A program made the position numbers and the translations under genes. Shown here in pieces: positions 1-64,000 of a stretch of DNA of 64,000 nucleotides. The stretch is from Paludibacteraceae bacterium (GTDB lineage Bacteria; Bacteroidota; Bacteroidia; Bacteroidales; Paludibacteraceae). The stretch's first letter is position 1. Each line of letters starts with the position of its first letter. The stretch spans positions 1 through 64,000 of the forward strand of contig JAFSTO010000049.1 of NCBI GenBank assembly GCA_017450435.1, in the 5' to 3' direction. Below the pieces are notes generated by a model, which saw nothing but the letters and a program-made list of their open reading frames with translations, ran no database searches and was not told the DNA's origin.

Positions 1-15
1 CTTGTTAGCTTCAAT

Positions 16-153
16 TTGGGTTCTTTATGGTTCTGGACTACCTTCTATAACCAAATATCTACCGAACAAGGCTCACGCTTGCGCATGAGCACTCAAATGC
101 CTTGTTCTTGGTTATAGAATTCTTAAAAATTGTCCAGATTTTAAAGAACCCAA
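16..153. repeat. Imperfect 138-bp inverted repeat (long hairpin)
   Basis: Four arm segments pair in order. TTGGGTTCTTTA (16-27) pairs with 142-153, TCTGGAC (32-38) with 132-138, TTCTATAACCAA (43-54) with 108-119, and GAACAAGGC (64-72) with 99-107. A small inner hairpin, GCTCA/TGAGC (71-75 and 86-90), caps the structure. The paired blocks are perfect and are separated by short unpaired bulges. No convincing reading frame covers it. It could be a structured RNA, a transcription-stop structure for a gene left of the window, or a miniature inverted-repeat element; the sequence alone does not decide. Confidence 0.75.
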
Positions 154-288
154 GTTCTTAGGTGAATGCTTTATTATTTATGTATGTTTTTTGTCTGTTG
201 TTTTATGCCATAGGCGGATTTTTGTTTCTATATTTGTATTTCTATTTGCGCTTTCTTTACGTGCCGAAGCACACGCCGGTTTTGGGGG

Positions 289-552
289 TTATAATGTTAT
301 ACCATATTCGTATATGGCGTCGCTTGGTAAATCAATTTGATCATTCCAATAGATACATGTACGACTTGCATCTAACTGCGCATTCTCAAACAAACCATGT
401 TCAGTCTGTAAATCTCGGAAAGCAGGCACTGTTTTAATATCGTCTGCCACGTCATAGCGAACTTTCCGCCCGTCATCAAACGAAACGAGCAGTTGATAAT
501 CCGCAAGAGGTTGATATGACTTAATACGCGGTATCATAGATTTCTTAGCCAC
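289..552 (-). CDS. DUF2442 domain protein
   Basis: An 87-residue protein that fits the DUF2442 family over its whole length. It has a strand-rich core with FDDGRKVRYDV near residues 25-35, a central PAFRDL, and the family ending IYWNDQIDLPSDAIYEYG. The molecular function of the family is not established. It lies 21 bp downstream of the DUF4160 gene on the same strand, and the two families are often found as neighbours. That pairing has led to suggestions of a toxin-antitoxin-like or regulatory pair, but nothing in this sequence proves it. The ATG start is the first in frame. Confidence 0.8.
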   Translation of the reverse strand: MAKKSMIPRIKSYQPLADYQLLVSFDDGRKVRYDVADDIKTVPAFRDLQTEHGLFENAQLDASRTCIYWNDQIDLPSDAIYEYGITL

Positions 553-573
553 AAGGGCACGATTATTTGCAGT

Positions 574-831
574 TTAATCTTTCAATGGAGGGAGTTTTAC
601 AATCTTTTGTGTATTCCACATTTCTTGCAACTCTTCTTTATGCTCCATAAGCCATTCTTTTACCATTTTCTGAGCACGGTTAGGAAGGTCGCCCTCTGTC
701 ATCTCAAAAGTGTTGATGTCAAACACTCCCATATATTCTTCATAGAGCGCATGGATATGTGCTGGTTCATGCTCTTTTGGCTTAAAGAACATCTTAATTA
801 TAATCCCGTAAAAACGAGTAACTTCAGGCAT
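574..831 (-). CDS. DUF4160 domain protein
   Basis: An 85-residue protein matching DUF4160 from end to end. The N-terminal PEVTRFYGIIIKMFF is followed by EHEPAHIHALYEEY, whose paired histidines are the family hallmark, and by a helical C-terminus. The biochemical role is unknown. The ATG at 829-831 has a good purine-rich ribosome site (GGAGA) a few bases upstream, and a Bacteroides-type promoter lies just before it. It is the first gene of a two-gene unit with the DUF2442 protein. A toxin-antitoxin-like function is only a hypothesis. Confidence 0.82.
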   Translation of the reverse strand: MPEVTRFYGIIIKMFFKPKEHEPAHIHALYEEYMGVFDINTFEMTEGDLPNRAQKMVKEWLMEHKEELQEMWNTQKIVKLPPLKD

Positions 832-859
832 AATTCGTTCTCCTTTGCAATTTTGCTTG

Positions 860-890
860 TAAAGTTACTGCTTTTTTTTGACACATGCAA
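860..890 (-). promoter_or_regulatory. Bacteroides-type promoter for the DUF4160/DUF2442 pair
   Basis: Read on the minus strand: TTG, a 20-base spacer ending in an A-tract and GCAG, then TAACTTTA, one base from the TAnnTTTG consensus at -7. It predicts a transcript starting about 20 bases before the DUF4160 ATG. Confidence 0.6.
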
Positions 891-1187
891 TGGTTTGGGT
901 GAAAATTGTTTTTCATGCGTGTATTTTTTTAGGCATTTTGAGTCTCAGTTGTGTCTCGGTCATGACTCTATACGGGTTCATTTCTATAATGTGTTAAAAT
1001 TGTCACACAATGGAAATGAATGGTAAATTATTGCCGATTATTAAGATTTAGGTATTAAGCCAAGCTCAACCCGGAAGCAGCGCAGCGTCGGCGCAAGGTC
1101 TGCTATTTGAATCAATCTTGGAACGATGTTAAAAAGTTCCTGTTATTAAGATTTGCCTTATTTATACCTTACTACTTTTTTAGCAGT
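891..1187. other. Intergenic stretch, no gene recognised
   Basis: The gap between DUF4160 and the GH5 gene runs from 832; the promoter occupies 860-890. The remainder holds no credible gene and no tRNA. The only structure seen is an imperfect inverted repeat, TTCATTTC paired with GAAATGAA (about 979-1020), and the phrase TTATTAAGATTT occurring twice (about 1036 and 1141). Confidence 0.5.
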
Positions 1188-2471
1188 CTATTGGTATAAC
1201 TCAGCAAAAGCATTGATATACGCAGTGTCGGGATGACAGTTTTCCACCAAGATGCTATCAAGAAAGGCATTCAATACTTGGCGAGATAGGGCTATATCCG
1301 GTCTATTAGCCCGAATGCCGGCAAATGTGCGCCTGTCTGCCGCAGCAAACTGCCTCACGACATCCCATCCTTCAGGTATGCCCACATGCATCCAACACGA
1401 GCCTCCAAGTTTCTTATACGGCCACCAGAGCAGTCCTATATGATTGCGTCGAAGCGTCTGCGCCTCTTTCCGCAACCACTCATGCGGACGATGCCCTGTC
1501 TCTGTCATACACATTGCCACGTGAAATGAGTCGCGAAATTGAAGAAAATCCTTTATTCCTTCCTCATCCGGTGTATGACCATATCGGTGGCAGGCATAAA
1601 GAAGATTGTCGTCTTTTATCTCACCCGTAAAAACAGAAAACGTGCCGTTCCATTGTGCACCGCCAAGGACGATGATATGTCGCTTGTCAACAGAACGAAT
1701 ACTGTCAATACAACGCGAATAAAGCGGCTCAAGAAGAGCATTAAGCGAGTCCTGTTCCCGCTCGAAATAAGTGGCAATCGGCTCGTTCATCAACTCATAA
1801 CCTAACACGGTATTCTCCGACTCATAATGTTCTGCTATCTCGCGCCACAAGGAGCAGAACAACGTTTGCATTCTTCCGCTCGTAAACAGATACGGATAAG
1901 CATAGCTGTCATCTATATTGTCCCCTGTTTGTCCTCCCGGACAGTCGTGCATATCCAAAACAACATACAACCCGTATCTTTCGCACCAAGCAACGGCAGA
2001 ATCCATCCGCGCAAAACCCTCACGAGTGTTGCAACCCATATAATCGTCGTCTGTAAGCAAAGCATAATGAAAAGGCAACCGGATAGTATTAGCACCGGTG
2101 GAGGCTATAAAACGAATATCGTCTTCGGTTACATAGCGGTCCTTGAACGTCTCCCAGAACACTGCTGACTCGTCGGGGCCGACAAGTTGCGAAACAAGCT
2201 CATTCAACAAACGCGGAGAATTGCAGAACTGTCCGCTACCGGAACCATCACTGGGCATAGCAAACATATACCCTTCCGGATTGAGCCAACAACCGAGATT
2301 AACACCCTGTATATAAAAAGTATCATCTTCCTCTGTCAGCACGAACTCACCGCTAACACGCAGCAGAGGTAAACGATTGTCTTCGTAAACACTAACATCA
2401 CGACGAACACACGACCCGGCTAAAACCGTTAGCAGCGTCACAAATATAACCGCAATGATGTTTGCCTTCAT
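1188..2471 (-). CDS. Glycoside hydrolase family 5 lipoprotein
   Basis: A predicted 427-residue glycosidase of the GH5 (cellulase/exo-beta-glucanase) superfamily. The hydrophobic N-terminus ends in a lipobox-like VLAGSC with the lipidated cysteine near residue 21, so it is probably membrane-anchored. Family marks are GVNLGCWL (about 56-63), NTIRLPFHY (129-136), VVLDMHDCPGGQ (170-181), GYELMNEP with the acid/base Glu near 230, and MTETG with the nucleophile Glu near 324. The exact substrate, probably a beta-glucan or related polymer, cannot be read from the sequence. A TTG at 2499-2501 would add ten residues, but the ATG at 2469-2471 fits the signal peptide better. It follows the DPP IV gene closely on the same strand. 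Confidence 0.85.
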   Translation of the reverse strand: MKANIIAVIFVTLLTVLAGSCVRRDVSVYEDNRLPLLRVSGEFVLTEEDDTFYIQGVNLGCWLNPEGYMFAMPSDGSGSGQFCNSPRLLNELVSQLVGPDESAVFWETFKDRYVTEDDIRFIASTGANTIRLPFHYALLTDDDYMGCNTREGFARMDSAVAWCERYGLYVVLDMHDCPGGQTGDNIDDSYAYPYLFTSGRMQTLFCSLWREIAEHYESENTVLGYELMNEPIATYFEREQDSLNALLEPLYSRCIDSIRSVDKRHIIVLGGAQWNGTFSVFTGEIKDDNLLYACHRYGHTPDEEGIKDFLQFRDSFHVAMCMTETGHRPHEWLRKEAQTLRRNHIGLLWWPYKKLGGSCWMHVGIPEGWDVVRQFAAADRRTFAGIRANRPDIALSRQVLNAFLDSILVENCHPDTAYINAFAELYQ

Positions 2472-2509
2472 AATATAATACAAGGGTTGTCTTTCCTTCA
2501 AGCATCGGC

Positions 2510-4717
2510 CTATAATGCCGAGCGCAGGAATGTTAATAGCCGCTGATAGAGGTGGGAGTAATTAGAGCGCTTACGCAAAAAATGGTTGTCATCGGGATAG
2601 AGTTGCATTTCAAACTGCTTTCCTTTTGCCGTCAAAACCTCTGTAAGCAGCATAGTGTTCTGAACATGAACGTTGTCATCTGCTAAACCATGCACAAGCA
2701 GTAGTCTTGCATTGAGGTTTTCAGCCATTGGCATCAGCGAAGCGTTATCATACCCACTCTCATTCACCTGCGGTCGACGCATATAGCGCTCGGTATATGC
2801 AGAGTCGTAGAGTCTCCAGTCGGTAACAGGTGCGACGGCCATACCGCACACAAACGGAGATTGCTTGTTGAGCAACGTACGGATTGTTTGATACCCTCCG
2901 TAACTCCAGCCCCATATACCTATATGTTTATTGTCTGCAAGCCCGCTCCGAACAAGGTACTCTGCAGCGGAAATCTGGTCTTCGGCCTCCAGCTCGCCAA
3001 TATTCATATAAGTAAGGCTTCTGAAATCTCGACCGCGAGCATTAGTGCCTCTCGGGTCAACACATACGCATAGAACCCCTTCCTGCGCCGCAAGATACTC
3101 TTCCCAGTCTATACGCCAACGGTTGAGCACCTGTTGCGAAGCCGGACCGCTATACTGCATGAGCAACGTAGCAGCGGGCAGTGAGGCTGACGCCGGCCGC
3201 AACATCCAACCATTAAGTGTATCACCGCGCTCTGTAGCAAACGAGAAAAACTCCTTTGTCGGTAATCCCGCTGCACGAGCGGAGGCCATGACATCCTTAT
3301 TATCAAGAAGAGTACGCAACACTGTTCCTTTACGGTCAATGACCGTCCAAGTGCCGGGGTCAGTCACCGACTGCGAGTGAAGCACCGCATATTTGTACCC
3401 TTTGCCAAACACAGCACTATGACAACCATCGTTTGAGGTCAGACGGCTGAGCTGCCCTTTCTTAACGTTCTGTGCATAAACATCGCGTGTCAACGCTGTT
3501 GTTGCGGCTTGGAAAAACAACGTCTGCGTTTGTTCGTCATAACCGTAAACAGCCGTCACATCGCGCCTTTCTTTTGTCAGCAGTTGTTTTTCGTTGCCTT
3601 GCGAACCATAAAGATAAGCCTGACGATAGCCGCCTTTGTCGCTTACCACGATAAATGAGTTATCCGAGAGCCACTGCCATTGGTCGAAACAGTCATAGTC
3701 CACCCATGAAGTCTTACATTCCTCTTTATAAAGCAAGCGCGACAAAGTGGACTTCGGATTTACAAGGAACACCTCCTGCTTATTCTGGTCCCTATTAAGT
3801 CTCAGAACCGCCAATTCAGCCACCGGTGCCTCTTTCTGTTTGTCAGTGCTTTCGCGCTGAGTGGTCCATCTTAGTCTTGGCAGATACGAGTCTTCTTGTT
3901 CCGGCAGGCTGATAGTCTTAACCGACTTGTAGTAAGTATCATACAGACACAACGACGCCTTTGGGTTCTGTTGGCCTGCCTTAGGGTAACGCAGTCGTTT
4001 TTCTACAGGTTTACTTAAAGCATGCCCATTCTCGTCAAGGTACTCAATCCAAGTGTATTCAGGCACCTCTGTATCATCCAACTTAATAAATGCAAGAGTC
4101 TTCGAGTCCGGCGAGAAAGTGTATAACGCTGTTGTTCCAAACTCCTCCTCATACAACCAATCAGCAGCTCCGTTATAGAGTGTATCCTGTTTGCCGTCTG
4201 TGGTGACAGCTACCTCAGTGTTATAATCAACCTTGTGTATAAACAGATTATTGTCCCTGACGAAGGCAATATACTTGCCGTCAGGTGAGAACAACGGGTC
4301 CCGAACCGGCATCTGTGGCGAGAGTGGACGGAGTGTGTGCCGACGAGTGTCGTATAAGTAGTATTCTGCAACGAACGAACGTCTGAAGATACCTTTACTA
4401 TTGCCGTATAGCAGAATATACCTGTCATCCTGCGACAACAAAAAGCCCTCTATCTCCGGCAGTTGCTCCACGATAGAACGTTTAGCATCGTCTGCTATAA
4501 CGCTATTGAACAAAGTATCACTCACCTGACCGGTACGATATGAGAGGGCGAGGATATTTCCGTCTTGTAGTACTGCGTAGTGCTCGCCATCAGACAACGT
4601 GACCATCACCTCCGGAGTGTTGGGCTTGAATTTTCCGGAAGTTATGTCATCAAGCAAATCTGCCGCAGCGACCATCGAGATCACTGCGGCAAAAAGAATT
4701 ATTAACGAACGTTTCAT
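2510..4717 (-). CDS. dpp4: Dipeptidyl peptidase IV (peptidase family S9B)
   Basis: A 735-residue exported serine exopeptidase that removes X-Pro or X-Ala dipeptides from peptide N-termini, serving peptide nutrition or protein turnover in the periplasm. The first 19 residues form a signal peptide. A beta-propeller domain follows, with YEEEFG (the glutamates that hold the substrate amino terminus) near residue 190. The C-terminal alpha/beta hydrolase domain carries GWSYGG with Ser near 605, HGLADDN with Asp near 680, and DDNHF with His near 712, so the triad is complete. Length is typical of bacterial family members. The gene lies between yidC and the GH5 gene on the same strand and may be co-transcribed with the latter. 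Confidence 0.93.
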   Translation of the reverse strand: MKRSLIILFAAVISMVAAADLLDDITSGKFKPNTPEVMVTLSDGEHYAVLQDGNILALSYRTGQVSDTLFNSVIADDAKRSIVEQLPEIEGFLLSQDDRYILLYGNSKGIFRRSFVAEYYLYDTRRHTLRPLSPQMPVRDPLFSPDGKYIAFVRDNNLFIHKVDYNTEVAVTTDGKQDTLYNGAADWLYEEEFGTTALYTFSPDSKTLAFIKLDDTEVPEYTWIEYLDENGHALSKPVEKRLRYPKAGQQNPKASLCLYDTYYKSVKTISLPEQEDSYLPRLRWTTQRESTDKQKEAPVAELAVLRLNRDQNKQEVFLVNPKSTLSRLLYKEECKTSWVDYDCFDQWQWLSDNSFIVVSDKGGYRQAYLYGSQGNEKQLLTKERRDVTAVYGYDEQTQTLFFQAATTALTRDVYAQNVKKGQLSRLTSNDGCHSAVFGKGYKYAVLHSQSVTDPGTWTVIDRKGTVLRTLLDNKDVMASARAAGLPTKEFFSFATERGDTLNGWMLRPASASLPAATLLMQYSGPASQQVLNRWRIDWEEYLAAQEGVLCVCVDPRGTNARGRDFRSLTYMNIGELEAEDQISAAEYLVRSGLADNKHIGIWGWSYGGYQTIRTLLNKQSPFVCGMAVAPVTDWRLYDSAYTERYMRRPQVNESGYDNASLMPMAENLNARLLLVHGLADDNVHVQNTMLLTEVLTAKGKQFEMQLYPDDNHFLRKRSNYSHLYQRLLTFLRSAL

Positions 4718-4797
4718 TGTAAAAAAATTTCGTTGTAAGAATTGTATCAGTCGGCAATTAGCTAATAGCTATGAGTTATTCGCCATCTGAGTGTAAA

Positions 4798-4883
4798 TGC
4801 ACGGAGTCACCGCGAACAACGTGAGGTGGGTGTCAGACGGTAATCAGGGTGGTTCATAGCAGGTGGCGCTTACCGTCTCTCAT
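4798..4883. repeat. Dispersed intergenic repeat, copy 1
   Basis: Contains CCGCGAACAACGTGAGGTGG, then GTCAGACGGTAAT, and ends in TTACCGTCTCTCA, so the two ends (GACGGTAA/TTACCGTC) are inverted. The same blocks recur at 32141, 35212, 47281 and elsewhere. It lies between yidC and the DPP IV gene. Confidence 0.75.
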
Positions 4884-4898
4884 AATCACTTTCAGCAA

Positions 4899-6848
4899 TT
4901 ATCTTCTTCTCTGCTGCTTGGCTTGTTCTTTTATCTGTTCCCTCATGCGTGCTTGCTGCTCGCGTTGCATGTTCTCCAGACGTTGCATGAATCCTGACTT
5001 AGGCTTACCGGCTTTCTTGGCTTGTTTCTTTGCCATCTCTTCCAACATCTTCTCATCATCAAGAGTCCAACGGAAAATCATCATTTGCAGTATAGTGAAA
5101 AGCAATGATAGGAAATAATAATAACTCAGACCGGCGGCGTAGTTATTGAAGATAAAGAAGAAGAACACCGGCATAAGATACATCATCCACTTCATCATCT
5201 TCGCCGACGGGTCGTTACCTGTAGCTTGCGTCTGCATCGTTATATACGTATATCCGGCATTTGTCGCAGTAAACAACAAACAGAAGAGCGACAAGTGGTT
5301 ATCAAACAGCCACGAGATAACCGGAATATATCGGTCCCAAGAAATAATAGCATCGTAAGTAGAAAGGTCGTCCGCCCAGAGGAACGACTGTCCTCTCAGT
5401 TCAATAGCAGTCGGAAAGAACCAAAACATAGCCATCACAACCGGCATCTGCAGCAGCATCGGCAAACATCCTGCCATCGGGTTAACTCCGGCCTTCTGAT
5501 ACAAAGCCATCGTAGCCTGCTGCCGCTCCTGCATCTTCTCCGGCGGATATTTCTCGTTGATTGCCTCAATCTGCGGACGAAGCGCGCGCATCATCGCACT
5601 GGAGCGGTAACTGGTGAAGGTAAAAGGTAAGATAATCAGCTTGATAACAATAGTCATCAGTAGAATAATCCAACCGATATGCATTCCCCAAGAGGTAAAG
5701 AGGTCAAACATCGGAATAACCAGAATCTTGTTAACCCAAGACACAATCTTCCAGCCCAGAGGTACCAGTTCCTTCAGTCTTAGCTCCTCATATCGTTGTG
5801 CATCCTTGTCGTAAGCCTTCAACGTGTTGTAATGATTCGGACCCAAGTAAATGCGGAAATTGGTCGGTTTGGCACCCGTCGGGTCAAACGGCACGGCTGT
5901 CAATGTGTTATACTCCTTTATATAACCGGAGTGTCTGTTCAGCACAACCGACTCCAATGTAGTACCTTCAAACCCGTCTTCAGAAATAAACACAGTCGAG
6001 AAGAACTGGTCCTTGTAAGCAATCCAGCGTATTCTGCCGTTTTCCTTCTCGCGGTCGTTCTTCTGCTCGCTTAGAGTCTCTATGTCGCGATTGGTGAACA
6101 TATATTGCATCTGTGCATATCTCTCTTCGAATTTACGACCTTTCTCCTGTTGTCTGATTTTTTGCGCCCAATGCATCTCAAGAGTAGTCTGGTTCTGAGC
6201 CAGCACATTCTGCATATTATGATTGCGAATAGCAAAACCTATCATATAGTCGTCCTTGGGAATAGAATACACAAAATCGGTATAAGCATCCCCGTCGGTA
6301 AGCAGTCGTAGCGTAACAATCTGCGTGCCGGCCGTATCCGTCTCGATAGGCTGTAATGTGAAATAAAGGTTGGAAGTGGTAAGAATACGGTTATTCGCAG
6401 TGATAAGCGTATAGTCGAGCAACGCTTCAGTCCCGCGGAATAGACAAAGAGGGTTGAGCGTATCGCCAAAGGCCTTGTAGTTCTTCAGTTCGGCGCTGTA
6501 TATCGTTCCTCCCTTCTGCGCAAAGGTAAGCCTCATCACATCGTTCTCCACCACGTAGAAGTCGCCGTTTCCCTTTGCAGAGGGTGCCAAAGCGCCGTAC
6601 TGTGCTTGTATTTGCATCTGTAGTTGCTCTGCTGACATTGTATCCGTTGCAGCAGCTGCTCCCTGCTCTAACTGCTCAATAGCACGTATAGCATCCTGCT
6701 CTGCCTGTTTCTGCTGCCTGACAAGAGCTATCGAATCCTGATAACGCTGCCTACGCTGCAGCTCCTCTTTTGAAGGACGGGTGAAAAAACTATAACCAAT
6801 AACAACAAGGACTATCAGTCCTAAACCAATCAATGAATTTTTATCCAT
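4899..6848 (-). CDS. yidC: Membrane protein insertase YidC
   Basis: A 649-residue inner-membrane insertase and chaperone that places newly made proteins in the membrane, alone or with SecYEG. One transmembrane helix (about 5-22) is followed by a charged, glutamine-rich linker and the large periplasmic beta-sandwich domain (about 95-350). The conserved Oxa1/YidC core follows with five membrane segments (about 370-600), including GWIILLMTIVIKLI, NPMAGCLPMLLQMPV and YYYFLSLLFTILQM. The tail after 610 is strongly basic, as is usual where YidC meets ribosomes. It has its own promoter at 6959-6989. The pyrG gene often found upstream in this phylum is absent here. Confidence 0.97.
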   Translation of the reverse strand: MDKNSLIGLGLIVLVVIGYSFFTRPSKEELQRRQRYQDSIALVRQQKQAEQDAIRAIEQLEQGAAAATDTMSAEQLQMQIQAQYGALAPSAKGNGDFYVVENDVMRLTFAQKGGTIYSAELKNYKAFGDTLNPLCLFRGTEALLDYTLITANNRILTTSNLYFTLQPIETDTAGTQIVTLRLLTDGDAYTDFVYSIPKDDYMIGFAIRNHNMQNVLAQNQTTLEMHWAQKIRQQEKGRKFEERYAQMQYMFTNRDIETLSEQKNDREKENGRIRWIAYKDQFFSTVFISEDGFEGTTLESVVLNRHSGYIKEYNTLTAVPFDPTGAKPTNFRIYLGPNHYNTLKAYDKDAQRYEELRLKELVPLGWKIVSWVNKILVIPMFDLFTSWGMHIGWIILLMTIVIKLIILPFTFTSYRSSAMMRALRPQIEAINEKYPPEKMQERQQATMALYQKAGVNPMAGCLPMLLQMPVVMAMFWFFPTAIELRGQSFLWADDLSTYDAIISWDRYIPVISWLFDNHLSLFCLLFTATNAGYTYITMQTQATGNDPSAKMMKWMMYLMPVFFFFIFNNYAAGLSYYYFLSLLFTILQMMIFRWTLDDEKMLEEMAKKQAKKAGKPKSGFMQRLENMQREQQARMREQIKEQAKQQRRR

Positions 6849-6958
6849 CTTAGAAACTTAACAATTTAACAAAAACGCGTACCGCGTGTATCTATGCCGC
6901 GAGACGTAATATTACAGCACCCACTCGCTCACGTTGCAATACGCGCACAAAAGCGCTG

Positions 6959-6989
6959 CAAAGTTACTAAATTTTCAGCACATAAACAA
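6959..6989 (-). promoter_or_regulatory. Bacteroides-type promoter for yidC
   Basis: On the minus strand TTG is followed by a 20-base spacer and a perfect TAACTTTG -7 element (6959-6966). The start site would give a leader of about 100 bases before the yidC ATG. It lies within the 370-bp gap 6849-7218, which also holds repeat copy 2. Confidence 0.7.
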
Positions 6990-7040
6990 GAAGAAAATGA
7001 TTTATTTGAATCGAAGCCGCTACGCTGTGATACCTCCAAA

Positions 7041-7165
7041 GAGTAGAGGCGGTAATCGGAGCAGCTAAAAGGCCCGGTGCTTACCCACTCTCAAAACCGC
7101 CAAAGCACAACGCACCGCCCAAGGGTAGAGACGGTATTTTTTAACGTCTCTCAAAAGTACGAACT
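7041..7165. repeat. Dispersed intergenic repeat, copy 2 (two half units)
   Basis: The first unit (7041-7096) runs from GAGTAGAGGCGGTAATCGG to TTACCCACTCTCAAAA and looks mutated. The second (7123-7165) is AGGGTAGAGACGGT, a T-rich loop, then AACGTCTCTCAAAAG, giving a hairpin with AGAGACG/CGTCTCT arms. CGCCCAAGGGTAGAGACGG is the complement of the end of copy 9 near 58470. Confidence 0.7.
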
Positions 7166-7218
7166 ATGTGGCATTTACCATCTCTCAAAAAAACACATCC
7201 TACCTTCAACAACACAAC

Positions 7219-7653
7219 TCAATTCAGGTCTTCAATCAGCCTGTCAAGCAGGGGTATCATTTGTAATAGTTGCGAGCTTTCCATACCTTGCTCACATATT
7301 TTATTCGCAAGACACTCAGGGATATCCTTTACTTTTTCCTCCATTTGTTTTCCATTATCGGTAAGACAAACTATTCGTTGTCTCAGGTCCTTGTCTCCCT
7401 GCTGTCTTTTAAGCAATCCCTGCTTTTCCATTCTCTGCAACAAAGGTGTAATCGTATTGGTCTCCAATAACAACCTCTTAGCGATATCGTTAACCGGTTG
7501 CCGGTCTTTCTCCCAAAGCACCAGCAGAACCAGATACTGCGGATAAGTAATCCCCAACGGTTCAAAATACGGATAATACGCCTGCGTTACAAGCCGTGCA
7601 GCCGTATATAGTCGGAAACAGAGTTGGTTATTTAATTTCAGTTGTTCGTACAT
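7219..7653 (-). CDS. ohrR: OhrR-type MarR-family peroxide-sensing repressor
   Basis: A 144-residue winged-helix regulator of the MarR family, closest in pattern to OhrR, the organic hydroperoxide sensor. The N-terminal NNQLCFRLY aligns with the OhrR sensing cysteine motif, giving Cys near residue 12 and the partner tyrosines near 16 and 26. GITYPQYLVLLVLWE and the DNA-recognition helix region NTITPLLQRMEKQGL follow. Further cysteines near 114 and 120 suggest the two-cysteine subtype. A TTG two codons upstream is a possible start, but the ATG at 7651-7653 is preferred. No ohr peroxidase gene is nearby, so the target lies elsewhere or is the regulator itself. Confidence 0.85.
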   Translation of the reverse strand: MYEQLKLNNQLCFRLYTAARLVTQAYYPYFEPLGITYPQYLVLLVLWEKDRQPVNDIAKRLLLETNTITPLLQRMEKQGLLKRQQGDKDLRQRIVCLTDNGKQMEEKVKDIPECLANKICEQGMESSQLLQMIPLLDRLIEDLN

Positions 7654-7661
7654 AGTCAATT

Positions 7662-7700
7662 TAAACGTTAGTTGTTTGAACTCTATCTAAATAAACGTTA
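7662..7700. promoter_or_regulatory. Candidate operator: two TAAACGTTA copies
   Basis: TAAACGTTA, which contains the palindrome AACGTT, occurs at 7662-7670 and again at 7692-7700, spaced exactly 30 bp apart (about three helical turns), just upstream of the ohrR start. The position suits autorepression, but the sequence differs from the TACAATT/AATTGTA box of Bacillus OhrR, so the assignment is inferred. Confidence 0.4.
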
Positions 7701-7736
7701 TATGCAACACGTTACTCTCATAAATCGTAGCGCCAA

Positions 7737-7796
7737 CGTGTATAGACAACACTACTTCATACTTCGCGTACATCGTACATTGTACCCTCGTACTTC
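7737..7796. repeat. GTAC-rich intergenic repeat fragment
   Basis: CGTACATCGTACATT followed by CTCGTACTTCTCAG. The CGTACATCGTACATT phrase occurs again at about 58398, inside another member of the dispersed repeats. It lies between the tamL-like gene and ohrR. Confidence 0.5.
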
Positions 7797-10115
7797 TCAG
7801 AACGGGTGGCCAATGGCAAAGTGGAAGGTCATGTCATCTTTCCAACCTAAACCATTAGGCACGGTGCGCCAAGCCTTGCCCTCGTCTATGCGTGACGGGT
7901 CGTATAGCTTGACACCGAAGTCAACACGGAAAACGAAGAAAGAGAAGTCGAGTCGCAAGCCTACTCCGTACGCCCACGCAATCTGCTTGTAAAACTCCCT
8001 CACATCGAACACCCCGCCCGGCTGACTGTCATAGTCGCGGATTGTCCATATATTGCCGGCATCGGTGAATGCCGCGAGTTCGATAATCGACCACACTTTC
8101 CATCTGTACTCCAGATTGAGGTCAAGCTTGATATCTCCGGCTTGGTTGTTGTAGTCTATGAGTGTCCCTTGTCCGCGGTACTTGCCGGGGCCGAGCGAGC
8201 GTATCTGCCAACCTCTGACAGAGTTGGAACCTCCGGCAAAATAGCGTTTTTCGAAAGGTACAGACGAAGCGTTAAGGTATGGAACGGCAAGTCCAAAAGC
8301 TGCATGATAAACCAATCGGTGAGCGGGAGAGAAAATCTGGTGGTAGGCAATAGAAAAGTCCGCCTTTGCGTATTGCGAATAGCGTATGTTGAATATCTTG
8401 TATGCGCCGTCGCTGTCGTCGCGAGGCAGGGAAAAAATTCGGGAAAGACCATAGAGGAAATTACCGGCAGTCTCTATTTGATAATTGATATTGAAATAAC
8501 TGCGATACGGCGTGCGCTCGCTGAAAGAGGTCCAAGTACCGCCGTATGACCAATCAACGATAAAGTGGTCTTGGTACGAATAGCGCAGTAAGTTAGACGG
8601 TTTGAGGAAAGCGGCACGAAACTCGTCGGAAATCCACGGCAGATAGACGTAGTTGATATCAACGAAATTGAATTGGTGCGTCAGTTTACTGCCGAACTGC
8701 CGATATTTATATGAGAGTGAAGCGTTGGCTATCGTTCGAGTAAACTCTTCAGGGCGGTTTTGAAAGCGATAACCTATGGATACCTTCGGTGCTTTAGGAA
8801 AAGTGAGTGAAGCTTCCGCTTGTGCTTCAATAGCGCGTCCACCGTTCTGCCGCCACTCGTATGAACCGCGACCGTTAATATTCAGTTGCTCCGCTCCGCG
8901 GAAGATATTGCGATTTGTATATCCGAGTCCGGCAGCTATACCCCAGTCACCGGCTGAATAAGTACCTTCTATCTCGGCAGATACAGCATTGAGTTTTCCA
9001 CGCGATATAACGACATTACAATCCAGCTCATCGGTACCCACCTGGTCGAACGAGATGTCAACATACTTCACAGGGCCAAGCGAGTTAAGGTCGGAATAGC
9101 TGCGTTCCACACGAAAGATGTTGTAAAACTCTCCGGGACGAATAGAACAGTTCTTCTTCAGCACATTCTCTCGCAGAAGTTTTCTGCCTTTGTAATGAAA
9201 GACGTAGTTGCCGTCCTCAATGATGTAAGTCTGTTCATCGTCAGGCTTTTCGGGATCAGAGTCAACGTAGAAATGGACTTTACGGATACTGTAGCGAGTG
9301 AATAACTTTGTCTTAACGCTATCCGGCGCATTTTCTATATAGTCCTGCATTAGCAGTTCGGCAGAAACGTTGTGAGAAGTGAGCCCGTTGTCGCTGTGGG
9401 AAGAAGCGAGACCGCTTACGCTGAAAGATGAGTCTGCACGATAGCGCAGAAGAGACTTGTCGAAATAAAAATACCCGTTACGTCGCATAGCTCGCGCTAT
9501 ACGCTCACGTTCCTCGTCAAGCACCTCGCTGTCAAAGACCATTCCCTCCGTTACCAGTGTGCGTTTGCTTGTGGCAAAACGTCGCAAATCTTCCTGCATC
9601 AGTGAGACACGGTAATTGCTGAGAATATACGGTTGACCGGCCGTTATATGATAAGTAAGCGCAAGCCGGCGGTTCTTCACACTCATGGTTGTGTCAACCA
9701 CGGCATTGAAATATCCTTTGTTTCGCATTCCCTGCCGGATATTATATAGCGAGGACTGAGCAAGATTCGGATCAAACACCTCCGGAGCCTCCCCCATTTT
9801 CCACAAAACACGGTTTATCCACTTGGTCGAGTCGGGCGAGGCGAGCGAATAGAGCTGCAGTTGCAACTTCCAAAAGCCGAGGACCTCGGAGTTAGGTTTC
9901 TGCCTCACATAGCCACGCATCTTGGTTGCAAGCACATCTGCCGTAACTATTTCCTCATGCTCACGATGCTGCTCACGAATATCCTTACGGTCGTCTATCT
10001 TGACGTGCATTTTGTTGAGAAGAAGTTTGTCCTGCGGAACGAACTTGGTAGTGCTGCATGAGGCGAGAAAAATCACCGCAAGAACACACAATATGTAGTA
10101 CACACACTTACCCAT
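7797..10115 (-). CDS. TamL-type outer-membrane lipoprotein (BamA/Omp85 family)
   Basis: A 772-residue outer-membrane barrel protein of the Omp85 superfamily. The signal peptide ends with LASCSTT, a clear lipobox, which makes it a lipoprotein, the hallmark of the TamA-like TamL proteins of Bacteroidota. POTRA-like segments occupy about 25-400. The C-terminal surface-antigen/BamA barrel contains the signature KRYFAGGSNSVRGW and ends in an aromatic residue (HFAIGHPF), the usual barrel-insertion signal. Family members help insert or move proteins across the outer membrane. An upstream in-frame start at 10160 is unlikely because the promoter (10130-10160) overlaps it. No tamB-like partner is in the window. 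Confidence 0.85.
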   Translation of the reverse strand: MGKCVYYILCVLAVIFLASCSTTKFVPQDKLLLNKMHVKIDDRKDIREQHREHEEIVTADVLATKMRGYVRQKPNSEVLGFWKLQLQLYSLASPDSTKWINRVLWKMGEAPEVFDPNLAQSSLYNIRQGMRNKGYFNAVVDTTMSVKNRRLALTYHITAGQPYILSNYRVSLMQEDLRRFATSKRTLVTEGMVFDSEVLDEERERIARAMRRNGYFYFDKSLLRYRADSSFSVSGLASSHSDNGLTSHNVSAELLMQDYIENAPDSVKTKLFTRYSIRKVHFYVDSDPEKPDDEQTYIIEDGNYVFHYKGRKLLRENVLKKNCSIRPGEFYNIFRVERSYSDLNSLGPVKYVDISFDQVGTDELDCNVVISRGKLNAVSAEIEGTYSAGDWGIAAGLGYTNRNIFRGAEQLNINGRGSYEWRQNGGRAIEAQAEASLTFPKAPKVSIGYRFQNRPEEFTRTIANASLSYKYRQFGSKLTHQFNFVDINYVYLPWISDEFRAAFLKPSNLLRYSYQDHFIVDWSYGGTWTSFSERTPYRSYFNINYQIETAGNFLYGLSRIFSLPRDDSDGAYKIFNIRYSQYAKADFSIAYHQIFSPAHRLVYHAAFGLAVPYLNASSVPFEKRYFAGGSNSVRGWQIRSLGPGKYRGQGTLIDYNNQAGDIKLDLNLEYRWKVWSIIELAAFTDAGNIWTIRDYDSQPGGVFDVREFYKQIAWAYGVGLRLDFSFFVFRVDFGVKLYDPSRIDEGKAWRTVPNGLGWKDDMTFHFAIGHPF

Positions 10116-10129
10116 GATAAAACATTGCG

Positions 10130-10160
10130 CAAAATTACGAAAAAATTTGCAGATATGCAA
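10130..10160 (-). promoter_or_regulatory. Promoter for the tamL-like gene, nearly leaderless
   Basis: Minus strand: TTG, 20-base spacer, TAATTTTG (10130-10137). The predicted start site is only about ten bases before the ATG at 10115. It overlaps the divergent plus-strand promoter at 10146-10177. Confidence 0.65.
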
Positions 10161-10177
10161 AAAAAAATGTAACTTTG
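10146..10177 (+). promoter_or_regulatory. Promoter for the small lipoprotein gene
   Basis: TTTG at 10146-10149, a 20-base spacer and TAACTTTG at 10170-10177. It faces away from, and shares DNA with, the tamL-like promoter. Confidence 0.7.
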
Positions 10178-10206
10178 CAACGCATATACAAATAACACCA
10201 ATAGTT

Positions 10207-10683
10207 ATGAAAAAGTATTTGATTTTATCGCTGGTTGTTTTCTCGTCTTTACTTATATCCTGCCGTGGTCCACAAGGCGAGCCGGGTAGAGACGGGTTGG
10301 TTAACTCAAAAATAATTGATATTCAGATTAACCAGAACGAATGGGTGTACGCCGGTCAGAACGACAACAACTATTTCTACGGCACCATCAGTGTACCTGA
10401 GCTCACATGGGACATCTACAACAACGGCATTGTAAAGATGTACCGCGAGTACAACACCAACACGCCAAATGCCTCGCAGATTGAGTTACCGTTTGTCAAG
10501 CTCAACGAGACTCCCGTAACTGTAGATAACAATACCCAGTGGGTGTTCTATACAGAAACTGTTGATTATGAGTTCACACAAGGCAGCGTAACCATCTTCT
10601 ACACCGCTTCGGACTTCGACTACGAGCTAAACACCACATTCGTTCCGGAGGCAATGCATTTCCGTCTGGTAATAATGTGGTAA
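10207..10683 (+). CDS. Small exported lipoprotein with a collagen-like stretch
   Basis: A 158-residue protein of unknown function. The N-terminus MKKYLILSLVVFSSLLISC is a lipoprotein signal peptide with lipobox LISC. Directly after the cysteine comes RGPQGEPGRDG, a short collagen-like G-X-Y run that many Bacteroidales lipoproteins carry next to the lipid anchor. The rest is rich in aromatic and Asn/Thr residues and looks like a beta-sandwich. The ATG at 10207 fits the promoter 30 bp upstream; a longer frame reaching back to 10114 would begin before that promoter. It stands alone, divergent from the tamL-like gene. Confidence 0.75.
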   Translation: MKKYLILSLVVFSSLLISCRGPQGEPGRDGLVNSKIIDIQINQNEWVYAGQNDNNYFYGTISVPELTWDIYNNGIVKMYREYNTNTPNASQIELPFVKLNETPVTVDNNTQWVFYTETVDYEFTQGSVTIFYTASDFDYELNTTFVPEAMHFRLVIMW

Positions 10684-10699
10684 AGCCGATGAATAACTA

Positions 10700-11920
10700 T
10701 TGACAACCACACAGTTCATAGAGCAATATCGCGAGTCGGACATCTCCGATGTCGCGCTTAGAGTTAGGCAGTTTCCCGAGGTGGATGCTGCCTTTGCTTT
10801 GCAACAGATAGAAGGTTGGCAGCATCTAAATAGGAAGTTACCATCCATAGCATGTCAAGAGGACTGGCATTTCCCGAAACGCTTGAGTTTGGAACAGTGT
10901 TCAAGTGAGAAAACAGCCATGTATAAACGTGAGATAGTCCGTCCCTTGCTGCCGACTAACGCCGTCGGGGCTGACCTGACCGGAGGTCTGGGAGCTGATA
11001 CGTTTTTCCTATCTCCGCTGTTTGCTCACTGGGACTACGTAGAACAGGATACAGAGCTTTGCCAATTGGCGGAACACAACCTCACAGGCAATTCTGTACA
11101 GGTGCATAACAACAATGCCGGGCAGTTCCTTTCTCTTAACAAAGACAAGCATTACAGTCTCATATTTATTGACCCTGCCCGCCGTGACAGCAAAGGTAGA
11201 AAAATGGTTCGTCTTGCCGATTGTCAACCGGACATCATCAGTCTCTACCCCACCCTTGTATGCATAACTGATTGGCTGCTACTAAAGCTATCTCCGATGC
11301 ACGACCTACGCGAGGCGCTGCATAACCTTAACACCGCTACAGAAGCGCACGTCGTGTCGGTGGACGGTGAGGTAAAAGAGCTGCTTATCCTTTGCCACAC
11401 AAGTTCTGAGACGCTTATTGACACCGATAATGTGAAGATATATGCCACCAACATAAGCAAGATATCACAACAGCCATTAACATTCACCTATGCGGAAGAG
11501 AGTGATGCGCAATATGAGAGAGCAAGCAGCATCGCAGAGGGCGACCTCGTTTATGAGCCCAATGCAGCAATACTAAAGGCCGGGGCATTCCGCACCGTTG
11601 CCAACAGATACGGCTTGCTCAAAGCTGACCATAACACACATTTATACATCGGAAGCGCCCGAACGAAAGAGAACAAGGAAAATAACACCTATACAACGTC
11701 AGAGTTTCCGGGACGAGTGTTCGTCGTGGAAAAAACACTTACACGACATGATAGGCAACAACTCGCCGGCACCGCTGCAAACGTCATCTGCCGCAACTAC
11801 CCCGTCAAGGCGGACCAACTGAGAAAACAACTGAAGACAAAAGACGGTGGAGACCGCTTTATCATAGGTTTAAGGCTGCAAGGAAAGCCTTTGTTACTTC
11901 TCTGCACAAAAAAACAATAA
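10700..11920 (+). CDS. Class I SAM-dependent methyltransferase with THUMP-like domain
   Basis: A 406-residue protein. Its central Rossmann fold (about 75-240) has ADLTGGLGADT as the SAM-binding glycine loop near residue 90 and FIDPARRD near 155, where the DPAR motif matches the catalytic-loop position of nucleic-acid methyltransferases. The C-terminal part (about 300-400) resembles the THUMP-like domain found with these enzymes in Bacteroidota. The substrate is unknown, probably RNA. The start appears to be TTG at 10700: an in-frame stop lies two codons upstream and the first internal ATG would remove conserved sequence. Confidence 0.8.
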   Translation: MTTTQFIEQYRESDISDVALRVRQFPEVDAAFALQQIEGWQHLNRKLPSIACQEDWHFPKRLSLEQCSSEKTAMYKREIVRPLLPTNAVGADLTGGLGADTFFLSPLFAHWDYVEQDTELCQLAEHNLTGNSVQVHNNNAGQFLSLNKDKHYSLIFIDPARRDSKGRKMVRLADCQPDIISLYPTLVCITDWLLLKLSPMHDLREALHNLNTATEAHVVSVDGEVKELLILCHTSSETLIDTDNVKIYATNISKISQQPLTFTYAEESDAQYERASSIAEGDLVYEPNAAILKAGAFRTVANRYGLLKADHNTHLYIGSARTKENKENNTYTTSEFPGRVFVVEKTLTRHDRQQLAGTAANVICRNYPVKADQLRKQLKTKDGGDRFIIGLRLQGKPLLLLCTKKQ

Positions 11921-11986
11921 ACGTATTGATGATTATGAAATCACTGAAGACTGACTGTTTATGACTTTAAATCGTAAAAGAACAAA

Positions 11987-13519
11987 ATGGTAAATGATAT
12001 GAAACGACTGCAAAACATACATCCTACAACTGTTTTATGCTCACTGATAGTAGTTATCGGCATACTTGCCAGTATCTGTGCGGTCTTTCCTGAAGAAGGC
12101 ATTGTCGTAAGCGATAGCGTTACCCTACGTTTCCCTTCATTGAACGAAGTGCTTAACGGCGACAGCACGAAGAACAGCGTAGAGCAGCAACTCACACCGG
12201 AGCAACTGCTTGCACTACGCGAACAAGAGATGAAGATGCAGGAGGAGCAGCAGTATATAGATTTCTTCACCTCTAATCCGGTACGTATTCATTTCCCGTC
12301 AGATGATTTCACTTATTTAGACAGCGTTTACCTCTCCCTTGACTCCGCCCGCCGGACGCCTGTCCGTATAGTGCATTTCGGCGACAGCCAGCTTGAGGAT
12401 GACCGCATATCGTGTAACCTGCGACTTACGCTGCAAGAGCAGTTCGGTGGCGGTGGCAATGGTCTGATACCGCTGCAAGAGAGTCTTTATTCACAGACGA
12501 TTAACATCGGTTCCAAACACACGCCTAAGCGCTATCAGATTTATGGGCCGAAAAGCAACCGTCGTGACTCTTCATCATTCTATGGTCCAATGGGCAATGT
12601 TACCATATTGGACACAACAATGCATCTGGCTATCAGCCCCAAAAAGAAAAACGGCGCATTAACCACAACCCACTATTTCAACCGCCTGCGTGTACTCAGT
12701 TATAGCGGTAATACCATTCGTTTTTCGGCACAGGGCAAATTGCTGAACATCACTCCCGCCAACACTCCTTTGCAGATAAGCACCATCGCCCTCAGCGACT
12801 CTACCACTATGCTAAGCCTTACACTCAGCGGCGATGCCGACATCTACGGCATCATGCTTGATTCGGATACAGGTGTAGGTGTTGACAACATCCCGATGCG
12901 CGGTTGCTCCGGTACAGTCTTTACGGGCATCAATCCGATTCAGCTGCATGAGTATTTTGCTCAGACCAACACCCGCCTTATCATAATGCAGTTCGGCGGT
13001 AACTCAATGCCTTACCTCAAGGATCAGCGCGGCATAGACCGTTATACGGAACAGCTCCGTCGGCAGATACGTCACCTGCGTCTGTTAGCCCCTGAGGCTC
13101 GAATCCTATGGGTGGGACCGTCTGACATGACAACACGTATCAACGGCAAACTTCAGACCTATCCTTTACTCTCTGCTGTTGATGCTTCTATCTGCCGCAT
13201 GGTTAACGAAGAGGGCTGCGCTTACTGGAGCCTCTTTGAATCAATGGGAGGCAGCGGTAGTATGGTTCGATGGGCTAACGCGCAACCACCATTGGCGGGA
13301 AAAGACTATATCCACTTTACACGCCTCGGTGCACAACGTGCAGGCGAACTACTCACCGAAGCGTTCATGACAGGCTACAGATACTATAAGTTCCGCAACC
13401 CTGAAACGGAAGTAACGATCAACGCGGACTCTATTGCACAATCGGATACAATATTCCACGCGGATACAATCAACAGCCAACATTGCGATACCGGCAAAGT
13501 AATGACAAACAACGAATAA
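11987..13519 (+). CDS. SGNH/GDSL-like hydrolase, membrane-anchored
   Basis: A 510-residue exported protein. A single hydrophobic segment (about 15-33) would anchor or export it. The SGNH esterase fold shows HFGDSQLEDDR with the nucleophile Ser near 134, QFGGNSM near 335-341 as the oxyanion Gly/Asn block, and DYIHFTRLG with Asp near 440 and His near 443. These proteins usually act on polysaccharide O-acetyl groups in the periplasm, often as the partner of an MBOAT acyltransferase, and the next gene is exactly that. The last residues (470-510) are low-complexity Asn/Asp/Thr-rich. The TAA stop is in the same frame as the following MBOAT coding region. Confidence 0.85.
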   Translation: MVNDMKRLQNIHPTTVLCSLIVVIGILASICAVFPEEGIVVSDSVTLRFPSLNEVLNGDSTKNSVEQQLTPEQLLALREQEMKMQEEQQYIDFFTSNPVRIHFPSDDFTYLDSVYLSLDSARRTPVRIVHFGDSQLEDDRISCNLRLTLQEQFGGGGNGLIPLQESLYSQTINIGSKHTPKRYQIYGPKSNRRDSSSFYGPMGNVTILDTTMHLAISPKKKNGALTTTHYFNRLRVLSYSGNTIRFSAQGKLLNITPANTPLQISTIALSDSTTMLSLTLSGDADIYGIMLDSDTGVGVDNIPMRGCSGTVFTGINPIQLHEYFAQTNTRLIIMQFGGNSMPYLKDQRGIDRYTEQLRRQIRHLRLLAPEARILWVGPSDMTTRINGKLQTYPLLSAVDASICRMVNEEGCAYWSLFESMGGSGSMVRWANAQPPLAGKDYIHFTRLGAQRAGELLTEAFMTGYRYYKFRNPETEVTINADSIAQSDTIFHADTINSQHCDTGKVMTNNE

Positions 13520-13564
13520 CGTAATAACCCACAACCGACAACTAACACCTCGTTTCCTACGGAC

Positions 13565-15466
13565 CTGCTGCACCACATATTTGCCTTCGACCCCAATAGT
13601 CCCCTGCTTTTCACGCAGTTTTACTTTTGGGCATTCTTCGCCGTGGTCTATTCGGTGTTTGCTATTATTGCACCTGTCCGCAAAGAGCAGCGGAGCCGCA
13701 TTCACCTTCGCAACGTCTATCTGATGCTTGTCAGTGCGTTGTTCTACTATAAGACGTCCGGCATCTTCCTTCTTATACTGCTCTTTGTTACCTGTTCTGA
13801 TTTTCTCATAGCCCGCCGCATACATAGCACCAATGAACGCGGTAAAAAAAGAGGTGCAATGGCATGGTTGTGCCTAAGCGTTATTATCGACCTCGGACTG
13901 CTGTGTTATTTCAAATACGCCTATTTCATAACGAACATGGTGAACGACATGTTCGGCACCAACGTAGCAGTGTTCGATATCTTTGCCTACGTTGGTAACG
14001 GCTTTTCTGAGACGGGACGATTTATGGTTGACCGCATAGTGCTACCGGTCGGTATATCGTTCTATATCTTTCAAGTCATCAGCTACACGGCTGACGTATA
14101 TCGCGGCACCATCAAACCCGTAAACAATCTTCTCGACTTCGGCTTCTACGTTTCCTTCTTCCCGCAATTAGTGGCAGGTCCAATTGTTCGTGCCAGCGAG
14201 TTCATCCCGCAACTGTACAAGCCCTTCCACCTCTCGCGGCGGTGCTTCGGTTTAGCGGTGTTTTGGATAATGAACGGTCTGATAAAAAAGATTGTGCTAT
14301 CTGACTACCTTGCCGTCAATTTTATCGACCGCGTTTTCGAAAATCCCCTACTCTTCGGCGGCTTCGAAAACCTCTCAGCGTTGTTTCTTTATTCCCTGCA
14401 GGTATATGCCGACTTTTCCGGCTACACCGACATAGCCATCGGCGTAGCGATGTTGATGGGCTTTTATCTACCCAAAAACTTCAACTCACCATATAAGTCG
14501 CTCAACCCTCAGGAGTTTTGGCGACGCTGGCACATGTCGCTCTCTCGTTGGCTGAAGAGCTACCTGTACATTCCCCTCGGCGGCAACCGCAACGCCACCT
14601 TCGGTACGTTCTTTTGGATAGCGCTTTTTGCCGTCATAGGCACGTGGCTCAGCGGTAGTCTGATAGTGGGCATAAGCATAGTGCTGATAGCCGCAATTGT
14701 GCTTGTGGTAGCGCTAATCAGACCCGACACGAGAAAGAAGATATACGCTAATCTCAACTCTTTCATCACAATGTTGCTCGGCGGACTATGGCATGGTGCA
14801 AGCTGGAACTTCCTCATCTGGGGCGGACTGAACGGTATAGGAATGATCATATACAAGTGGTGGAAAGATATGCCGTGGCACTGGCGAATGGCGTTAATCA
14901 CCATTACATGGGCCACTATTCTCACAGTGCGACATTTATATCCATTACCGGTTTGGAATCTGTTTGCCGTTTGGGTAGGAATCATCTGGGCAGGTTCGTT
15001 TGTGCGTTATACATGGTTCCTTATATGCGGCATTCGTCATCGCAACAACGTAGGTCAAGGCATATCGAAAGACCATTTCGATTGGTTAGCAAAAGTGTGG
15101 GCTATAGCTCAGACATTCACCTTTATCACATTTACGCGCCTTTTCTTCCGCTCAGGCTCGAACCTTGACCCTGCCACAGCAAACCACGAAGCATGGGAAA
15201 CGGCTAAGAACATGGTGCAGCAGATAGGTAGCATCTGGAACACCGATGTTATCCCGCTTGTGTTGTGGGAATACAAAGAAGTGTATGCTTTGTTCCTGCT
15301 GGGTATGTTCGTCCACTGGCTCCCGGAAAGGTGGAAACGCTGGTATCGCATACAGTTCGCAATGATGCCGCTGTGGCTCATGGCTGTAGTGGTGACGCTG
15401 ATAGTCTTCGTCGTTTATCAGTTCATCACTGCCGACCTGCAAGCGTTTATTTATTTCCAATTCTAA
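13565..15466 (+). CDS. MBOAT-family O-acyltransferase (DltB/AlgI-like)
   Basis: A multi-pass membrane enzyme that passes acyl groups, usually acetyl, across the membrane to extracellular polymers. Family marks are FWRRWHMSLSRWLKSYLYIPLGGNR (central), and GGLWHGASWNFLIWG with the catalytic His. About ten membrane segments can be counted. The start is a problem. The first ATG/GTG-type start in frame is GTG at 13643, but the conserved family beginning FDPNSPLLFTQFYFWAFF lies upstream of it, and the frame stays open back to the SGNH stop at 13517 with no ATG. I place the start at a CTG (13565) as the best guess; ACG 13559 or ATA 13577 are alternatives. A sequencing or assembly error is also possible. 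Confidence 0.8.
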   Translation: MLHHIFAFDPNSPLLFTQFYFWAFFAVVYSVFAIIAPVRKEQRSRIHLRNVYLMLVSALFYYKTSGIFLLILLFVTCSDFLIARRIHSTNERGKKRGAMAWLCLSVIIDLGLLCYFKYAYFITNMVNDMFGTNVAVFDIFAYVGNGFSETGRFMVDRIVLPVGISFYIFQVISYTADVYRGTIKPVNNLLDFGFYVSFFPQLVAGPIVRASEFIPQLYKPFHLSRRCFGLAVFWIMNGLIKKIVLSDYLAVNFIDRVFENPLLFGGFENLSALFLYSLQVYADFSGYTDIAIGVAMLMGFYLPKNFNSPYKSLNPQEFWRRWHMSLSRWLKSYLYIPLGGNRNATFGTFFWIALFAVIGTWLSGSLIVGISIVLIAAIVLVVALIRPDTRKKIYANLNSFITMLLGGLWHGASWNFLIWGGLNGIGMIIYKWWKDMPWHWRMALITITWATILTVRHLYPLPVWNLFAVWVGIIWAGSFVRYTWFLICGIRHRNNVGQGISKDHFDWLAKVWAIAQTFTFITFTRLFFRSGSNLDPATANHEAWETAKNMVQQIGSIWNTDVIPLVLWEYKEVYALFLLGMFVHWLPERWKRWYRIQFAMMPLWLMAVVVTLIVFVVYQFITADLQAFIYFQF

Positions 15467-15482
15467 ACACTCGCTTTCAGCC

Positions 15483-15524
15483 ATCAATCATCAATTATCA
15501 ATCATCAATTATCAATCATCAAAC
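15483..15524. repeat. Three tandem 14-bp repeats abutting coaE
   Basis: ATCAATCATCAATT is repeated at 15483-15496 and 15497-15510, with a third copy (last two bases altered) at 15511-15524. The array ends at the base before the coaE ATG, so it occupies the whole ribosome-binding region. Confidence 0.9.
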
Positions 15525-16145
15525 ATGCTTATTGGTTTGACAGGCGGAATAGGAAGTGGTAAGTCCACTATAGCAGCGGAACTACGTCGCAGAGGATACG
15601 CTGTGTACGACTCAGACATTGAAGCCAAGCGCATCATCACCTACAACCCTGCCGTTCGCTCGCAGATAGAGTACCTGTTCGGTTCTGATGTATTCTCTGC
15701 TGACAACCATTATCGCACCGACGTTGTCAGTCAGGCTGTTTTTCAGCAGCCTGCTCTACTACAGCGCCTTAACCATATAGTGCACCCAGCTGTATGTTTT
15801 GACGTACGGCATTGGGCTAAGACGTTCGAACAGGATGCTCAGACACAAACGGATAACGACATGCGAGGAATATGTTTCGTAGAGTCGGCTATTCTTTTTG
15901 AGAGCGGACTTGCCGAAGAATGTCGTCTCACTGTAGAGATAACAGCACCGGAAGAAACACGCATACAACGCACTATGCAGCGCGACAACGCCACACGCGA
16001 ACAAGTCATAAAGCGAATACACGCACAGATGACCGAACAAGAGAGAACGGGCAAAGCTGATATTATTGTCAACAACGACGGACTGACACCAATACCTAAA
16101 CTCGTCACGGATATGTTTTACAACATAAAAACGTCTCTTGTATAA
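15525..16145 (+). CDS. coaE: Dephospho-CoA kinase
   Basis: A 206-residue cytoplasmic kinase catalysing the last step of coenzyme A synthesis, ATP-dependent phosphorylation of dephospho-CoA. The P-loop GLTGGIGSGKST sits at residues 4-15, followed by VYDSDIEAKR and the HPAV motif near 86. The C-terminal lid helices contain RIQRTMQRDNATREQ. Length is typical. No Shine-Dalgarno sequence is visible because a 14-bp tandem array runs up to the ATG. The EF-G-like gene follows from its own promoter, which overlaps the coaE stop region. Confidence 0.95.
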   Translation: MLIGLTGGIGSGKSTIAAELRRRGYAVYDSDIEAKRIITYNPAVRSQIEYLFGSDVFSADNHYRTDVVSQAVFQQPALLQRLNHIVHPAVCFDVRHWAKTFEQDAQTQTDNDMRGICFVESAILFESGLAEECRLTVEITAPEETRIQRTMQRDNATREQVIKRIHAQMTEQERTGKADIIVNNDGLTPIPKLVTDMFYNIKTSLV

Positions 16146-16168
16146 TACGGAAAAAAGCAGTAACTTTG
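16138..16168 (+). promoter_or_regulatory. Bacteroides-type promoter for the EF-G-like gene
   Basis: TTG at 16138-16140, a 20-base spacer ending AAAAAAGCAG, and TAACTTTG at 16161-16168. The leader would be about 65 bases. Confidence 0.75.
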
Positions 16169-16240
16169 CAAGTCAGTAATGGCAAAAACACAATATTCTG
16201 AATTGTGACACGGCAATTTTAAACTAAACACAATAATACT

Positions 16241-18400
16241 ATGAAAAACTACCAGACATCAGAGATTAAAAATCTCTCCCTCATGGGTGCCTCGGGTTCG
16301 GGCAAAACGACCCTCGCAGAAGCAATGCTCTACGAAAGCGGCGTTATCCAGCGCCGCGGTAGTGTAGAACAGGGTAACACGGTGAGCGACTATTTCCCGG
16401 TTGAGAAAGAGTACGGATACTCCGTATTCCCTACAGTAATGAACATCGAGTTCGCGGGCAAAAAGCTCAATATGATTGACTGCCCGGGTTCTGACGACTT
16501 CGCCGGCGGTATGGTTACTTCGCTTAACGTGACCGATACCGCTGTTATTGTACTTAGCGCCAACGGTGGCGTAGAAGTGGGAACACAGAACCATTTCCGT
16601 CAGGCCGACAAACTAAAGAAACCGATTATTTTCCTCGTTAATAAACTCGACCATGAGAACGCCAACTACGAGCGCACACTTGAGCAATTGAAAGAGGTGT
16701 TCGGCAATAAGGTGGCGGTTGTTCAGTACCCCGTTAACCAAGGCACCGGTTTCAACGCTGTAGTGGATGTTTTGACTATGAAGATGTACCAATGGAAAGC
16801 CGAAGGCGGTGCACCTGAGATAAAAGAAATCCCTGAAGCAGAGAAAGGCAAAGCCGAAGAGCTGCAGAATGCTCTCTTCGAGATGGCTGCTGAGGCTGAC
16901 GAAGAGATAATGGAGAAGTTCTTCGATCAGGGCGGCCTGACCTACGACGAGACAAAGAACGGTCTTCGCAGAGTGTTCGCAGAAGGAGGAGTGTATCCTG
17001 TTATCTGCGCCAGTGCCGCTAAAGACATGGGTGTACGCAAGCTGATGGAGTTCCTTGGTGATATAGCTCCGTCCGTTGCTGACGCGCCGGTACCCGTTGC
17101 AGAAGACGGTACCGAGGTTAAGCCTGACCCGAAAGCTCCTACATCGCTGTTTATCTTCAAGACTTCGGTGGAGCCGCATATCGGCGAGGTTAACTATTTC
17201 AAAGTAATGCAAGGCACCGTCCACAGCGGCGACGATATGCAGAACATGAGCCGTGGTTCAAAGGAACGCATCACCCAGCTCTACGCTGTAGCCGGTGCCA
17301 TCCGCAATAACCTTGACGAAGTGATAGCAGGCGATATCGCCGCTACTGTGAAGCTCAAAGACACACGCACAGGCAATACGCTCAACAACAAAGATTGCGA
17401 ACTTGTTTATCCGCAGATTAAGTATCCGGAGCCTAAATACCGCCGCGCTATACGTCCTGCAACAGAGAGTGATGCCGAGAAACTGTCGGCTCTGCTTACC
17501 CGCATGCACGAGGAAGACCCGACATGGGTGATTGAGCAATCGAAGGAACTCAAGCAGACCATCGTAAGCGGACAAGGTGAGTTCCACCTGCGCACACTCA
17601 AATGGCGTCTTGAGAACAACGACAAAATGCCTATCGTATATGACGAACCGAAGATTCCGTATCGCGAGACCATCACCAAAGCAGCGCGTGCCGACTATCG
17701 TCACAAGAAACAATCAGGCGGTGCCGGCCAATTCGGCGAGGTACACCTGATAGTAGAGCCGTACATTGAAGGCGAACCGGTGAAGGAGATATACAAATTC
17801 GGCGGTCAGGAGTTCAAGATTTCCGTCAAGGACACTCAGGAGATACCTTTGGAGTGGGGCGGCAAGCTTGTGCTTATCAACAGTATCGTCGGCGGTGCCA
17901 TCGATGCACGTTTCATCCCCGCCATTCTCAAGGGTATAATGGATCGCATCGAGCAGGGTCCTCTTACCGGTTCCTACGCTCGCGACGTACGCGTCATCAT
18001 CTATGACGGCAAGATGCACCCGGTTGACTCCAACGAAATATCGTTCCGTCTTGCCGGCCGCAATGCATTCGCTGAGGCGTTCCGCAATGCCGGCCCGAAG
18101 GTACTGGAGCCTGTGTATGACGTTGACATCTTCGTACCATCAGACAAGATGGGCGACGTAATGTCAGATTTGCAGGGCCGTCGCGGTATGGTGATGGGTA
18201 TGCACTCTGAGAAAGGTTTTGAGCACCTCAAGGCACAAGTACCTCTCAAGGAGATGTCCACCTACTCCACCGCTCTCTCGTCGCTCACCGGCGGACGTGC
18301 ATCGTTCACTATGCGCTTCAACGAGTATAGACTCGTGCCGCAAGACGTACAGGACAAACTCATCAAAGAGTACACCGAAAGCCAGAAGGACGAGGATTAA
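16241..18400 (+). CDS. fusA2: EF-G paralogue (EF-G2 type) lacking the catalytic GTPase histidine
   Basis: A 719-residue translational GTPase-family protein with the full EF-G domain order: G domain (about 10-280), domain II (about 305-390), and domains III-V, including the domain IV/V region with GRRGMVMGM. The P-loop GASGSGKTT (16-24) and NKLD (134-137) are intact. The switch regions differ from canonical EF-G: RGIT is replaced by YGYSV (about 58-62), and DTPGHVDF by DCPGSDDF (80-87), so the catalytic His position is Ser 84. This matches the EF-G2 paralogues of gut Bacteroides, reported to support translocation without needing GTP hydrolysis and to matter during starvation and gut colonisation. 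It is not the housekeeping fusA. Confidence 0.88.
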   Translation: MKNYQTSEIKNLSLMGASGSGKTTLAEAMLYESGVIQRRGSVEQGNTVSDYFPVEKEYGYSVFPTVMNIEFAGKKLNMIDCPGSDDFAGGMVTSLNVTDTAVIVLSANGGVEVGTQNHFRQADKLKKPIIFLVNKLDHENANYERTLEQLKEVFGNKVAVVQYPVNQGTGFNAVVDVLTMKMYQWKAEGGAPEIKEIPEAEKGKAEELQNALFEMAAEADEEIMEKFFDQGGLTYDETKNGLRRVFAEGGVYPVICASAAKDMGVRKLMEFLGDIAPSVADAPVPVAEDGTEVKPDPKAPTSLFIFKTSVEPHIGEVNYFKVMQGTVHSGDDMQNMSRGSKERITQLYAVAGAIRNNLDEVIAGDIAATVKLKDTRTGNTLNNKDCELVYPQIKYPEPKYRRAIRPATESDAEKLSALLTRMHEEDPTWVIEQSKELKQTIVSGQGEFHLRTLKWRLENNDKMPIVYDEPKIPYRETITKAARADYRHKKQSGGAGQFGEVHLIVEPYIEGEPVKEIYKFGGQEFKISVKDTQEIPLEWGGKLVLINSIVGGAIDARFIPAILKGIMDRIEQGPLTGSYARDVRVIIYDGKMHPVDSNEISFRLAGRNAFAEAFRNAGPKVLEPVYDVDIFVPSDKMGDVMSDLQGRRGMVMGMHSEKGFEHLKAQVPLKEMSTYSTALSSLTGGRASFTMRFNEYRLVPQDVQDKLIKEYTESQKDED

Positions 18401-18421
18401 TTCAAGCGATTATACCATATC

Positions 18422-18501
18422 AAATGTCGTTCAAGTTGTTATATTCAACTTGATATAAAATGGCGTTCAAACAACGTTAAAATATCATTCAAACGACATT
18501 T
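18422..18501. repeat. Nested inverted repeat downstream of the EF-G-like gene
   Basis: Outer arms AAATGTCGTT (18422-18431) and AACGACATTT (18492-18501) are perfect complements. An inner hairpin pairs TCAAGTTG (18431-18438) with CAACTTGA (18446-18453). The stretch repeats TTCAAACRAC-like phrases. It lies in the 296-bp gap before the LolA-like gene, just ahead of a strong terminator hairpin. Confidence 0.6.
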
Positions 18502-18508
18502 AAACGAA

Positions 18509-18543
18509 AGAGGCTGTCTAACAAGTTTTGTTAGGCAGCCTCT
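18509..18543 (+). terminator. Terminator hairpin after the EF-G-like gene
   Basis: AGAGGCTGTCTAACAA pairs with TTGTTAGGCAGCCTCT across a GTT loop: a 16-bp GC-rich stem with one G-T wobble. There is no long T-tract afterwards. Similar stems commonly end Bacteroidota operons. Confidence 0.75.
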
Positions 18544-18572
18544 ATACGTGAACAGAAACGTGACCGACACAA

Positions 18573-18609
18573 GTAGAGACGGTGTTGTACACCGTCTCTC
18601 AAAGCGTGG
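18573..18609. repeat. Dispersed repeat, hairpin form (identical to 52749-52785)
   Basis: A 37-base unit beginning GTAGAGACGGTGT and ending ACACCGTCTCTCAAAGCGTGG, with an 11-bp perfect stem (AGAGACGGTGT/ACACCGTCTCT) around a TGT loop. An identical 37-base copy lies at 52749-52785. Both copies are between convergent genes. Confidence 0.9.
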
Positions 18610-18696
18610 ATTATGGGAGTGGACAATTAAAGACAATATACGAAATCCGGTTGAGACGGTAATTAGATAATATGTTAAAAGACGGGAATTGAAAGG

Positions 18697-19173
18697 TCAG
18701 CGAGCCTCAATATTAAAGACCTCCACAGTTATCACGTCCCCCTTTTCCGTCATCGCCACTATTTCACGAACAAAACCCGTCAGAGGATTGAAATAGACCT
18801 CAGCCTGCACAAAATGCTTCTTCATCGCAGTCTTTTTCGGAAATAAAGTCACCATATCTCCATCCTGGACTGCTTTGTACTCCGTGCACGAACGAATGGT
18901 CTCACTACCAAGAAACTTGGTTATAAACCTCCGCAGTTCTTCCGGTATTTCCTCCACTACGCTACTCTCATATACCACACTGACGGTATTGCCGATAGCG
19001 TTGTAAGTGAAATGCCCGTAGTCAATTCGCGGCTCTGCTAACTGACCACGTGAGGCAGTCAGCTTGAAGTCGGACTCTAATCGGGTGGAACGAGTAGGCT
19101 TAATGCCGGCTGCCAAAAGCAACGACTGACTGCAAAACATAGCAGCAACGAAAACTGAAATTATGCGTTTCAT
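18697..19173 (-). CDS. LolA-like exported protein
   Basis: A 158-residue protein with a signal peptide (about 1-21, ending LLLAAG) and an all-beta-looking mature part. The pattern of a basic stretch, QLAEPRIDYGHFTYNAIGNTVSVVYES (about 44-70), then FNPLTGFVREIVAM (about 128-141), resembles the LolA-like lipoprotein-carrier fold of Bacteroidota. A role in carrying lipoproteins across the periplasm is possible but rests on pattern resemblance only. It is transcribed alone from a good promoter at 19225-19256 and is convergent with the EF-G-like gene. Confidence 0.55.
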   Translation of the reverse strand: MKRIISVFVAAMFCSQSLLLAAGIKPTRSTRLESDFKLTASRGQLAEPRIDYGHFTYNAIGNTVSVVYESSVVEEIPEELRRFITKFLGSETIRSCTEYKAVQDGDMVTLFPKKTAMKKHFVQAEVYFNPLTGFVREIVAMTEKGDVITVEVFNIEAR

Positions 19174-19224
19174 AAAATGTATATTTTCTACACGTTTTTT
19201 TACCTTGTTATCGCTATTTCATTG

Positions 19225-19256
19225 CAAAGATAATCTTTTTTTTCCGTCTGAGCAAA
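19225..19256 (-). promoter_or_regulatory. Promoter for the LolA-like gene
   Basis: Minus strand: TTTG, 20-base spacer, TATCTTTG (19225-19232). The start site would lie about 45 bases before the ATG. Confidence 0.65.
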
Positions 19257-19332
19257 CATCTTTTGAAAAATCCTATCAACCCAGCAATTAGAAAACCAGT
19301 ATCAGCGTCTTAAGCACCATATCATAAACAAA

Positions 19333-19360
19333 ACGGGAGATGCCGCTAAGCATCTCCCGT
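19333..19360 (-). terminator. Terminator of the SusC/SusD operon
   Basis: On the minus strand, ACGGGAGATGC and GCATCTCCCGT form an 11-bp perfect stem, followed by TTTTGTTTATG. It lies 26 bases past the stop of the SusE-like gene. Confidence 0.85.
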
Positions 19361-19385
19361 ACAAAGTTAATTTGCCGTTAACTGA

Positions 19386-20345
19386 TTACTCTGCGCCAGC
19401 GCAAACGTTCCAACGGAAGTTATCACCTCTGAAGTCAAGAGTTACGTCAAGCTGATCCTCTGCAGGCAGAACAGCGTTAGCTACGCCACCCCACTCATCA
19501 GTCTCTGCGTTGTAGAATTGGATTTCTTTATCCCAACCACCTACGCCACGAACCTTAACTTCTGCACCTTCGTTTGCAGGAATAGTAGCAGTGTACTTAC
19601 CGTCTTCAGCTTTTACAAGAGCTACAGGATTTGAGCCCCAGCCCTCGAATGAACCTACAACCTCGATGTCAAATTCCTCACCGCAGAAAGCAGGAGTATA
19701 GACAGTCAGTTTGTAGTCAACAGGAGCAGCACACTCTGAGGTAAGCCACTTGCCGGTGTTGATGTAAAGAAGCTGACCGCTCGGGTTTGCCTCAGCAAAC
19801 TTGAACTGACCGCCATCAACAGCAGGAGCAACAGAAGACCAGTTGCACTCGTGGATAACAGCCTTGTTAGCCTGTCCTTGCCATGAACCGTCGTTAGCAA
19901 AAATCAAGCAAACCTTGAACTCGAGAGCTGTCGGGTTCTCACCAACGGGGAGGTCAAGAGTATAGTACTTCTTTGAACCCTCATAAGCAGCAAAACGATA
20001 GATTTCGCCATCAACGGGAGTAGCAGCACCTGCTTTACCCAGATAGGTGTTCTCGCCTGACCAAATAGTACCGTCACCGGCATCGTTAGGCTCGCCAAAA
20101 GTACCCTTCAAAGCAATACCGTTGCACTCGGTTCCCTCAGGAATCTCAAGAACGATACGAAGAATACCTGCAGCAGGTTTGTCAAGGTCAGGAAGTTCAT
20201 CTCCACTTGGCTCTACAGGAACCACTGTGGTGTCAGCAGGCTGTTTGCCTTCGTCAGGATCTTTCGGATTGTTGTCTTTGTTACAAGCAACGAAAGAGAG
20301 TGCGCCCATAAACAGAGCGGCAATCATAAATTTGTTTGCTTTCAT
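19386..20345 (-). CDS. SusE/SusF-like surface glycan-binding lipoprotein
   Basis: A 319-residue lipoprotein. The signal peptide ends at LSFVAC with the lipidated Cys near 21, followed by an acidic Asp/Pro/Lys linker typical of proteins displayed on the outer surface. Two beta-rich domains follow (about 55-200 and 210-315). The second, VVGSFEGWGSNPVAL...GKYTATIPANEGAEVKVRG, resembles the starch-binding modules of SusE/SusF. It is the last gene after SusC and SusD and ends at a terminator. It probably binds the imported glycan at the cell surface. The ligand, probably an alpha-glucan by context, is inferred. Confidence 0.65.
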   Translation of the reverse strand: MKANKFMIAALFMGALSFVACNKDNNPKDPDEGKQPADTTVVPVEPSGDELPDLDKPAAGILRIVLEIPEGTECNGIALKGTFGEPNDAGDGTIWSGENTYLGKAGAATPVDGEIYRFAAYEGSKKYYTLDLPVGENPTALEFKVCLIFANDGSWQGQANKAVIHECNWSSVAPAVDGGQFKFAEANPSGQLLYINTGKWLTSECAAPVDYKLTVYTPAFCGEEFDIEVVGSFEGWGSNPVALVKAEDGKYTATIPANEGAEVKVRGVGGWDKEIQFYNAETDEWGGVANAVLPAEDQLDVTLDFRGDNFRWNVCAGAE

Positions 20346-20404
20346 AATGATTAAAAATTTAGTTGGTTAATAAAATATTGTTGACTAAATTAGGGTTATC
20401 TTAA

Positions 20405-22186
20405 TTATTTATAACCTTCATTCTGTTTAACATTCGGGTTGGATATCACATCCGTTTCCGGAATAGGATAGATAATCATGTATGCCGGAATAGAAGCCAC
20501 TGTGGTATTCCATGCGTCATGCGAAGCAAACGACTTCCAAACCACGTTCGAGTCACCAGAGCGTCCTTCCCAGTTGCGTGTAGCAGTAGGACCTACAAAC
20601 TGACCAAAGCGGATAAGGTCAATTCTACGACGTCCCTCGTGATAGAACTCGCGCAACCACTCGTCACAAAGTTCGTCTGCTGTCAGTTCGGCTGAAGTGA
20701 GCAGAGCGGCATGAGCACGAGCACGTACCTTGTTAACGTTCTCCAACGCACCAGCAGTGTTACCTTGACGGAACTGTGCCTCTGCCAGTGTCAGATAAGC
20801 CTCAGCTGTACGCATGATAGGCACATCTGTATCCATATAAGTAGCATCGTGCTGCGGAGCCAACGACACTGCTATAGGCTGGTTGGCAGCATCAAACTCC
20901 ATTGAGTACTTATTTGTCCATTTGCAAATAGCCCAGCATGAGTCGAACTCCTCGCCGTTAGCAGGACAGTTGCCCCAGAAGCCCTTAACGTTATCTGTGC
21001 CGTCAGCAGGGTTGATGTTTTTTGCGCAGAACATTGCGCGGTCGTCGCCTGCTATAGCCGGCATGGCAAACTCATCAGCCTCATGCCCAAGAGCGATAAT
21101 CTGTGCAGGAGTTTTGCCGTGGAAGTTACCGAACTTCTCTATCAACTCAGGTGAAGAACGCCAGCAACCCCAGTTGTTGTCAGACGAGCCACAGCCGTTC
21201 ATCTTCGAGTTTCGGCATGATGCTATAGTATATTGCGAGCCGGCGTATGAGCGGATATGGTCACCATCGCAAGCGGCAAGGAACACCATCTCCTCACGAG
21301 CCACCTTATCATTGTCACCCATAAAGATTTGTGCATAGTTGCCATGCAGTGTCGGGAACTTGGCGATTACCTCTTTAGCGGCAGCCTCGGCTTCCGCCCA
21401 ATGAGCGGTGCCGGTATAAACCTCAGCATTCAGGTACAAACGAGCCAGAAGCATATTCGCAGCGGGCTTGGTAACGCGATAAAGAGTTGTCTCATCACGG
21501 TCATAAAGGTCGTTAATGAACCCATGGTCAGCGTCACCGGTTACCTTATATGTAGAAACGTTGTAAGTCTTGCCGCTGTGACCATTCACAATCTCATCAA
21601 CCAGCCACTCATACAAGTCAGCACGAGCAATCTGATGAGGGTCGTCAGTAGAGATAGTTACAGTAAACGGAACATTGCCAAACATATCCAACAGATGGTA
21701 GTAGTTCAGCGCACGGATAAAGCGAATCTCTGCACGTTTGTGAATCGTCTCGGCATCTGTAGCACCTTCTGTCAGGTCAAGATAGTGGTTAGACATCGTT
21801 ACCGCATAGTTCAAGCGGTTGTAAAGCTTGCTAATAAACTGGTTAGAAGGAGTCCATGAGAGCATCAACAGGTCAGAACAACCATCGTCACCACGCCATG
21901 TCCACCAGCCGGCATCGGTCGGAAACTCATTCAAAACGCACAACGTACGATAAAAGCCGCAATAACCTTCATCGTTAGTGATAATATCAGCATTGCCGCC
22001 ACCACCCTGTTGACCGGTCTGCACAAATGCGCAGTAGAGCTTGGAATAAAGGGCATCAGTAATCTCTGCCTGATTTTCCGTACTCATCTGAAGTGAGTTC
22101 GGATCAATCGGATCAAGATTCATACACGCGCTCATACCGAACGTCAGCGCGAGTACCCCGATGAGTGATTTAATATTCTTTTTCAT
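20405..22186 (-). CDS. SusD/RagB-family nutrient-binding outer-membrane lipoprotein
   Basis: A 593-residue surface lipoprotein that covers the SusC pore and captures glycan. The signal peptide ends FGMSAC (Cys near 21), followed by NLDPIDPNSL, the usual SusD start. The helical TPR-like core includes RAEIRFIRALNYYHLLDMFGNVPF (about 187-210) and RTAEAYLTLAEAQFRQGNTAGALENVNKVRARA (about 470-505). The C-terminal region ends in the YPIPETDVISNPNVKQNEGY pattern. It lies 30 bp after the SusC gene on the same strand. Confidence 0.96.
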   Translation of the reverse strand: MKKNIKSLIGVLALTFGMSACMNLDPIDPNSLQMSTENQAEITDALYSKLYCAFVQTGQQGGGGNADIITNDEGYCGFYRTLCVLNEFPTDAGWWTWRGDDGCSDLLMLSWTPSNQFISKLYNRLNYAVTMSNHYLDLTEGATDAETIHKRAEIRFIRALNYYHLLDMFGNVPFTVTISTDDPHQIARADLYEWLVDEIVNGHSGKTYNVSTYKVTGDADHGFINDLYDRDETTLYRVTKPAANMLLARLYLNAEVYTGTAHWAEAEAAAKEVIAKFPTLHGNYAQIFMGDNDKVAREEMVFLAACDGDHIRSYAGSQYTIASCRNSKMNGCGSSDNNWGCWRSSPELIEKFGNFHGKTPAQIIALGHEADEFAMPAIAGDDRAMFCAKNINPADGTDNVKGFWGNCPANGEEFDSCWAICKWTNKYSMEFDAANQPIAVSLAPQHDATYMDTDVPIMRTAEAYLTLAEAQFRQGNTAGALENVNKVRARAHAALLTSAELTADELCDEWLREFYHEGRRRIDLIRFGQFVGPTATRNWEGRSGDSNVVWKSFASHDAWNTTVASIPAYMIIYPIPETDVISNPNVKQNEGYK

Positions 22187-22215
22187 AATATTTTATCTTA
22201 TTTAAGTTTAGGTTA

Positions 22216-25200
22216 TTAGAAGTTAAGCGACAGACCGATAACGGTTGACATACAACGAGGATACATGTTACTGTCTATACCGCCGGCGATTTCCGGGTCA
22301 AGTCCTTTGTAAGGAGATATAACAAACGGATTAGAAACGGTGCAGTAAACACGTCCGTTCAAATTAACGTTCTTCGGAGCAAACGAATAACCGAGAGTGA
22401 TGTTGTCGCAACGGAGGAACGAAGCACGCTGTACGAAGTATGTGGTTAATACACCATCGGTCTCGTTACGCAGACGGCAACCATCGTCATAATAAGAGTT
22501 GTAAGCCTCCTTAAGGATGCTGTGATAACCATCGAACTTAGCATCGTAAGCTGTTACTACGTATTGCAGCTGGTCTTGAAGAACAGAGTTATATACATAG
22601 TTGCCGATGTTCGAGCGGAAAGTGATACCAAGGTCAACACCATAGAACTGGAACTTAGTATTGAAGCCCATCATAACAGGTGCTGCAGGATTATGATAGA
22701 AAATCTTGTCGCTGGTAGTCAGGTCGTAGTCAGCGTCGCCCGGCAGAGCGTCCGGATGATCCTGGTCAACCATATACAGAAGACCTGTGTTAGGATTGGT
22801 CTTCGACTCATATACGTAGAACGAGTTAGCAGCCTGTCCCTCAGTATTAGCCTGAGTGTACTGACCGTTACCGATACCGGAACCGGTGTTATACTCAAAG
22901 TAGCCGGGTTCGTCAGAACCGGTAAGGTTGAGGATTCGGTTCTTGTTCCAAGTAACGTTATAACCAAGTTCCCACTTGAAGTTCTTGCGGTCAATAGCCA
23001 CAGCATTGATAGCGAACTCCAAACCGGTGTTATATAGAGAACCAACGTTCTTAATAACGCGAGTCTTGAAGTTTGAACCGGCAGGAATATCTACAGCGTT
23101 GATAAGATCCTTTGTCAGACGATAGTAGTAGTCCAACGAACCGGAGATACGGTTGTTGAGGAAGGCAAAGTCAATACCGGCATTGTAGGTGGTTGTTTTC
23201 TCCCATGTAAGACCCGGGTTGTACTCGTTCGGACGATAGGTCTTGTAATATACATATCCGTCGTCACCTACTACGTAGTCAGTACCCTCCACTTTACCTG
23301 TAAGGTTAGCCTCTGCTGTTGTCTCGCCAAGAGTTGACCATGCACCTGCTTGGTTCTGCACATATACAGCCAAGTACTGGAAGTCACCCTGACCGAGGTT
23401 CTGCTGACCGGTAATACCATAACCAAGGCGGAGCTTCAAGTCGTTAAGCCAGTTAACATCCTGGAAGAATGTCTCTTTGATTTTCCAACCGAGAGCCACT
23501 GACGGGAACAAACCCCAGCGTACATCCGGTGCGAAACGAGTGGAGGCATCGGCACGAAGAGTAACGGTTGCCATCACTTGGTTCCAACCTACCCAGTTAG
23601 CACGACCGAAGAAAGAGAGCAATGCTGACTGAGTGCCGTAGTCGTAGTAAGTATAGTCTTTTTTCGTACCACGCAATGACGGGTCAAGGTTAGTCTCAGG
23701 ATAGAAACCTGAACCCTCACGATATGAGGTGCGGTGGAACTTCTGATACTCACCACCGACCATTATGTCAAAGTGCTGCATATCTGAGAAGTCCTTATAA
23801 TACTGAGCATAAGCACTGAACGAGAGGTTGTATTTGTGAGCATACTCATATCCCTCGTAGCCGTAATAACCATTACCCGTGCTTTGAATCAAACGGTCAA
23901 TAGATGTAGTTTGCTTACCATAAGAATAGTCAGCGCCGAAGTTGGCGTGGATACGCAGATCTTCGAAACCGTGAATCTTATAGTCAGCCTCAAGGTTGCC
24001 TACGAATGAACCTGAATGTGCGCGGTCGTTAGTGTAACGAAGCACATTGGCAGGGTTTGACGCTGTCTGAGTATTGAATTGGTAGTTCCACTCCGAGTCG
24101 TTAAGCGTAGCAGATTGTACACGTCCGAAGTAACCGCCGAAAATCTGATCAAGCACATCGTTGCCAACACCAACAAGTTCGTTTTTGGCATTACGAGCCT
24201 CGCCCATAACAGGAACGGTCGGGTCATAAGAGATAGCAGAGCCGACAACACCCGGTGCATAGCGGTTATAGATATACATACCCTTGGCATTAAGGTTAAA
24301 GACAAGGTGCTTGTCAAGGAACGACGGGTTCAAGTTCAAGCTGGCGGTAACACGCTGCATGTTACTGGTCTTGATGACACCGTTCTGGTCTGTGTAGCCC
24401 AAAGAGAAGCGGTAAGGCATATTCTTCGTACCACCCATCAGGGAGATGTTGTGGTCGGTAGAAATAGCGGTGCGATAAATCTCACGCTGCCAGTCAGTAT
24501 TCGCAGTACCAAGATAGTTAAGCACTTTCGGACGATAGGTATCAGGATACTTAGCCTTGTTACCATAGAGCTCGCCGGCATAAGCACGCAGCTCATCTCC
24601 GTTCATTACTTCCATAGTGTTAAGAAGTGTACCGATGGAGACGTTGCCATTATACGATACTTTCAGTTTCTGGTTAGCAGAACCTTTCTTCGTTGTGATA
24701 ATGATGACGCCGTTTGATGCACGCGAACCGTAGATGGCGGTTGCAGATGCGTCCTTCAACACAGTGAACGACTCGATATCAGCGGGGTTAACCATTGACA
24801 GAGGGTTAGCCACACCTTTCACACCATCGTTATCCATTGCCAAACCGTCGATAACGATAAGCGGGTCGTTAGAAGCAGCAAGCGACGAACCACCACGAAT
24901 ACGAATAGTAGCGCCGCCACCAGGGGTACCGTCATTCGACGTTACAGCAACACCGGCAATCTTACCCGACAACATATCAGTGGCGTTAGTGGTAAGACCT
25001 TTGTTCATGTCATCCGGCTTGATGGCGGTAACAGAACCGGTAGCGTCGTTTTTCTTTACAACACCATAACCGACCACCACCACCTCGTCAAGAAGCTCGG
25101 CATCTTCTGCCATTTGTACGCGGATAACCTTTTGTCCTGCAACAGGTATCTCCTGCGTTTTGTAACCCATGTAAGAAATCTGCAGCACTGCGTCAGAAGC

Positions 25201-25404
25201 TGCATTGATAGAGAAGTTGCCGTCGAAGTCGGTAATAGTACCGGTAGTGGTTCCCATAACCAGCACGCTGGCTCCGATGACCGGTTCTCCATTCGCGGCG
25301 TCAGTGACAACGCCGGTGACCGTCTGAGAAAAGGCAGCAACGCTACATAGCATCAATGCCGACACAAACAATCCACGAAAAAAAGAGAATGTTTTGCTTT
25401 TCAT
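22216..25404 (-). CDS. SusC/RagA-family TonB-dependent outer-membrane transporter
   Basis: A 1062-residue outer-membrane pore that imports oligosaccharides with TonB energy. The signal peptide ends near FSQ (about 27). A carboxypeptidase-regulatory-like domain follows (about 29-105, VTGVVTDAANGEPVIGASV), then the SusC box LLDEVVVVGYG (about 107-117), the plug domain (about 120-240, RIRGGSS, VIDG) and a 22-strand-type barrel to the C-terminal phenylalanine. Length is typical. It forms an operon with SusD and the SusE-like gene downstream and the MFS permease upstream. Confidence 0.97.
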   Translation of the reverse strand: MKSKTFSFFRGLFVSALMLCSVAAFSQTVTGVVTDAANGEPVIGASVLVMGTTTGTITDFDGNFSINAASDAVLQISYMGYKTQEIPVAGQKVIRVQMAEDAELLDEVVVVGYGVVKKNDATGSVTAIKPDDMNKGLTTNATDMLSGKIAGVAVTSNDGTPGGGATIRIRGGSSLAASNDPLIVIDGLAMDNDGVKGVANPLSMVNPADIESFTVLKDASATAIYGSRASNGVIIITTKKGSANQKLKVSYNGNVSIGTLLNTMEVMNGDELRAYAGELYGNKAKYPDTYRPKVLNYLGTANTDWQREIYRTAISTDHNISLMGGTKNMPYRFSLGYTDQNGVIKTSNMQRVTASLNLNPSFLDKHLVFNLNAKGMYIYNRYAPGVVGSAISYDPTVPVMGEARNAKNELVGVGNDVLDQIFGGYFGRVQSATLNDSEWNYQFNTQTASNPANVLRYTNDRAHSGSFVGNLEADYKIHGFEDLRIHANFGADYSYGKQTTSIDRLIQSTGNGYYGYEGYEYAHKYNLSFSAYAQYYKDFSDMQHFDIMVGGEYQKFHRTSYREGSGFYPETNLDPSLRGTKKDYTYYDYGTQSALLSFFGRANWVGWNQVMATVTLRADASTRFAPDVRWGLFPSVALGWKIKETFFQDVNWLNDLKLRLGYGITGQQNLGQGDFQYLAVYVQNQAGAWSTLGETTAEANLTGKVEGTDYVVGDDGYVYYKTYRPNEYNPGLTWEKTTTYNAGIDFAFLNNRISGSLDYYYRLTKDLINAVDIPAGSNFKTRVIKNVGSLYNTGLEFAINAVAIDRKNFKWELGYNVTWNKNRILNLTGSDEPGYFEYNTGSGIGNGQYTQANTEGQAANSFYVYESKTNPNTGLLYMVDQDHPDALPGDADYDLTTSDKIFYHNPAAPVMMGFNTKFQFYGVDLGITFRSNIGNYVYNSVLQDQLQYVVTAYDAKFDGYHSILKEAYNSYYDDGCRLRNETDGVLTTYFVQRASFLRCDNITLGYSFAPKNVNLNGRVYCTVSNPFVISPYKGLDPEIAGGIDSNMYPRCMSTVIGLSLNF

Positions 25405-25479
25405 GTTTGATTTTTATTTAGTTGATTTGTGTGTTATTGTCAATTATGCCGTCAACATTCAGTCTTCGGCCGTCAACAT

Positions 25480-26829
25480 TCAGTCTTCCTTATGCTCTTT
25501 AATAAGTATAACGGCGGCAGCTCCGCAAACAAGCAACACTCCTGCCACAACAAGCATAGCCGATTGTGTTCCTACCAAGCGCAGAATCAGTCCGCCACAC
25601 AGAGCAGCTATAATCTGCGGCAGACAGATAGTGCAGTTGAAAAGACCAAGATAGTAGCCCATATTGTCGCCCTTGAGCGAATTAGTGAGAATAGTGAAAG
25701 GCAAAGCCAACATTGCTGCCCAAGCGGCACCGATAAGCAAATAACTGCCCCACAACACGTGTTGGTCATTGACGAAAATTATCGAGCAGAATCCCACGGC
25801 ACCGACAAGCAACGAAATTATATACGCGCCCTTATTACCGAAGCGATGTTCTAAAACGGGCAGCACCATCGCCCAGAGTAGCGAGCCGACAGCCTGTACG
25901 GCGAAACATACGCCCACCCAATCGCCTGCCGACTGGAATGCTTGCGACGCTGTTGAAGCGCCATCCCAGCCAAAACACTGCAAGGCAATAGCACCGTTGG
26001 AATACGTCCACATATAAAGGAATGCCGCCCAACAGAAGAACTGTACGAGGCCTACAGTCCAAAACGTTTTAGGAGCATCAATGAGCAGACGTACAAATGA
26101 CGGATTCTCCTTCTTATCTTCCGGCGCACCAACAATACCATGGAAGTGCTTGTACTCTTCAGGATTCATCTCCTTGACGGCAAAGAACGTGTAGAGCACA
26201 CATATTATAAGAATAGCCGCACCTATGTAGAACGACCACTTAACCGAATCGGGTATAACACCCTCCGGAGCTATATTACTAATACCAATCCACGAGAAGA
26301 AATACGGGAACAGATAGCCGACGAGCGAGCCGGCATTGCAGAGTGCAGACTGAATGGCGTACGCCGTACCTTTCTGCTCCTCATTCACCATATCACCCAC
26401 CATCATCTTAAACGGCTGCATGGCTATATTGATACTCGTATCAAGGAAAATGAGCGAGAACAAACCAAACCACATAGCAGCGTTCAAGCCGAGAAATAGC
26501 GCCTGAGTAAAGGTAAAATCACCTGCATTAGGCAACAGCAACATCACCGCCACTGCAATCAAAGCACCCACAAGCAAATAAGGCTTGCGTCTGCCTAAGC
26601 GACACCATGTCTTGTCAGAGTACTTACCGATAAGAGGCTGAACAATCATACCCATCAGCGGCGGAAGCACCCAAAAAAACGAGAGTTGATGAGGATCAGC
26701 TCCTAACGTGGCAAAAATACGTGAGATGTTAGCACTCTGCAGGGCATATGCAATCTGCACTCCAAAAAAACCTGCACTCAAATTAAACAATTGAAACGAA
26801 GAAAGGTTTCGTTTTGATGATGTTTCCAT
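25480..26829 (-). CDS. MFS sugar transporter, SLC45-like
   Basis: A 449-residue inner-membrane carrier with about 12 membrane segments. PPLMGMIVQPLIGKYSDKTW followed by RLGRRKPYLLVGA contains the RxGRR motif between segments 2 and 3 that marks the SLC45-like sugar:proton symporters. Relatives in Bacteroidota sit in maltose/starch-type loci and move glucose or malto-oligosaccharides from the periplasm to the cytoplasm. It is the first gene of the run MFS, SusC, SusD, SusE-like, and has a good promoter at 26919-26948. The substrate is inferred from family and context. Confidence 0.85.
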   Translation of the reverse strand: METSSKRNLSSFQLFNLSAGFFGVQIAYALQSANISRIFATLGADPHQLSFFWVLPPLMGMIVQPLIGKYSDKTWCRLGRRKPYLLVGALIAVAVMLLLPNAGDFTFTQALFLGLNAAMWFGLFSLIFLDTSINIAMQPFKMMVGDMVNEEQKGTAYAIQSALCNAGSLVGYLFPYFFSWIGISNIAPEGVIPDSVKWSFYIGAAILIICVLYTFFAVKEMNPEEYKHFHGIVGAPEDKKENPSFVRLLIDAPKTFWTVGLVQFFCWAAFLYMWTYSNGAIALQCFGWDGASTASQAFQSAGDWVGVCFAVQAVGSLLWAMVLPVLEHRFGNKGAYIISLLVGAVGFCSIIFVNDQHVLWGSYLLIGAAWAAMLALPFTILTNSLKGDNMGYYLGLFNCTICLPQIIAALCGGLILRLVGTQSAMLVVAGVLLVCGAAAVILIKEHKED

Positions 26830-26918
26830 GTTTTTATGCTATCAGAATCGGTCGCTCAGTCCCGCAAAAAAGCGCTATAACGATAGTTAAAAGCGACAAC
26901 ACGCGGTTATTGAACATG

Positions 26919-26948
26919 CAAAGTTAATATATTTTTTTCAAACAACAA
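26919..26948 (-). promoter_or_regulatory. Promoter of the MFS-SusC-SusD operon
   Basis: Minus strand: TTG, 19-base spacer, TAACTTTG (26919-26926). The leader is about 85 bases. It is divergent from the recQ promoter across an A/T-rich region. Confidence 0.65.
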
Positions 26949-26996
26949 TACTTTTCCCCTTTTTTTTTTATTTTTTTCAAAAAAATACATTATGTG

Positions 26997-27027
26997 TTTG
27001 TGCAGTCAGAAAAATGTTATACCTTTG
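26997..27027 (+). promoter_or_regulatory. Promoter of recQ
   Basis: TTTG at 26997-27000, a 19-base spacer and TACCTTTG at 27020-27027. The start site would fall near 27034, which rules out the longer recQ reading frame that opens at 26992. Confidence 0.7.
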
Positions 27028-27048
27028 TGTTTCCAAATGAAAATTTGC

Positions 27049-29232
27049 ATGAACAGACACGAACAACTGACAGAAGCACTCAAGCTGAATTTCGGCTACG
27101 ATAGTTTCAAAGGAAATCAGGAAGCCATTATCAGCAATCTGATGGACGGGAACGACACCTTTGTCTTAATGCCGACAGGTGGCGGCAAAAGCCTTTGCTA
27201 CCAACTGCCGTCGCTGCTGATGGACGGTGTAGCCATTGTCATCTCGCCGCTCATTGCACTAATGAAGAACCAAGTGGATGCAATGCGCAACTACTCAGAC
27301 GAGGACGGCATAGCACACTTTATCAACTCATCGCTGTCCAAACCGGAGATACTCGCTGTCAAAGAAGATATATTAGCAGGCAAAACCAAATTGTTATACT
27401 TAGCGCCTGAGAGTCTGCAGAAAGGGGAGAATATTGATTTCCTTCGCCAGGTAAAAATATCATTCTATGCCATTGACGAAGCGCATTGTATATCCGAATG
27501 GGGGCATGATTTCAGACCTGAATACCGAAAGATTCAACCCATTGTCGAAAACATTGGCAAAGCGCCGATTATAGCCCTCACCGCCACCGCAACCCCCAAA
27601 GTGCAACAAGACATTCAAAAAAACCTCGGCATGATGAACGCCAAGGTCTTCAAGTCTTCTTTTAACCGTCCGAACTTGTACTATGAGGTGCGTCCGAAAA
27701 CTGAAGATGTGGACAAAGACCTCATCCGTTTCATTAAAAGTATGGACGACAAGTCCGGCATTATCTACTGCCTCAGCCGCAAGACGGTGGAAGAGTTGGC
27801 AGCCATACTCAAGGCTAACAACATAGAGGCTATGCCATATCACGCAGGCATGGACTCGCAACTCCGCTCGGAGACGCAAGACGCCTTCCTCATGGAAAAA
27901 TGCCAGATAATAGTTGCAACCATCGCTTTCGGAATGGGCATTGACAAACCCGACGTACGCTTCGTCATTCACTATGATGTACCCAAATCGCTGGAAGGCT
28001 ATTATCAGGAAACAGGTCGTGCCGGCCGCGACGGAGGCGAGGGACTGTGCATCTGCTATTATTCACCAAAAGATATAGAACGGCTGAAGAAATTCATGCT
28101 CGACAAACAACCGACAGAGAAAGAGATTGGCACGCAACTGCTCTTCGAGATGCAAAGTTACTGCGAGAGTAATATCTGCCGCCGGAAACTTCTGCTCCAC
28201 TACTTCGGTGAAGAATACGAAGAGGAGAAATGCGGGAACTGCGACAATTGCAAGAAAAACTACAGCCTGATTGATGCTTCTGAATTGCTTGCTCTCATCA
28301 TTGAGACGGTTCAGGAACTTAAAGAGAAATTCAAGGCTGACCATATAGTAGATATTCTCAAAGGCCGCGAAACGGCAGCCGTCACATCATACAACCACAC
28401 AGAGTTAGACAGTTTCGGCGCAGCTGAGGATACCGATGAATCTACTCTCTACGCCATCATCCGCCAAGCAATGCTCGCCGGATACATCAAAAAGGATATC
28501 GACAGCTACGGCGATATCAAGATAACCACTGCCGGCAAGAAGTTTGCAAAGAAACCGGTAGAGTTTAAGGTTCCTGTTGAGCAAGAGAGTGACGAAGAAG
28601 AAGCTATAATGTCAGAGAACATGGCCGGTTGTGCAGCGGCTGACGATGTGCTCTACTCCATTCTGAAAGACACACGTAAGAAAATCTCCAAACAACTCAA
28701 TGTTCCGCCATTTGTTATTTTCCAGGACCCGAGTCTCGAGGCAATGGCGACAACCTACCCCATTACATACGAGGAACTACAGAACATTCCCGGGGTCGGT
28801 GCCGGCAAGGCAAAACGCTACGGGGAAGAGTTCCTGAATATCATCAAGACCTACGTTGAAGAGAATGATATCATTCGTCCTGAGGATATGCGAATCCGAA
28901 CTGTGGCGAAGAACTCCCAGCAAAAAATCTCCATCATTCAGGCCATTGACCGTCGTGTGGACCTTGACGACCTCGCAGAGTCGAAAGGCATGTCAATGGA
29001 TGAGTTGCTGGACGAGATCGAGGCTATCGTTTATAGCGGAACAAAACTCAACATCAACTACTTTATCGAGGAGATAATGGACCCCGATAAAGAGGAAGAG
29101 ATATACGATTACTTCCGCGGTGCCAGCACCGATAATGTAAAGACCGCCCTGCGTGAGATTGACGAAGATGATGTAAGTGAGATAGACGTAAGACTCGTCA
29201 GGATAAAGTTCCAAAGCGAGCTCGGCAACTAA
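27049..29232 (+). CDS. recQ: ATP-dependent DNA helicase RecQ
   Basis: A 727-residue 3'-5' DNA helicase that unwinds forks and recombination intermediates. SF2 motifs are in order: QEAII, LMPTGGGKSLCYQLP (Walker A), DEAHCISEWGHDFRPEY (Walker B and aromatic loop), ALTATAT, and the ETGRAGRDG arginine-finger motif. The zinc-binding segment CRRKLLLHYFGE...CGNCDNC has four cysteines, then a winged-helix region and an HRDC domain (about 550-620). The extra C-terminal helical tail (about 620-727) is usual for Bacteroidales RecQ. The start was chosen at MNRHEQL (27049), since the promoter lies just upstream; ATG 27037 is the alternative. Confidence 0.95.
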   Translation: MNRHEQLTEALKLNFGYDSFKGNQEAIISNLMDGNDTFVLMPTGGGKSLCYQLPSLLMDGVAIVISPLIALMKNQVDAMRNYSDEDGIAHFINSSLSKPEILAVKEDILAGKTKLLYLAPESLQKGENIDFLRQVKISFYAIDEAHCISEWGHDFRPEYRKIQPIVENIGKAPIIALTATATPKVQQDIQKNLGMMNAKVFKSSFNRPNLYYEVRPKTEDVDKDLIRFIKSMDDKSGIIYCLSRKTVEELAAILKANNIEAMPYHAGMDSQLRSETQDAFLMEKCQIIVATIAFGMGIDKPDVRFVIHYDVPKSLEGYYQETGRAGRDGGEGLCICYYSPKDIERLKKFMLDKQPTEKEIGTQLLFEMQSYCESNICRRKLLLHYFGEEYEEEKCGNCDNCKKNYSLIDASELLALIIETVQELKEKFKADHIVDILKGRETAAVTSYNHTELDSFGAAEDTDESTLYAIIRQAMLAGYIKKDIDSYGDIKITTAGKKFAKKPVEFKVPVEQESDEEEAIMSENMAGCAAADDVLYSILKDTRKKISKQLNVPPFVIFQDPSLEAMATTYPITYEELQNIPGVGAGKAKRYGEEFLNIIKTYVEENDIIRPEDMRIRTVAKNSQQKISIIQAIDRRVDLDDLAESKGMSMDELLDEIEAIVYSGTKLNINYFIEEIMDPDKEEEIYDYFRGASTDNVKTALREIDEDDVSEIDVRLVRIKFQSELGN

Positions 29233-29251
29233 CAACAAAAAAAATTTTTCA

Positions 29252-30565
29252 TTGCATCGCAACGAAATAGATATTATCACCCTCGGTTGCTCAAAAAACC
29301 TTGTTGACGCAGAACGTCTGATGCGGCGGTTAGAAGCTGCCGGATATCGTTGTGTGCATGACTCTGCACATCCGCAAGGCGAGATTGCCGTTATTAACAC
29401 CTGCGGTTTCATTGGTGATGCCAAAGAGGAGAGTATCAACACTATCCTCGCCTTTGGCGACAGAAAACGTCGCGGCGAACTAAAAAAACTCTACGTAATG
29501 GGGTGCCTCAGCGAACGCTACCGCGCAGACCTTGAGGCAGAAATGCCTGAGGTGGACCGCTATTTCGGAAAGTTCGACTATATGGACCTTGTCGGCGAAC
29601 TGCTCAACAATCGTCCATCCACCATCTGCATTCCCCCATACGAGCGTGTAATCACCACCCCAAAGCACTACGCGTATCTGAAGATTTCCGAGGGTTGTAA
29701 TCGCTATTGCAGCTATTGTGCCATTCCTCTCATTACCGGCAGACACCGCTCTCTCCCGATGGACGAACTGCTACAAGAAGCACGCTGGTTAGCGACACAG
29801 GGAGTTAGTGAGGTGAACGTCATTGCTCAAGACCTCTCTGCATACGGCACTGATATCTACGGCACACACAAACTACCGGAGTTAGTAGAACGAATGTCAG
29901 ACATTAAAGGTATCAATTGGATCCGCCTCCATTATACCTACCCCACTGACTTCCCTATCGACCTGCTTCGCGTAATGCGCGAGCGAGACAATGTTTGCAA
30001 ATACCTTGACATTGCCTTGCAGCATAGCAGCGACCATATATTAAGCCTCATGCGCCGACATATAACGGCTGCTGAGCAAGAGGAACTAATACGAACAATA
30101 CGCAAGGATGTGCCAAACATATATCTTCGCACCACACTGATGGTCGGGCACCCGGGAGAGACAGAGGAGGATTTTGAGAATCTCAAAGATTTCACTCGCC
30201 GCATGCGTTTTGAGCGTATGGGGTGTTTTGCCTACTCGCACGAAGAGGGGACTTGGTCATACAACCACTACACCGACGATGTACCGGAAGAGGTTAAACA
30301 GCGTCGCGTAGATGAACTCATGTCTATACAAGAAACTATCGCTGCGGAAGTGGCAGAACAGAGTATCGGCAAACGCATAAAAGTAATGGTGGACAGAGAA
30401 GAAGGCGACTATTTCGTATGTCGCACCGAATGGGATTCGCCTGAAGTGGACTGCGAAGTGCTACTCAAACGGTCAGACAAAACGACATCAGTACATGTAG
30501 GCACATTGCAAGACGTGACGATAACCGGAAGTGAAAATTTTGACCTATACGCTACTATTGTATGA
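29252..30565 (+). CDS. rimO: Ribosomal protein S12 methylthiotransferase RimO
   Basis: A 437-residue radical-SAM enzyme with two iron-sulfur clusters that methylthiolates the conserved Asp of ribosomal protein S12. The N-terminal MTTase domain has LGCSKNLVDAE, NTCGFIGDAKEES and GCLSERY (three cluster cysteines). The radical-SAM motif is SEGCNRYCSYCAIP (about 149-162), and a C-terminal TRAM domain ends the protein. The start is TTG at 29252; no ATG fits, and only 19 bases separate it from recQ. Its stop overlaps the HU start (ATGA). Confidence 0.96.
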   Translation: MHRNEIDIITLGCSKNLVDAERLMRRLEAAGYRCVHDSAHPQGEIAVINTCGFIGDAKEESINTILAFGDRKRRGELKKLYVMGCLSERYRADLEAEMPEVDRYFGKFDYMDLVGELLNNRPSTICIPPYERVITTPKHYAYLKISEGCNRYCSYCAIPLITGRHRSLPMDELLQEARWLATQGVSEVNVIAQDLSAYGTDIYGTHKLPELVERMSDIKGINWIRLHYTYPTDFPIDLLRVMRERDNVCKYLDIALQHSSDHILSLMRRHITAAEQEELIRTIRKDVPNIYLRTTLMVGHPGETEEDFENLKDFTRRMRFERMGCFAYSHEEGTWSYNHYTDDVPEEVKQRRVDELMSIQETIAAEVAEQSIGKRIKVMVDREEGDYFVCRTEWDSPEVDCEVLLKRSDKTTSVHVGTLQDVTITGSENFDLYATIV

Positions 30566-30849
30566 CAAGAAAAGAACTCATATCAGCTATTGCTGCAGAC
30601 AACGATACTACACTTGTACAAGCAGAAGCACTACTCAGTGCCACCACTGAGATTATCACCAATAGTCTAATTGAAGGACAAAGTGTGATGCTGCAGAACT
30701 TTGGTACATTCGAGATCAAAGAGAAAAAAGAACGACTAAGCGTACACCCGAAAACCGGTGTGCGAACTCTGACCCCACCAAAACTACAAGTAAATTTCAA
30801 GCCGGCCACTATACTGAAAGATGAAGTGAAAGAGAAAAAAGCTGATTGA
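30562..30849 (+). CDS. HU-family DNA-binding protein
   Basis: A 95-residue histone-like protein with the HU/IHF fold. The N-terminal helices MTRKELISAIAADNDTTL are followed by VMLQNFGTFEIKEKKER and a DNA-binding arm with HPKTGVRTLTPPKL, in which the proline-bearing tip is present. The ATG overlaps the rimO stop by four bases, so the genes are translationally coupled. A second, much larger HU-domain protein follows 19 bp downstream. Confidence 0.93.
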   Translation: MTRKELISAIAADNDTTLVQAEALLSATTEIITNSLIEGQSVMLQNFGTFEIKEKKERLSVHPKTGVRTLTPPKLQVNFKPATILKDEVKEKKAD

Positions 30850-30868
30850 CAAATGCTGATTGCTAAAG

Positions 30869-32104
30869 ATGGCAGAAGAAAAACTAACCATAGTTGATGT
30901 AAGAAAACGACTTGCACGTGAGACGGGTGTTGATGAATCAACAGCCGGCGCCTTTCTTGCATCGTTTATCAATAATGTTACAAGCGGTCTGAAGAAAGAC
31001 CGGATTGTTCGCATAGGCGGACTCGGCACCTTCAAACTGCAGTGGGTGGAGCCAAGGCGAAGTGTCAATATATCTACAGGTGAAGCCATTATCATAGACG
31101 GATACCAGAAACTAAGTTTCACCCCCGACACCTCATTGCGCGAAATTATCAATGCACCATTCGCCGGTTTGGACTCTATCGTGCTTGACGAACAGGGAAA
31201 CCCGTTGCCTGACCAACCACAACAACAAACACCACTTACACCACTGCAAAAACTTGATAAACAGGCTCTCGAAATCAAAGACATCCTTGCCGATATAGGA
31301 CAAGACTCAACAGATATTTCAGAGGAGCACGAGAACACAGACGGCCTCAATCCTTCAGAAATAAATGATTATTCGGATAATCAAGAAATAGCAGATAACT
31401 CGGATAACTCGGATAACTCGGATAATTCGGAAAACCTAACCTCCTCCAAAGCGCCGATTAAGCCTCTAAAGCCTTTCAGACCATGGTTAGTGGCTATTAT
31501 TACAATCTTAGTGTTCTGCCTGATGCTTGTGGCAGGGTACTTCTATCTGCAATACAAAGTAGAACAATGGGCAGATACGCTGAACGGTAAGGTTAACAAA
31601 ACAGAAAAAACACAGGAGCCGACAGTCTCCGTCAGTGTTCCGATGCCGGACACCATTACACTTCCCACGGAACAGCCCATGAACAGTATTATCACCGAAC
31701 ATACGGAGCAACCCGAAGATGATAATATAACCGAACCTGTAAAACAACAGGAAGAACCAAAATCGTCCCCCCACAAAAAGACACAGGCACAAATTCCTCA
31801 GACGGATATTGACGCGTTCTTCAGCGGCACACGAGCTTACCCTGACACAAAAACCATTGTTACGGTCAATCCCGGCAGCAGGCTTGCGTGGATTGCGAAA
31901 AAGCAATACGGCAGAAAGGACTTTTGGGTTTTCATCTATGAAGCAAACCGCGACAAGATAAAAGACCCTGCCAACGTACAGGTCGGTACAGAACTGCGAA
32001 TACCAAAGTTGCCTGAATATATTCTCCACCCCGCAGACGAAGACGCCCTCCAAGCAAACATCAAAGCGTTGGAACAACAATATCTGAAAGTGACTAAGTA
32101 CTAA
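30869..32104 (+). CDS. HU-domain protein with transmembrane helix and LysM domain
   Basis: A 411-residue protein with an unusual domain order. Residues 1-90 form an HU-like DNA-binding domain (TIVDVRKRLARETGVDESTAG, RIVRIGGLGTFKL). Residues about 90-205 are an acidic, Gln/Asn-rich linker with four D-N-S repeats. A single hydrophobic helix (about 210-230, WLVAIITILVFCLMLVAGYF) and a Pro/Thr/Glu-rich stalk follow. Near 330-380 is a LysM-like module (TVNPGSRLAWIAKKQYGRKDFWVFIYEAN...GTELRIP). The topology suggests DNA binding inside and glycan binding outside. It is third in the rimO-HU operon. A TTG nine bases upstream is less likely than the ATG at 30869. Confidence 0.85.
   Translation: MAEEKLTIVDVRKRLARETGVDESTAGAFLASFINNVTSGLKKDRIVRIGGLGTFKLQWVEPRRSVNISTGEAIIIDGYQKLSFTPDTSLREIINAPFAGLDSIVLDEQGNPLPDQPQQQTPLTPLQKLDKQALEIKDILADIGQDSTDISEEHENTDGLNPSEINDYSDNQEIADNSDNSDNSDNSENLTSSKAPIKPLKPFRPWLVAIITILVFCLMLVAGYFYLQYKVEQWADTLNGKVNKTEKTQEPTVSVSVPMPDTITLPTEQPMNSIITEHTEQPEDDNITEPVKQQEEPKSSPHKKTQAQIPQTDIDAFFSGTRAYPDTKTIVTVNPGSRLAWIAKKQYGRKDFWVFIYEANRDKIKDPANVQVGTELRIPKLPEYILHPADEDALQANIKALEQQYLKVTKY
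31394..31429 (+). repeat. Four 9-bp tandem repeats inside the HU-LysM gene
   Basis: GATAACTCG occurs three times (31394, 31403, 31412) and GATAATTCG once (31421), encoding four consecutive Asp-Asn-Ser units in the cytoplasmic linker. The unit is a multiple of three, so copy changes keep the frame. Confidence 0.95.
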
Positions 32105-32140
32105 GTAACTAATTACTAAGTACAAAGTGACAAAGTACAA

Positions 32141-32235
32141 CGTGTAGAGACAACGGGGTCCCGGTGAACAACATGAAGTGGGATGTCAGACGGTAATTGG
32201 CATTGTAATATGTGGTGGCACTTACCGTCTATCAA
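32141..32235. repeat. Dispersed intergenic repeat, copy 3
   Basis: CGTGTAGAGAC, a GGTGAACAACATGAAGTGGG block, GTCAGACGGTAATTGG, then GCACTTACCGTCTATCAAA. Just upstream, TACTAAGTAC/TACAAAGTGAC phrases (32085-32138) are repeated and run into the end of the HU-LysM gene. It fills most of the 169-bp gap before uvrA. Confidence 0.75.
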
Positions 32236-32273
32236 ACAAATAAAGGGATAAAGGTGGAACAAGCTGATACGAT

Positions 32274-35219
32274 TTGAAAGAAACAATACACATACAAGGT
32301 GCGCGGACTCACAATCTCAAGGACGTTACAATAGATATACCTCGTGGCAAATTTGTTGTAATAACGGGTTTGTCCGGTAGTGGCAAGTCGTCTCTTGCTT
32401 TCGACACATTGTACGCCGAAGGTCAGCGTCGCTACGTAGAGAGTCTGAGTGCTTATGCACGTCAGTTTCTTGGACGTATGCAGAAGCCTGACGTTGACTA
32501 CATAATCGGTATTCCGCCGGCAATAGCTATCAGTCAGCGTGTCTCGTCACGTAATCCCCGTTCCACAGTTGGCACATCCACAGAGATTTACGACTACCTT
32601 AAGCTTCTCTTCGCGCGTATTGGTACCACCATCTCCCCCGTCAGCGGGCAAGAGGTGCGCCGACACCATGTAAAAGACGTGGTTGACTATCTCAACAGTC
32701 AGCCTAAGGGTACTCGTATAATGCTGTTATCACCTGTCAGATTAGATTTTGAAGGTAATTCAAACGCTATTCAAACGGCATTTGAACAACGTTTGAAACT
32801 ATGGCAGAGCCAGGGTTTCACTCGTCTGTATCTTAGTGGTGAGACTATACGAATCAATGATGAGCGTTGGGCGACAAGCGAATGGCAGTCGGCTAAAGAC
32901 GCCCTGTATCTCCTTATCGACCGTGTAGTAGCAGACGGAGAGCGCGCGACAGCCAACCGCTTTGCGGACTCGGTGCAGACAGCATTCTTTGAGGGTAAAG
33001 GCGAGTGCAGAGTTATAAGAAGCGACGAGGTCACACATACCGAAGAACACAAGGATTTTTCCGAGCGTTTTGAGGCAGACGGCATCACATTTATCGAACC
33101 GACAGAGCACCTCTTCGATTTCAATAGTCCGCTTGGTGCCTGTCCTACCTGCGGCGGTTTCGGCAATACAATCGGCATTGATCCCGACCTTGTCGTTCCT
33201 GACAAGACAAAAAGCATATACGAAGAAGCTATTGCCTGCTGGCGCGGCGAGAAGATGGGACTTTGGAACAAAGAACTTATTCGTCACGCTTCGCTATTCG
33301 ACTTCCCGATACACAAACCTTTCTACGAACTCACTCCGCAGCAACGACAGCTGATATGGAGCGGCAACGAATATTTCCATGGTCTGCACGACTTTTTCAA
33401 GATGCTGGAAAAAGAGCAGTACCAGAAGATTCAATACCGTGTTATGCTCTCGCGTTACCGTGGGAAGACCATTTGTCCGGAATGTGGTGGTCTTAGACTA
33501 CGGAAAGAAGCAAGCTATGTACAAGTAGGGGGCAAGTCGATACAAGAATTGGTGAGCATGCCGGTGAGCGAACTGGAGCCTTGGTTCCTATCCCTACCCT
33601 CCCGCCTGTCTGATTTTGCCCGTGAGGCGTCAGCACAACTTATCAAAGAGATACAGTCTCGCCTGAGGTTTCTGCGCGAGGTAGGCTTGAGTTACCTTAC
33701 GCTCAACCGAATATCAGGTACCTTGTCCGGTGGCGAGAGTCAGCGTATAATGCTTGCCAAGTCGCTTGGCAGCAGCTTGGTAGGCTCACTTTACGTATTG
33801 GACGAACCGAGCATCGGTCTGCACCCTCGCGACACTGCGCAACTGATTCATGTTCTGAAAGAACTGCGCGACATCGGCAACACTGTAGTAGTGGTAGAGC
33901 ACGATGAAGACATCATGCGAGCAGCAGACTACATCATCGATATTGGTCCTGAGGCTGGTCGTCGTGGCGGCAGAGTTGTGTGGTCAGGCACTCCTGAAGA
34001 GGCTCAGGGGAAAGGCCGCGAACAACGTGAAGTGGGGGGTAAGGCTCCTGCTTCGCTGCAATTTGACACACACTCATACACTCTTGATTTCCTTAGCGGC
34101 ATTGACCATATACCTGTTCCGCGTTACCGACGCCCTTGGAACAATTACATAGAGGTAGTCGGAGCCTGCGAGAATAACCTCAAGAACCTCAATGTCAGGT
34201 TCCCTTTAAACGTAATGACATGCGTCACCGGCGTCAGCGGTAGCGGCAAGTCGTCGCTCGTCAGCAAGGTGCTGTATCCTGCACTTAAGAAACACTATGG
34301 CGGCACAGCAGAACACACCGGTGCCTTCAGCGGACTGCAAGGTACACTTGACCGACTGACCGACATAGAGTTTGTTGACCAAAACCCACTCTCCAAATCC
34401 TCCCGCTCCAACCCCGTCACCTACCTCAAGGCATACGATGAGATACGCCGGCTCTTTGCCGTTCAGCAGTTATCCAAACAAATGGGATTCACCGCAGCCA
34501 ATTTCTCATTCAACACTCCCGGAGGCAGATGCGAGACGTGTCAGGGTGAAGGTACAATTACAGTGGAGATGCAGTTCATGGCAGACCTCATACTGGAGTG
34601 CGAACAATGCCACGGCAAAAGGTTTAACAACGACGTATTAGACGTTCATTTCAAGGGCAAGAGTATATACGATGTACTTGAGATGACAGTCAACCAAGCT
34701 ATAGAGTTCTTCAGCAGCACGCCTTCTTCAACCGAAAGACAGGAAGATTCTTACAGCCTCAGTAAGGAGGAGCAGAGTATTTGCGACAAGATTGTCCGCC
34801 GCCTCAAGCCTCTTCAGGACGTAGGAATAGGCTACATCAAACTTGGTCAGTCCAGTTCAACTCTCTCCGGCGGTGAGTGTCAGCGCGTCAAACTGGCATA
34901 TTTTCTCTCTCAAGAAAGCAGTAGTCCTACGATGTTCGTTTTCGATGAACCAACCACCGGTCTGCACTATCATGATGTAGCTGTTTTACTACGCGCAATG
35001 AACAATCTGATTCAGAAAGGGCACACAGTACTCATCATTGAACATCACCCGGCTGTTATAATGGCTGCCGACCACGTCATCGACCTCGGTCCGGAAGGAG
35101 GAGACAACGGTGGCAGAATAGTGTTTGAAGGAACGCCGGAGATGCTGATAAAGTGCAAAGAGAGCTACACCGGACGATTTCTTACAGAAGATTTGAAAAG
35201 ACAGACTGCTCACGTGTAG
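32274..35219 (+). CDS. uvrA: Excinuclease ABC subunit A
   Basis: A 981-residue damage-recognition ATPase of nucleotide excision repair; it works as a dimer and loads UvrB. Two ABC ATPase halves are present: Walker A GLSGSGKSS near 32-40 and GVSGSGKSS near 650-660, with LSGGESQR and LSGGECQR signatures. The zinc module CETCQGEG...CEQCHGKRF is intact, as are CPTCGG/CPECGG earlier. The start is TTG at 32274. Two oddities: residues about 582-592, between the two halves, are encoded by a stretch matching the intergenic repeat, and the stop codon TAG (35217-35219) lies inside another repeat copy. Some Bacteroidota carry two UvrA forms; which this is cannot be told here. Confidence 0.95.
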   Translation: MKETIHIQGARTHNLKDVTIDIPRGKFVVITGLSGSGKSSLAFDTLYAEGQRRYVESLSAYARQFLGRMQKPDVDYIIGIPPAIAISQRVSSRNPRSTVGTSTEIYDYLKLLFARIGTTISPVSGQEVRRHHVKDVVDYLNSQPKGTRIMLLSPVRLDFEGNSNAIQTAFEQRLKLWQSQGFTRLYLSGETIRINDERWATSEWQSAKDALYLLIDRVVADGERATANRFADSVQTAFFEGKGECRVIRSDEVTHTEEHKDFSERFEADGITFIEPTEHLFDFNSPLGACPTCGGFGNTIGIDPDLVVPDKTKSIYEEAIACWRGEKMGLWNKELIRHASLFDFPIHKPFYELTPQQRQLIWSGNEYFHGLHDFFKMLEKEQYQKIQYRVMLSRYRGKTICPECGGLRLRKEASYVQVGGKSIQELVSMPVSELEPWFLSLPSRLSDFAREASAQLIKEIQSRLRFLREVGLSYLTLNRISGTLSGGESQRIMLAKSLGSSLVGSLYVLDEPSIGLHPRDTAQLIHVLKELRDIGNTVVVVEHDEDIMRAADYIIDIGPEAGRRGGRVVWSGTPEEAQGKGREQREVGGKAPASLQFDTHSYTLDFLSGIDHIPVPRYRRPWNNYIEVVGACENNLKNLNVRFPLNVMTCVTGVSGSGKSSLVSKVLYPALKKHYGGTAEHTGAFSGLQGTLDRLTDIEFVDQNPLSKSSRSNPVTYLKAYDEIRRLFAVQQLSKQMGFTAANFSFNTPGGRCETCQGEGTITVEMQFMADLILECEQCHGKRFNNDVLDVHFKGKSIYDVLEMTVNQAIEFFSSTPSSTERQEDSYSLSKEEQSICDKIVRRLKPLQDVGIGYIKLGQSSSTLSGGECQRVKLAYFLSQESSSPTMFVFDEPTTGLHYHDVAVLLRAMNNLIQKGHTVLIIEHHPAVIMAADHVIDLGPEGGDNGGRIVFEGTPEMLIKCKESYTGRFLTEDLKRQTAHV
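34016..34036 (+). repeat. Repeat-family block inside the uvrA coding sequence
   Basis: CCGCGAACAACGTGAAGTGG matches, with one mismatch, the block at 4810-4830 and the complement of the block at 47296-47313. It encodes residues of the poorly conserved linker between the ATPase halves and keeps the frame open. Confidence 0.65.
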
Positions 35220-35306
35220 AGACACGATGTCTCCGTGAACAACGTTAATCGTGGTGTAAGCCGGTAATCCGGTCGGCAGAAAGCACCAGCACTTATAGTC
35301 TCTGAC
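35212..35306. repeat. Dispersed intergenic repeat, copy 4
   Basis: CGTGTAGAGACACGATGTCT, then CCGTGAACAACGTTAATCGTGG, GCCGGTAATCCGG, and a degraded right end (AGCACTTATAGTCTCTGAC). The TAG within GTGTAGAGAC is the uvrA stop codon. Confidence 0.75.
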
Positions 35307-35332
35307 TATGACAAATTAACAAAAAGCAATTA

Positions 35333-37609
35333 ATGACACACATTAGGAAGGTATTAGTCATCATGCTGCTGGCGACGGCGGCATCTATTTTTGCGCAATA
35401 TGATGCACACTTGGTAGGACACGTGCTTGACGAAACAACAGGCGAGCACTTGCCGTATGTAAATGTACAACTCAAAGGTACCACTATAGGCACCATCACC
35501 GATGAGTCAGGCCACTATTTCCTCAAAGACCTCCCTACCGGTCGGCAAACCGTTATCTTCTCATACGTAGGCTACGAGACGTTGGAACTACCTGTAATCA
35601 TTCGTGAGAACACCACCACGGAGCTCAAAGCCACTATACACGAGATGCCGCAACTGCTTGACAATGTTGTAGTCACCTCTAACCGCTATGCCACTAAGGG
35701 CAGAGAGGCTGCCAGCATAGTAAACGTCTTGTCTCCAAAACTATTAGAGACGACAGCAGTGACTTGCGTGGCTGACGCATTAAACTTCCAGCCCGGACTA
35801 CGTGTAGAAAACACCTGCGCCAACTGCGGCAAGACCGATCTGCGCATCAACGGATTGCAAGGGCAGTATAGCCAAATACTGATGGACTCGCGTCCCGTAT
35901 TTTCGTCAATGGCATCGGTTTATGGTTTAGAACAGGTCCCCGCTGCTATGATTGACCGCATAGAGGTTATCAGAGGCGGTGGTTCGGCACTGTTCGGAGC
36001 TAACGCCATAGCGGGAGTGGTGAATATTATAACAAAAGAGCCTGTCAGGAACTTCGTCAATATTGCCAACACCAGCAACGTAACAGAAAAAGGCAGTTAT
36101 GATATCAACACCGACCTCAACGCCTCTGTCATGTCGGAGAATCACAAGATGGGCGCATATCTCTTTGCCTCCCACCGCACCCGCAGTCCGTATGACCGCA
36201 ATAACGACGGCTTCTCTGACGTGCCAATGCTAAGAAGCACCACAGCCGGCACACGCGCGTTCTTCAAGACGGGAAATTACAGCAAACTGACATTGGAGTA
36301 TCATCATACTACCGATTATCGTCGCGGCGGTAATAATTTCGACCTTGAGCCGCATAATGCTGATATAGCCGAACAGCTGAGGCACAACATCGATGCGGGT
36401 TCTGCCACCTTTGATTGGTTTTCTTCGGATGCCCGTCACTTCGTGTCAGCTTACACCGCTTTGCAGCACATCGGGCGAGAGAGCTATTTCGGAGCAGGAA
36501 AAGACCTGAATGCATACGGCAGAAGCCGTGACCTAACCTCCACTACCGGACTGCAGTATCGCTTCTCCTACCCTTGCGGCAAGATGAACGGTGACCTCAT
36601 TGTCGGCAGCGAATACACCTACAACAGCATGTCCGACCGTATGCTTGGTTACGGCCGGGATATGACACAGACTGTGCACCTCGTTGGAGCCTACGCACAG
36701 AACGAGTGGAAAAACGAGCAGTGGAGCGCTCTCATCGGAGCGCGTCTGGAGAAACACAATCTCCTATCCAACCCCGTGTGCACCCCACGCGCCTCCTTCC
36801 GCTACACGCCAATTGACGAACTTGTCATTCGCGCAGGCTATAGCAGTGGCTACCGCGCTCCGCAAGCCTATGATGAGGACCTGCACGTTGCTGCTGTCGG
36901 AGGAGGAGTGTCACTCATCTCGCTTGACCCTAAATTACGGCCGGAATACTCGCACAGCGCCACTGCCAGCATCGATTGGTATCAGCGTTTCGACAAATGG
37001 GAAATAAATCTCACAGCAGAAGGGTTCTATACCTATCTGCAGGACGTCTTTTTCCTCCGCGAAGACTCTACAGACCTTTCCGGCAATATCCATTTCACCC
37101 GAACCAACGTACCCGGCGCATGGGTAGGAGGATTAAATATCGAAGCCAAAGCCTCTTACGCGCCCTACTTCACTGTTCAGTTAGGCTACACCTTCCAGCA
37201 GAGCCGTTATACTAAGGCTCAGGCATGGAGCAGCAATGTACCCCCGCACACTCGCATGTTGCGCACACCCGACAACTACGGCTATATCCTTATCGACATC
37301 AAGCCGATGCGAGACCTTACCTTCTCCATCAACGGCAAAGCAACCGGCTCAATGCTCGTGCCACATCTGCAGGGATATATAGCACAAGATGAAGAAACAA
37401 AGACTACTTCATTTTGGGATTTGAGTCTTAGATTGGCATACGATATTCATCTCTATAAACATTACTGCTTAGAAGTAAGCGGAGGTGTAAAGAACGTGCT
37501 TGACCAATATCAAAAAGATCTGGATATTGGCCCTAACCGTGATGCAGACTACATCTACGGACCGTCAATGCCGCGCACTTATTTCATCGGAGCAGCTCTA
37601 AAATTATAA
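35333..37609 (+). CDS. TonB-dependent outer-membrane receptor
   Basis: A 758-residue outer-membrane receptor of the siderophore/cofactor/metal type rather than the larger SusC type. The signal peptide (about 1-21) is followed by a carboxypeptidase-regulatory-like domain (about 26-110) and a plug domain (about 120-240) with NVVVTSNRYATKGR, LRINGL, ILMDSRPVFSS and RIEVIRGGGSALFGANAIAGVVNI. A beta-barrel follows, ending in the usual terminal aliphatic/aromatic pattern. The CANCG pair in the plug is a feature of a Bacteroidales receptor subgroup. The ligand is not determinable. The gene stands alone and ends at a terminator hairpin (37658-37701). Confidence 0.92.
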   Translation: MTHIRKVLVIMLLATAASIFAQYDAHLVGHVLDETTGEHLPYVNVQLKGTTIGTITDESGHYFLKDLPTGRQTVIFSYVGYETLELPVIIRENTTTELKATIHEMPQLLDNVVVTSNRYATKGREAASIVNVLSPKLLETTAVTCVADALNFQPGLRVENTCANCGKTDLRINGLQGQYSQILMDSRPVFSSMASVYGLEQVPAAMIDRIEVIRGGGSALFGANAIAGVVNIITKEPVRNFVNIANTSNVTEKGSYDINTDLNASVMSENHKMGAYLFASHRTRSPYDRNNDGFSDVPMLRSTTAGTRAFFKTGNYSKLTLEYHHTTDYRRGGNNFDLEPHNADIAEQLRHNIDAGSATFDWFSSDARHFVSAYTALQHIGRESYFGAGKDLNAYGRSRDLTSTTGLQYRFSYPCGKMNGDLIVGSEYTYNSMSDRMLGYGRDMTQTVHLVGAYAQNEWKNEQWSALIGARLEKHNLLSNPVCTPRASFRYTPIDELVIRAGYSSGYRAPQAYDEDLHVAAVGGGVSLISLDPKLRPEYSHSATASIDWYQRFDKWEINLTAEGFYTYLQDVFFLREDSTDLSGNIHFTRTNVPGAWVGGLNIEAKASYAPYFTVQLGYTFQQSRYTKAQAWSSNVPPHTRMLRTPDNYGYILIDIKPMRDLTFSINGKATGSMLVPHLQGYIAQDEETKTTSFWDLSLRLAYDIHLYKHYCLEVSGGVKNVLDQYQKDLDIGPNRDADYIYGPSMPRTYFIGAALKL

Positions 37610-37657
37610 CATAGACTGCAACAATACAGAACCAAAGAATAGTCAAAGACAAATAAA

Positions 37658-37701
37658 ATGCTGATTACGCAAAATTTATTTTCGTATATCAGCATTTTTT
37701 T
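37658..37701 (+). terminator. Rho-independent terminator after the TonB receptor
   Basis: ATGCTGATTACG pairs with CGTATATCAGCAT around an AT-rich loop, followed directly by seven Ts. A TAATTTTG (37703-37710) right after it could be the -7 element of the ABC-F gene, but no good -33 partner is seen. Confidence 0.75.
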
Positions 37702-37891
37702 GTAATTTTGTGCATAAAATAGGGTAATAATCCTAACCTTGTCCTTAAATGCACCTCAAATATATTGTTTATGCACCTCAAACAAACACGAGTAGCAGTT
37801 GGATAAACACTGATAAACAATCAAAAAAACGTTTCAACCGAAGGACGATAACAGTTCACACTCAATAGGATAAATAACAAATTCAACTATT

Positions 37892-39688
37892 TTGGTCAGC
37901 GTAGAAAACATATATAAAAACTACTCCGGTCAGGAGGTACTTCAGGGCGTCAGTTTTCTGATTAACAAGCGTGACCGCATAGCTCTTGTCGGCAAGAACG
38001 GTGCCGGCAAGACGACCTTGCTTCGCATGCTGGCAGGCGAAGAGACACCAACCTCAGGTCGCATAGCCGCAGACAAAGACATGACCATCGGCTATCTGCC
38101 CCAAACAATGCAGACAGCGAGCGAAAGTACACTGATAGATGAGGTTGACAAGGTTCGCGACAAAGACGACGTTAAGAGCATCGGGTTGATGGAGCGCGTC
38201 ATCTTGGGTCTTGGTTTTGAGCGTAGCGACTTCACTCGCCCCTGCTCGGAGTTCTCCGGCGGTTGGCGTATGCGTATAGAGCTTGCAAAGATTCTGCTTC
38301 GCAAGCCTGATTTGCTACTTCTTGACGAGCCCACCAATCACCTTGACATCGAGTCCATACAATGGTTGGAACAGTGGCTTGGGCAGTGTGGCAGCGCAGT
38401 GCTGCTGGTTTCGCACGACCGGGCATTTCTTGACAACGCCACCAACAGGACGATAGAACTAACCCTTGGACGCATTTACGACTATAACGTCAGTTACTCC
38501 CATTTCGTAGAGCTTCGCAAGGAGCGTCACGAACAGCAGGTTCGAGCCTATGAGAACCAGCAAAAGATGATACAGGAGACGGAGGACTTTATTGAGCGCT
38601 TTCGTTATAAGGCAACCAAGGCCGTGCAGGTACAGAGTCGCATTAAACAGCTGGAGAAATTAGAGCGTCTGGAGGTGGACAAAGAGGACATGTCCCGTCT
38701 GCGTCTGAGGTTTCCTCCCGCTCCTCGCAGCGGTGATTTTCCAATCATCTGCGACGAAGTAAGAAAAGACTACGGCACTCACACGGTATTCGAACATGTT
38801 ACCTTGACTATCCGTCGCGGCGAGAAAGTGGCATTCGTAGGGAAAAACGGCGAGGGCAAGACGACTCTTGTTCGCTGTATAATGGGACAGTTAGACCACT
38901 ACGGCACACTCAAGGTGGGGCATAACGTCAAGATTGGATACTTCGCGCAAAACCAAGCATCGTTACTTGACGGCGAACTGACGGTGTTCGACACTATCGA
39001 CCGAGTGGCAACAGGCGAGATACGCACCAAGATTAAAGACATCCTTGGCGCTTTTATGTTCGGCGGTGCCGCAAGCGAGAAGAAAGTACGATTTCTGAGC
39101 GGTGGCGAGCGCTCACGATTAGCGATGATACGCCTACTGCTTGAACCGGTTAACCTGCTTATTCTTGATGAGCCGACCAACCACCTTGACATGCAGTCTA
39201 AAGATGTACTGAAGGCCGCTCTACAGGAGTTTGACGGCACACTTATCTGTGTTTCCCATGATAGAGATTTCCTCAACGGATTGGTTGATAAAGTGTATGA
39301 GTTCGGTGGCGGGCGTGTGCGTGAACATCTCGGTGGTATATACGACTTCCTCAGAACTAAGAACATGAGTGACCTGAAGGAATTGGAAGTGACAGAGCGT
39401 CCGGCTACAGAAAAAAGGACCGCCGCAGCAAAGGACGACTGTCCGAAGACAACGGCCAAGGAGAACTACGAACAGCAAAAGGCGGAAGCAGCTGCCCGAC
39501 GCAAACGGGAAAAACAGATTGCCGATACCGAAGCGGCCATAGCCGCATTGGAAGAACAGCAACGACAAATGGAGACTCTGCTCGCCGAGCCACAGAACCA
39601 GACACAAGACAACTTTCAGAAATATGACCACATAAAACGCGAGATTGAGCAAAAGATGTATGAGTGGGAGATACTGAACGATGCTTGA
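37892..39688 (+). CDS. ABC-F family ATPase (Uup/YdiF-like)
   Basis: A 598-residue cytoplasmic protein with two ABC ATPase domains and no membrane segment, the ABC-F arrangement of ribosome-acting translation factors. The first Walker A is GKNGAGKTTL (about 34-43) with signature SGGWRMRIEL and LLLLDEPTNHLD. A charged inter-domain helix pair (about 210-265) is the P-site-type linker. The second domain has GKNGEGKTTL, LSGGERSRL and LLILDEPTNHLD. A C-terminal coiled coil (about 530-598) resembles Uup. The start is TTG at 37892, with no ATG in reach. The leader before it is long, about 180 bases after the terminator. Confidence 0.92.
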   Translation: MVSVENIYKNYSGQEVLQGVSFLINKRDRIALVGKNGAGKTTLLRMLAGEETPTSGRIAADKDMTIGYLPQTMQTASESTLIDEVDKVRDKDDVKSIGLMERVILGLGFERSDFTRPCSEFSGGWRMRIELAKILLRKPDLLLLDEPTNHLDIESIQWLEQWLGQCGSAVLLVSHDRAFLDNATNRTIELTLGRIYDYNVSYSHFVELRKERHEQQVRAYENQQKMIQETEDFIERFRYKATKAVQVQSRIKQLEKLERLEVDKEDMSRLRLRFPPAPRSGDFPIICDEVRKDYGTHTVFEHVTLTIRRGEKVAFVGKNGEGKTTLVRCIMGQLDHYGTLKVGHNVKIGYFAQNQASLLDGELTVFDTIDRVATGEIRTKIKDILGAFMFGGAASEKKVRFLSGGERSRLAMIRLLLEPVNLLILDEPTNHLDMQSKDVLKAALQEFDGTLICVSHDRDFLNGLVDKVYEFGGGRVREHLGGIYDFLRTKNMSDLKELEVTERPATEKRTAAAKDDCPKTTAKENYEQQKAEAAARRKREKQIADTEAAIAALEEQQRQMETLLAEPQNQTQDNFQKYDHIKREIEQKMYEWEILNDA

Positions 39689-39693
39689 CAACA

Positions 39694-39792
39694 CCACTTC
39701 ACGATGTTCGCGGGGGCCCCGTTGTCTTTGAGAGACGGTAAGCCTTGAGATACGGAATATATACCGTATCTACCGTGGGAGAAACAAGGTTG
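39694..39792. repeat. Dispersed intergenic repeat, copy 5 (reverse orientation)
   Basis: CACTTCACGATGTTCGCGGGG, then GTTGTCTTTGAGAGACGGTAAG, an inner palindrome AGATACGG/CCGTATCT (39749-39772), and GGGAGAAACAAGGT. It is the reverse complement of the order seen in copies 3 and 4. Confidence 0.7.
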
Positions 39793-39833
39793 GATGAGAG
39801 AACGGATTAGAAAACCTTTAAACAAACAAATAT

Positions 39834-41048
39834 ATGCAAGAGATTGTTCGTTACATACTCTCCTTTTTGCTATATGGCAATGAAGAGGCTGCAGCAATGG
39901 TCGGTTATACCGATGATCCTGCCTTGTGGGACAATTACAGTCTGATTATCCTGCCGAATGGTCATCTGGGCGACAAGTGGGTCTATCCACAACTAAGTGC
40001 TCCTCACCGTGACGGTAAGTTCATCTCACTTGATATTGTATATAACACGGCATTCTTTATCTCTCGGGCGGAGGAGCTGCTTAACAACAAACGTGACCGT
40101 CACGGACGGTTTCTTGCCAAATACTCTATTCTCGGGCAAAACAATAACCTTCTTATCCCGTTGATTGACGAGTATTCACGCTTTCTTATCAAAGCACTTC
40201 AGCATGTCTGCGACGAAGCGGAAGTGCCCTGCACAATCAAACTGCCGGAGCAAGGGTTCTCTCACGTATGGCTGACGCACGATGTTGACACCCTTGAGCG
40301 TTATCGTCACCTCAGAGGTGCTATAGGCGGTATCATGCGAGGACAGTTAAAAGACGTCCTCCAAGCTTGGACCAACATCTATGATGATCCTGCATTCACC
40401 TTCCCTTGGATAATAAAAGCAGATCAAGAGATAAAGAATAAATTTCGAAGTTCCGACGAAGAGCAGATACAGTGCGATAGTGTATATTTCTTCAAGTTCA
40501 CCGGCGGGCGCGGGCACGACTACCCACAATATAGGTTGCACGGCAGAGACTGTACCACCCTGATTAGAATGCTATCACAGAGCGGCGCACTACACGGCTG
40601 GCATAGCAGTTACTACGGCATAGATGGACATAAAGCGAAAGAGGTGAAGCGGGAAACTATCATCAATTATCGTCTGCACCGCAGTCATTTTCTTCGTTGC
40701 AGCATAGAAGACATGCAGCGTCTTGTTGACGTCGGCGTCACTGACGACTTCAGCATGGGTTTTCCTGACATGGCAGGCTTCCGCCTGCAAACAACGCGCC
40801 CTGTTCGATGGATTAATCCTCAGACCATGCAACTGACCCACCTCACGCTGCACCCTCTCACTGCAATGGACTGCACGTTGTCGGACTATATGTCACTTAA
40901 CGAGGACGAAGCCTTTTACCTCTGTCAGCAACTGATTGAGAAAATACGCAAACACCACGGCGAGATTGTTCTACTGTGGCACAACCATATCTTCGCAGAG
41001 CCTGGCTACCACAAGAGTCTCTACCATTCTCTTCTTGACTTGATATAA
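39834..41048 (+). CDS. DUF7033/polysaccharide deacetylase-like protein
   Basis: A 404-residue protein with the two-part build of the DUF7033 deacetylase-like family. The N-terminal domain (about 1-140) includes FISLDIVYNTAFFISRAEE. The C-terminal NodB-like barrel opens with HVWLTHDVDTLERYRH (about 140-155), whose HDVD suits the metal-binding Asp, and ends with VLLWHNH (about 377-383). It probably acts on a surface glycan or its precursor, but no reaction can be assigned. The gene begins a run with two glycosyltransferases, with 13 bp to the next gene. Confidence 0.75.
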   Translation: MQEIVRYILSFLLYGNEEAAAMVGYTDDPALWDNYSLIILPNGHLGDKWVYPQLSAPHRDGKFISLDIVYNTAFFISRAEELLNNKRDRHGRFLAKYSILGQNNNLLIPLIDEYSRFLIKALQHVCDEAEVPCTIKLPEQGFSHVWLTHDVDTLERYRHLRGAIGGIMRGQLKDVLQAWTNIYDDPAFTFPWIIKADQEIKNKFRSSDEEQIQCDSVYFFKFTGGRGHDYPQYRLHGRDCTTLIRMLSQSGALHGWHSSYYGIDGHKAKEVKRETIINYRLHRSHFLRCSIEDMQRLVDVGVTDDFSMGFPDMAGFRLQTTRPVRWINPQTMQLTHLTLHPLTAMDCTLSDYMSLNEDEAFYLCQQLIEKIRKHHGEIVLLWHNHIFAEPGYHKSLYHSLLDLI

Positions 41049-41061
41049 TATCACACATCTG

Positions 41062-42282
41062 ATGATTCGCCGCCTACTCATATTAACCGATGAGATTGCT
41101 CCTCCGGCATACGCTCCGCGCGTCACCGGTCTGGTGCAATACCTTCATTCATGCGGCATAGAGACAACCGTTTTCAGCGACCGACTGCCCGGAGTACCGC
41201 CATACAAAGAGAACGATGGCGAGTGGTATCAAACAAATTATTACGGCAACAGGCAGCGTAGGATAGACTATCTTGCAGACAAAATATTGGACAGACGCGA
41301 ACTGTCGTTCCGCCGCTATATAGAGCAAACAACGGACTTTCGCACATACGACGCAATTTTCTGTAGTACATGCTATTATTTTCCCCTGCTCACCTCACAT
41401 TTCCTATCGCGCAAGTATAACCTGCCGTTAGTTGTTGATTTGCGCGACATTGCCGAACAGTGGGGCGAAGTGCCGTATATGACCCACCGGAGCAACATGC
41501 CGTTGTGGATGAGAAACGTGGCGGAAAGATGGTTTCTGAACAAAAACTTGAGTCAACGCAACAAGGTACTGGCAGCAGCGGACTCCGTAATAACAATATC
41601 CCAATGGCATAAGCAGACGCTGAGTAGATACAATAACAACACTCGTCTCGTTTATAACGGCTATAACCCTGAGGATTTCTATCCGACAGACATACCAACA
41701 GACAAGTTTCGAATTACTTATACAGGCAAGATTTATGATATCAACTTCCGTGACCCTCGTCTAATGTTTCAGGCTGTCAAAGAACTGACCGCCGCCGGAG
41801 AGATGAACGCGGATGACGTGGAAATTGTTTTCCACATTGACAAACCTTCCATTTCAGTCATGCAGACCCTTGCCGCAGACTATGGTATAGCGGAAATATG
41901 CCGGATAGAAGGATATATTCCTAAGCCAAAACTATTTGACTTATTGCATCATAGTTCGGTAGTCCTTGTCCTAACCTGCCTCTCCACCCCATCCGGTCCA
42001 CACGGAATACTTGGTACAAAGTTTTATGAAGCTCTTGGCGTAGAGAAACCCGTTCTCTGTGTACGAAGCGATGAAGGCGCCCTTGCCGATGCTATACGCT
42101 TAACCAATGCAGGAGTGGCAGCTGCCAACGCTGACGAAGCAAAACATTTCTTGCTGGACAAGTATCAGGAGTGGAAAAACAAAGGTTTTACGCGTCAGCC
42201 TGTCAACAAAGAAACAAAACGCTTGTTCTCACGCGAAGCTGAGTCCGCTGAAATACTGAATATAATACAAAATGGAAGATAA
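41062..42282 (+). CDS. Family 4-like glycosyltransferase
   Basis: A 406-residue GT-B fold enzyme. The N-terminal half starts LLILTDEIAPPAYAPRVTGLVQYL, the usual donor-independent Rossmann domain of GT4 proteins, and contains VVDLRDIAEQWG. The C-terminal half has ITYTGKIYDINFRDPRL (the sugar-nucleotide domain start), RIEGYIPKPKLFDLLHHSSVVLVL and LGTKFYEALGVEKPVLCV, in which the E of the usual EALA/EAMA motif is kept. Donor and acceptor are unknown. It overlaps the next glycosyltransferase by 11 bp and is probably co-translated with it. Confidence 0.88.
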   Translation: MIRRLLILTDEIAPPAYAPRVTGLVQYLHSCGIETTVFSDRLPGVPPYKENDGEWYQTNYYGNRQRRIDYLADKILDRRELSFRRYIEQTTDFRTYDAIFCSTCYYFPLLTSHFLSRKYNLPLVVDLRDIAEQWGEVPYMTHRSNMPLWMRNVAERWFLNKNLSQRNKVLAAADSVITISQWHKQTLSRYNNNTRLVYNGYNPEDFYPTDIPTDKFRITYTGKIYDINFRDPRLMFQAVKELTAAGEMNADDVEIVFHIDKPSISVMQTLAADYGIAEICRIEGYIPKPKLFDLLHHSSVVLVLTCLSTPSGPHGILGTKFYEALGVEKPVLCVRSDEGALADAIRLTNAGVAAANADEAKHFLLDKYQEWKNKGFTRQPVNKETKRLFSREAESAEILNIIQNGR

Positions 42283-43003
42283 GGGTCCTGTCATATCCGT
42301 CATCGTGCCGGTCTATAATGCCTCTGCCTATCTTGAGCATTGTCTCGATAGCATAGTCAGTCAGACCTATACTCGTCTTCAGATTATAGTAATAGACGAC
42401 AGTTCAACCGACCGCTCGGCCTCCATCATCGCCCGTTATGCAGCACGCGACAGTCGTATTACCGTCCTCTCGCAGCCACATTCCGGACAAGCAGCGGCAC
42501 GTAACCTCGGATTAGCTCACAGCAACGGAGAGATGACGGTGTTTGTTGATGCTGACGACTATATAACCACCAACTACCTGAGTGACCTATACTCACAGTT
42601 AGGAGAGAACGATATTGTGCAAGGCGGCTACACCAAAGTAACACCTCAAGGAAAAGAGCTATATCGACACATTCCGAAAAACAAACATCAGTTTGTGTCT
42701 GCTTGGGGACGACTATACAAAACAAACATTATCAACGGGCTGTCGTTCCCCCAAGGACTATACTATGAAGATGTGCTTTTTTCCATTGACGTATGGGAAC
42801 GCCGCCCAAGGATAGTTCTGAGTTCTGATTGCGGATACTGCTACACTCTCAATCCGGCATCCACCACCTCTGTCAGCCACCCTACTGACCGCAAGATACT
42901 ATTTCAACAACTACGCCAACGATTATCAGGAGCCGACATGCATACAAAAGCTATCTTACTATATACGATGATACGCCTTCGTATGCACTTTATGTTTCGA
43001 TAA
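42272..43003 (+). CDS. Family 2 glycosyltransferase
   Basis: A 243-residue GT-A enzyme. ISVIVPVYNASAYLEHCLDSIVSQTY (about 8-33), IDDSSTDRS (about 41-49) and FVDADDYI (about 90-97, with the metal-binding DxD) are standard GT2 motifs. Sequences after 200 are short and basic with no membrane helix, so it is a soluble or peripheral transferase. It likely adds one sugar during surface polysaccharide assembly with the preceding GT4. Confidence 0.92.
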   Translation: MEDKGPVISVIVPVYNASAYLEHCLDSIVSQTYTRLQIIVIDDSSTDRSASIIARYAARDSRITVLSQPHSGQAAARNLGLAHSNGEMTVFVDADDYITTNYLSDLYSQLGENDIVQGGYTKVTPQGKELYRHIPKNKHQFVSAWGRLYKTNIINGLSFPQGLYYEDVLFSIDVWERRPRIVLSSDCGYCYTLNPASTTSVSHPTDRKILFQQLRQRLSGADMHTKAILLYTMIRLRMHFMFR

Positions 43004-43032
43004 ACGAGCCCCCAATACCGAACAAAAGAACA

Positions 43033-46000
43033 GTGAAACGCGAAAAGAAATATAATCACATTGAAGGCGCCATGCGCAAGCCCGGACTGATAGGGTTTGT
43101 GGTGGCGTGTCTGCTTGCGTTCGGTATCTGGAGTCTGCCTCACATGAACAAGGACGAGTTCCCGCAGTTTACTATTCTTCAAGGAGTTGTTGTAGCTGTT
43201 TACCCCGGTGCAACAGCAGAGGAGGTAGAGGCGGAAGTAACCAATAGATTAGAGCCATATCTGTTTACTTTTCCCGAGATAAACAAGCGCAACACCTACT
43301 CTTACAGCCGCAACGGCATTGTATATATCTTTGCAGAGCTACGCACCGATGTTCGCGACAGAGACGAGGCATGGAGCAAGATTCGTCACGGACTGAATCT
43401 CTTCCGTCAGACATCGTTACCGGCAGGAGTGGCAGCCGTTACCGTTATTGATGACTTTGGCAATACCTCGTCGCTCTTATTGGCAGTAGAAAGCGATGGT
43501 CGTCCGCCTCGCGAGTTAGAGCATTATGCCCGGCAGTTGAGTGCCCGTCTGAGAACCATTCCCGAAACAGGAAATATCAAACTAAGCGGCATACAGCAGG
43601 AAGAGATAGCACTCATCATCTCCACCGAGCGTCTTGCAGCCTATCGTATTCCTCCGGCAGCTCTGCAAGCCGGTCTGGCTCTGCAGGGAATACGTACCAC
43701 CAATGCCGAGACAGAGAAGGACGGAAGACACACATTGGTACACGTGTCAGCACCGTACCGCACAGAGTATGAACTCGGGAACCAGATTATATACACCGAC
43801 CCCGTAAGCGGTAGCATCGTGCGACTATCAGATATAGCACAGATAGAACGACGCTATAAGGAACCTAAACAATATGTGAGGTATTATGCCAACAGCACCA
43901 CAACATCATTAGACGAGAGCGAACAACACAACTCAAACATCAAAGCGGCAAATGGTCTTCCCTGCGTGATAATGTCGGTAGAAATGTATCCCGGCAACAA
44001 CATCGTCGCTTATGGAAAAGAGGTTGACCGCATTATCAGTGAGACGCAGACTGAGTTACCGCCCGATGTACATTTCCACCGAATAACCGACCAGCCGCAC
44101 GTTGTTGATAGCAGCGTACGCTCGTTCCTTCGCGACCTGCTGTTCTCCATTCTTGTGGTTATTCTTGTGATGCTTGTTCTCTTCCCTCTTAAGACCGCTC
44201 TCGTCTCCTCAACAGGCGTGCCGGTTTGTATCGCAATAGCAATAGGACTGATGTATCTTTTCGGAATAGAACTGAACACAGTTACCCTTGCTGCACTGAT
44301 AGTTGTGTTGGGAATGATTGTAGATGACTCGGTAATTGTAATAGACGGCTACACGGACCTGTTATCTCAAGGTCACAGTCGCTGGTATAGCGCTATTGTG
44401 AGTACAACGGCTTTATTCATTCCGATGACGCTTGCCACATGCTCCATCTCCGGCATGTTCTTCCCAATGACTCATATCATCACCGGCCCGCTCGGCGAAT
44501 TTGTACAATTATTTCCATGGGCGGTATTCTTCGCATTAACTGCCTCTATCTTCTATGCTACATGGGTCATTCCGTCGCTTGCTACAAAGTATATCCGCAA
44601 CCTGCGCACAGAGGACGCCGGTTGGTTTGAACGCCAGCAAGGTAAGTTCTTCACTCGCTTGCAGTCGCTATATCAGCGTGTGCTATCTGTATGTTTTCAT
44701 CACCCTTGGCTGACGCTTAGTGCGGGTATATTATCAGTTGCTATCGGAATCTTGCTATTCACCCGTCTTAATGTACAAATGATGCCCAAGGCCGAGCGCG
44801 AATGCTTTGCCGTGGAGATACACCTCTCCTCCGGCAGCAGTCTGTCGGCAACAGGCTTGATAGCAGACTCACTTGCCCGCGTGCTCTCCTCCGATGAGCG
44901 TGTACTTAGCGTCACCTCGTTTGTCGGTTGTGCGTCACCGCGTTTCCACGCAACCTACTCACCACAGATGCCGCGTCCTGAGTATGCGCAGTTTGTGGTG
45001 ACGACCCGTTCACAACAAGCGACAGCCGAGTTGCTCAAACAATACACCCCACTCTACCAAGATGCCTTTCCCAACGCATATATACGCTTTAAGCAGATGG
45101 ATTATCAGGCAGTTAAAAACCCGTTAGAGATTCGTCTTGAGAGTGATGACCTCCATCAGTTGCGCCCTTACGCCGATTCTATCAAGCAGTATATGTCGCA
45201 GCTACCGGCACTGCAGTGGATACATTCGGACTACGATGAGGTCACAGCCGGCACTCAGGTTACTCTGCGTGGCGAAGAATCCGGCAGACTGGGAGTGACG
45301 GAAGCCGCATTATCGCTATACCTCAACCAATGTCTCAGCGGACAAAAAGTGACCTCAATATGGGAAGATGATTATGAAGTTCCGGTCATGCTTTACAACA
45401 GCGCGACTCAGAGTTCAGCCGAGCTCGGCTCACTACCTATACCTATTGCCGGCGGCAGTACGTGGGTTCCACTGAGCGAAGTAGCGGACATCGTTCCTAC
45501 TTGGTCACCGGCTTCAATCACTCACTACAACGGCAATAGAGGTATAACTATAGGAGCAGACATTAGCGGCAAGGCGTCACAGCCCGAACTGCAAAAACAA
45601 TTAGAACAGTATGTAAGCAAACATATCGAGCCGTCACTTCCGGCAGGAACACGCATCAAATACGGCGGTCTGACAGCCATCAACAATGCCGTCATTCCCG
45701 AACTCGCCATGTCGGTAGTCGCTGCTTTGTTAGTGATGTTCGTCTTGCTCATCTACCATTTCGGCAAGATTCGCGTAGCCGTCCTCGCCCTCACCCAATC
45801 CCTGCTTTGCATCTTCGGAGCATGCCTTGGCTTATGGCTGTTTGACCTTGACTTCTCCATCACTGCGCTTCTTGGACTGGTCTCGCTGATAGGCATCATA
45901 GTTCGAAACGCCATAATCATGTACGAATATGCAGAGTCACTTCGTTACGAGGAACACAAGTCGCTTCGTGAGGCATCCTATCAAGCCGGTTTGAGACGAA

Positions 46001-46170
46001 TGCGGCCTATCTTCCTAACCTCTGCCACCACAGCGCTCGGCGTCACGCCTATGATAATTGCCCACACCTCACTATGGATGCCAATGGGAGTTGTTATATG
46101 TTTCGGTACGTTGTTCACCCTTCCGCTTGTTGTAACAATGTTGCCGGTTGCTTATTGGAAAACGATGTAA
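43033..46170 (+). CDS. RND-family efflux transporter (AcrB-like inner-membrane subunit)
   Basis: A 1045-residue proton-driven inner-membrane pump. It has the 12-helix RND plan with two large periplasmic loops. GMIVDDSVIVIDG (about 426-438) holds the paired aspartates of the proton relay in TM4, and the second half ends with GLVSLIGIIVRNAIIMYEY. The substrate class (drug, metal or lipid) cannot be told; the VDD form points to the hydrophobe/amphiphile type. The start is GTG at 43033. The adaptor gene follows 14 bp downstream. No outer-membrane channel gene is present, so a TolC-like partner must be encoded elsewhere. Confidence 0.93.
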   Translation: MKREKKYNHIEGAMRKPGLIGFVVACLLAFGIWSLPHMNKDEFPQFTILQGVVVAVYPGATAEEVEAEVTNRLEPYLFTFPEINKRNTYSYSRNGIVYIFAELRTDVRDRDEAWSKIRHGLNLFRQTSLPAGVAAVTVIDDFGNTSSLLLAVESDGRPPRELEHYARQLSARLRTIPETGNIKLSGIQQEEIALIISTERLAAYRIPPAALQAGLALQGIRTTNAETEKDGRHTLVHVSAPYRTEYELGNQIIYTDPVSGSIVRLSDIAQIERRYKEPKQYVRYYANSTTTSLDESEQHNSNIKAANGLPCVIMSVEMYPGNNIVAYGKEVDRIISETQTELPPDVHFHRITDQPHVVDSSVRSFLRDLLFSILVVILVMLVLFPLKTALVSSTGVPVCIAIAIGLMYLFGIELNTVTLAALIVVLGMIVDDSVIVIDGYTDLLSQGHSRWYSAIVSTTALFIPMTLATCSISGMFFPMTHIITGPLGEFVQLFPWAVFFALTASIFYATWVIPSLATKYIRNLRTEDAGWFERQQGKFFTRLQSLYQRVLSVCFHHPWLTLSAGILSVAIGILLFTRLNVQMMPKAERECFAVEIHLSSGSSLSATGLIADSLARVLSSDERVLSVTSFVGCASPRFHATYSPQMPRPEYAQFVVTTRSQQATAELLKQYTPLYQDAFPNAYIRFKQMDYQAVKNPLEIRLESDDLHQLRPYADSIKQYMSQLPALQWIHSDYDEVTAGTQVTLRGEESGRLGVTEAALSLYLNQCLSGQKVTSIWEDDYEVPVMLYNSATQSSAELGSLPIPIAGGSTWVPLSEVADIVPTWSPASITHYNGNRGITIGADISGKASQPELQKQLEQYVSKHIEPSLPAGTRIKYGGLTAINNAVIPELAMSVVAALLVMFVLLIYHFGKIRVAVLALTQSLLCIFGACLGLWLFDLDFSITALLGLVSLIGIIVRNAIIMYEYAESLRYEEHKSLREASYQAGLRRMRPIFLTSATTALGVTPMIIAHTSLWMPMGVVICFGTLFTLPLVVTMLPVAYWKTM

Positions 46171-46184
46171 AAGATACAGATGTT

Positions 46185-47246
46185 ATGAAACAAACGACTA
46201 TATATATCACTGCCATACTTAGTGTTCTTCTCACCGGCTGTTCATCACGTAACGGTCAATCAGCAGAAAGCCGTGCTCCGCTGTTGGTCAATACTCTCAT
46301 CATCACATACGATAGCATTTCAGAGCGTCACCAATATAGCGGTGAGGTACGTTCGTCTGCCAATATTGACCTTCATCATCCTCTTGGTGGCGAGGTAGTG
46401 TCTCTTCACGTCAAGTCAGGTGATGTTGTTCGCAAAGGTCAGTTGCTTGCAGTAATTGACAGTACTCGCGCTCACGCTCTTCATGAGAGTGCAGTTGCTC
46501 AGCTACGTCAAGCGGAAGACGCATATCAGCGCGTTGGCGGCGTACACGAAAAAGGGGTGGTGGCAGACGTTAAGTGGGTGGATATACAAACGCAACTTGC
46601 ACAAGCCAGACAAAGCGAACGAGCAACACTGAAGACGCTCACCGACTGCCGTATCACTGCTCCCTATGACGGTACGATAGCCTCACTTAATGTGCATGTA
46701 GGACAACATGTTCTTCCCGGGCAGTCACTACTGACACTAACTGACACACACAATATGGAGATAGTATTCTCTGTACCTGAGCAAGACATGCCGGATATTG
46801 ATGCCGGAGAACAGATAGAGGTGAATGTGCCTGCCGCAAACTACACATCACGCGCCAACGTAATGCCTAAGACTGTTGTCAGCAATCCTCTTACTCACAC
46901 CTACCTGCTACGAGCCACACTTGTTCATCCGTCACCTCAACCGGGTCAGTCGAAGTCTCCGCGTCTCTTGCCCGGTATGCTTGGCACAGTGCGGCTGTAT
47001 GACACTACTCAGCCGTTACTCAGCATTAACGGCGAGTGCGTACACACCACTACCGACGGACCTGCTGTTTGGATTGTACAAGACGGCAAAGCGCACAGAC
47101 AAAACATTTCCACCGGAGGCTTCAGCAGCAAAGGAGTGATAGTAACCGGCGGACTGACCGAAGGAGATACACTTATCACACAGGGCTACCAAAAACTTTA
47201 TGAGGGGGCTGAAGTCGCAGTGAGAAGTGAGACCGCTACACAGTGA
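46185..47246 (+). CDS. RND periplasmic adaptor (membrane-fusion) lipoprotein
   Basis: A 353-residue adaptor linking the pump to an outer-membrane channel. The signal peptide ends LLTGC (Cys near 18). A barrel-sandwich/lipoyl half (HHPLGGEVVSLHVKSGDVVRKGQ, about 59-86), a helical hairpin (about 95-145) and the second lipoyl half (ITAPYDGTIASLNVHVGQHV) follow, then beta-barrel and membrane-proximal domains. A longer in-frame reading from 46074 overlaps the pump and is not used; the ATG at 46185 fits the signal peptide. In most such operons the adaptor precedes the pump; here it follows. Confidence 0.9.
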   Translation: MKQTTIYITAILSVLLTGCSSRNGQSAESRAPLLVNTLIITYDSISERHQYSGEVRSSANIDLHHPLGGEVVSLHVKSGDVVRKGQLLAVIDSTRAHALHESAVAQLRQAEDAYQRVGGVHEKGVVADVKWVDIQTQLAQARQSERATLKTLTDCRITAPYDGTIASLNVHVGQHVLPGQSLLTLTDTHNMEIVFSVPEQDMPDIDAGEQIEVNVPAANYTSRANVMPKTVVSNPLTHTYLLRATLVHPSPQPGQSKSPRLLPGMLGTVRLYDTTQPLLSINGECVHTTTDGPAVWIVQDGKAHRQNISTGGFSSKGVIVTGGLTEGDTLITQGYQKLYEGAEVAVRSETATQ

Positions 47247-47280
47247 CAAGTGAAACCGACAAAGTGAGCGACGCTCTAAA

Positions 47281-47335
47281 AAAGCGTCTGACACCCCACT
47301 CACGTTGTTCGCGGAGACACCGTATCTCTACCAAA
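47281..47335. repeat. Dispersed intergenic repeat, copy 6 (reverse orientation)
   Basis: AGCGTCTGACACCCCACTCA, then CGTTGTTCGCGGAGACACC and GTATCTCTACC. It is the reverse complement of the GTAGAGACACGGTGTCTCCG and GAACAACGTGAGTGGGG blocks. Confidence 0.75.
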
Positions 47336-47395
47336 ATCGGATAGCACGATATACACCACTAACAACATAATAAACCCTTTTAAACATTATCAACC

Positions 47396-48829
47396 ATGTT
47401 TACACAACAAGATCAAGAGCAACTTGCCTCACGCGGCATCAGTTTGCAACAAGCAGAAGAGCAACTCCGTTGCTTCAAGACGGGCTTTCCAGCCCTTGAC
47501 ATCACCTCTGCAGCTTCAATCGGCAAAGGTATCATGCTCCCGAAAGCAGAAGAAGAGGAGCATTACATCAACGCATGGAAAGAATACCTCGGTGAGAACC
47601 ACGATATTCTGAAGTTCGTTCCTGCAAGCGGTGCCGCCAGTCGTATGTTCAAGAATCTCTTTGAATACTTGGACAACGGCGAAGAGACTGCTTTTATACA
47701 GAAGTTCCTCGGTGAGTTGCCACATTTCGCCTTCTACGACGAGTTGCACCGCCGCGCGGGATCTGACGATGGTAAGGTTATTGTTCGCACCTTGCTTGAA
47801 GACATGTCATACGGCAAACTGCCGAAAGGTCTGCTACTCTTCCACAGCTATGCAGACGGCGCGCGCACTCCTGCATTAGAGCACATGGTGGAAGGAGCGT
47901 TATATGCACAGAATGCCAAACACGACGTGAACCTGCATTTCACCGTGTCACACGAGCATCTGGAACTCTTCAAGAAACACATCAGCGAACATGTGGCAGC
48001 CTATGAACAACGTTACGGCGTACACTATAACATCTCTTTCTCCGAGCAGAAACCGTCAACCGACACCCTTGCAGCCAATCCTGACGGAACGCCCTTCCGC
48101 ACATCAGACGGCAAACTGCTTTTCCGTCCCGGCGGACATGGTGCGCTGATAGAGAACCTCGGTGAGCAGAACGCTGATATCGTGTTCGTTAAGAACATCG
48201 ACAATGTTGTACCGGACCGTTTGAAGGAACCGACAGTTCGTTACAAACAAGTGATAGCCGGCGTGCTTGTCAGTATCCAAAAACAAGTGTTCGCTTATCT
48301 CCGTGAGCTGGAGAACCCGCAGATTTCTGACGCCAAGCTACAGGTTATTCACCGCTTTGTAGAAAAAGAACTGTCAATAGAAATGCCGTCGTTCACTCGC
48401 GAAGAGTTGCAGGCTGTATTAAATCGTCCTATTCGCGTATGCGGCATGGTACGCAATGAAGGTGAGCCCGGAGGTGGACCGTTCCGAGTAAGAGAGGAAA
48501 ACGGCAGAGTTCAGAACCAGATTTTGGAATCATCGCAGATAGCCGACCCGAGCCTCATGCAGTCTGCCACCCACTTCAATCCGGTGGACCTCGTTTGCGC
48601 TATCAAGGACTACAAAGGCAACCGTTTCTGCCTGAAAGACTATGTTGACCCGAAGACAGGATTTATTTCGCAAAAGTCGAAGGATGGCAAAGAGCTGCAG
48701 GCATTAGAGCTGCCCGGACTATGGAACGGAGCAATGGCTAAATGGAACACGCTGTTTGTAGAAGTGCCTATCAGCACCTTCAATCCTGTTAAGACAGTGA
48801 ACGACCTCCTTCGCGAACAACACCAATAA
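47396..48829 (+). CDS. DUF4301 family protein
   Basis: A 477-residue protein matching DUF4301, a family almost confined to Bacteroidota. Recognisable parts are ILKFVPASGAASRMFKNLFEYL (about 71-92, like a nucleotidyltransferase glycine-rich loop), LLLFHSYADGARTPALEHMVEGA (about 145-168), RPGGHGALIENL (about 243-254) and VCGMVRNEGEPGGGPF (about 347-362). The G-rich N-terminal loop and HGA block recall sugar-phosphate nucleotidyltransferases. The reaction is not established. It stands alone between the RND operon and a LexA-like regulator. Confidence 0.88.
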   Translation: MFTQQDQEQLASRGISLQQAEEQLRCFKTGFPALDITSAASIGKGIMLPKAEEEEHYINAWKEYLGENHDILKFVPASGAASRMFKNLFEYLDNGEETAFIQKFLGELPHFAFYDELHRRAGSDDGKVIVRTLLEDMSYGKLPKGLLLFHSYADGARTPALEHMVEGALYAQNAKHDVNLHFTVSHEHLELFKKHISEHVAAYEQRYGVHYNISFSEQKPSTDTLAANPDGTPFRTSDGKLLFRPGGHGALIENLGEQNADIVFVKNIDNVVPDRLKEPTVRYKQVIAGVLVSIQKQVFAYLRELENPQISDAKLQVIHRFVEKELSIEMPSFTREELQAVLNRPIRVCGMVRNEGEPGGGPFRVREENGRVQNQILESSQIADPSLMQSATHFNPVDLVCAIKDYKGNRFCLKDYVDPKTGFISQKSKDGKELQALELPGLWNGAMAKWNTLFVEVPISTFNPVKTVNDLLREQHQ

Positions 48830-48909
48830 ATGATATGGGCATATCTAAAAAATCAGCTTAGCTCACGTTTTTAGGAAACAGCCCGATAAACAATATTTAG
48901 CACTTATAT

Positions 48910-49584
48910 ATGTTGTCTTCACAAGAAGTATTACATCAATTACTTGCCGAGCTGGACATGTCTGTCAAGTCGTTTGCAGACAGTATCGGTTACTCATCTG
49001 CAAAGATTCATGACTTGAAGCGTGGGAAGACTCGCCGCTTCAGTGACGACCTCATTGCGCATATCGTTGCCACCTACCCCGTCATCAGCCGTATATGGCT
49101 GATGACGGGTGAGGGCAATATGTATGGGAAGCCGTCAACGGACATCAATCAACAATCGTCAACCGGCAATCAACAACATCAAAATATGCTGCCTCTCATA
49201 CCGATAGACGCCGTAGCCGGCTATAATGGGATTGACAGCATGGGGGTGCTGATAGAAGACTGCACTTTCTACTCCGTGCCGGAGTTCATAGCCGCCAAGG
49301 CTGAATACATGATCCGCGTGAGCGGCTCAAGTATGTACCCCAAGTACTCCAGCGGCGACATCTTAGCATGCCGGCGTGTTCCCGAAATAACGTTTTTCCA
49401 ATGGGGCAAAGTGTATGTGATTGACTCTAACCAAGGAGCAATGGTTAAACGTTTATTCGAGGTAAAAGAGGACCCGACAGTGGTTCTCTGCAAATCTGAT
49501 AACAACAACTACCCGCCATTCGTATTACCCAAAAAAGAGATACGTTCACTCTCAATAGTGGTGGGAGTGATAAGATTAGAATAA
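48910..49584 (+). CDS. LexA/CI-like regulator with S24 peptidase domain
   Basis: A 224-residue two-domain regulator. The N-terminal helix-turn-helix (about 5-65, VKSFADSIGYSSAKIHDLKRGKT) is followed by a Gln/Ser/Asn-rich linker and an S24 peptidase domain (about 95-224). The nucleophile is in SGSSMYP (Ser near 141) and the general-base lysine in GAMVKRLF (Lys near 180). An Ala-Gly pair (AVAGY, about 103-104) sits at the position where LexA and CI cut themselves, so DNA-damage-triggered self-cleavage is plausible. Target genes are unknown; lon lies 8 bp downstream and may be co-transcribed. Confidence 0.85.
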   Translation: MLSSQEVLHQLLAELDMSVKSFADSIGYSSAKIHDLKRGKTRRFSDDLIAHIVATYPVISRIWLMTGEGNMYGKPSTDINQQSSTGNQQHQNMLPLIPIDAVAGYNGIDSMGVLIEDCTFYSVPEFIAAKAEYMIRVSGSSMYPKYSSGDILACRRVPEITFFQWGKVYVIDSNQGAMVKRLFEVKEDPTVVLCKSDNNNYPPFVLPKKEIRSLSIVVGVIRLE

Positions 49585-49592
49585 CAACTGCT

Positions 49593-51905
49593 ATGAATGA
49601 AGAAATAATATATACCGAGCCCTTGAGCGTGTTGGTACTGCGTGAGAAGGTTCTTTTCCCGTCAGTACCTGTAACAGTAACCATCACTCGACCTGCCGCA
49701 AAGAGCCTTGTGGAAGAAGCATACGGTGCAGGCAAGATGATTGCAGTAGTGTGCCAAAAAGACAAGAAGACTCAGCGTCCGACAGTAGAGGATATCTACC
49801 AAACCGGCGTAGTGGCAGAGATTAAACGCATCATGTCGATGCCGGACAAGAAACAGATGGTAGTACTTGTGGCACATGAACGTATGCGTCTGCTAAATGT
49901 CATCAGCGAGAGTCCGTATATGTTGGCTCACATTGAAGCGCTGCCCGAGTTGCCCTACGATAGTCATGACCACGAGTTGATGAGTATTCTCCGCGCAATG
50001 CGGGAGACTCTTACCTCAATCATCATGCGCTCGGATAACATTCCTGAGGGACTGTTGCATGCCTTTGATGCCATAGACGACCCGGAGCTTGTGATAAACT
50101 TCTGCTGCTCAAGTATTCAGACAGAAAGCTCTGAGATGCAGGCGTTGCTTGAACTAAGCGACATCAAGGAGCGCGGTGCAAAGATGCAACAACTGCTCAG
50201 CAACTTCGACAGTTACCAGCAGGCGCAGAAAGACATCAAGAAGAAGACCGAGGAGGTGGTGACGCAGAACCAGCGCGAGTATTACCTCCACCAGCAGCTT
50301 CGAGCCATTCAGAAAGAGCTTGGTGACACGTCAGCCCAAGAGGTGGATGACCTCAGAAAACGCGGCGAAAAGAAGAACTGGAGTACAGCAGTGGCTGAAC
50401 GCTTTGAGGAAGAGGTAAAAAAACTGGAGCGAATAGGAATGCAGTCGCCGGAATACTCAGGTCAGCTCAACTACCTCGAAGTGATGCTTTCTCTGCCATG
50501 GAACGAGATGAGCACAGATAATACCGACCTGCGCCATGCGGAGCGTGTTCTCAACCGCGACCATTATGGTATAGAGCAGGTGAAGGAGCGTATATTGGAG
50601 TATTTAGCCGCAAACATGCGCGGCAGCATGATACTATGTCTATATGGTCCTCCGGGAGTGGGCAAGACCAGTCTCGGCAAGTCGATAGCATCTGCACTCG
50701 GCAGGAAATACGCACGCATATCGCTTGGCGGTCTGCACGACGAAGCCGAGATACGCGGTCACCGACGCACGTATATTGGAGCCATGCCCGGCAGGATTAT
50801 TGACAGCCTGCGCAAGGTTGGAACATCTAACCCGGTGTTTGTTCTTGACGAGATAGACAAAGTGTATGCCGATTATCACGGCGACCCGACATCTGCGTTG
50901 TTAGAGGTGCTTGACCCTGAGCAGAATAACACATTTCACGATAATTTCCTTGATGTGGATTATGATCTGAGCCATGTGCTTTTCATCGCCACCGCCAACA
51001 CTCTGCAGAGTATTCCTCGCCCTTTGCTTGACCGCATGGAGCTCATCGAGATGAGCGGCTACCTTCAGGAGGAGAAAGAGCAGATTGCCAAACATTACCT
51101 TGTACCAAAGCAGCTTGAGCAGTATGGTTTAAAAAACAACGAGCTTCGCTTCGGTATCCAAAGTCTTCGCACTCTGATTGACGATTACACTCGCGAGTCA
51201 GGAGTACGTGAACTGGAGCGGCAGATAGCTGCCGTCATTCGCAAGATTGTGAAGAGACGCGCATTAGGCGAAGAGTACCCCGGCCAACTGCGGCCCGATG
51301 ACATACACAGTTTGTTAGGCAAGCCCCGTTTCAGCCGAGACAGGTATGAGGGCAATGACTATCCGGGCGTAGTGACAGGCCTGGCGTGGACGCAAGTTGG
51401 CGGTGAGATACTGTTTATCGAAACCTCACTATCTCCAGCCAAACAGCCCTCTCTGACCTTGACAGGCAACCTTGGTGATGTAATGAAAGAGTCGGCTACT
51501 ATTGCGCTGAGTTACGCACGTGCACACGCAGATGACTTCGGACTGAAAGTGGCGGATTTTGACAAGAAAGCCGTACACATACATGTTCCCGAAGGCGCTA
51601 TACCCAAAGACGGACCATCAGCAGGCATAACGATGACTACCGCCATCATTTCAGCTTTCAGCGGCAAGAAAGTGCGTGCTCGACTGGCCATGACAGGAGA
51701 GATGACACTCAGAGGAAAAGTACTACCGGTTGGCGGAATAAAAGAAAAAATCCTTGCCGCCAAACGAGCCGGCATAACCGACATCATTCTGTGCAAGGAA
51801 AACGAAAAAGACATTAACGAGATTCCTGAACGCTACTTGAAGGGGCTTCACTTCCACTACGTCAACGACATTCACGAAGTGATAGCTTTCGCACTGAACA
51901 TCTAA
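49593..51905 (+). CDS. lon: ATP-dependent protease Lon
   Basis: A 770-residue hexameric cytoplasmic protease degrading misfolded and regulatory proteins. The N-terminal substrate-binding domain (about 1-200) leads through a coiled-coil helix to the AAA+ module with [13 protein letters not shown] (Walker A), [10 protein letters not shown] (Walker B) and the sensor region. The C-terminal protease has [11 protein letters not shown] with the catalytic Ser and [14 protein letters not shown] with the catalytic Lys. It lies 8 bp after the LexA-like gene. The N-terminus is slightly shorter than in many Bacteroidales Lon proteins, but all functional motifs are present. Confidence 0.97.
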
Positions 51906-51919
51906 AATCGACCTACCCT

Positions 51920-52702
51920 ATGACCATCACTCTCATCGGTGCCGGCAACGTAGCCACATCCTTGGCGCCTGCACTAATACAAAAAGGACATACAATAAAA
52001 CAGATTTTCTCTCGTCACCTCAGTACAGCACAGCATCTTGCAGCAACACTCCCCTTGCCCGTGCCGTGTACCGACAGCTATGAGGATATACAAACCGAGT
52101 CCGACTGCTATATCTACTGCCTAACCGACAACGCACTACCCGAAGCAGTAAGACGGCTCAACGAGCTGAAAGGTGAGCATCTGAGTCATGCCATGCACCT
52201 GCACACTGCCGGATCTGTGCCACTATCTGTCTTTCCCTTTACATGGGAGCGAACGGGGATTCTATACCCGTTCAACAGTTTTTCAAGACAAGTGTTGCAA
52301 GACTTTGCCAATGTCACACTACTGATAGAAGCGAACAATGCTGACACGCTTAGTGAGATACGTGTTCTTGCACAGAGTCTGTCTCCAATGGTATATGAGG
52401 CGGACTCTGAGCAACGCGGATACGTTCACCTTGCCGGAAACATAGCCAACTGTTTTACCAATTGTCTTGCTGACATGGCACGCGAACAACTGGAACGCGC
52501 GGGCTTGCCCTTTGAGATTATCCTGCCGGTAATGCATCACACCGTTGACAAACTACACCGTCTCACCCCACGTGAAGCGCAGACAGGACCGGCAGCAAGA
52601 AGAGACACCAACACAATGAACAAACATCTGCAACTGCTCACCTCAGAGAAAGACCGACAGATATACACGCTCTTGACAGAAAAAATAATATCGTACACGT
52701 AA
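51920..52702 (+). CDS. Rossmann-fold protein with DUF2520 domain
   Basis: A 260-residue protein resembling small NADP-dependent dehydrogenases. The N-terminal ITLIGAGNVATSLAPAL (about 3-19) is a dinucleotide-binding glycine loop, with a Rossmann domain to about 120 (YIYCLTDNAL, LHTAGSVPL). The helical DUF2520 domain (about 125-250) contains HLAGNIANCFTNCLADMA and TGPAARRDTNTMNKHL, the latter conserved in the family. The substrate is not known. It lies 14 bp after lon and is probably in the same unit; a repeat hairpin follows in the gap before the convergent DUF354 gene. Confidence 0.87.
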   Translation: MTITLIGAGNVATSLAPALIQKGHTIKQIFSRHLSTAQHLAATLPLPVPCTDSYEDIQTESDCYIYCLTDNALPEAVRRLNELKGEHLSHAMHLHTAGSVPLSVFPFTWERTGILYPFNSFSRQVLQDFANVTLLIEANNADTLSEIRVLAQSLSPMVYEADSEQRGYVHLAGNIANCFTNCLADMAREQLERAGLPFEIILPVMHHTVDKLHRLTPREAQTGPAARRDTNTMNKHLQLLTSEKDRQIYTLLTEKIISYT

Positions 52703-52748
52703 AATGATGTACGATGTTAGATGTAACCGACAACGTGTACCGCAACGT

Positions 52749-52785
52749 GTAGAGACGGTGTTGTACACCGTCTCTCAAAGCGTGG
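52749..52785. repeat. Dispersed repeat, hairpin form (identical to 18573-18609)
   Basis: The same 37 bases as at 18573-18609, with an 11-bp perfect stem and TGT loop. Flanks hold GTAC-rich phrases (CGTACACGT, ATGTACGATG upstream; GGTACTTGGTCACTTGTTCAC downstream). It lies between convergent genes and may serve as a two-way terminator. Confidence 0.9.
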
Positions 52786-52841
52786 GTAAACCTTGGGAGG
52801 AACGTTGTACCTGGTACTTGGTCACTTGTTCACCTCGTACT

Positions 52842-53954
52842 TCATTTAAACCTCTGCCAAAACGAAGTATCCTTCTCATTGTTTGCTTTCTTAGCCTGCT
52901 CAACAGAGGTCGGATAATTCTCGATAAACCACGTAAAGAAAGCCGTAACATCAATCTTATCGGCAAGCATTCGCTGACGCCGTTGCTGCCACTCTTCGCG
53001 GAGATTTGGCATAGCGAGCAGCTCTTCTATCTTTGCATAGAGCTTGTAGGGCTCACGCGACGAGATTCCATACGTTAGTCCATACACGTGTTCCAGTTCC
53101 TCCATTACACCAATCTTCTTTTTCCCAACGAAGTCGTTGAACCTCAATGACGGAATGCCTAACATTGCCGCCTCTACAGCCATTGACTGTGAGTCGCCGA
53201 TATACAAAGTAGCGAACGCCATGAGATGGTGTATATCAAGCGGATTGATATGCATACGATACTGTTCGAACTGCGGTTCAAGCTCGCGCTCTGACGTGAT
53301 AAGAATACGCCCATGCGGTGCAAGGATGTCAATGAGATGTTGAGCGACCTCTGTGGTGATACCTTGTACTCCAACATCGTGATGCGCTTTCAGACTGGCG
53401 AAACGGAAGATGAAATATGGTCGGTCGGGGTCTATTTGGTATTGTTCCACAATTTTTCTATCCGGAGAGAAACGTTTCGGATGCAGATATGCAAGTTTCT
53501 GGAATCCGGGATATTTAGTCGATTTAATATCCCATCGACCATTGTTGCAGCTATCCGGTGTTAAGACACATGAGGCAAATGGATAGACCAATTTCGCAAA
53601 ATTAGGCACCACATCGGCATCATCTTCTCCCATAGCAATCACTGATATACGATTAATTTTAGAAGCAGTAAATGATAAAGTTGAACCTATTAATATATCA
53701 ATCTTGTTTCGTCGAAGAAACTGCCACATATGATATTCCATTCCTAACACAGACCTTATAAGTCCTATTTTAGAACCGGTTCGACCCTCGCGAATTTTGA
53801 AGTATTTAAATCCAGCATTCTGGCACAAGGTCTCTAGGATGTCTTTTTTCTTAATCACAAAGAACACCTCATGACCGTGCACCTTCAACCCCTCTGCAAC
53901 ATATTTTAGCATATGGAAATGTGCAGGATGTCCAAAGAACAATGCAACTCTCAT
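52842..53954 (-). CDS. DUF354 family glycosyltransferase-like protein
   Basis: A 370-residue protein with the start pattern MRVALFFGHPAHFHMLKYVAEGLKVHGHEVFFV of the DUF354 family, which has a GT-B glycosyltransferase-like double Rossmann fold. FIFRFASLKAHHD (about 186-198), RILITSERELEPQF and the C-terminal YIGDSQSMAVEAAMLGIPSLRFNDF (about 248-272) correspond to the nucleotide-sugar side. Relatives occur in surface polysaccharide loci. It is the last gene of the acyl-modification cluster, 19 bp after the KAS III gene. Donor and acceptor are unknown. Confidence 0.8.
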   Translation of the reverse strand: MRVALFFGHPAHFHMLKYVAEGLKVHGHEVFFVIKKKDILETLCQNAGFKYFKIREGRTGSKIGLIRSVLGMEYHMWQFLRRNKIDILIGSTLSFTASKINRISVIAMGEDDADVVPNFAKLVYPFASCVLTPDSCNNGRWDIKSTKYPGFQKLAYLHPKRFSPDRKIVEQYQIDPDRPYFIFRFASLKAHHDVGVQGITTEVAQHLIDILAPHGRILITSERELEPQFEQYRMHINPLDIHHLMAFATLYIGDSQSMAVEAAMLGIPSLRFNDFVGKKKIGVMEELEHVYGLTYGISSREPYKLYAKIEELLAMPNLREEWQQRRQRMLADKIDVTAFFTWFIENYPTSVEQAKKANNEKDTSFWQRFK

Positions 53955-53973
53955 TTCTCCGCAATAAATTAAA

Positions 53974-54969
53974 TTATTTAATCTTCAACATTACTCCACC
54001 CCATGACAAACCAACACCAAAACCTGCTAAAAGTACATTGCCATGCAGTTTTCCTTCACGGCGAGCCTCTACCATCGCAATCGGAATCGTTGAGCTGACG
54101 GTATTGCCTACATGTTCCATGTATAGGTAGAATTTTTCTTTGTCTATATCCAGTAGTTTACGCAAATAGTTAATCATGTATTTGTTAGCTTGGTGGAATA
54201 TCCATAAATCCACATCATCTTGAGCAACTCCACTCTTTTGCAACAACTCATTTACCATCGGTGGCACCACATCGGCAGTAAAATTGAAGACATTACCTCC
54301 GTGCATATACAGATAATCGCCACTGACAATTCCTTCATCCTCGTCCATCCGCAAGTCATTGAGCAGACCTTTGTGACGAGCACCAAGGCTCCGCACAATC
54401 AGGTTATCAGCACCACTCCCATCTGTACCAACAACCACTTCTCCGATTTCTGCAAATCCTTCTGTTGATATAAGTGATGCAGATGCTCCATCACCAAAGA
54501 TTGTGCGATTACCCTTATCTTTCGGATGAATATATTTCGTATAGGTTTCAGCCGTAAGTAATAGTATATTTTTCGCAGTACCAGAAAGAATCAGCCCTTT
54601 GGCAATTGCTAATCCGTACTCATATCCGGAACAACCAAGATTAAAATCCAACGCTCCACAATGCGTACTGAGCCCTAAACGATCTTGTAACAAACAAGCA
54701 GATGATGGCAGAAAATAATCGCCACTCTGCGTGCATAGTAACACAAAATCTATGGTTTTTCTGTTTATTCCTTGTGCAAAGAGACGTTCAGCAGCTTGAA
54801 AGGCCATATCCGTGGCAGTCTCATTTGGAGCAGATATATGGCGTTCCGTGATTCCTACTTTGTTTGCTACTTTTTCAGCCGACCATTCTGGAAACTCTGC
54901 GGCTATCTGTTCATTTGTTAATACTTGCTCCGGCAAGTAATAAGCTATATCTTTAATAAATGCTTTCAT
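53974..54969 (-). CDS. KAS III-like 3-oxoacyl-ACP synthase
   Basis: A 331-residue thiolase-fold condensing enzyme of the FabH type. Catalytic residues are complete: Cys near 113 (LGCSGYEYGL), His near 259 (WIFHQAN) and Asn near 289 (EHVGNTVSSTIP). FGDGASASLI (about 158-167) is the usual FabH loop. FabH-type enzymes join a short acyl-CoA to malonyl-ACP. Because this copy sits beside its own ACP and reductase in a glycan cluster, it is more likely specialised than the housekeeping fabH. The product is probably an acetoacetyl-like ACP thioester (inference). Confidence 0.9.
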   Translation of the reverse strand: MKAFIKDIAYYLPEQVLTNEQIAAEFPEWSAEKVANKVGITERHISAPNETATDMAFQAAERLFAQGINRKTIDFVLLCTQSGDYFLPSSACLLQDRLGLSTHCGALDFNLGCSGYEYGLAIAKGLILSGTAKNILLLTAETYTKYIHPKDKGNRTIFGDGASASLISTEGFAEIGEVVVGTDGSGADNLIVRSLGARHKGLLNDLRMDEDEGIVSGDYLYMHGGNVFNFTADVVPPMVNELLQKSGVAQDDVDLWIFHQANKYMINYLRKLLDIDKEKFYLYMEHVGNTVSSTIPIAMVEARREGKLHGNVLLAGFGVGLSWGGVMLKIK

Positions 54970-54993
54970 TACAAATATTCATTATAATTTACT

Positions 54994-55554
54994 TCATATC
55001 AAAGCACTAAAATCCGCAGCTATCTTCATTGGGTTTCCTTTGGCTAAAGCACAATCAGGAATATCCTTATCCACAACCGTACCGGCAGAAACAATGGCGT
55101 TCTTACCTATCGTCACACCACGTAATATAATAGCCCCATCTGCAACCCATGCTCCTTCCTTAATCACCACTGGAGACACTCCGGATTCAACTACATTTTT
55201 AAAATGTCCATACGGGTTACTATGCGCTAAAATAGTTACATTACCCGCCAAAGACACATTATCCTCAATATATACATATTCCGGATATGCATTGTCTATC
55301 GTGCAATGAAGTCCAATGTACACATTCTCTCCAATTGTGACCCCACGTCTTCTATTCCAACGCACCCTGAATTTATTCAACGGACATCTATATGACCATC
55401 TGCTTAAGATAATATTCCGAATCTTCCGCAATGCAAAACGCATTGGACTCATCTTTCTGCGGGAACTGGAATTTTGTATGGTCTTTCTTAGACTCGAATC
55501 ATCATGGTCGAAATATGGAATCGAGATCGCTTCTCTTATTGTGTATTCCTTCAT
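54994..55554 (-). CDS. Left-handed beta-helix acyltransferase (hexapeptide repeat)
   Basis: A 186-residue transferase. The N-terminal 50 residues are charged. The hexapeptide-repeat helix runs from about 70 (GVTIGENVYIGLHCTIDNA) to 175 (GVTIGKNAIVSAGTVVDKDIPDCALAKGNP). ILAHSNPYG (about 111-119) holds the His usually acting as base in the acetyltransferase active site. It is the second of two similar acyltransferases in tandem (14 bp after the first) and their aligned N-terminal halves suggest duplication. Such enzymes move acetyl or 3-hydroxyacyl groups to sugar hydroxyls or amines. Confidence 0.9.
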   Translation of the reverse strand: MKEYTIREAISIPYFDHDDSSLRKTIQNSSSRRKMSPMRFALRKIRNIILSRWSYRCPLNKFRVRWNRRRGVTIGENVYIGLHCTIDNAYPEYVYIEDNVSLAGNVTILAHSNPYGHFKNVVESGVSPVVIKEGAWVADGAIILRGVTIGKNAIVSAGTVVDKDIPDCALAKGNPMKIAADFSALI

Positions 55555-55568
55555 TTCCTCTATGCATT

Positions 55569-56099
55569 TTAGTTCATTAACTCTCTATATTCCAGTACTT
55601 TCTTTGCAGGAACGCCTTTTACCATCGTATAGTCAGGTACAGATTTCTCCACTACGCTTCCTGCGCTTACTACCGCGTTCTTTCCTATGGATACTCCCGG
55701 CATGATAGTACACCTGACTGCAACAATCGCTCCCTCTTTAATCAACACCGGTGCCATCTGCGCTTGGAAGATAGGAGCATATCGCTTCATTGGGTTAAAA
55801 TGCGTTAGGATCATCGTTCCGGCATTCACACTCGCATTATCCTCAATATAGATATACTCAGGATGGAGATTGTCCAAAAAACAGAACATTCCTAAATAGA
55901 CATTCTTGCCAATATGTACTCCACGTCGACGATGCATCCATTGCCGCAGTTTATTATTCGGACATGCATATGCCATCAGCATATAAATTGTATTACGTAT
56001 CTTTTGCATCTTTTGCACAAATGTCCGTTTCTGCGTTTCTTCGTAATATGGCACATTTTGTGCAGAAAGGATCTCCGGATATTGTTCAGAATTCATCAT
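55569..56099 (-). CDS. Left-handed beta-helix acyltransferase (hexapeptide repeat)
   Basis: A 176-residue paralogue of the gene at 54994. The shared core includes RRGVHIGKNVYLGMFCFLDNLHPEYIYIEDNASV (about 58-92), ILTHFNPMK with the active-site His near 104, and GVSIGKNAVVSAGSVVEKSVPDYTMVKGVPAKKV at the C-terminus. Its ATG overlaps the deacetylase stop by 4 bp, so translation is coupled. Two similar enzymes next to each other suggest two acceptor positions or two acyl donors. Confidence 0.9.
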   Translation of the reverse strand: MMNSEQYPEILSAQNVPYYEETQKRTFVQKMQKIRNTIYMLMAYACPNNKLRQWMHRRRGVHIGKNVYLGMFCFLDNLHPEYIYIEDNASVNAGTMILTHFNPMKRYAPIFQAQMAPVLIKEGAIVAVRCTIMPGVSIGKNAVVSAGSVVEKSVPDYTMVKGVPAKKVLEYRELMN

Positions 56100-57001
56100 G
56101 ATTGAATAATTTTATTATCTTTAATCATACAAAATTCTCCTCCTCGTTCGCTCCAAAATTTCAGTTCCTTCTCCAACAAAGTTAAGGCTCTATGATCCAA
56201 ATTTCGTAATTTAACCTTTGCTCTCAACACATCTGACAACAAATATCCTAATTTAGACTGTGCTCTATGTTGCGGAGTATACTCTTCTTCTATTTCCTGC
56301 ACCGCTTCACTAGGATGATAAAGGAAAGTTATAGGGGTATCTTTTTGTTGGCTCTCCCAGTATAATAATCTCCTTGTCATAGGTAATAAGGAGTACGGCG
56401 CAATACGCATAACAGTACCAATATACGGGACACCATATGACGACACCGGTACTTCTACAATTCCTGATTTACCTTTTCGGGCCAGATTATCAATGGCCGT
56501 TTCGTAAATAGCTCGCGGTGCTTTCAGCCATTGCTTTTTATTAGCACCCAATGACATAAAAGCATCCATACGTTGCGGTGCCACACTGCTGTCAAACTTA
56601 AATCCGGCCTCACGCAATGCCATCGGAGTATCACTATTAACTCGTAGGGCAGGAGCACGGAACGAAACCACTTCCTGACCTCCTATCTGTTCTAACAAAT
56701 CCTTCGAATGACGTAATTCGGCAATCTGTTCCTCTAATGTCATCATATCGAATGCGCTACGATAATCATGCTGATAGCCATGCGAACCCACTTCTTGACC
56801 ATGAGCCACAATCTGTTTGACGATATTAGGCTTCAATTCTGCTAGTTGCCCCAACACAAAGAAAGTAGATCTTACCTCGTATTTATCATACAGTTCCAAC
56901 AAACGAGGCAGGCCATCCTCGTCAACCTGCTTCGCAATTCGTTTCCATACTGCGCCACTTACGCTGGTATGCTCTACATCGTTGGAAAAAAATACTTTCA
57001 T
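56096..57001 (-). CDS. Polysaccharide deacetylase (NodB-like)
   Basis: A 301-residue protein with the NodB deacetylase barrel. FFSNDVEH (about 4-11) is the first metal-binding motif in the NDVE form seen in polysaccharide-cluster deacetylases. STFFVLGQLAE (about 45-55) and GSHGYQHD (about 72-79, the H-x-x-x-H motif) follow, with SFRAPALRVN (about 112-121) and FLYHPSE (about 230-236). It would remove an N-acetyl group from a sugar, possibly freeing an amine for acylation by the neighbouring transferases (inference). Its stop overlaps the next gene's start. Confidence 0.88.
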   Translation of the reverse strand: MKVFFSNDVEHTSVSGAVWKRIAKQVDEDGLPRLLELYDKYEVRSTFFVLGQLAELKPNIVKQIVAHGQEVGSHGYQHDYRSAFDMMTLEEQIAELRHSKDLLEQIGGQEVVSFRAPALRVNSDTPMALREAGFKFDSSVAPQRMDAFMSLGANKKQWLKAPRAIYETAIDNLARKGKSGIVEVPVSSYGVPYIGTVMRIAPYSLLPMTRRLLYWESQQKDTPITFLYHPSEAVQEIEEEYTPQHRAQSKLGYLLSDVLRAKVKLRNLDHRALTLLEKELKFWSERGGEFCMIKDNKIIQS

Positions 57002-57004
57002 CTA

Positions 57005-57724
57005 TTACAATGTTTGTGCTCCTCCCGTTAATTCAAAATTACTACCGGTCACCCATGCAGCCTCATCCGAAAGTAGATACACCACCATCGGTGCTATATC
57101 TTCCGGTTGACCATATCGTTTCATCGGGTAAGCTTTTTCTGCTTCATGCAATTGATCTTCCGAAGCACCAACCAATGCCAGATCCGTCCATACCATTGTA
57201 GGACTGATGCAGTTCACGCGAATCTTCCTTGATGCCAGTTCCAGAGCCAGACACTTAGCATACGCAATCATCGCAGCCTTGGATGCACTGTAGATTCCGT
57301 TCCCAACACTCGGCATGGTAGCAGCAGCGGAAGCAATAAAGACGATAGATGCTTCTTTGGCGATTTTCTTCTCTCGCAGCAACTCTGCCTGTAGCAACAC
57401 CGGAGCTTCGAAATTTACGTTCATCACATGACGCACATCTTCAAGCTCCAGCATCTTGCCTAACACACGGCTGCCGATACCGGCACAATGCACAACCCCG
57501 TCTAATGGAGGTAATGCATCCACTAACGATTGCCGCTGCGCATTATCCGTTAAATCAGCTGGAATAATGATGTGCTCATCCCTCTCCATCAAAGCACGGG
57601 TATCTTCGAGACGCTCAATGTTGCGACCTGTCAGAACAACTTGTAGTCCTTTTTTTGCACAAGCAATAGCTATAGCGCGCCCAATGCCCGATGATGCACC
57701 TGTTACTAAGATTGTCTTAGCCAT
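57005..57724 (-). CDS. FabG-like short-chain dehydrogenase/reductase
   Basis: A 239-residue SDR. TGASSGIG (8-15) is the NADP loop; the catalytic set is Ser near 132 (FIASAAA), Tyr near 145 and Lys near 149 (YSASK). The usual NNAG is HCAGIG here. C-terminal ending TGSNFELTGGAQTL matches FabG-like reductases. It would reduce the 3-oxoacyl group on the adjacent carrier protein to 3-hydroxyacyl. Start ATG overlaps the ACP stop (TAATG), a strong sign of coupled expression. Confidence 0.9.
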   Translation of the reverse strand: MAKTILVTGASSGIGRAIAIACAKKGLQVVLTGRNIERLEDTRALMERDEHIIIPADLTDNAQRQSLVDALPPLDGVVHCAGIGSRVLGKMLELEDVRHVMNVNFEAPVLLQAELLREKKIAKEASIVFIASAAATMPSVGNGIYSASKAAMIAYAKCLALELASRKIRVNCISPTMVWTDLALVGASEDQLHEAEKAYPMKRYGQPEDIAPMVVYLLSDEAAWVTGSNFELTGGAQTL

Positions 57725-57948
57725 TATAACTTACTTTGTACCAAATCATAAACGTCTTTGATTGTCACAGCAGCTTTGAGTTCCGCCGGAGCAACTTTGA
57801 CACCATATTTTTTAGCAATCATGTTGAGAATGGCCAGTCCGGTCAGACTACTCCACTCCTCTAATTCATGAAACTCGCACTCGGGGGTGAACTCATCTAA
57901 ATCCGTTTCATCCCACTGTGCAGCAAAATTTTTAATAAACTCTTCCAT
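57724..57948 (-). CDS. Acyl carrier protein (dedicated, cluster-type)
   Basis: A 74-residue acidic four-helix carrier. The phosphopantetheine site is EEWSSLTGL, with Ser near 34 in place of the usual DSL context; W before it is typical of non-housekeeping carriers. ATG at 57946-57948 was chosen over a longer frame to 58020, whose extra residues overlap a repeat-like sequence and do not resemble ACP. It lies directly after a truncated acyltransferase and overlaps the reductase start by one base. Confidence 0.87.
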   Translation of the reverse strand: MEEFIKNFAAQWDETDLDEFTPECEFHELEEWSSLTGLAILNMIAKKYGVKVAPAELKAAVTIKDVYDLVQSKL

Positions 57949-57988
57949 AACTATTAAATTAATTTTTATCTTCTTCTTTTCAATATCT

Positions 57989-58180
57989 TTACGCCCCACG
58001 TTCCGAGCTTGTAGAGACATAGTTTTGCGTAATCATCAAATCATCAGAAATATACACATTCTTCACCACGTCATATCTCATGGCACGTAAACTTCTTGCA
58101 CGTACCTTGGAGAACGGAAAGTGCACACCAATCTTATAAATGAGTTTATTTCGGATTCTGGTATAAATTTTACGTATCAT
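57989..58180 (-). pseudogene. Truncated hexapeptide acyltransferase, N-terminal remnant
   Basis: About 63 residues remain, from MIRKIYTRIRNKLIYKIG to VVKNVYISDDLMITQNYV, which matches the beginning of cluster acetyltransferases with a hexapeptide repeat. The remainder, including every catalytic repeat, is missing and the frame stops soon after. The break is followed by GTCTCTACAAGCTCGGAACG (minus strand), similar to a dispersed-repeat end (GTAGAGAC), so a repeat may have replaced or deleted the rest. It is first after the cluster promoter. A genuine short peptide is possible but unlikely. Confidence 0.65.
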
Positions 58181-58274
58181 CACTAAACTAAATTTTAATA
58201 TTGCTTCAAGGTTTAGTCACTCATTTCCTTAACAATTTATAGTTTTGCAACAGCTGTTAATTCAATAGCGGTTG

Positions 58275-58305
58275 CAAAATTAGAATAGTAATTTGGATTA
58301 TACAA
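58275..58305 (-). promoter_or_regulatory. Promoter of the ACP/KAS III cluster
   Basis: Minus strand: TTG, 20-base spacer, TAATTTTG (58275-58282). TTTTGCAAC (58243-58251) and GTTGCAAAA (58271-58279) form a 9-bp inverted repeat overlapping the -7 region and start site, a possible operator. Leader to the remnant gene is about 90 bases. Confidence 0.65.
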
Positions 58306-58348
58306 GTTTTTCTGCTATTTTTTTCACATTGTTTCTCCCCGTTATCAA

Positions 58349-58510
58349 TTACCGTCTGACACCCCACGTACCTTGTTCCTTTGTACTTAAAACCTTCGTA
58401 CATCGTACATTTGCCCTTCGTACTTTTGAGAGACGGTAAGCACCGCGCCTTTTAACCGCCCCAATTACCGTCTCTACCCTTGGGCGAAACAAGGTCAGTA
58501 CTTGTTCACT
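58349..58510. repeat. Dispersed intergenic repeat, copy 7 (longest)
   Basis: Contains TTACCGTCTGACACCCCACG, GTAC-rich phrases (CTTCGTACATCGTACATT), and a hairpin with perfect 11-bp arms AGAGACGGTAA (58429-58439) and TTACCGTCTCT (58465-58475). It ends ACCCTTGGGCGAAACAAGGT. It fills most of the 334-bp gap between the FemAB-like gene and the ACP cluster promoter. Confidence 0.8.
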
Positions 58511-58517
58511 TGGTACA

Positions 58518-59480
58518 TTACAGCAACCTTAACCCTAATGAGCCGAGCGAATAAAGGAGGCGGTTATTCACACGCAGGAATCGGCCAAATTCCTTCAGTT
58601 CGCCCCCGAACTGCAACTTGAAATCACGTACGCCGTAATGTTTGCCGGGTTCGCCGGCGCCCATAAGGTCGAAGAGCGGAAGATTATGTCGGTTAGCATA
58701 ATCCATAGCAGCCCACGTGACAATAGGCGGACCGACAACGTACCATTCATAGAGCGTTTTACCTGTCAAAAAAGGGCATAACATTCCGCCGATAATCGTC
58801 CCCCCATGTCGTGCCAACAGCAGAACTCCTTTTTTATCGGCTACAAAGGTAGTAAAAAAAATCAAGTCAAACAACGGTTTATGAATTTTTTCTTTGTACA
58901 ACCTGCACAACAGCTGATAAAACTCAACAACCTCTGTCTCCGAAGTAGCTTCTACTATTTCCACTCCCTCGTCTATTGCTCGGCGTATCCGCCTCATCTT
59001 ACTATCATTGACACGGCTCTCCATCATGCTTCGGTCTGAGCATGTGATATGCATATCAAAATGTGGCTTATATGCAAATCCGCATTGCTCGAAGACTGTG
59101 CGCCAGCGGCTATAATCGCAGAAATTGCGCGTCTCGGTATAAATAGCTTTCCTCAACGTAAACGAAACTACAGCTCCAAGCATTGCCTTCAACTCGTCAT
59201 CAGTTATATCCTCTGCCAACAACGGCCCCCCAACGATGATTGCCCGTCGCGTAAAATACTGCTTCAAGAAGTTCCTCTCCTGTGTGACGTAACCGACCAC
59301 AACTCCTTTTAAGTTCTCACCACGAGAGACTGCAAAGGCAAATGGCGTCATCTGTGAAGGAACAGACGCATAAAAGTCATACGCCTCCGGCGTCTGAAAC
59401 CACGAAGCAACCGAGGAAGAGTCAACAAGTTGTTGCCACTGTTCGTTGTCAATATCCCTGTATGTTGTATAAACGTTCAT
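58518..59480 (-). CDS. FemAB-like GNAT-fold transferase
   Basis: A 320-residue protein of the FemAB/GNAT-like type often found in capsule and exopolysaccharide loci. The first half has ASWFQTPEAYDFY and FCDYSRWRTVFEQCGFAYKPHFDMHI; the second has MRRIRRAIDEGVEIVE, ARHGGTIIGGMLCPFLTGKTLYEWYV (about 224-250) and DLMGAGEPGKHYGVRDFKLQFGG (about 274-296), the conserved C-terminal block. It may transfer an amino acid or acyl group to a surface polymer. A GTG four codons upstream is possible; the ATG at 59478-59480 is used. Confidence 0.8.
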   Translation of the reverse strand: MNVYTTYRDIDNEQWQQLVDSSSVASWFQTPEAYDFYASVPSQMTPFAFAVSRGENLKGVVVGYVTQERNFLKQYFTRRAIIVGGPLLAEDITDDELKAMLGAVVSFTLRKAIYTETRNFCDYSRWRTVFEQCGFAYKPHFDMHITCSDRSMMESRVNDSKMRRIRRAIDEGVEIVEATSETEVVEFYQLLCRLYKEKIHKPLFDLIFFTTFVADKKGVLLLARHGGTIIGGMLCPFLTGKTLYEWYVVGPPIVTWAAMDYANRHNLPLFDLMGAGEPGKHYGVRDFKLQFGGELKEFGRFLRVNNRLLYSLGSLGLRLL

Positions 59481-59514
59481 TCCCGTCACCACCGGCGTAT
59501 TCTCTTCTCAGTTA

Positions 59515-60465
59515 TCACTTTACAATCTTGTTATATATTTCCCGAACGCAGTGTGCCACATGCTTGTTATCCAGACCTCCTGATATGATTCTGCTTCTAC
59601 CGTCGGTCTTTCCGTTAAACGCCAATGCCTGACCAAGTAGTAGAGCCAAATCCTGCGGTTGGCGCGAGTGGGCAACAAAACAACCTTTTATTCCCTCTGT
59701 CCTTTCCTTCACATCTCCCACATCCACACTCACTACCGGGCATCCGCACGCCATAGCTTCCTTTACCACCTGTGGCGAGCCTTCAGTCTTGGATGTGAGT
59801 AGCAAAGCGTCTGCAGCGCACATAAGCAGCGTTACCTCATCGCGATTGTAGCCCTTGAGTTCAATGAGATGCACATTAGTGTTTTCTGATAACGCATAAG
59901 CATCGTTGTGGGTTAGTTCAGCTACGGCAACCTTGGCTAACGGCGCGTTCTTGACCTGATTATCAAAGGCACCCGCAAAAAGGATGTACTTCGCATCGGG
60001 CGACAGACACATCTGCTCACGAGCTTGTTGTTTGTCTGTCAGTTGTAAATCATTCAAATCCACTCCACACGGCAACAAGGAAAAACAACGATGCGGATGT
60101 GCTATTTTCATCGTTGCTGCAGACACGAAGATATTCCATTGAGAAAGCATCATCGATAGTTTAGAAAACGTCCTTGGTATCTTGTTGTTGATATCCGACC
60201 CATGATATGTTGTCACCACCGGTGTCCTTCTTTGCAGGTTAGCCAACAATCCGCTCAAACCGTAGTGAGCATGAATAACATCAGGCTTATACTCGGCTAT
60301 TTTTCGCATCAGAGCAGGGAAGGCGGAAATATATCCGGAAATGCCCTTTCCTGTTACCCCGAACCAGTCTATCTCACAGCCTTCTCTCTGCAAAGCCGCC
60401 GCCTGCTCCTGTATGAACGGAGCGAAACGTTTTTTGTTATATGACGCTACGATAAGTACTCGCAT
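59515..60465 (-). CDS. Family 4 glycosyltransferase
   Basis: A 316-residue GT-B enzyme. MRVLIVASYNKKRFAPFI opens the N-terminal domain, with VIHAHYGLSGLLA and TYHGSDIN following. The C-terminal domain contains ILFAGAFDNQVKN, LLLTSKTEGSPQVVKEAMACGCPVVSVDVGD (about 240-270), where SPQVVKEAMACG is the donor-phosphate motif of GT4. A longer frame to 60543 overlaps the upstream membrane gene. It is likely part of the polysaccharide assembly unit. Confidence 0.9.
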   Translation of the reverse strand: MRVLIVASYNKKRFAPFIQEQAAALQREGCEIDWFGVTGKGISGYISAFPALMRKIAEYKPDVIHAHYGLSGLLANLQRRTPVVTTYHGSDINNKIPRTFSKLSMMLSQWNIFVSAATMKIAHPHRCFSLLPCGVDLNDLQLTDKQQAREQMCLSPDAKYILFAGAFDNQVKNAPLAKVAVAELTHNDAYALSENTNVHLIELKGYNRDEVTLLMCAADALLLTSKTEGSPQVVKEAMACGCPVVSVDVGDVKERTEGIKGCFVAHSRQPQDLALLLGQALAFNGKTDGRSRIISGGLDNKHVAHCVREIYNKIVK

Positions 60466-60499
60466 AATCATGAATAAAGCAGCTAAAGGCAGAGTATTT

Positions 60500-61948
60500 C
60501 TATAGTCCGCGTCCACGCAACTTGAACCAGTTCCACCCGACAAAAGCCAAGAACATCAACAAGGTCCAGTAGTTGTATAATCTCTTTTCGCGTGGGTGCT
60601 TAATCACCTCGTACATTCCGTAAGCTGAGAACATCAGCATAAAACAAACAATAGGCATGTGGAAACGCTCAGCTTGCGCGAAGTTACTAAATGCCAACAC
60701 GACAAGATACCCGCCATAGTAAGCACCGGTCAGGACATATTTACGCCACTCGCCGGAGAAAATCAGAGTAAACAGACTATAGATAACGAATCCGGACATT
60801 ATGTTCTTCACAAAGTTTCCGCCATGAATAAGACGCTGGTTCTCCTGATTCGGGAGATTTGTTGCAGAAGGGAACGGAAGTGTGAATATCATCGGGGCGA
60901 ACACTATTGCTCCTGCGTACTTAGCGAAGCGATTAGCACCGGCTGAGCTGGAACGTGTGGAGCGCCACTGCATTGCCTTCTGCTGCTCTTCCACCACATT
61001 ATGGGTTGTCAGTTCACGAACCTCACTCTCCAAACGTCCGCCTACCATTGACAAGAGAAGCAATCCAGCAATTAGAATCATAATGATACGTTTGCCCCAA
61101 TCGACCACCCTATCCGTTGTGATAGTCAATGCCGTGAGCAATGCCAAAATTGTTACAGCGCCCAAGACGGTTCGGAAAGTGAACAAGGTGAGCATACAGA
61201 TAGCCATCGGCACCATCTTCCACACATTGAACTTCTTGAGACGCATAACCTGGTCAGCCTGTTCGATAGCCACGACAGCAAGGAAACACATCTCCGTCTC
61301 CTTAAGGTGCAGACCGCAATAGAGAATCAGATTTGGCATTAGCATACAGAAGATACCCGTCATGCGCCCCACCCCTTCGCCGAAATTGCGAGTGGCAAGT
61401 CGCGACATAATAAGGGCAGTAACCGCACTTAAGAACGCCTTTATAAACCGCACAACGAGCAGACTGTCACCTGTAAGCCAATACACAAAGCCGAGATAAG
61501 CCGGATAGCCCATATCAGAGAAAGCTATTTTGCCACTGGTATATTTATTACAAATATCATACACCGCAAAATTACCTTCCCTAAAATTTTCCGAAAGAAC
61601 TCTACCCATATCATCGTAGAACAAAACGTCACCGGCAGAGAACTCGAAGTGCTCGCCTGTCATGACGAAATAGAACCAATAGGAGAACAACACCCACACA
61701 GCTCTTATACCAAATGCTGTCCAAAAGAGTCTCTTCTCAAAAGTTTTGGTAGTAAGCCTTGCCCACGACCGAGTCAGCCTGTTAGATACGTAAAAAAAGC
61801 CGACGACCTCAACAACGCCAAACACATAAAAATACCACTCCATGGCATAACTCATAAACCATAGAGTAACAACAGCCAACGCCGCAAAATAAATCATAAT
61901 GGCGCGGTTGCTAACCCACTTGGGCATATATGCAAGAGGTTGCTGCAT
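60500..61948 (-). CDS. Polytopic membrane protein, GT-C glycosyltransferase-like
   Basis: A 482-residue membrane protein with about 10-12 helices. After the first helices a loop with GDVLFYDDMGRVLSENF (about 106-122) and FSDMGYPAYLGFVYWLTGD (about 142-160) matches the acidic first-loop layout of GT39/GT83-type lipid-linked-sugar transferases; VVRFIKAFLSAVTALIMSRLATRNFG follows. Such enzymes add sugars on the periplasmic face from polyprenyl-phosphate donors. O-antigen polymerase is the main alternative. It is the first gene in the run with the GT4 and FemAB-like genes. Confidence 0.65.
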   Translation of the reverse strand: MQQPLAYMPKWVSNRAIMIYFAALAVVTLWFMSYAMEWYFYVFGVVEVVGFFYVSNRLTRSWARLTTKTFEKRLFWTAFGIRAVWVLFSYWFYFVMTGEHFEFSAGDVLFYDDMGRVLSENFREGNFAVYDICNKYTSGKIAFSDMGYPAYLGFVYWLTGDSLLVVRFIKAFLSAVTALIMSRLATRNFGEGVGRMTGIFCMLMPNLILYCGLHLKETEMCFLAVVAIEQADQVMRLKKFNVWKMVPMAICMLTLFTFRTVLGAVTILALLTALTITTDRVVDWGKRIIMILIAGLLLLSMVGGRLESEVRELTTHNVVEEQQKAMQWRSTRSSSAGANRFAKYAGAIVFAPMIFTLPFPSATNLPNQENQRLIHGGNFVKNIMSGFVIYSLFTLIFSGEWRKYVLTGAYYGGYLVVLAFSNFAQAERFHMPIVCFMLMFSAYGMYEVIKHPREKRLYNYWTLLMFLAFVGWNWFKLRGRGL

Positions 61949-61964
61949 ACACTATAACGCACTG

Positions 61965-61995
61965 CAAAATTACTGCTTTTTAGTGAGATTTACAA
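61965..61995 (-). promoter_or_regulatory. Promoter for the GT-C/GT4/FemAB-like run
   Basis: Minus strand: TTG, 20-base spacer ending AAAAAGCAG, TAATTTTG (61965-61972). The start site is only about ten bases before the ATG at 61948. Confidence 0.7.
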
Positions 61996-62065
61996 TAGTA
62001 AAACCACAATATTTCAACAAATTCGACACTTATTGCATCGCCATTGTTTTTTTTACGATTTTCTT

Positions 62066-62095
62066 TTGTTATACAAAAAAAAAGCAGTAACTTTG
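62066..62095 (+). promoter_or_regulatory. Promoter of the methylmalonyl-CoA epimerase operon
   Basis: TTG at 62066-62068, 19-base spacer ending AAAGCAG, TAACTTTG at 62088-62095. It is divergent from the GT-C promoter. Confidence 0.72.
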
Positions 62096-62280
62096 CAAAA
62101 TGGAATACTTTGTAGGCAAAGTAACGACATACAAGACACATGCGGCACAAATATTCCGAATAAACTTGGAGCAATGCCACCGAACATAATTACTGCGATA
62201 ATGGCATAAAAGAGGGGAAGGCTTGCTTCAACAACAAACATCACAAAGCAAATAACCAATTAACAAAAAACAATAAAACT
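62096..62280 (+). other. Leader of the epimerase gene (about 180 bases)
   Basis: A rather long untranslated leader. One small hairpin, ACTTTG/CAAAGT (62107-62122), is visible near its start. I saw no convincing riboswitch; in particular no full cobalamin box could be identified, although the pathway is B12-dependent. No other gene is present in this 332-bp intergenic region. Confidence 0.45.
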
Positions 62281-62694
62281 ATGAATCCTACTCACATTGA
62301 GCATCTTGGTATCGCTGTGACCTCACTGGAGGCAACGATACCTTTTTTTGAGTTTCTCACCGGTCAGAAATGCTACTCCATTGAGGTAGTAGAGGACCAG
62401 AAAGTAAAAACCGCTTTCTTCAAGGTCGGTCAGACCAAGATAGAGCTTCTTGAGCCGACAAGCCCTGAGTCAACAATCGCCAAGTTCATTGAGAAAAACA
62501 ATGGTCGCGGCGGTGTACACCACGTAGCATTCAACGTTGAAAACGTAGCAGAAGCTCTGAAAGAGTGCGAGGCAGCCGGTCTGCAACTCATCGACAAAGC
62601 TCCGCGTAAAGGTGCCGAGAATCTGATGATTGCTTTCCTGCACCCGAAGTCAACTTGCGGAGTGCTGACAGAGATTTGCGAGCAACCGAAATAA
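62281..62694 (+). CDS. mce: Methylmalonyl-CoA epimerase
   Basis: A 137-residue vicinal-oxygen-chelate fold enzyme that interconverts (R)- and (S)-methylmalonyl-CoA. THIEHLGIAVTSLEATIPFF (about 4-23) carries the first metal-binding His; QTKIELLEP (about 51-59), GGVHHVAFNVENV (about 77-89) and CGVLTEICE (about 126-134) supply the rest of the metal site. Length is typical. It precedes a carboxyltransferase gene, the usual pairing in Bacteroidales that make propionate from succinate. Confidence 0.95.
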   Translation: MNPTHIEHLGIAVTSLEATIPFFEFLTGQKCYSIEVVEDQKVKTAFFKVGQTKIELLEPTSPESTIAKFIEKNNGRGGVHHVAFNVENVAEALKECEAAGLQLIDKAPRKGAENLMIAFLHPKSTCGVLTEICEQPK

Positions 62695-62791
62695 TAATAT
62701 ACCATTAGTTCATTAACCACTTGTCTGCTACTTGGGCGACAGCCAATTGTCCACCAATGCAGACAATTAACCATTTAGATATTTCCAGATT

Positions 62792-64000
62792 ATGGATTCT
62801 CAGAAATTACAGAAACTCATTGATTCCCGCGCCAAGGCAAACGCCGGTGGCGGTGAAGCAGCTGTAGAGAAACATCATGCCAAAGGCAGTTATACAGCCC
62901 GCGAGCGTATCAATATGCTCCTTGACGAGGGCAGCTTTGAGGAAGTGGACATGTTCCTCACCCATCGTTGTACCGACTTCGGCATGGAGAAAAAAGTATT
63001 CCTTGGTGACGGTGTAGCCTGCGGTTCAGGTACTATTGACGGTCGCCTTGTGTTTGTCTTCGCACAAGACGCAACAGTCATTGGCGGTTCATTGTCGGAA
63101 ACGATGGCTCAGAAGATTTGCCACGTAATGGATATGGCGATGAAGCTTGGCGCTCCTATCATCGGATTGAACGACTCAGGCGGCGCACGTATTCAGGAAG
63201 GCGCATGTGCCTTGGCAGGTTACGCTGAGATTTTTGAGCGTAACATCCTCGCTTCCGGTGTAGTGCCGCAGATAAGCGTTATCTTCGGTCCGTGTGCCGG
63301 TGGCGCCGTTTATTCACCGGCTCTAACCGACTTTATAATGATGACCGAGCAAAACTCGTATATGTTCATTACCGGTCCGAAAGTAGTAAAAAGCGTGACG
63401 GGAGAAGACGTTACGGTAGAGCAACTCGGTGGTGCAAAGGTACACGCAACCAAGTCAGGTGTAACGCATTTCGTAGCTGCCACAGAGGACGAGGCAATGG
63501 CTGAGATTCGCCGCCTCATCTCGTTCATTCCGCAAAACAACATGGAGGAAGCTCCTGTGTTCGAGTGCAAGGACGATCCTGCACGTATAGAGGACAGCCT
63601 GAACGAGATTGTTCCTGACGACCCGAACAAACCATACAACATGAAAGATATCATCTACACAATAGTTGATGATGGTGATTTCATGGAGGTACAGAAGGAC
63701 TATGCCAAGAATATCATTTGCGGCTTTGCCCGTTTCAACGGTCGTTCAACAGGTATCATAGCCAATCAGCCAAACTGGCTTGCCGGTGTGCTTGACTGCG
63801 ACGCCAGCCGCAAGGCCGCTCGTTTCGTACGTTTCTGCGACGCATTCAATATTCAGATTCTGACGCTGGTTGACGTCCCCGGTTTCCTCTGCGGTACGGG
63901 TCAGGAGTATGCCGGAATCATTGACCACGGTGCAAAACTGATGTTCGCATACGGCGAAGCCACCGTGCCCAAGGTAACCATTACCGTTCGCAAGAGCTAC
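62792..64000 (+). CDS. mmdA: Methylmalonyl-CoA decarboxylase/propionyl-CoA carboxylase carboxyltransferase subunit (partial)
   Basis: The first 403 residues of a biotin-dependent acyl-CoA carboxyltransferase; the gene runs past the window end. ARERINMLLDEGSFEEVD (about 39-56), GDGVACGSGTIDGRLVFVFAQDATVIGGSLSE (about 71-102), NDSGGARIQEG (oxyanion-site region, about 126-136), FGPCAGGAVYSPALTDF and VDVPGFLCGTGQE (second oxyanion region) are all present. With mce upstream it likely belongs to the sodium-pump decarboxylase or propionyl-CoA carboxylase complex. The 97-bp gap after mce contains a small hairpin, AATTGTC/GACAATT (62745-62768). Confidence 0.93.
   Translation, partial: MDSQKLQKLIDSRAKANAGGGEAAVEKHHAKGSYTARERINMLLDEGSFEEVDMFLTHRCTDFGMEKKVFLGDGVACGSGTIDGRLVFVFAQDATVIGGSLSETMAQKICHVMDMAMKLGAPIIGLNDSGGARIQEGACALAGYAEIFERNILASGVVPQISVIFGPCAGGAVYSPALTDFIMMTEQNSYMFITGPKVVKSVTGEDVTVEQLGGAKVHATKSGVTHFVAATEDEAMAEIRRLISFIPQNNMEEAPVFECKDDPARIEDSLNEIVPDDPNKPYNMKDIIYTIVDDGDFMEVQKDYAKNIICGFARFNGRSTGIIANQPNWLAGVLDCDASRKAARFVRFCDAFNIQILTLVDVPGFLCGTGQEYAGIIDHGAKLMFAYGEATVPKVTITVRKSY

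Follow-up and report, generated by a model that had tools for sequence, protein, structure and literature searches.

An ACP, SDR and KAS III gene module alongside a deacetylase and two hexapeptide acyltransferases in a Bacteroidales glycan locus

A minus-strand gene run in the 64,000-nt stretch of DNA analysed here (the window) includes genes for an ACP, a FabG-like SDR and a KAS III. This trio is a real, portable module; the three genes lie together in a glycan locus, the arrangement of the glycan-dedicated ACP/KAS III/3-oxoacyl-ACP reductase modules of the VioS/VioR/Acp and WfpC-F type. Judged from its sequence, the KAS III is a member of a VioS-like clade and not a housekeeping FabH. The best explanation of the whole set, and in our view the probable one, is that a 3-hydroxyacyl-ACP would be made in one extension and used by LbH2, an acyltransferase, to fill an amine that the deacetylase of the same run has exposed, with LbH1 performing a second transfer.

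Results

Organization of the locus

The original prediction placed eight ORFs in one run on the minus strand, and this is confirmed (58183-52842; Table 1). In order, they encode an LbH-like remnant, the ACP, the SDR, a CE4-type deacetylase, LbH1, LbH2, the KAS III and a DUF354-like protein. The overlaps described for two junctions are borne out by the coordinates, the ACP and SDR genes sharing 1 nt and the deacetylase and LbH1 genes 4 nt; the remaining junctions have gaps of 3-40 nt. The ACP start was taken to be the inner ATG at 57948, which gives 74 aa as in relatives, and not that of the 98-aa ORF. The promoter-like site, a putative single promoter for the run, was judged by eye against the Bacteroidetes-type consensus. 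The names Lon, thrS, rpmF, era, WecB and those of aryl-polyene genes were likewise given to neighbours by eye, without family search.

Table 1. Features of the gene run and of the same locus
Feature	Coordinates	Strand	Basis
Bacteroidetes-type promoter-like site, TTG-20 nt-TAATTTTG	58275..58305	-	Read by eye
64-aa remnant, probably LbH acyltransferase N-terminus	57989..58183	-	E 0.02 to LbH2-type; no family match
Dedicated ACP, 74 aa	57724..57948	-	PF00550 E 2.2e-5; E-W-S-S-L phosphopantetheine site, Ser34
FabG-like SDR, predicted 3-oxoacyl-ACP reductase	57005..57724	-	PF13561 E 3.2e-51
CE4-type polysaccharide deacetylase, XrtA/PdaB-like, NDVE first motif	56096..57001	-	PF01522 E 4.2e-21
LbH1 hexapeptide acyltransferase	55569..56099	-	PF00132, E 1.1e-12 and 4.4e-11 for the LbH pair; own clade; His100
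LbH2 hexapeptide acyltransferase	54994..55554	-	PF00132, E 1.1e-12 and 4.4e-11 for the LbH pair; tree
KAS III of glycan-type (VioS-like) clade	53974..54969	-	PF08541 E 1.7e-26; PRK09352; tree; residues
DUF354-like protein, probably a glycosyltransferase of GT-B type or an enzyme akin to one (putative role)	52842..53954	-	PF04007 14.5 bits (cut-off 22)
FemAB/GNAT-like transferase, same locus	58518..59492	-	PF02388 21.1 bits (<24); PF13480 17 bits (<22)
GT4 glycosyltransferase, same locus	59515..60543	-	PF13692 E 1.9e-13
Membrane protein, possible polymerase (WZY, our own label)	60500..61948	-	Relatives in related loci; no Pfam match

Two labels of the prediction held in part. The first ORF, described as a truncated acyltransferase, matches no family and is far too short to be a working enzyme; its similarity to LbH2-type N-termini weakly supports an LbH remnant, and no match to it was found in 60 congeners. 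The DUF354 assignment rests on a sub-threshold match and the protein is likely a divergent relative. Proteins related to it occur in 14/14 deacetylase-anchored loci, some being weak matches (37-74 bits); among solved structures, its alignment retrieved none up to E 1. The cassette is not a fixed unit, since its order is reshuffled in L011, L012, L014, L016, L030, L037 and L040 with much of the set kept. Nor does a palindrome pair at its ends represent borders of its own, the pattern having 53 matches per strand genome-wide.

The ACP, SDR and KAS III genes travel together

In the 80 loci found from the KAS III, an ACP gene lies near in 75 cases, an SDR gene in 67 and both in 64, the SDR being absent within 4 kb in 13. 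Starting from the ACP (25 places, own locus excluded), KAS III was found in 23 and SDR in 23, and in 11 the KAS III scores >300 bits to that of the window. Occurrence of ACP and KAS III apart from each other, which would speak against a dedicated set, is confined to rare exceptions: KAS III without ACP in L041 and L050, and ACP without KAS III in L168. The genome has a separate AcpP (L123), FabF and housekeeping FabG, the last on C41 (L131; TIGR01830 324 bits, cut-off 297.75). Altogether, the proposal of a dedicated set for a short 3-hydroxyacyl group on a glycan is supported by the two-sided linkage, by the non-housekeeping KAS III and by similar published sets.

The catalytic residues open to checking, all described in the original prediction as present, are so in the KAS III (Cys113-His259-Asn289 in 80/80), the SDR (Asn104, Ser132, Tyr145 and Lys149 in 68, 67, 68 and 68 of 68), the ACP (Ser34 in 77/77; Trp32 in 76/77) and the LbH proteins (His100 in 30/30, L017_19633, L037_7966 and L018_3504 being left out of the count). 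In the deacetylase the residues checked are also present (Asp8, His74, His78 and His229 in 24/24 relatives), but the first motif is NDVE. CE4 enzymes usually have TFDDG at this position; in this family Asn7 is found in 24/24 and the CE4 base Asp is replaced by Asn, a change that counts against the explanation preferred here.

The KAS III belongs to a clade apart from FabH

The KAS III scores 262 bits with PRK09352 (cut-off 249) and 242 bits with TIGR00747, short of the cut-off of 292.1. In a tree from which rows <290 aa were dropped (L109 among them), the glycan-type clade is separated from canonical FabH with SH-aLRT 99, and 17/18 canonical rows fall on the other side. The KAS III of Burkholderia glumae, which adjoins vioA, lies in the same 88-row clade (SH-aLRT 99) of this tree, built without Pseudomonas syringae VioS. 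At the equivalents of FabH W32, R36, R151 and F87 (presumed E. coli numbering), K, K, K and L are found in 79, 80, 80 and 80 of 80 glycan-type proteins; canonical FabH proteins have W, R, R and F in 18, 18, 18 and 17 of 18. We take the Trp to be a CoA-adenine contact and the Phe to be a gate; the window's KAS III has Lys33 and Leu87 in their place, and the Trp-to-Lys change may reflect a starter other than acetyl-CoA. Inspection by eye of L092, L093 and L103 showed rpmF-fabH(-era), the gene order of the Bacteroidales type. The cassette gene does not have it and lies elsewhere than the genome's own era (C37); no fabH or rpmF was found beside that era in the 12 kb read.

Taken literally, the concern that this KAS III might be the only fabH of the genome is justified, as it is the sole full-length TIGR00747 match in the MAG. 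This does not refute a dedicated role, because the genus genomes searched have no canonical FabH: in a set of 71 with completeness of 90% or more, this genome among them, not one attains the TIGR00747 cut-off, and 34 are without any match at E 0.001, from which the lineage would seem to start fatty acid synthesis without a canonical FabH. Another search found canonical FabH in 0/37 genus genomes. FabF was found in 59/61, and G004, G010, G027, G032 and G034 have FabF and no FabH match. The genus thus appears to be without canonical FabH, and this, together with the sub-cut-off score, the separate clade and the residue changes, led us to reject a housekeeping FabH assignment. YiiD_C, considered as an alternative starter of fatty acid synthesis, has no match in this genome and, among 14 controls, matches in E. 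coli only.

The deacetylase and the LbH acyltransferases

The deacetylase scores 112.7 bits with the XrtA-system model TIGR03006, below its equivalog cut-off (276.2), and 44.8 bits with the NodB model (cut-off 240). No signal peptide was seen by eye, so the enzyme is probably cytoplasmic. A DegT aminotransferase, sought with B. glumae VioA as the one query, is found in 0/9 loci with a close deacetylase versus 31/71 others. Family searches with ORFs of the locus turned up no VioA/PglE aminotransferase, the amine source of glycan-dedicated modules, and at E 0.001 neither the window nor C33 up to 77999 holds a match to B. glumae VioA. KAS III was not found in 10/14 deacetylase-anchored loci, some of which are cut by contig ends; the deacetylase therefore need not serve an acyl group. 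Three such loci were called module-bearing, with a clear ACP only in L158 (64 bits; 20 bits in L167); L162 stops at a contig end. In L158 the KAS III is divergent (201-215 bits), and two further genes lie alongside, one ligase-like and the other resembling a second ACP.

LbH rows <120 aa or <60 bits, including the split LbH of L013, were dropped from the tree. LbH1 lies in a clade of its own (support 99/97). Support for the LbH2-type group is modest (86/88), and the group includes a long branch, L017_19633, from a deacetylase-less locus, which is left out of the following statements. LbH2 accompanies the deacetylase in 8/8 KAS-anchored loci, and a close deacetylase is found in 0/4 LbH1-only loci. 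Among nine deacetylase-anchored loci with LbH proteins, the LbH1/LbH2 clades go with the module (3/3 versus 0/6, Fisher 0.012; 3/3 versus 1/6, Fisher 0.048, if the FabH-like KAS of L163 is counted), with the reservation that the tests treat as independent loci that are not, and that clade sets were entered by hand from the tree and module labels taken from the locus survey. The LbH proteins of the six loci lacking the module belong to other clades. That LbH clades track module and deacetylase is thus a suggestion supported by small samples.

Neither protein reaches the cut-off (160.8) of the PglD/VioB/NeuD model TIGR03570 (LbH1 50.2, LbH2 48 bits). The nearest solved relatives of LbH2 are maltose/galactoside O-acetyltransferases, and both proteins are nearer to maltose/galactoside/WcaF O-acetyltransferases than to PglD/VioB N-acyltransferases. 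The B. glumae transferase aligns with LbH over 51-93 residues only.

Discussion

The set resembles the viosamine island of P. syringae pv. tabaci, described as having one KAS III (vioS), an ACP (acp), a reductase (vioR) and an acyltransferase (vioB). In the parts of that report drawn on here (PMC3927599), the product is a 3-hydroxybutyryl group on a 2-O-methylated amino sugar, the amide being 3-hydroxy-1-oxobutyl; deleting vioR removes the modified viosamine from flagellin, and the roles of vioS and acp are assigned by homology. The likeness lies in the gene content as described, and the island differs in that the amine comes from the aminotransferase VioA instead of a deacetylase, the glycan is that of flagellin and the transferase is VioB. 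Within the same phylum, Flavobacterium psychrophilum wfpC-wfpG provide an ACP, KAS and reductase specific to the O-polysaccharide and predicted to serve a glycan hydroxyacyl group; as presented in the sections consulted (PMC6519341), which name no deacetylase, wfpC-G, with two KAS genes, are the predicted makers of a 3,5-dihydroxyhexanoyl group that NMR revealed, and they differ from the present set in the second KAS, the C6 dihydroxy acyl, the PglE/PglF amino sugar and the PglD-type acyltransferase. On B. glumae pBGF3, a vioA-KAS III-ACP-SDR-acetyltransferase set has a KAS III 50% and an SDR 36% identical to those of the window, but adjoins flagellin and fliD and includes vioA; its ACP gave no BLAST match at E 0.01. 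XrtA/PEP-CTERM exopolysaccharide loci, in which FemAB and GT4 are partners, share with our locus the TIGR03006-type deacetylase and such neighbours, the deacetylase here being below the equivalog cut-off. Finally, in rhizobial Nod factor synthesis (nodB/nodE/nodF/nodG/nodA/nodL) a CE4 deacetylase frees an amine, a dedicated ACP, KAS and reductase build the acyl group and a transferase attaches it. The logic is similar, although NodE is of KAS II type, NodA is not an LbH protein and the acyl group is long and unsaturated. The principle is thus known from flagellin sugars and LPS, and the deacetylase pairing looks like a new variant. What would be new here, as read from the genes, is the lack of an aminotransferase near the close deacetylase, the LacA/Maa-like rather than PglD/VioB-like transferases and the tracking of the deacetylase by LbH2.

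What the enzymes act on, how long the acyl chain becomes, how and to which sugar it is linked and how the product is exported are inferred. The KAS III would join malonyl carried by the dedicated ACP to a short acyl starter, in all likelihood acetyl, to give a 3-oxoacyl-ACP (acetoacetyl-ACP from acetyl), which the SDR would reduce to a 3-hydroxyacyl-ACP (3-hydroxybutyryl-ACP for C4). The chain would stay at one extension, as expected because the set has one KAS III and no recognised dehydratase or enoyl reductase. The deacetylase would bare an amine on a nucleotide- or lipid-linked N-acetylated sugar, LbH2 would re-acylate it from the ACP, and LbH1 would make a second, perhaps O-linked, transfer; the GT4, DUF354-like, FemAB-like and membrane proteins would assemble the surface glycan.

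Placement of the acyl group on the freed amine is a conjectural step. LbH1 and LbH2 might instead acylate sugar hydroxyls, with the deacetylase working on that glycan to some unrelated end, as it does in module-less loci; we consider this unlikely, though it deserves attention, for the LbH proteins look like O-acetyltransferases, no KAS III was found to accompany the deacetylase and DUF354 relative in 10/14 loci, and a close deacetylase is missing from the four loci that have LbH1 and lack LbH2. Yet that last absence, set beside the constant company of LbH2 and deacetylase (8/8), equally suits a freed-amine target, which is also favoured by the lack of DegT as an amine source in the nine deacetylase loci and by the different LbH clades of the six loci without the module.

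Other departures concern the acyl line itself. A propionyl, butyryl, branched or acyl-ACP starter, giving a longer or branched 3-hydroxyacyl, or an idle SDR with transfer of the 3-oxoacyl group, would accord with the loss, in nearly the whole clade, of what are presumably the gate Phe and the CoA-adenine Trp, and with the 13 KAS III genes lacking a nearby SDR; we rate these variants as quite improbable, the SDR catalytic residues being intact and the product being a C4 3-hydroxybutyryl sugar in the published case that combines a single KAS III with a single SDR (PMC3927599). That the KAS III is a replacement FabH starting ordinary fatty acid synthesis, with its place in a glycan locus secondary, seems very improbable: its status as sole full-length match and the failure of both genus surveys to find canonical FabH are offset by the 34 genus genomes without a FabH match, by the presence of FabF in 59/61 (five genomes being in both lists), and by the glycan-locus linkage and non-FabH residues of its clade. 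Building on the amine-directed transfer that we prefer, a tentative and rather doubtful generalization is that surface glycans of Bacteroidales undergo an acyl exchange resembling that of Nod factors. In it, a deacetylase in the cytoplasm would strip N-acetyl from a sugar, its cognate LbH would refill the amine with a custom 3-hydroxyacyl from the dedicated ACP line and a second LbH would acylate another site; the acyl line would be a plug-in accompanied by a particular LbH clade, and chain length would be set by how many KAS III genes there are.

The apparent absence of canonical FabH throughout the genus raises the separate question of how fatty acid synthesis starts there. General models name glycan-type KAS III and FabH alike; the two are told apart by K33/K37/K152/L87 together with an intact Cys-His-Asn triad. 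The antigenic type of a surface glycan can be set by the acyl groups that its amino sugars carry; in F. psychrophilum, R-groups are tied to antigenic differences (PMC6519341). The pairing of deacetylase and LbH2 suggests that acylated amino sugars can also be reached in another way, one needing no aminotransferase, and a recognisable portable module would allow gut Bacteroidales that make 3-hydroxyacyl glycans to be predicted from sequence.

Organization of the acyl cassette

The cassette consists of eight head-to-tail ORFs encoding, in order, a 64-aa remnant resembling a hexapeptide (LbH) acyltransferase, a 74-aa ACP, a FabG-like SDR (the predicted 3-oxoacyl-ACP reductase), a CE4-type polysaccharide deacetylase, two LbH acyltransferases (LbH1 and LbH2), a KAS III and a DUF354-like protein. 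The assembly to which it belongs (G000) measures 2.65 Mb and is 96% complete. A FemAB-like protein, a GT4 glycosyltransferase and a third product that matches no Pfam family are encoded directly upstream of the cassette, and lon lies downstream; neighbour names given without a family search (e.g., lon, rpmF and era) are by-eye labels, and the DUF354-like and membrane proteins were assigned by context. One query each for a VioA-like (DegT) aminotransferase and a WecB-like epimerase gave no match in the window or in its contig, C33, up to position 77999. A WecB-like gene, named by eye, lies within 10 kb in 21 of 80 related loci (the best 80 of 222 KAS III loci). GC3 values are 0.34-0.45 in the cassette genes and 0.48-0.55 in the three upstream genes; among 11 other window genes measured, ten fall between 0.50 and 0.61 and the eleventh is at 0.44. 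The low values are compatible with acquisition of the cassette but do not prove it.

A REP-like palindrome, GAGACGGT...ACCGTCTC, was also observed, with two of its window copies flanking the cassette. It has three matches in the window against none in shuffles, and 53 matches per strand genome-wide (at least two of them overlapping) against none for the reversed control. Some copies have a longer, similar loop (AATTGGGG...CGCTT).

Coordinates of the cassette and of associated features (window, or locus fetched from the genome collection)
Feature	Location	Coordinates
Cassette, eight ORFs, minus strand	Window	58183 -> 52842
REP-like palindrome	Window	18576-18598
REP-like palindrome	Window	52752-52774
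REP-like palindrome	Window	58430-58474
Acyl module B	L018	11829-15022
Acyl module B	L163	7169-11367
Acyl module B	L159	4783-6102
Acyl module B	L032	6398-8488
RHDV/RHDI-motif protein	L016	13084-13878
RHDV/RHDI-motif protein	L040	13096-13848
RHDV/RHDI-motif protein	L018	11005-11817
RHDV/RHDI-motif protein	L163	8563-9414

ACP and KAS III mostly stay together

With the window KAS III as query, 222 of 237 candidate stretches were found to encode a relative, the closest (86% identity) in another Paludibacteraceae MAG, and the best 80 loci were analysed. On the same strand and within 4 kb of KAS III, 75 of these 80 have an ACP gene, 67 an SDR gene and 64 both. Cultured gut species with the trio and a single KAS include Bacteroides fluxus (L031) and Parabacteroides distasonis (L021), and Flavobacterium johnsoniae has a related module (compare L087). 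Eleven of the 16 loci lacking the full pair retain the ACP; three retain only the SDR, all at contig ends (L029, L043, L062), and two have neither (L041 and L050, the latter also near a contig end). Because selecting loci by KAS III could bias the result, the ACP alone was searched in 393 genomes of the order (E <= 1e-10), yielding 26 places in 25 genomes, one being the window's own. Among the other 25, KAS III is present in 23 and SDR in 23 (within 4.5 kb, KAS III on the same strand). One of the two places without KAS III stops at a contig end (L183); the other is a true exception (L168). The dedicated ACP/KAS III/SDR module of the original prediction is thus borne out from both directions. 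The KAS III scores above 300 bits against that of the window in 11 of the 25 places and is more distant in the rest, so this ACP family serves more than one type of KAS III. Its E-W-x-S-L site has Ser34 in 77 of 77 members, Trp32 in 76 and, at position 33, Ser rather than Asp in 58. The housekeeping ACP of the same genome exceeds the TIGR00517 cut-off and adjoins FabF on a separate contig, C22.

Also seen in this genome were two clusters that are aryl-polyene/flexirubin-like by eye, with their own ACPs and ketosynthases (L121 on C71 and L122 on C24), and a FlxB-type SDR on C11 (L132).

The cassette KAS III and the apparent lack of FabH in the genus

In a tree of 132 KAS III rows, built by a quick method without bootstrap, one group (SH-aLRT 99) unites 88 rows, among them the window protein, the 80 anchoring KAS III and an enzyme from Burkholderia glumae. 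A second group (99) contains 17 of the 18 rows from other families of the order that exceed the cut-off of the FabH model TIGR00747; the remaining row, L108, has a long branch and is uncertainly placed. The Cys-His-Asn triad is invariant. Of the positions equivalent to E. coli FabH W32, R36, R151 and F87, the first three are Lys in 79, 80 and 80 of the anchors (best 80 of 222) and the fourth is Leu in all 80; the 18 canonical rows have Trp, Arg and Arg throughout and Phe in 17. These differences point to an altered CoA pocket in the cassette clade. Among solved structures, 3gwa is the best relative (349 bits), the next chain scoring 179 bits. By these sequence comparisons, the cassette KAS III is distinct from housekeeping FabH.

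It is, all the same, the sole full-length TIGR00747 match in its genome. The original prediction had held that being the genome's only fabH would count against a dedicated role; literally this is the case, but it is not decisive, as none of the genus genomes searched has a FabH above the cut-off. None of 37 genus genomes searched (this one included) reached it, nor did any of 71 that are at least 90% complete (G000 and 70 congeners), 34 of which gave no match at E 0.001. In other families of the order, 18 of 24 genomes have a FabH above the cut-off. FabF is present in 59 of 61 genus genomes (56 above cut-off), and five genomes found in both sets (G004, G010, G027, G032, G034) have FabF and no FabH match. 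In G000, era has no adjoining rpmF or fabH in the 12 kb examined, the order rpmF-fabH-era being seen, with names by eye, in L092, L093 and L103; YiiD_C is absent from this genome. Canonical FabH appears to be absent from the genus. Given the FabH counts and the retention of FabF, fatty acid synthesis seems likely to start by another route, although the genus may instead possess a FabH too divergent for the TIGR00747 model. The cassette enzyme may also help to start fatty acid synthesis in its own genome; cassette-type KAS III is, however, patchy (above 230 bits in 7 of 71 genomes) and hence not the shared housekeeping starter of the genus.

Published precedents and chain length

Glycan-dedicated KAS III/ACP/reductase sets are of an already published kind. 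One report describes a Pseudomonas syringae viosamine island with vioS (KAS III), vioR (reductase), acp, vioB and vioA, and a flagellin sugar identified as Qui4N, 2-O-methylated and bearing a 3-hydroxy-1-oxobutyl amide; modified viosamine is lost upon vioR deletion, and the roles of vioS and acp are assigned by homology (PMC3927599). For Flavobacterium psychrophilum, in which a 3,5-dihydroxyhexanoyl group was detected by NMR, a second report predicts that this group is built and transferred by an O-PS-specific set: the ACP wfpD, the two KAS wfpC and wfpE, the reductase wfpF and the acyltransferase wfpG (PMC6519341). Eight Flavobacterium loci in our collection have two KAS III (L076, L077, L081, L083, L085, L087-L089) and resemble that set as described; their gene content was noted as ACP, KAS, SDR, KAS and a transferase-like gene. 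By analogy, the two published cases, one KAS with a C4 group and two with a C6 group, suggest that the number of KAS sets chain length. With its single KAS III, the window cassette would be expected to make a C4 group if the starter is acetyl. A narrow term search of open-licence literature found no deacetylase-coupled form with LacA-type LbH transferases.

Deacetylase, LbH transferases and the acyl line

A close deacetylase homologue (>200 bits, within 6 kb of KAS III) occurs in 9 of the best 80 of 222 KAS III loci. A DegT gene lies within 10 kb in none of these nine as against 31 of the other 71 (Fisher 0.011); considering only loci of at least 19 kb, the figures are 0 of 8 and 23 of 40 (Fisher 0.004). 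No Fisher test given here takes shared ancestry into account. LbH2-type proteins are found in 8 of the 80, every one with the deacetylase, while the loci with an LbH1 row and no LbH2 (L015, L032, L039 and L042, all but L039 on short or cut contigs) are all without it (Fisher 0.002). L018 has the deacetylase with an LbH of another type. Support is strong for the LbH1 group (99/97) and modest for the LbH2-type group (86/88), from which one long branch was omitted.

CE4 enzymes usually have a TFDDG motif with a base Asp. The original prediction had all checkable catalytic residues in place; this stands for every residue tested except that Asp, which is Asn throughout the cassette deacetylase subfamily, where the adjacent, invariant Glu10 may serve instead. 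The prediction also had a short 3-hydroxyacyl group attached to an amino sugar freed by the deacetylase. Such an N-linkage is favoured by the association of LbH2 with the deacetylase and by the lack of an aminotransferase, but the resemblance of the LbH proteins to the LacA/Maa/WcaF O-acetyltransferases argues for an O-linkage, and the acyl group may be linked either way.

Two further features were noted in such loci. A second acyl module, B, has a different SDR and its own LbH clade and occurs in loci of the same kind as the cassette's; its KAS III is present in L018 and L163 (both above the FabH cut-off) and in L032, where the contig end truncates it. A protein family with an RHDV/RHDI motif, deacetylase-like by eye, is found near the deacetylase.

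Searching 393 genomes with the deacetylase (E <= 1e-40) identified 14 genomes including G000, and 14 neighbourhoods outside it. All 14 have a DUF354 relative; four have KAS III (FabH-like in L163), four an SDR and one a clear ACP. The polysaccharide core (deacetylase, DUF354 and often GT4) therefore stands without the acyl line, and the deacetylase is independent of it. Among the nine deacetylase-anchored loci with an LbH tree row, those with a member of the LbH1/LbH2 clade have KAS III in 3 of 3 cases (divergent in L158) as against 0 of 6 others with L163 set aside (Fisher 0.012), or 1 of 6 if L163 is counted as module-bearing (0.048). Where the acyl line is plugged into the core, it tends to be accompanied by a particular type of LbH, and this association is the strongest evidence for a use of the ACP-borne product by the LbH proteins.
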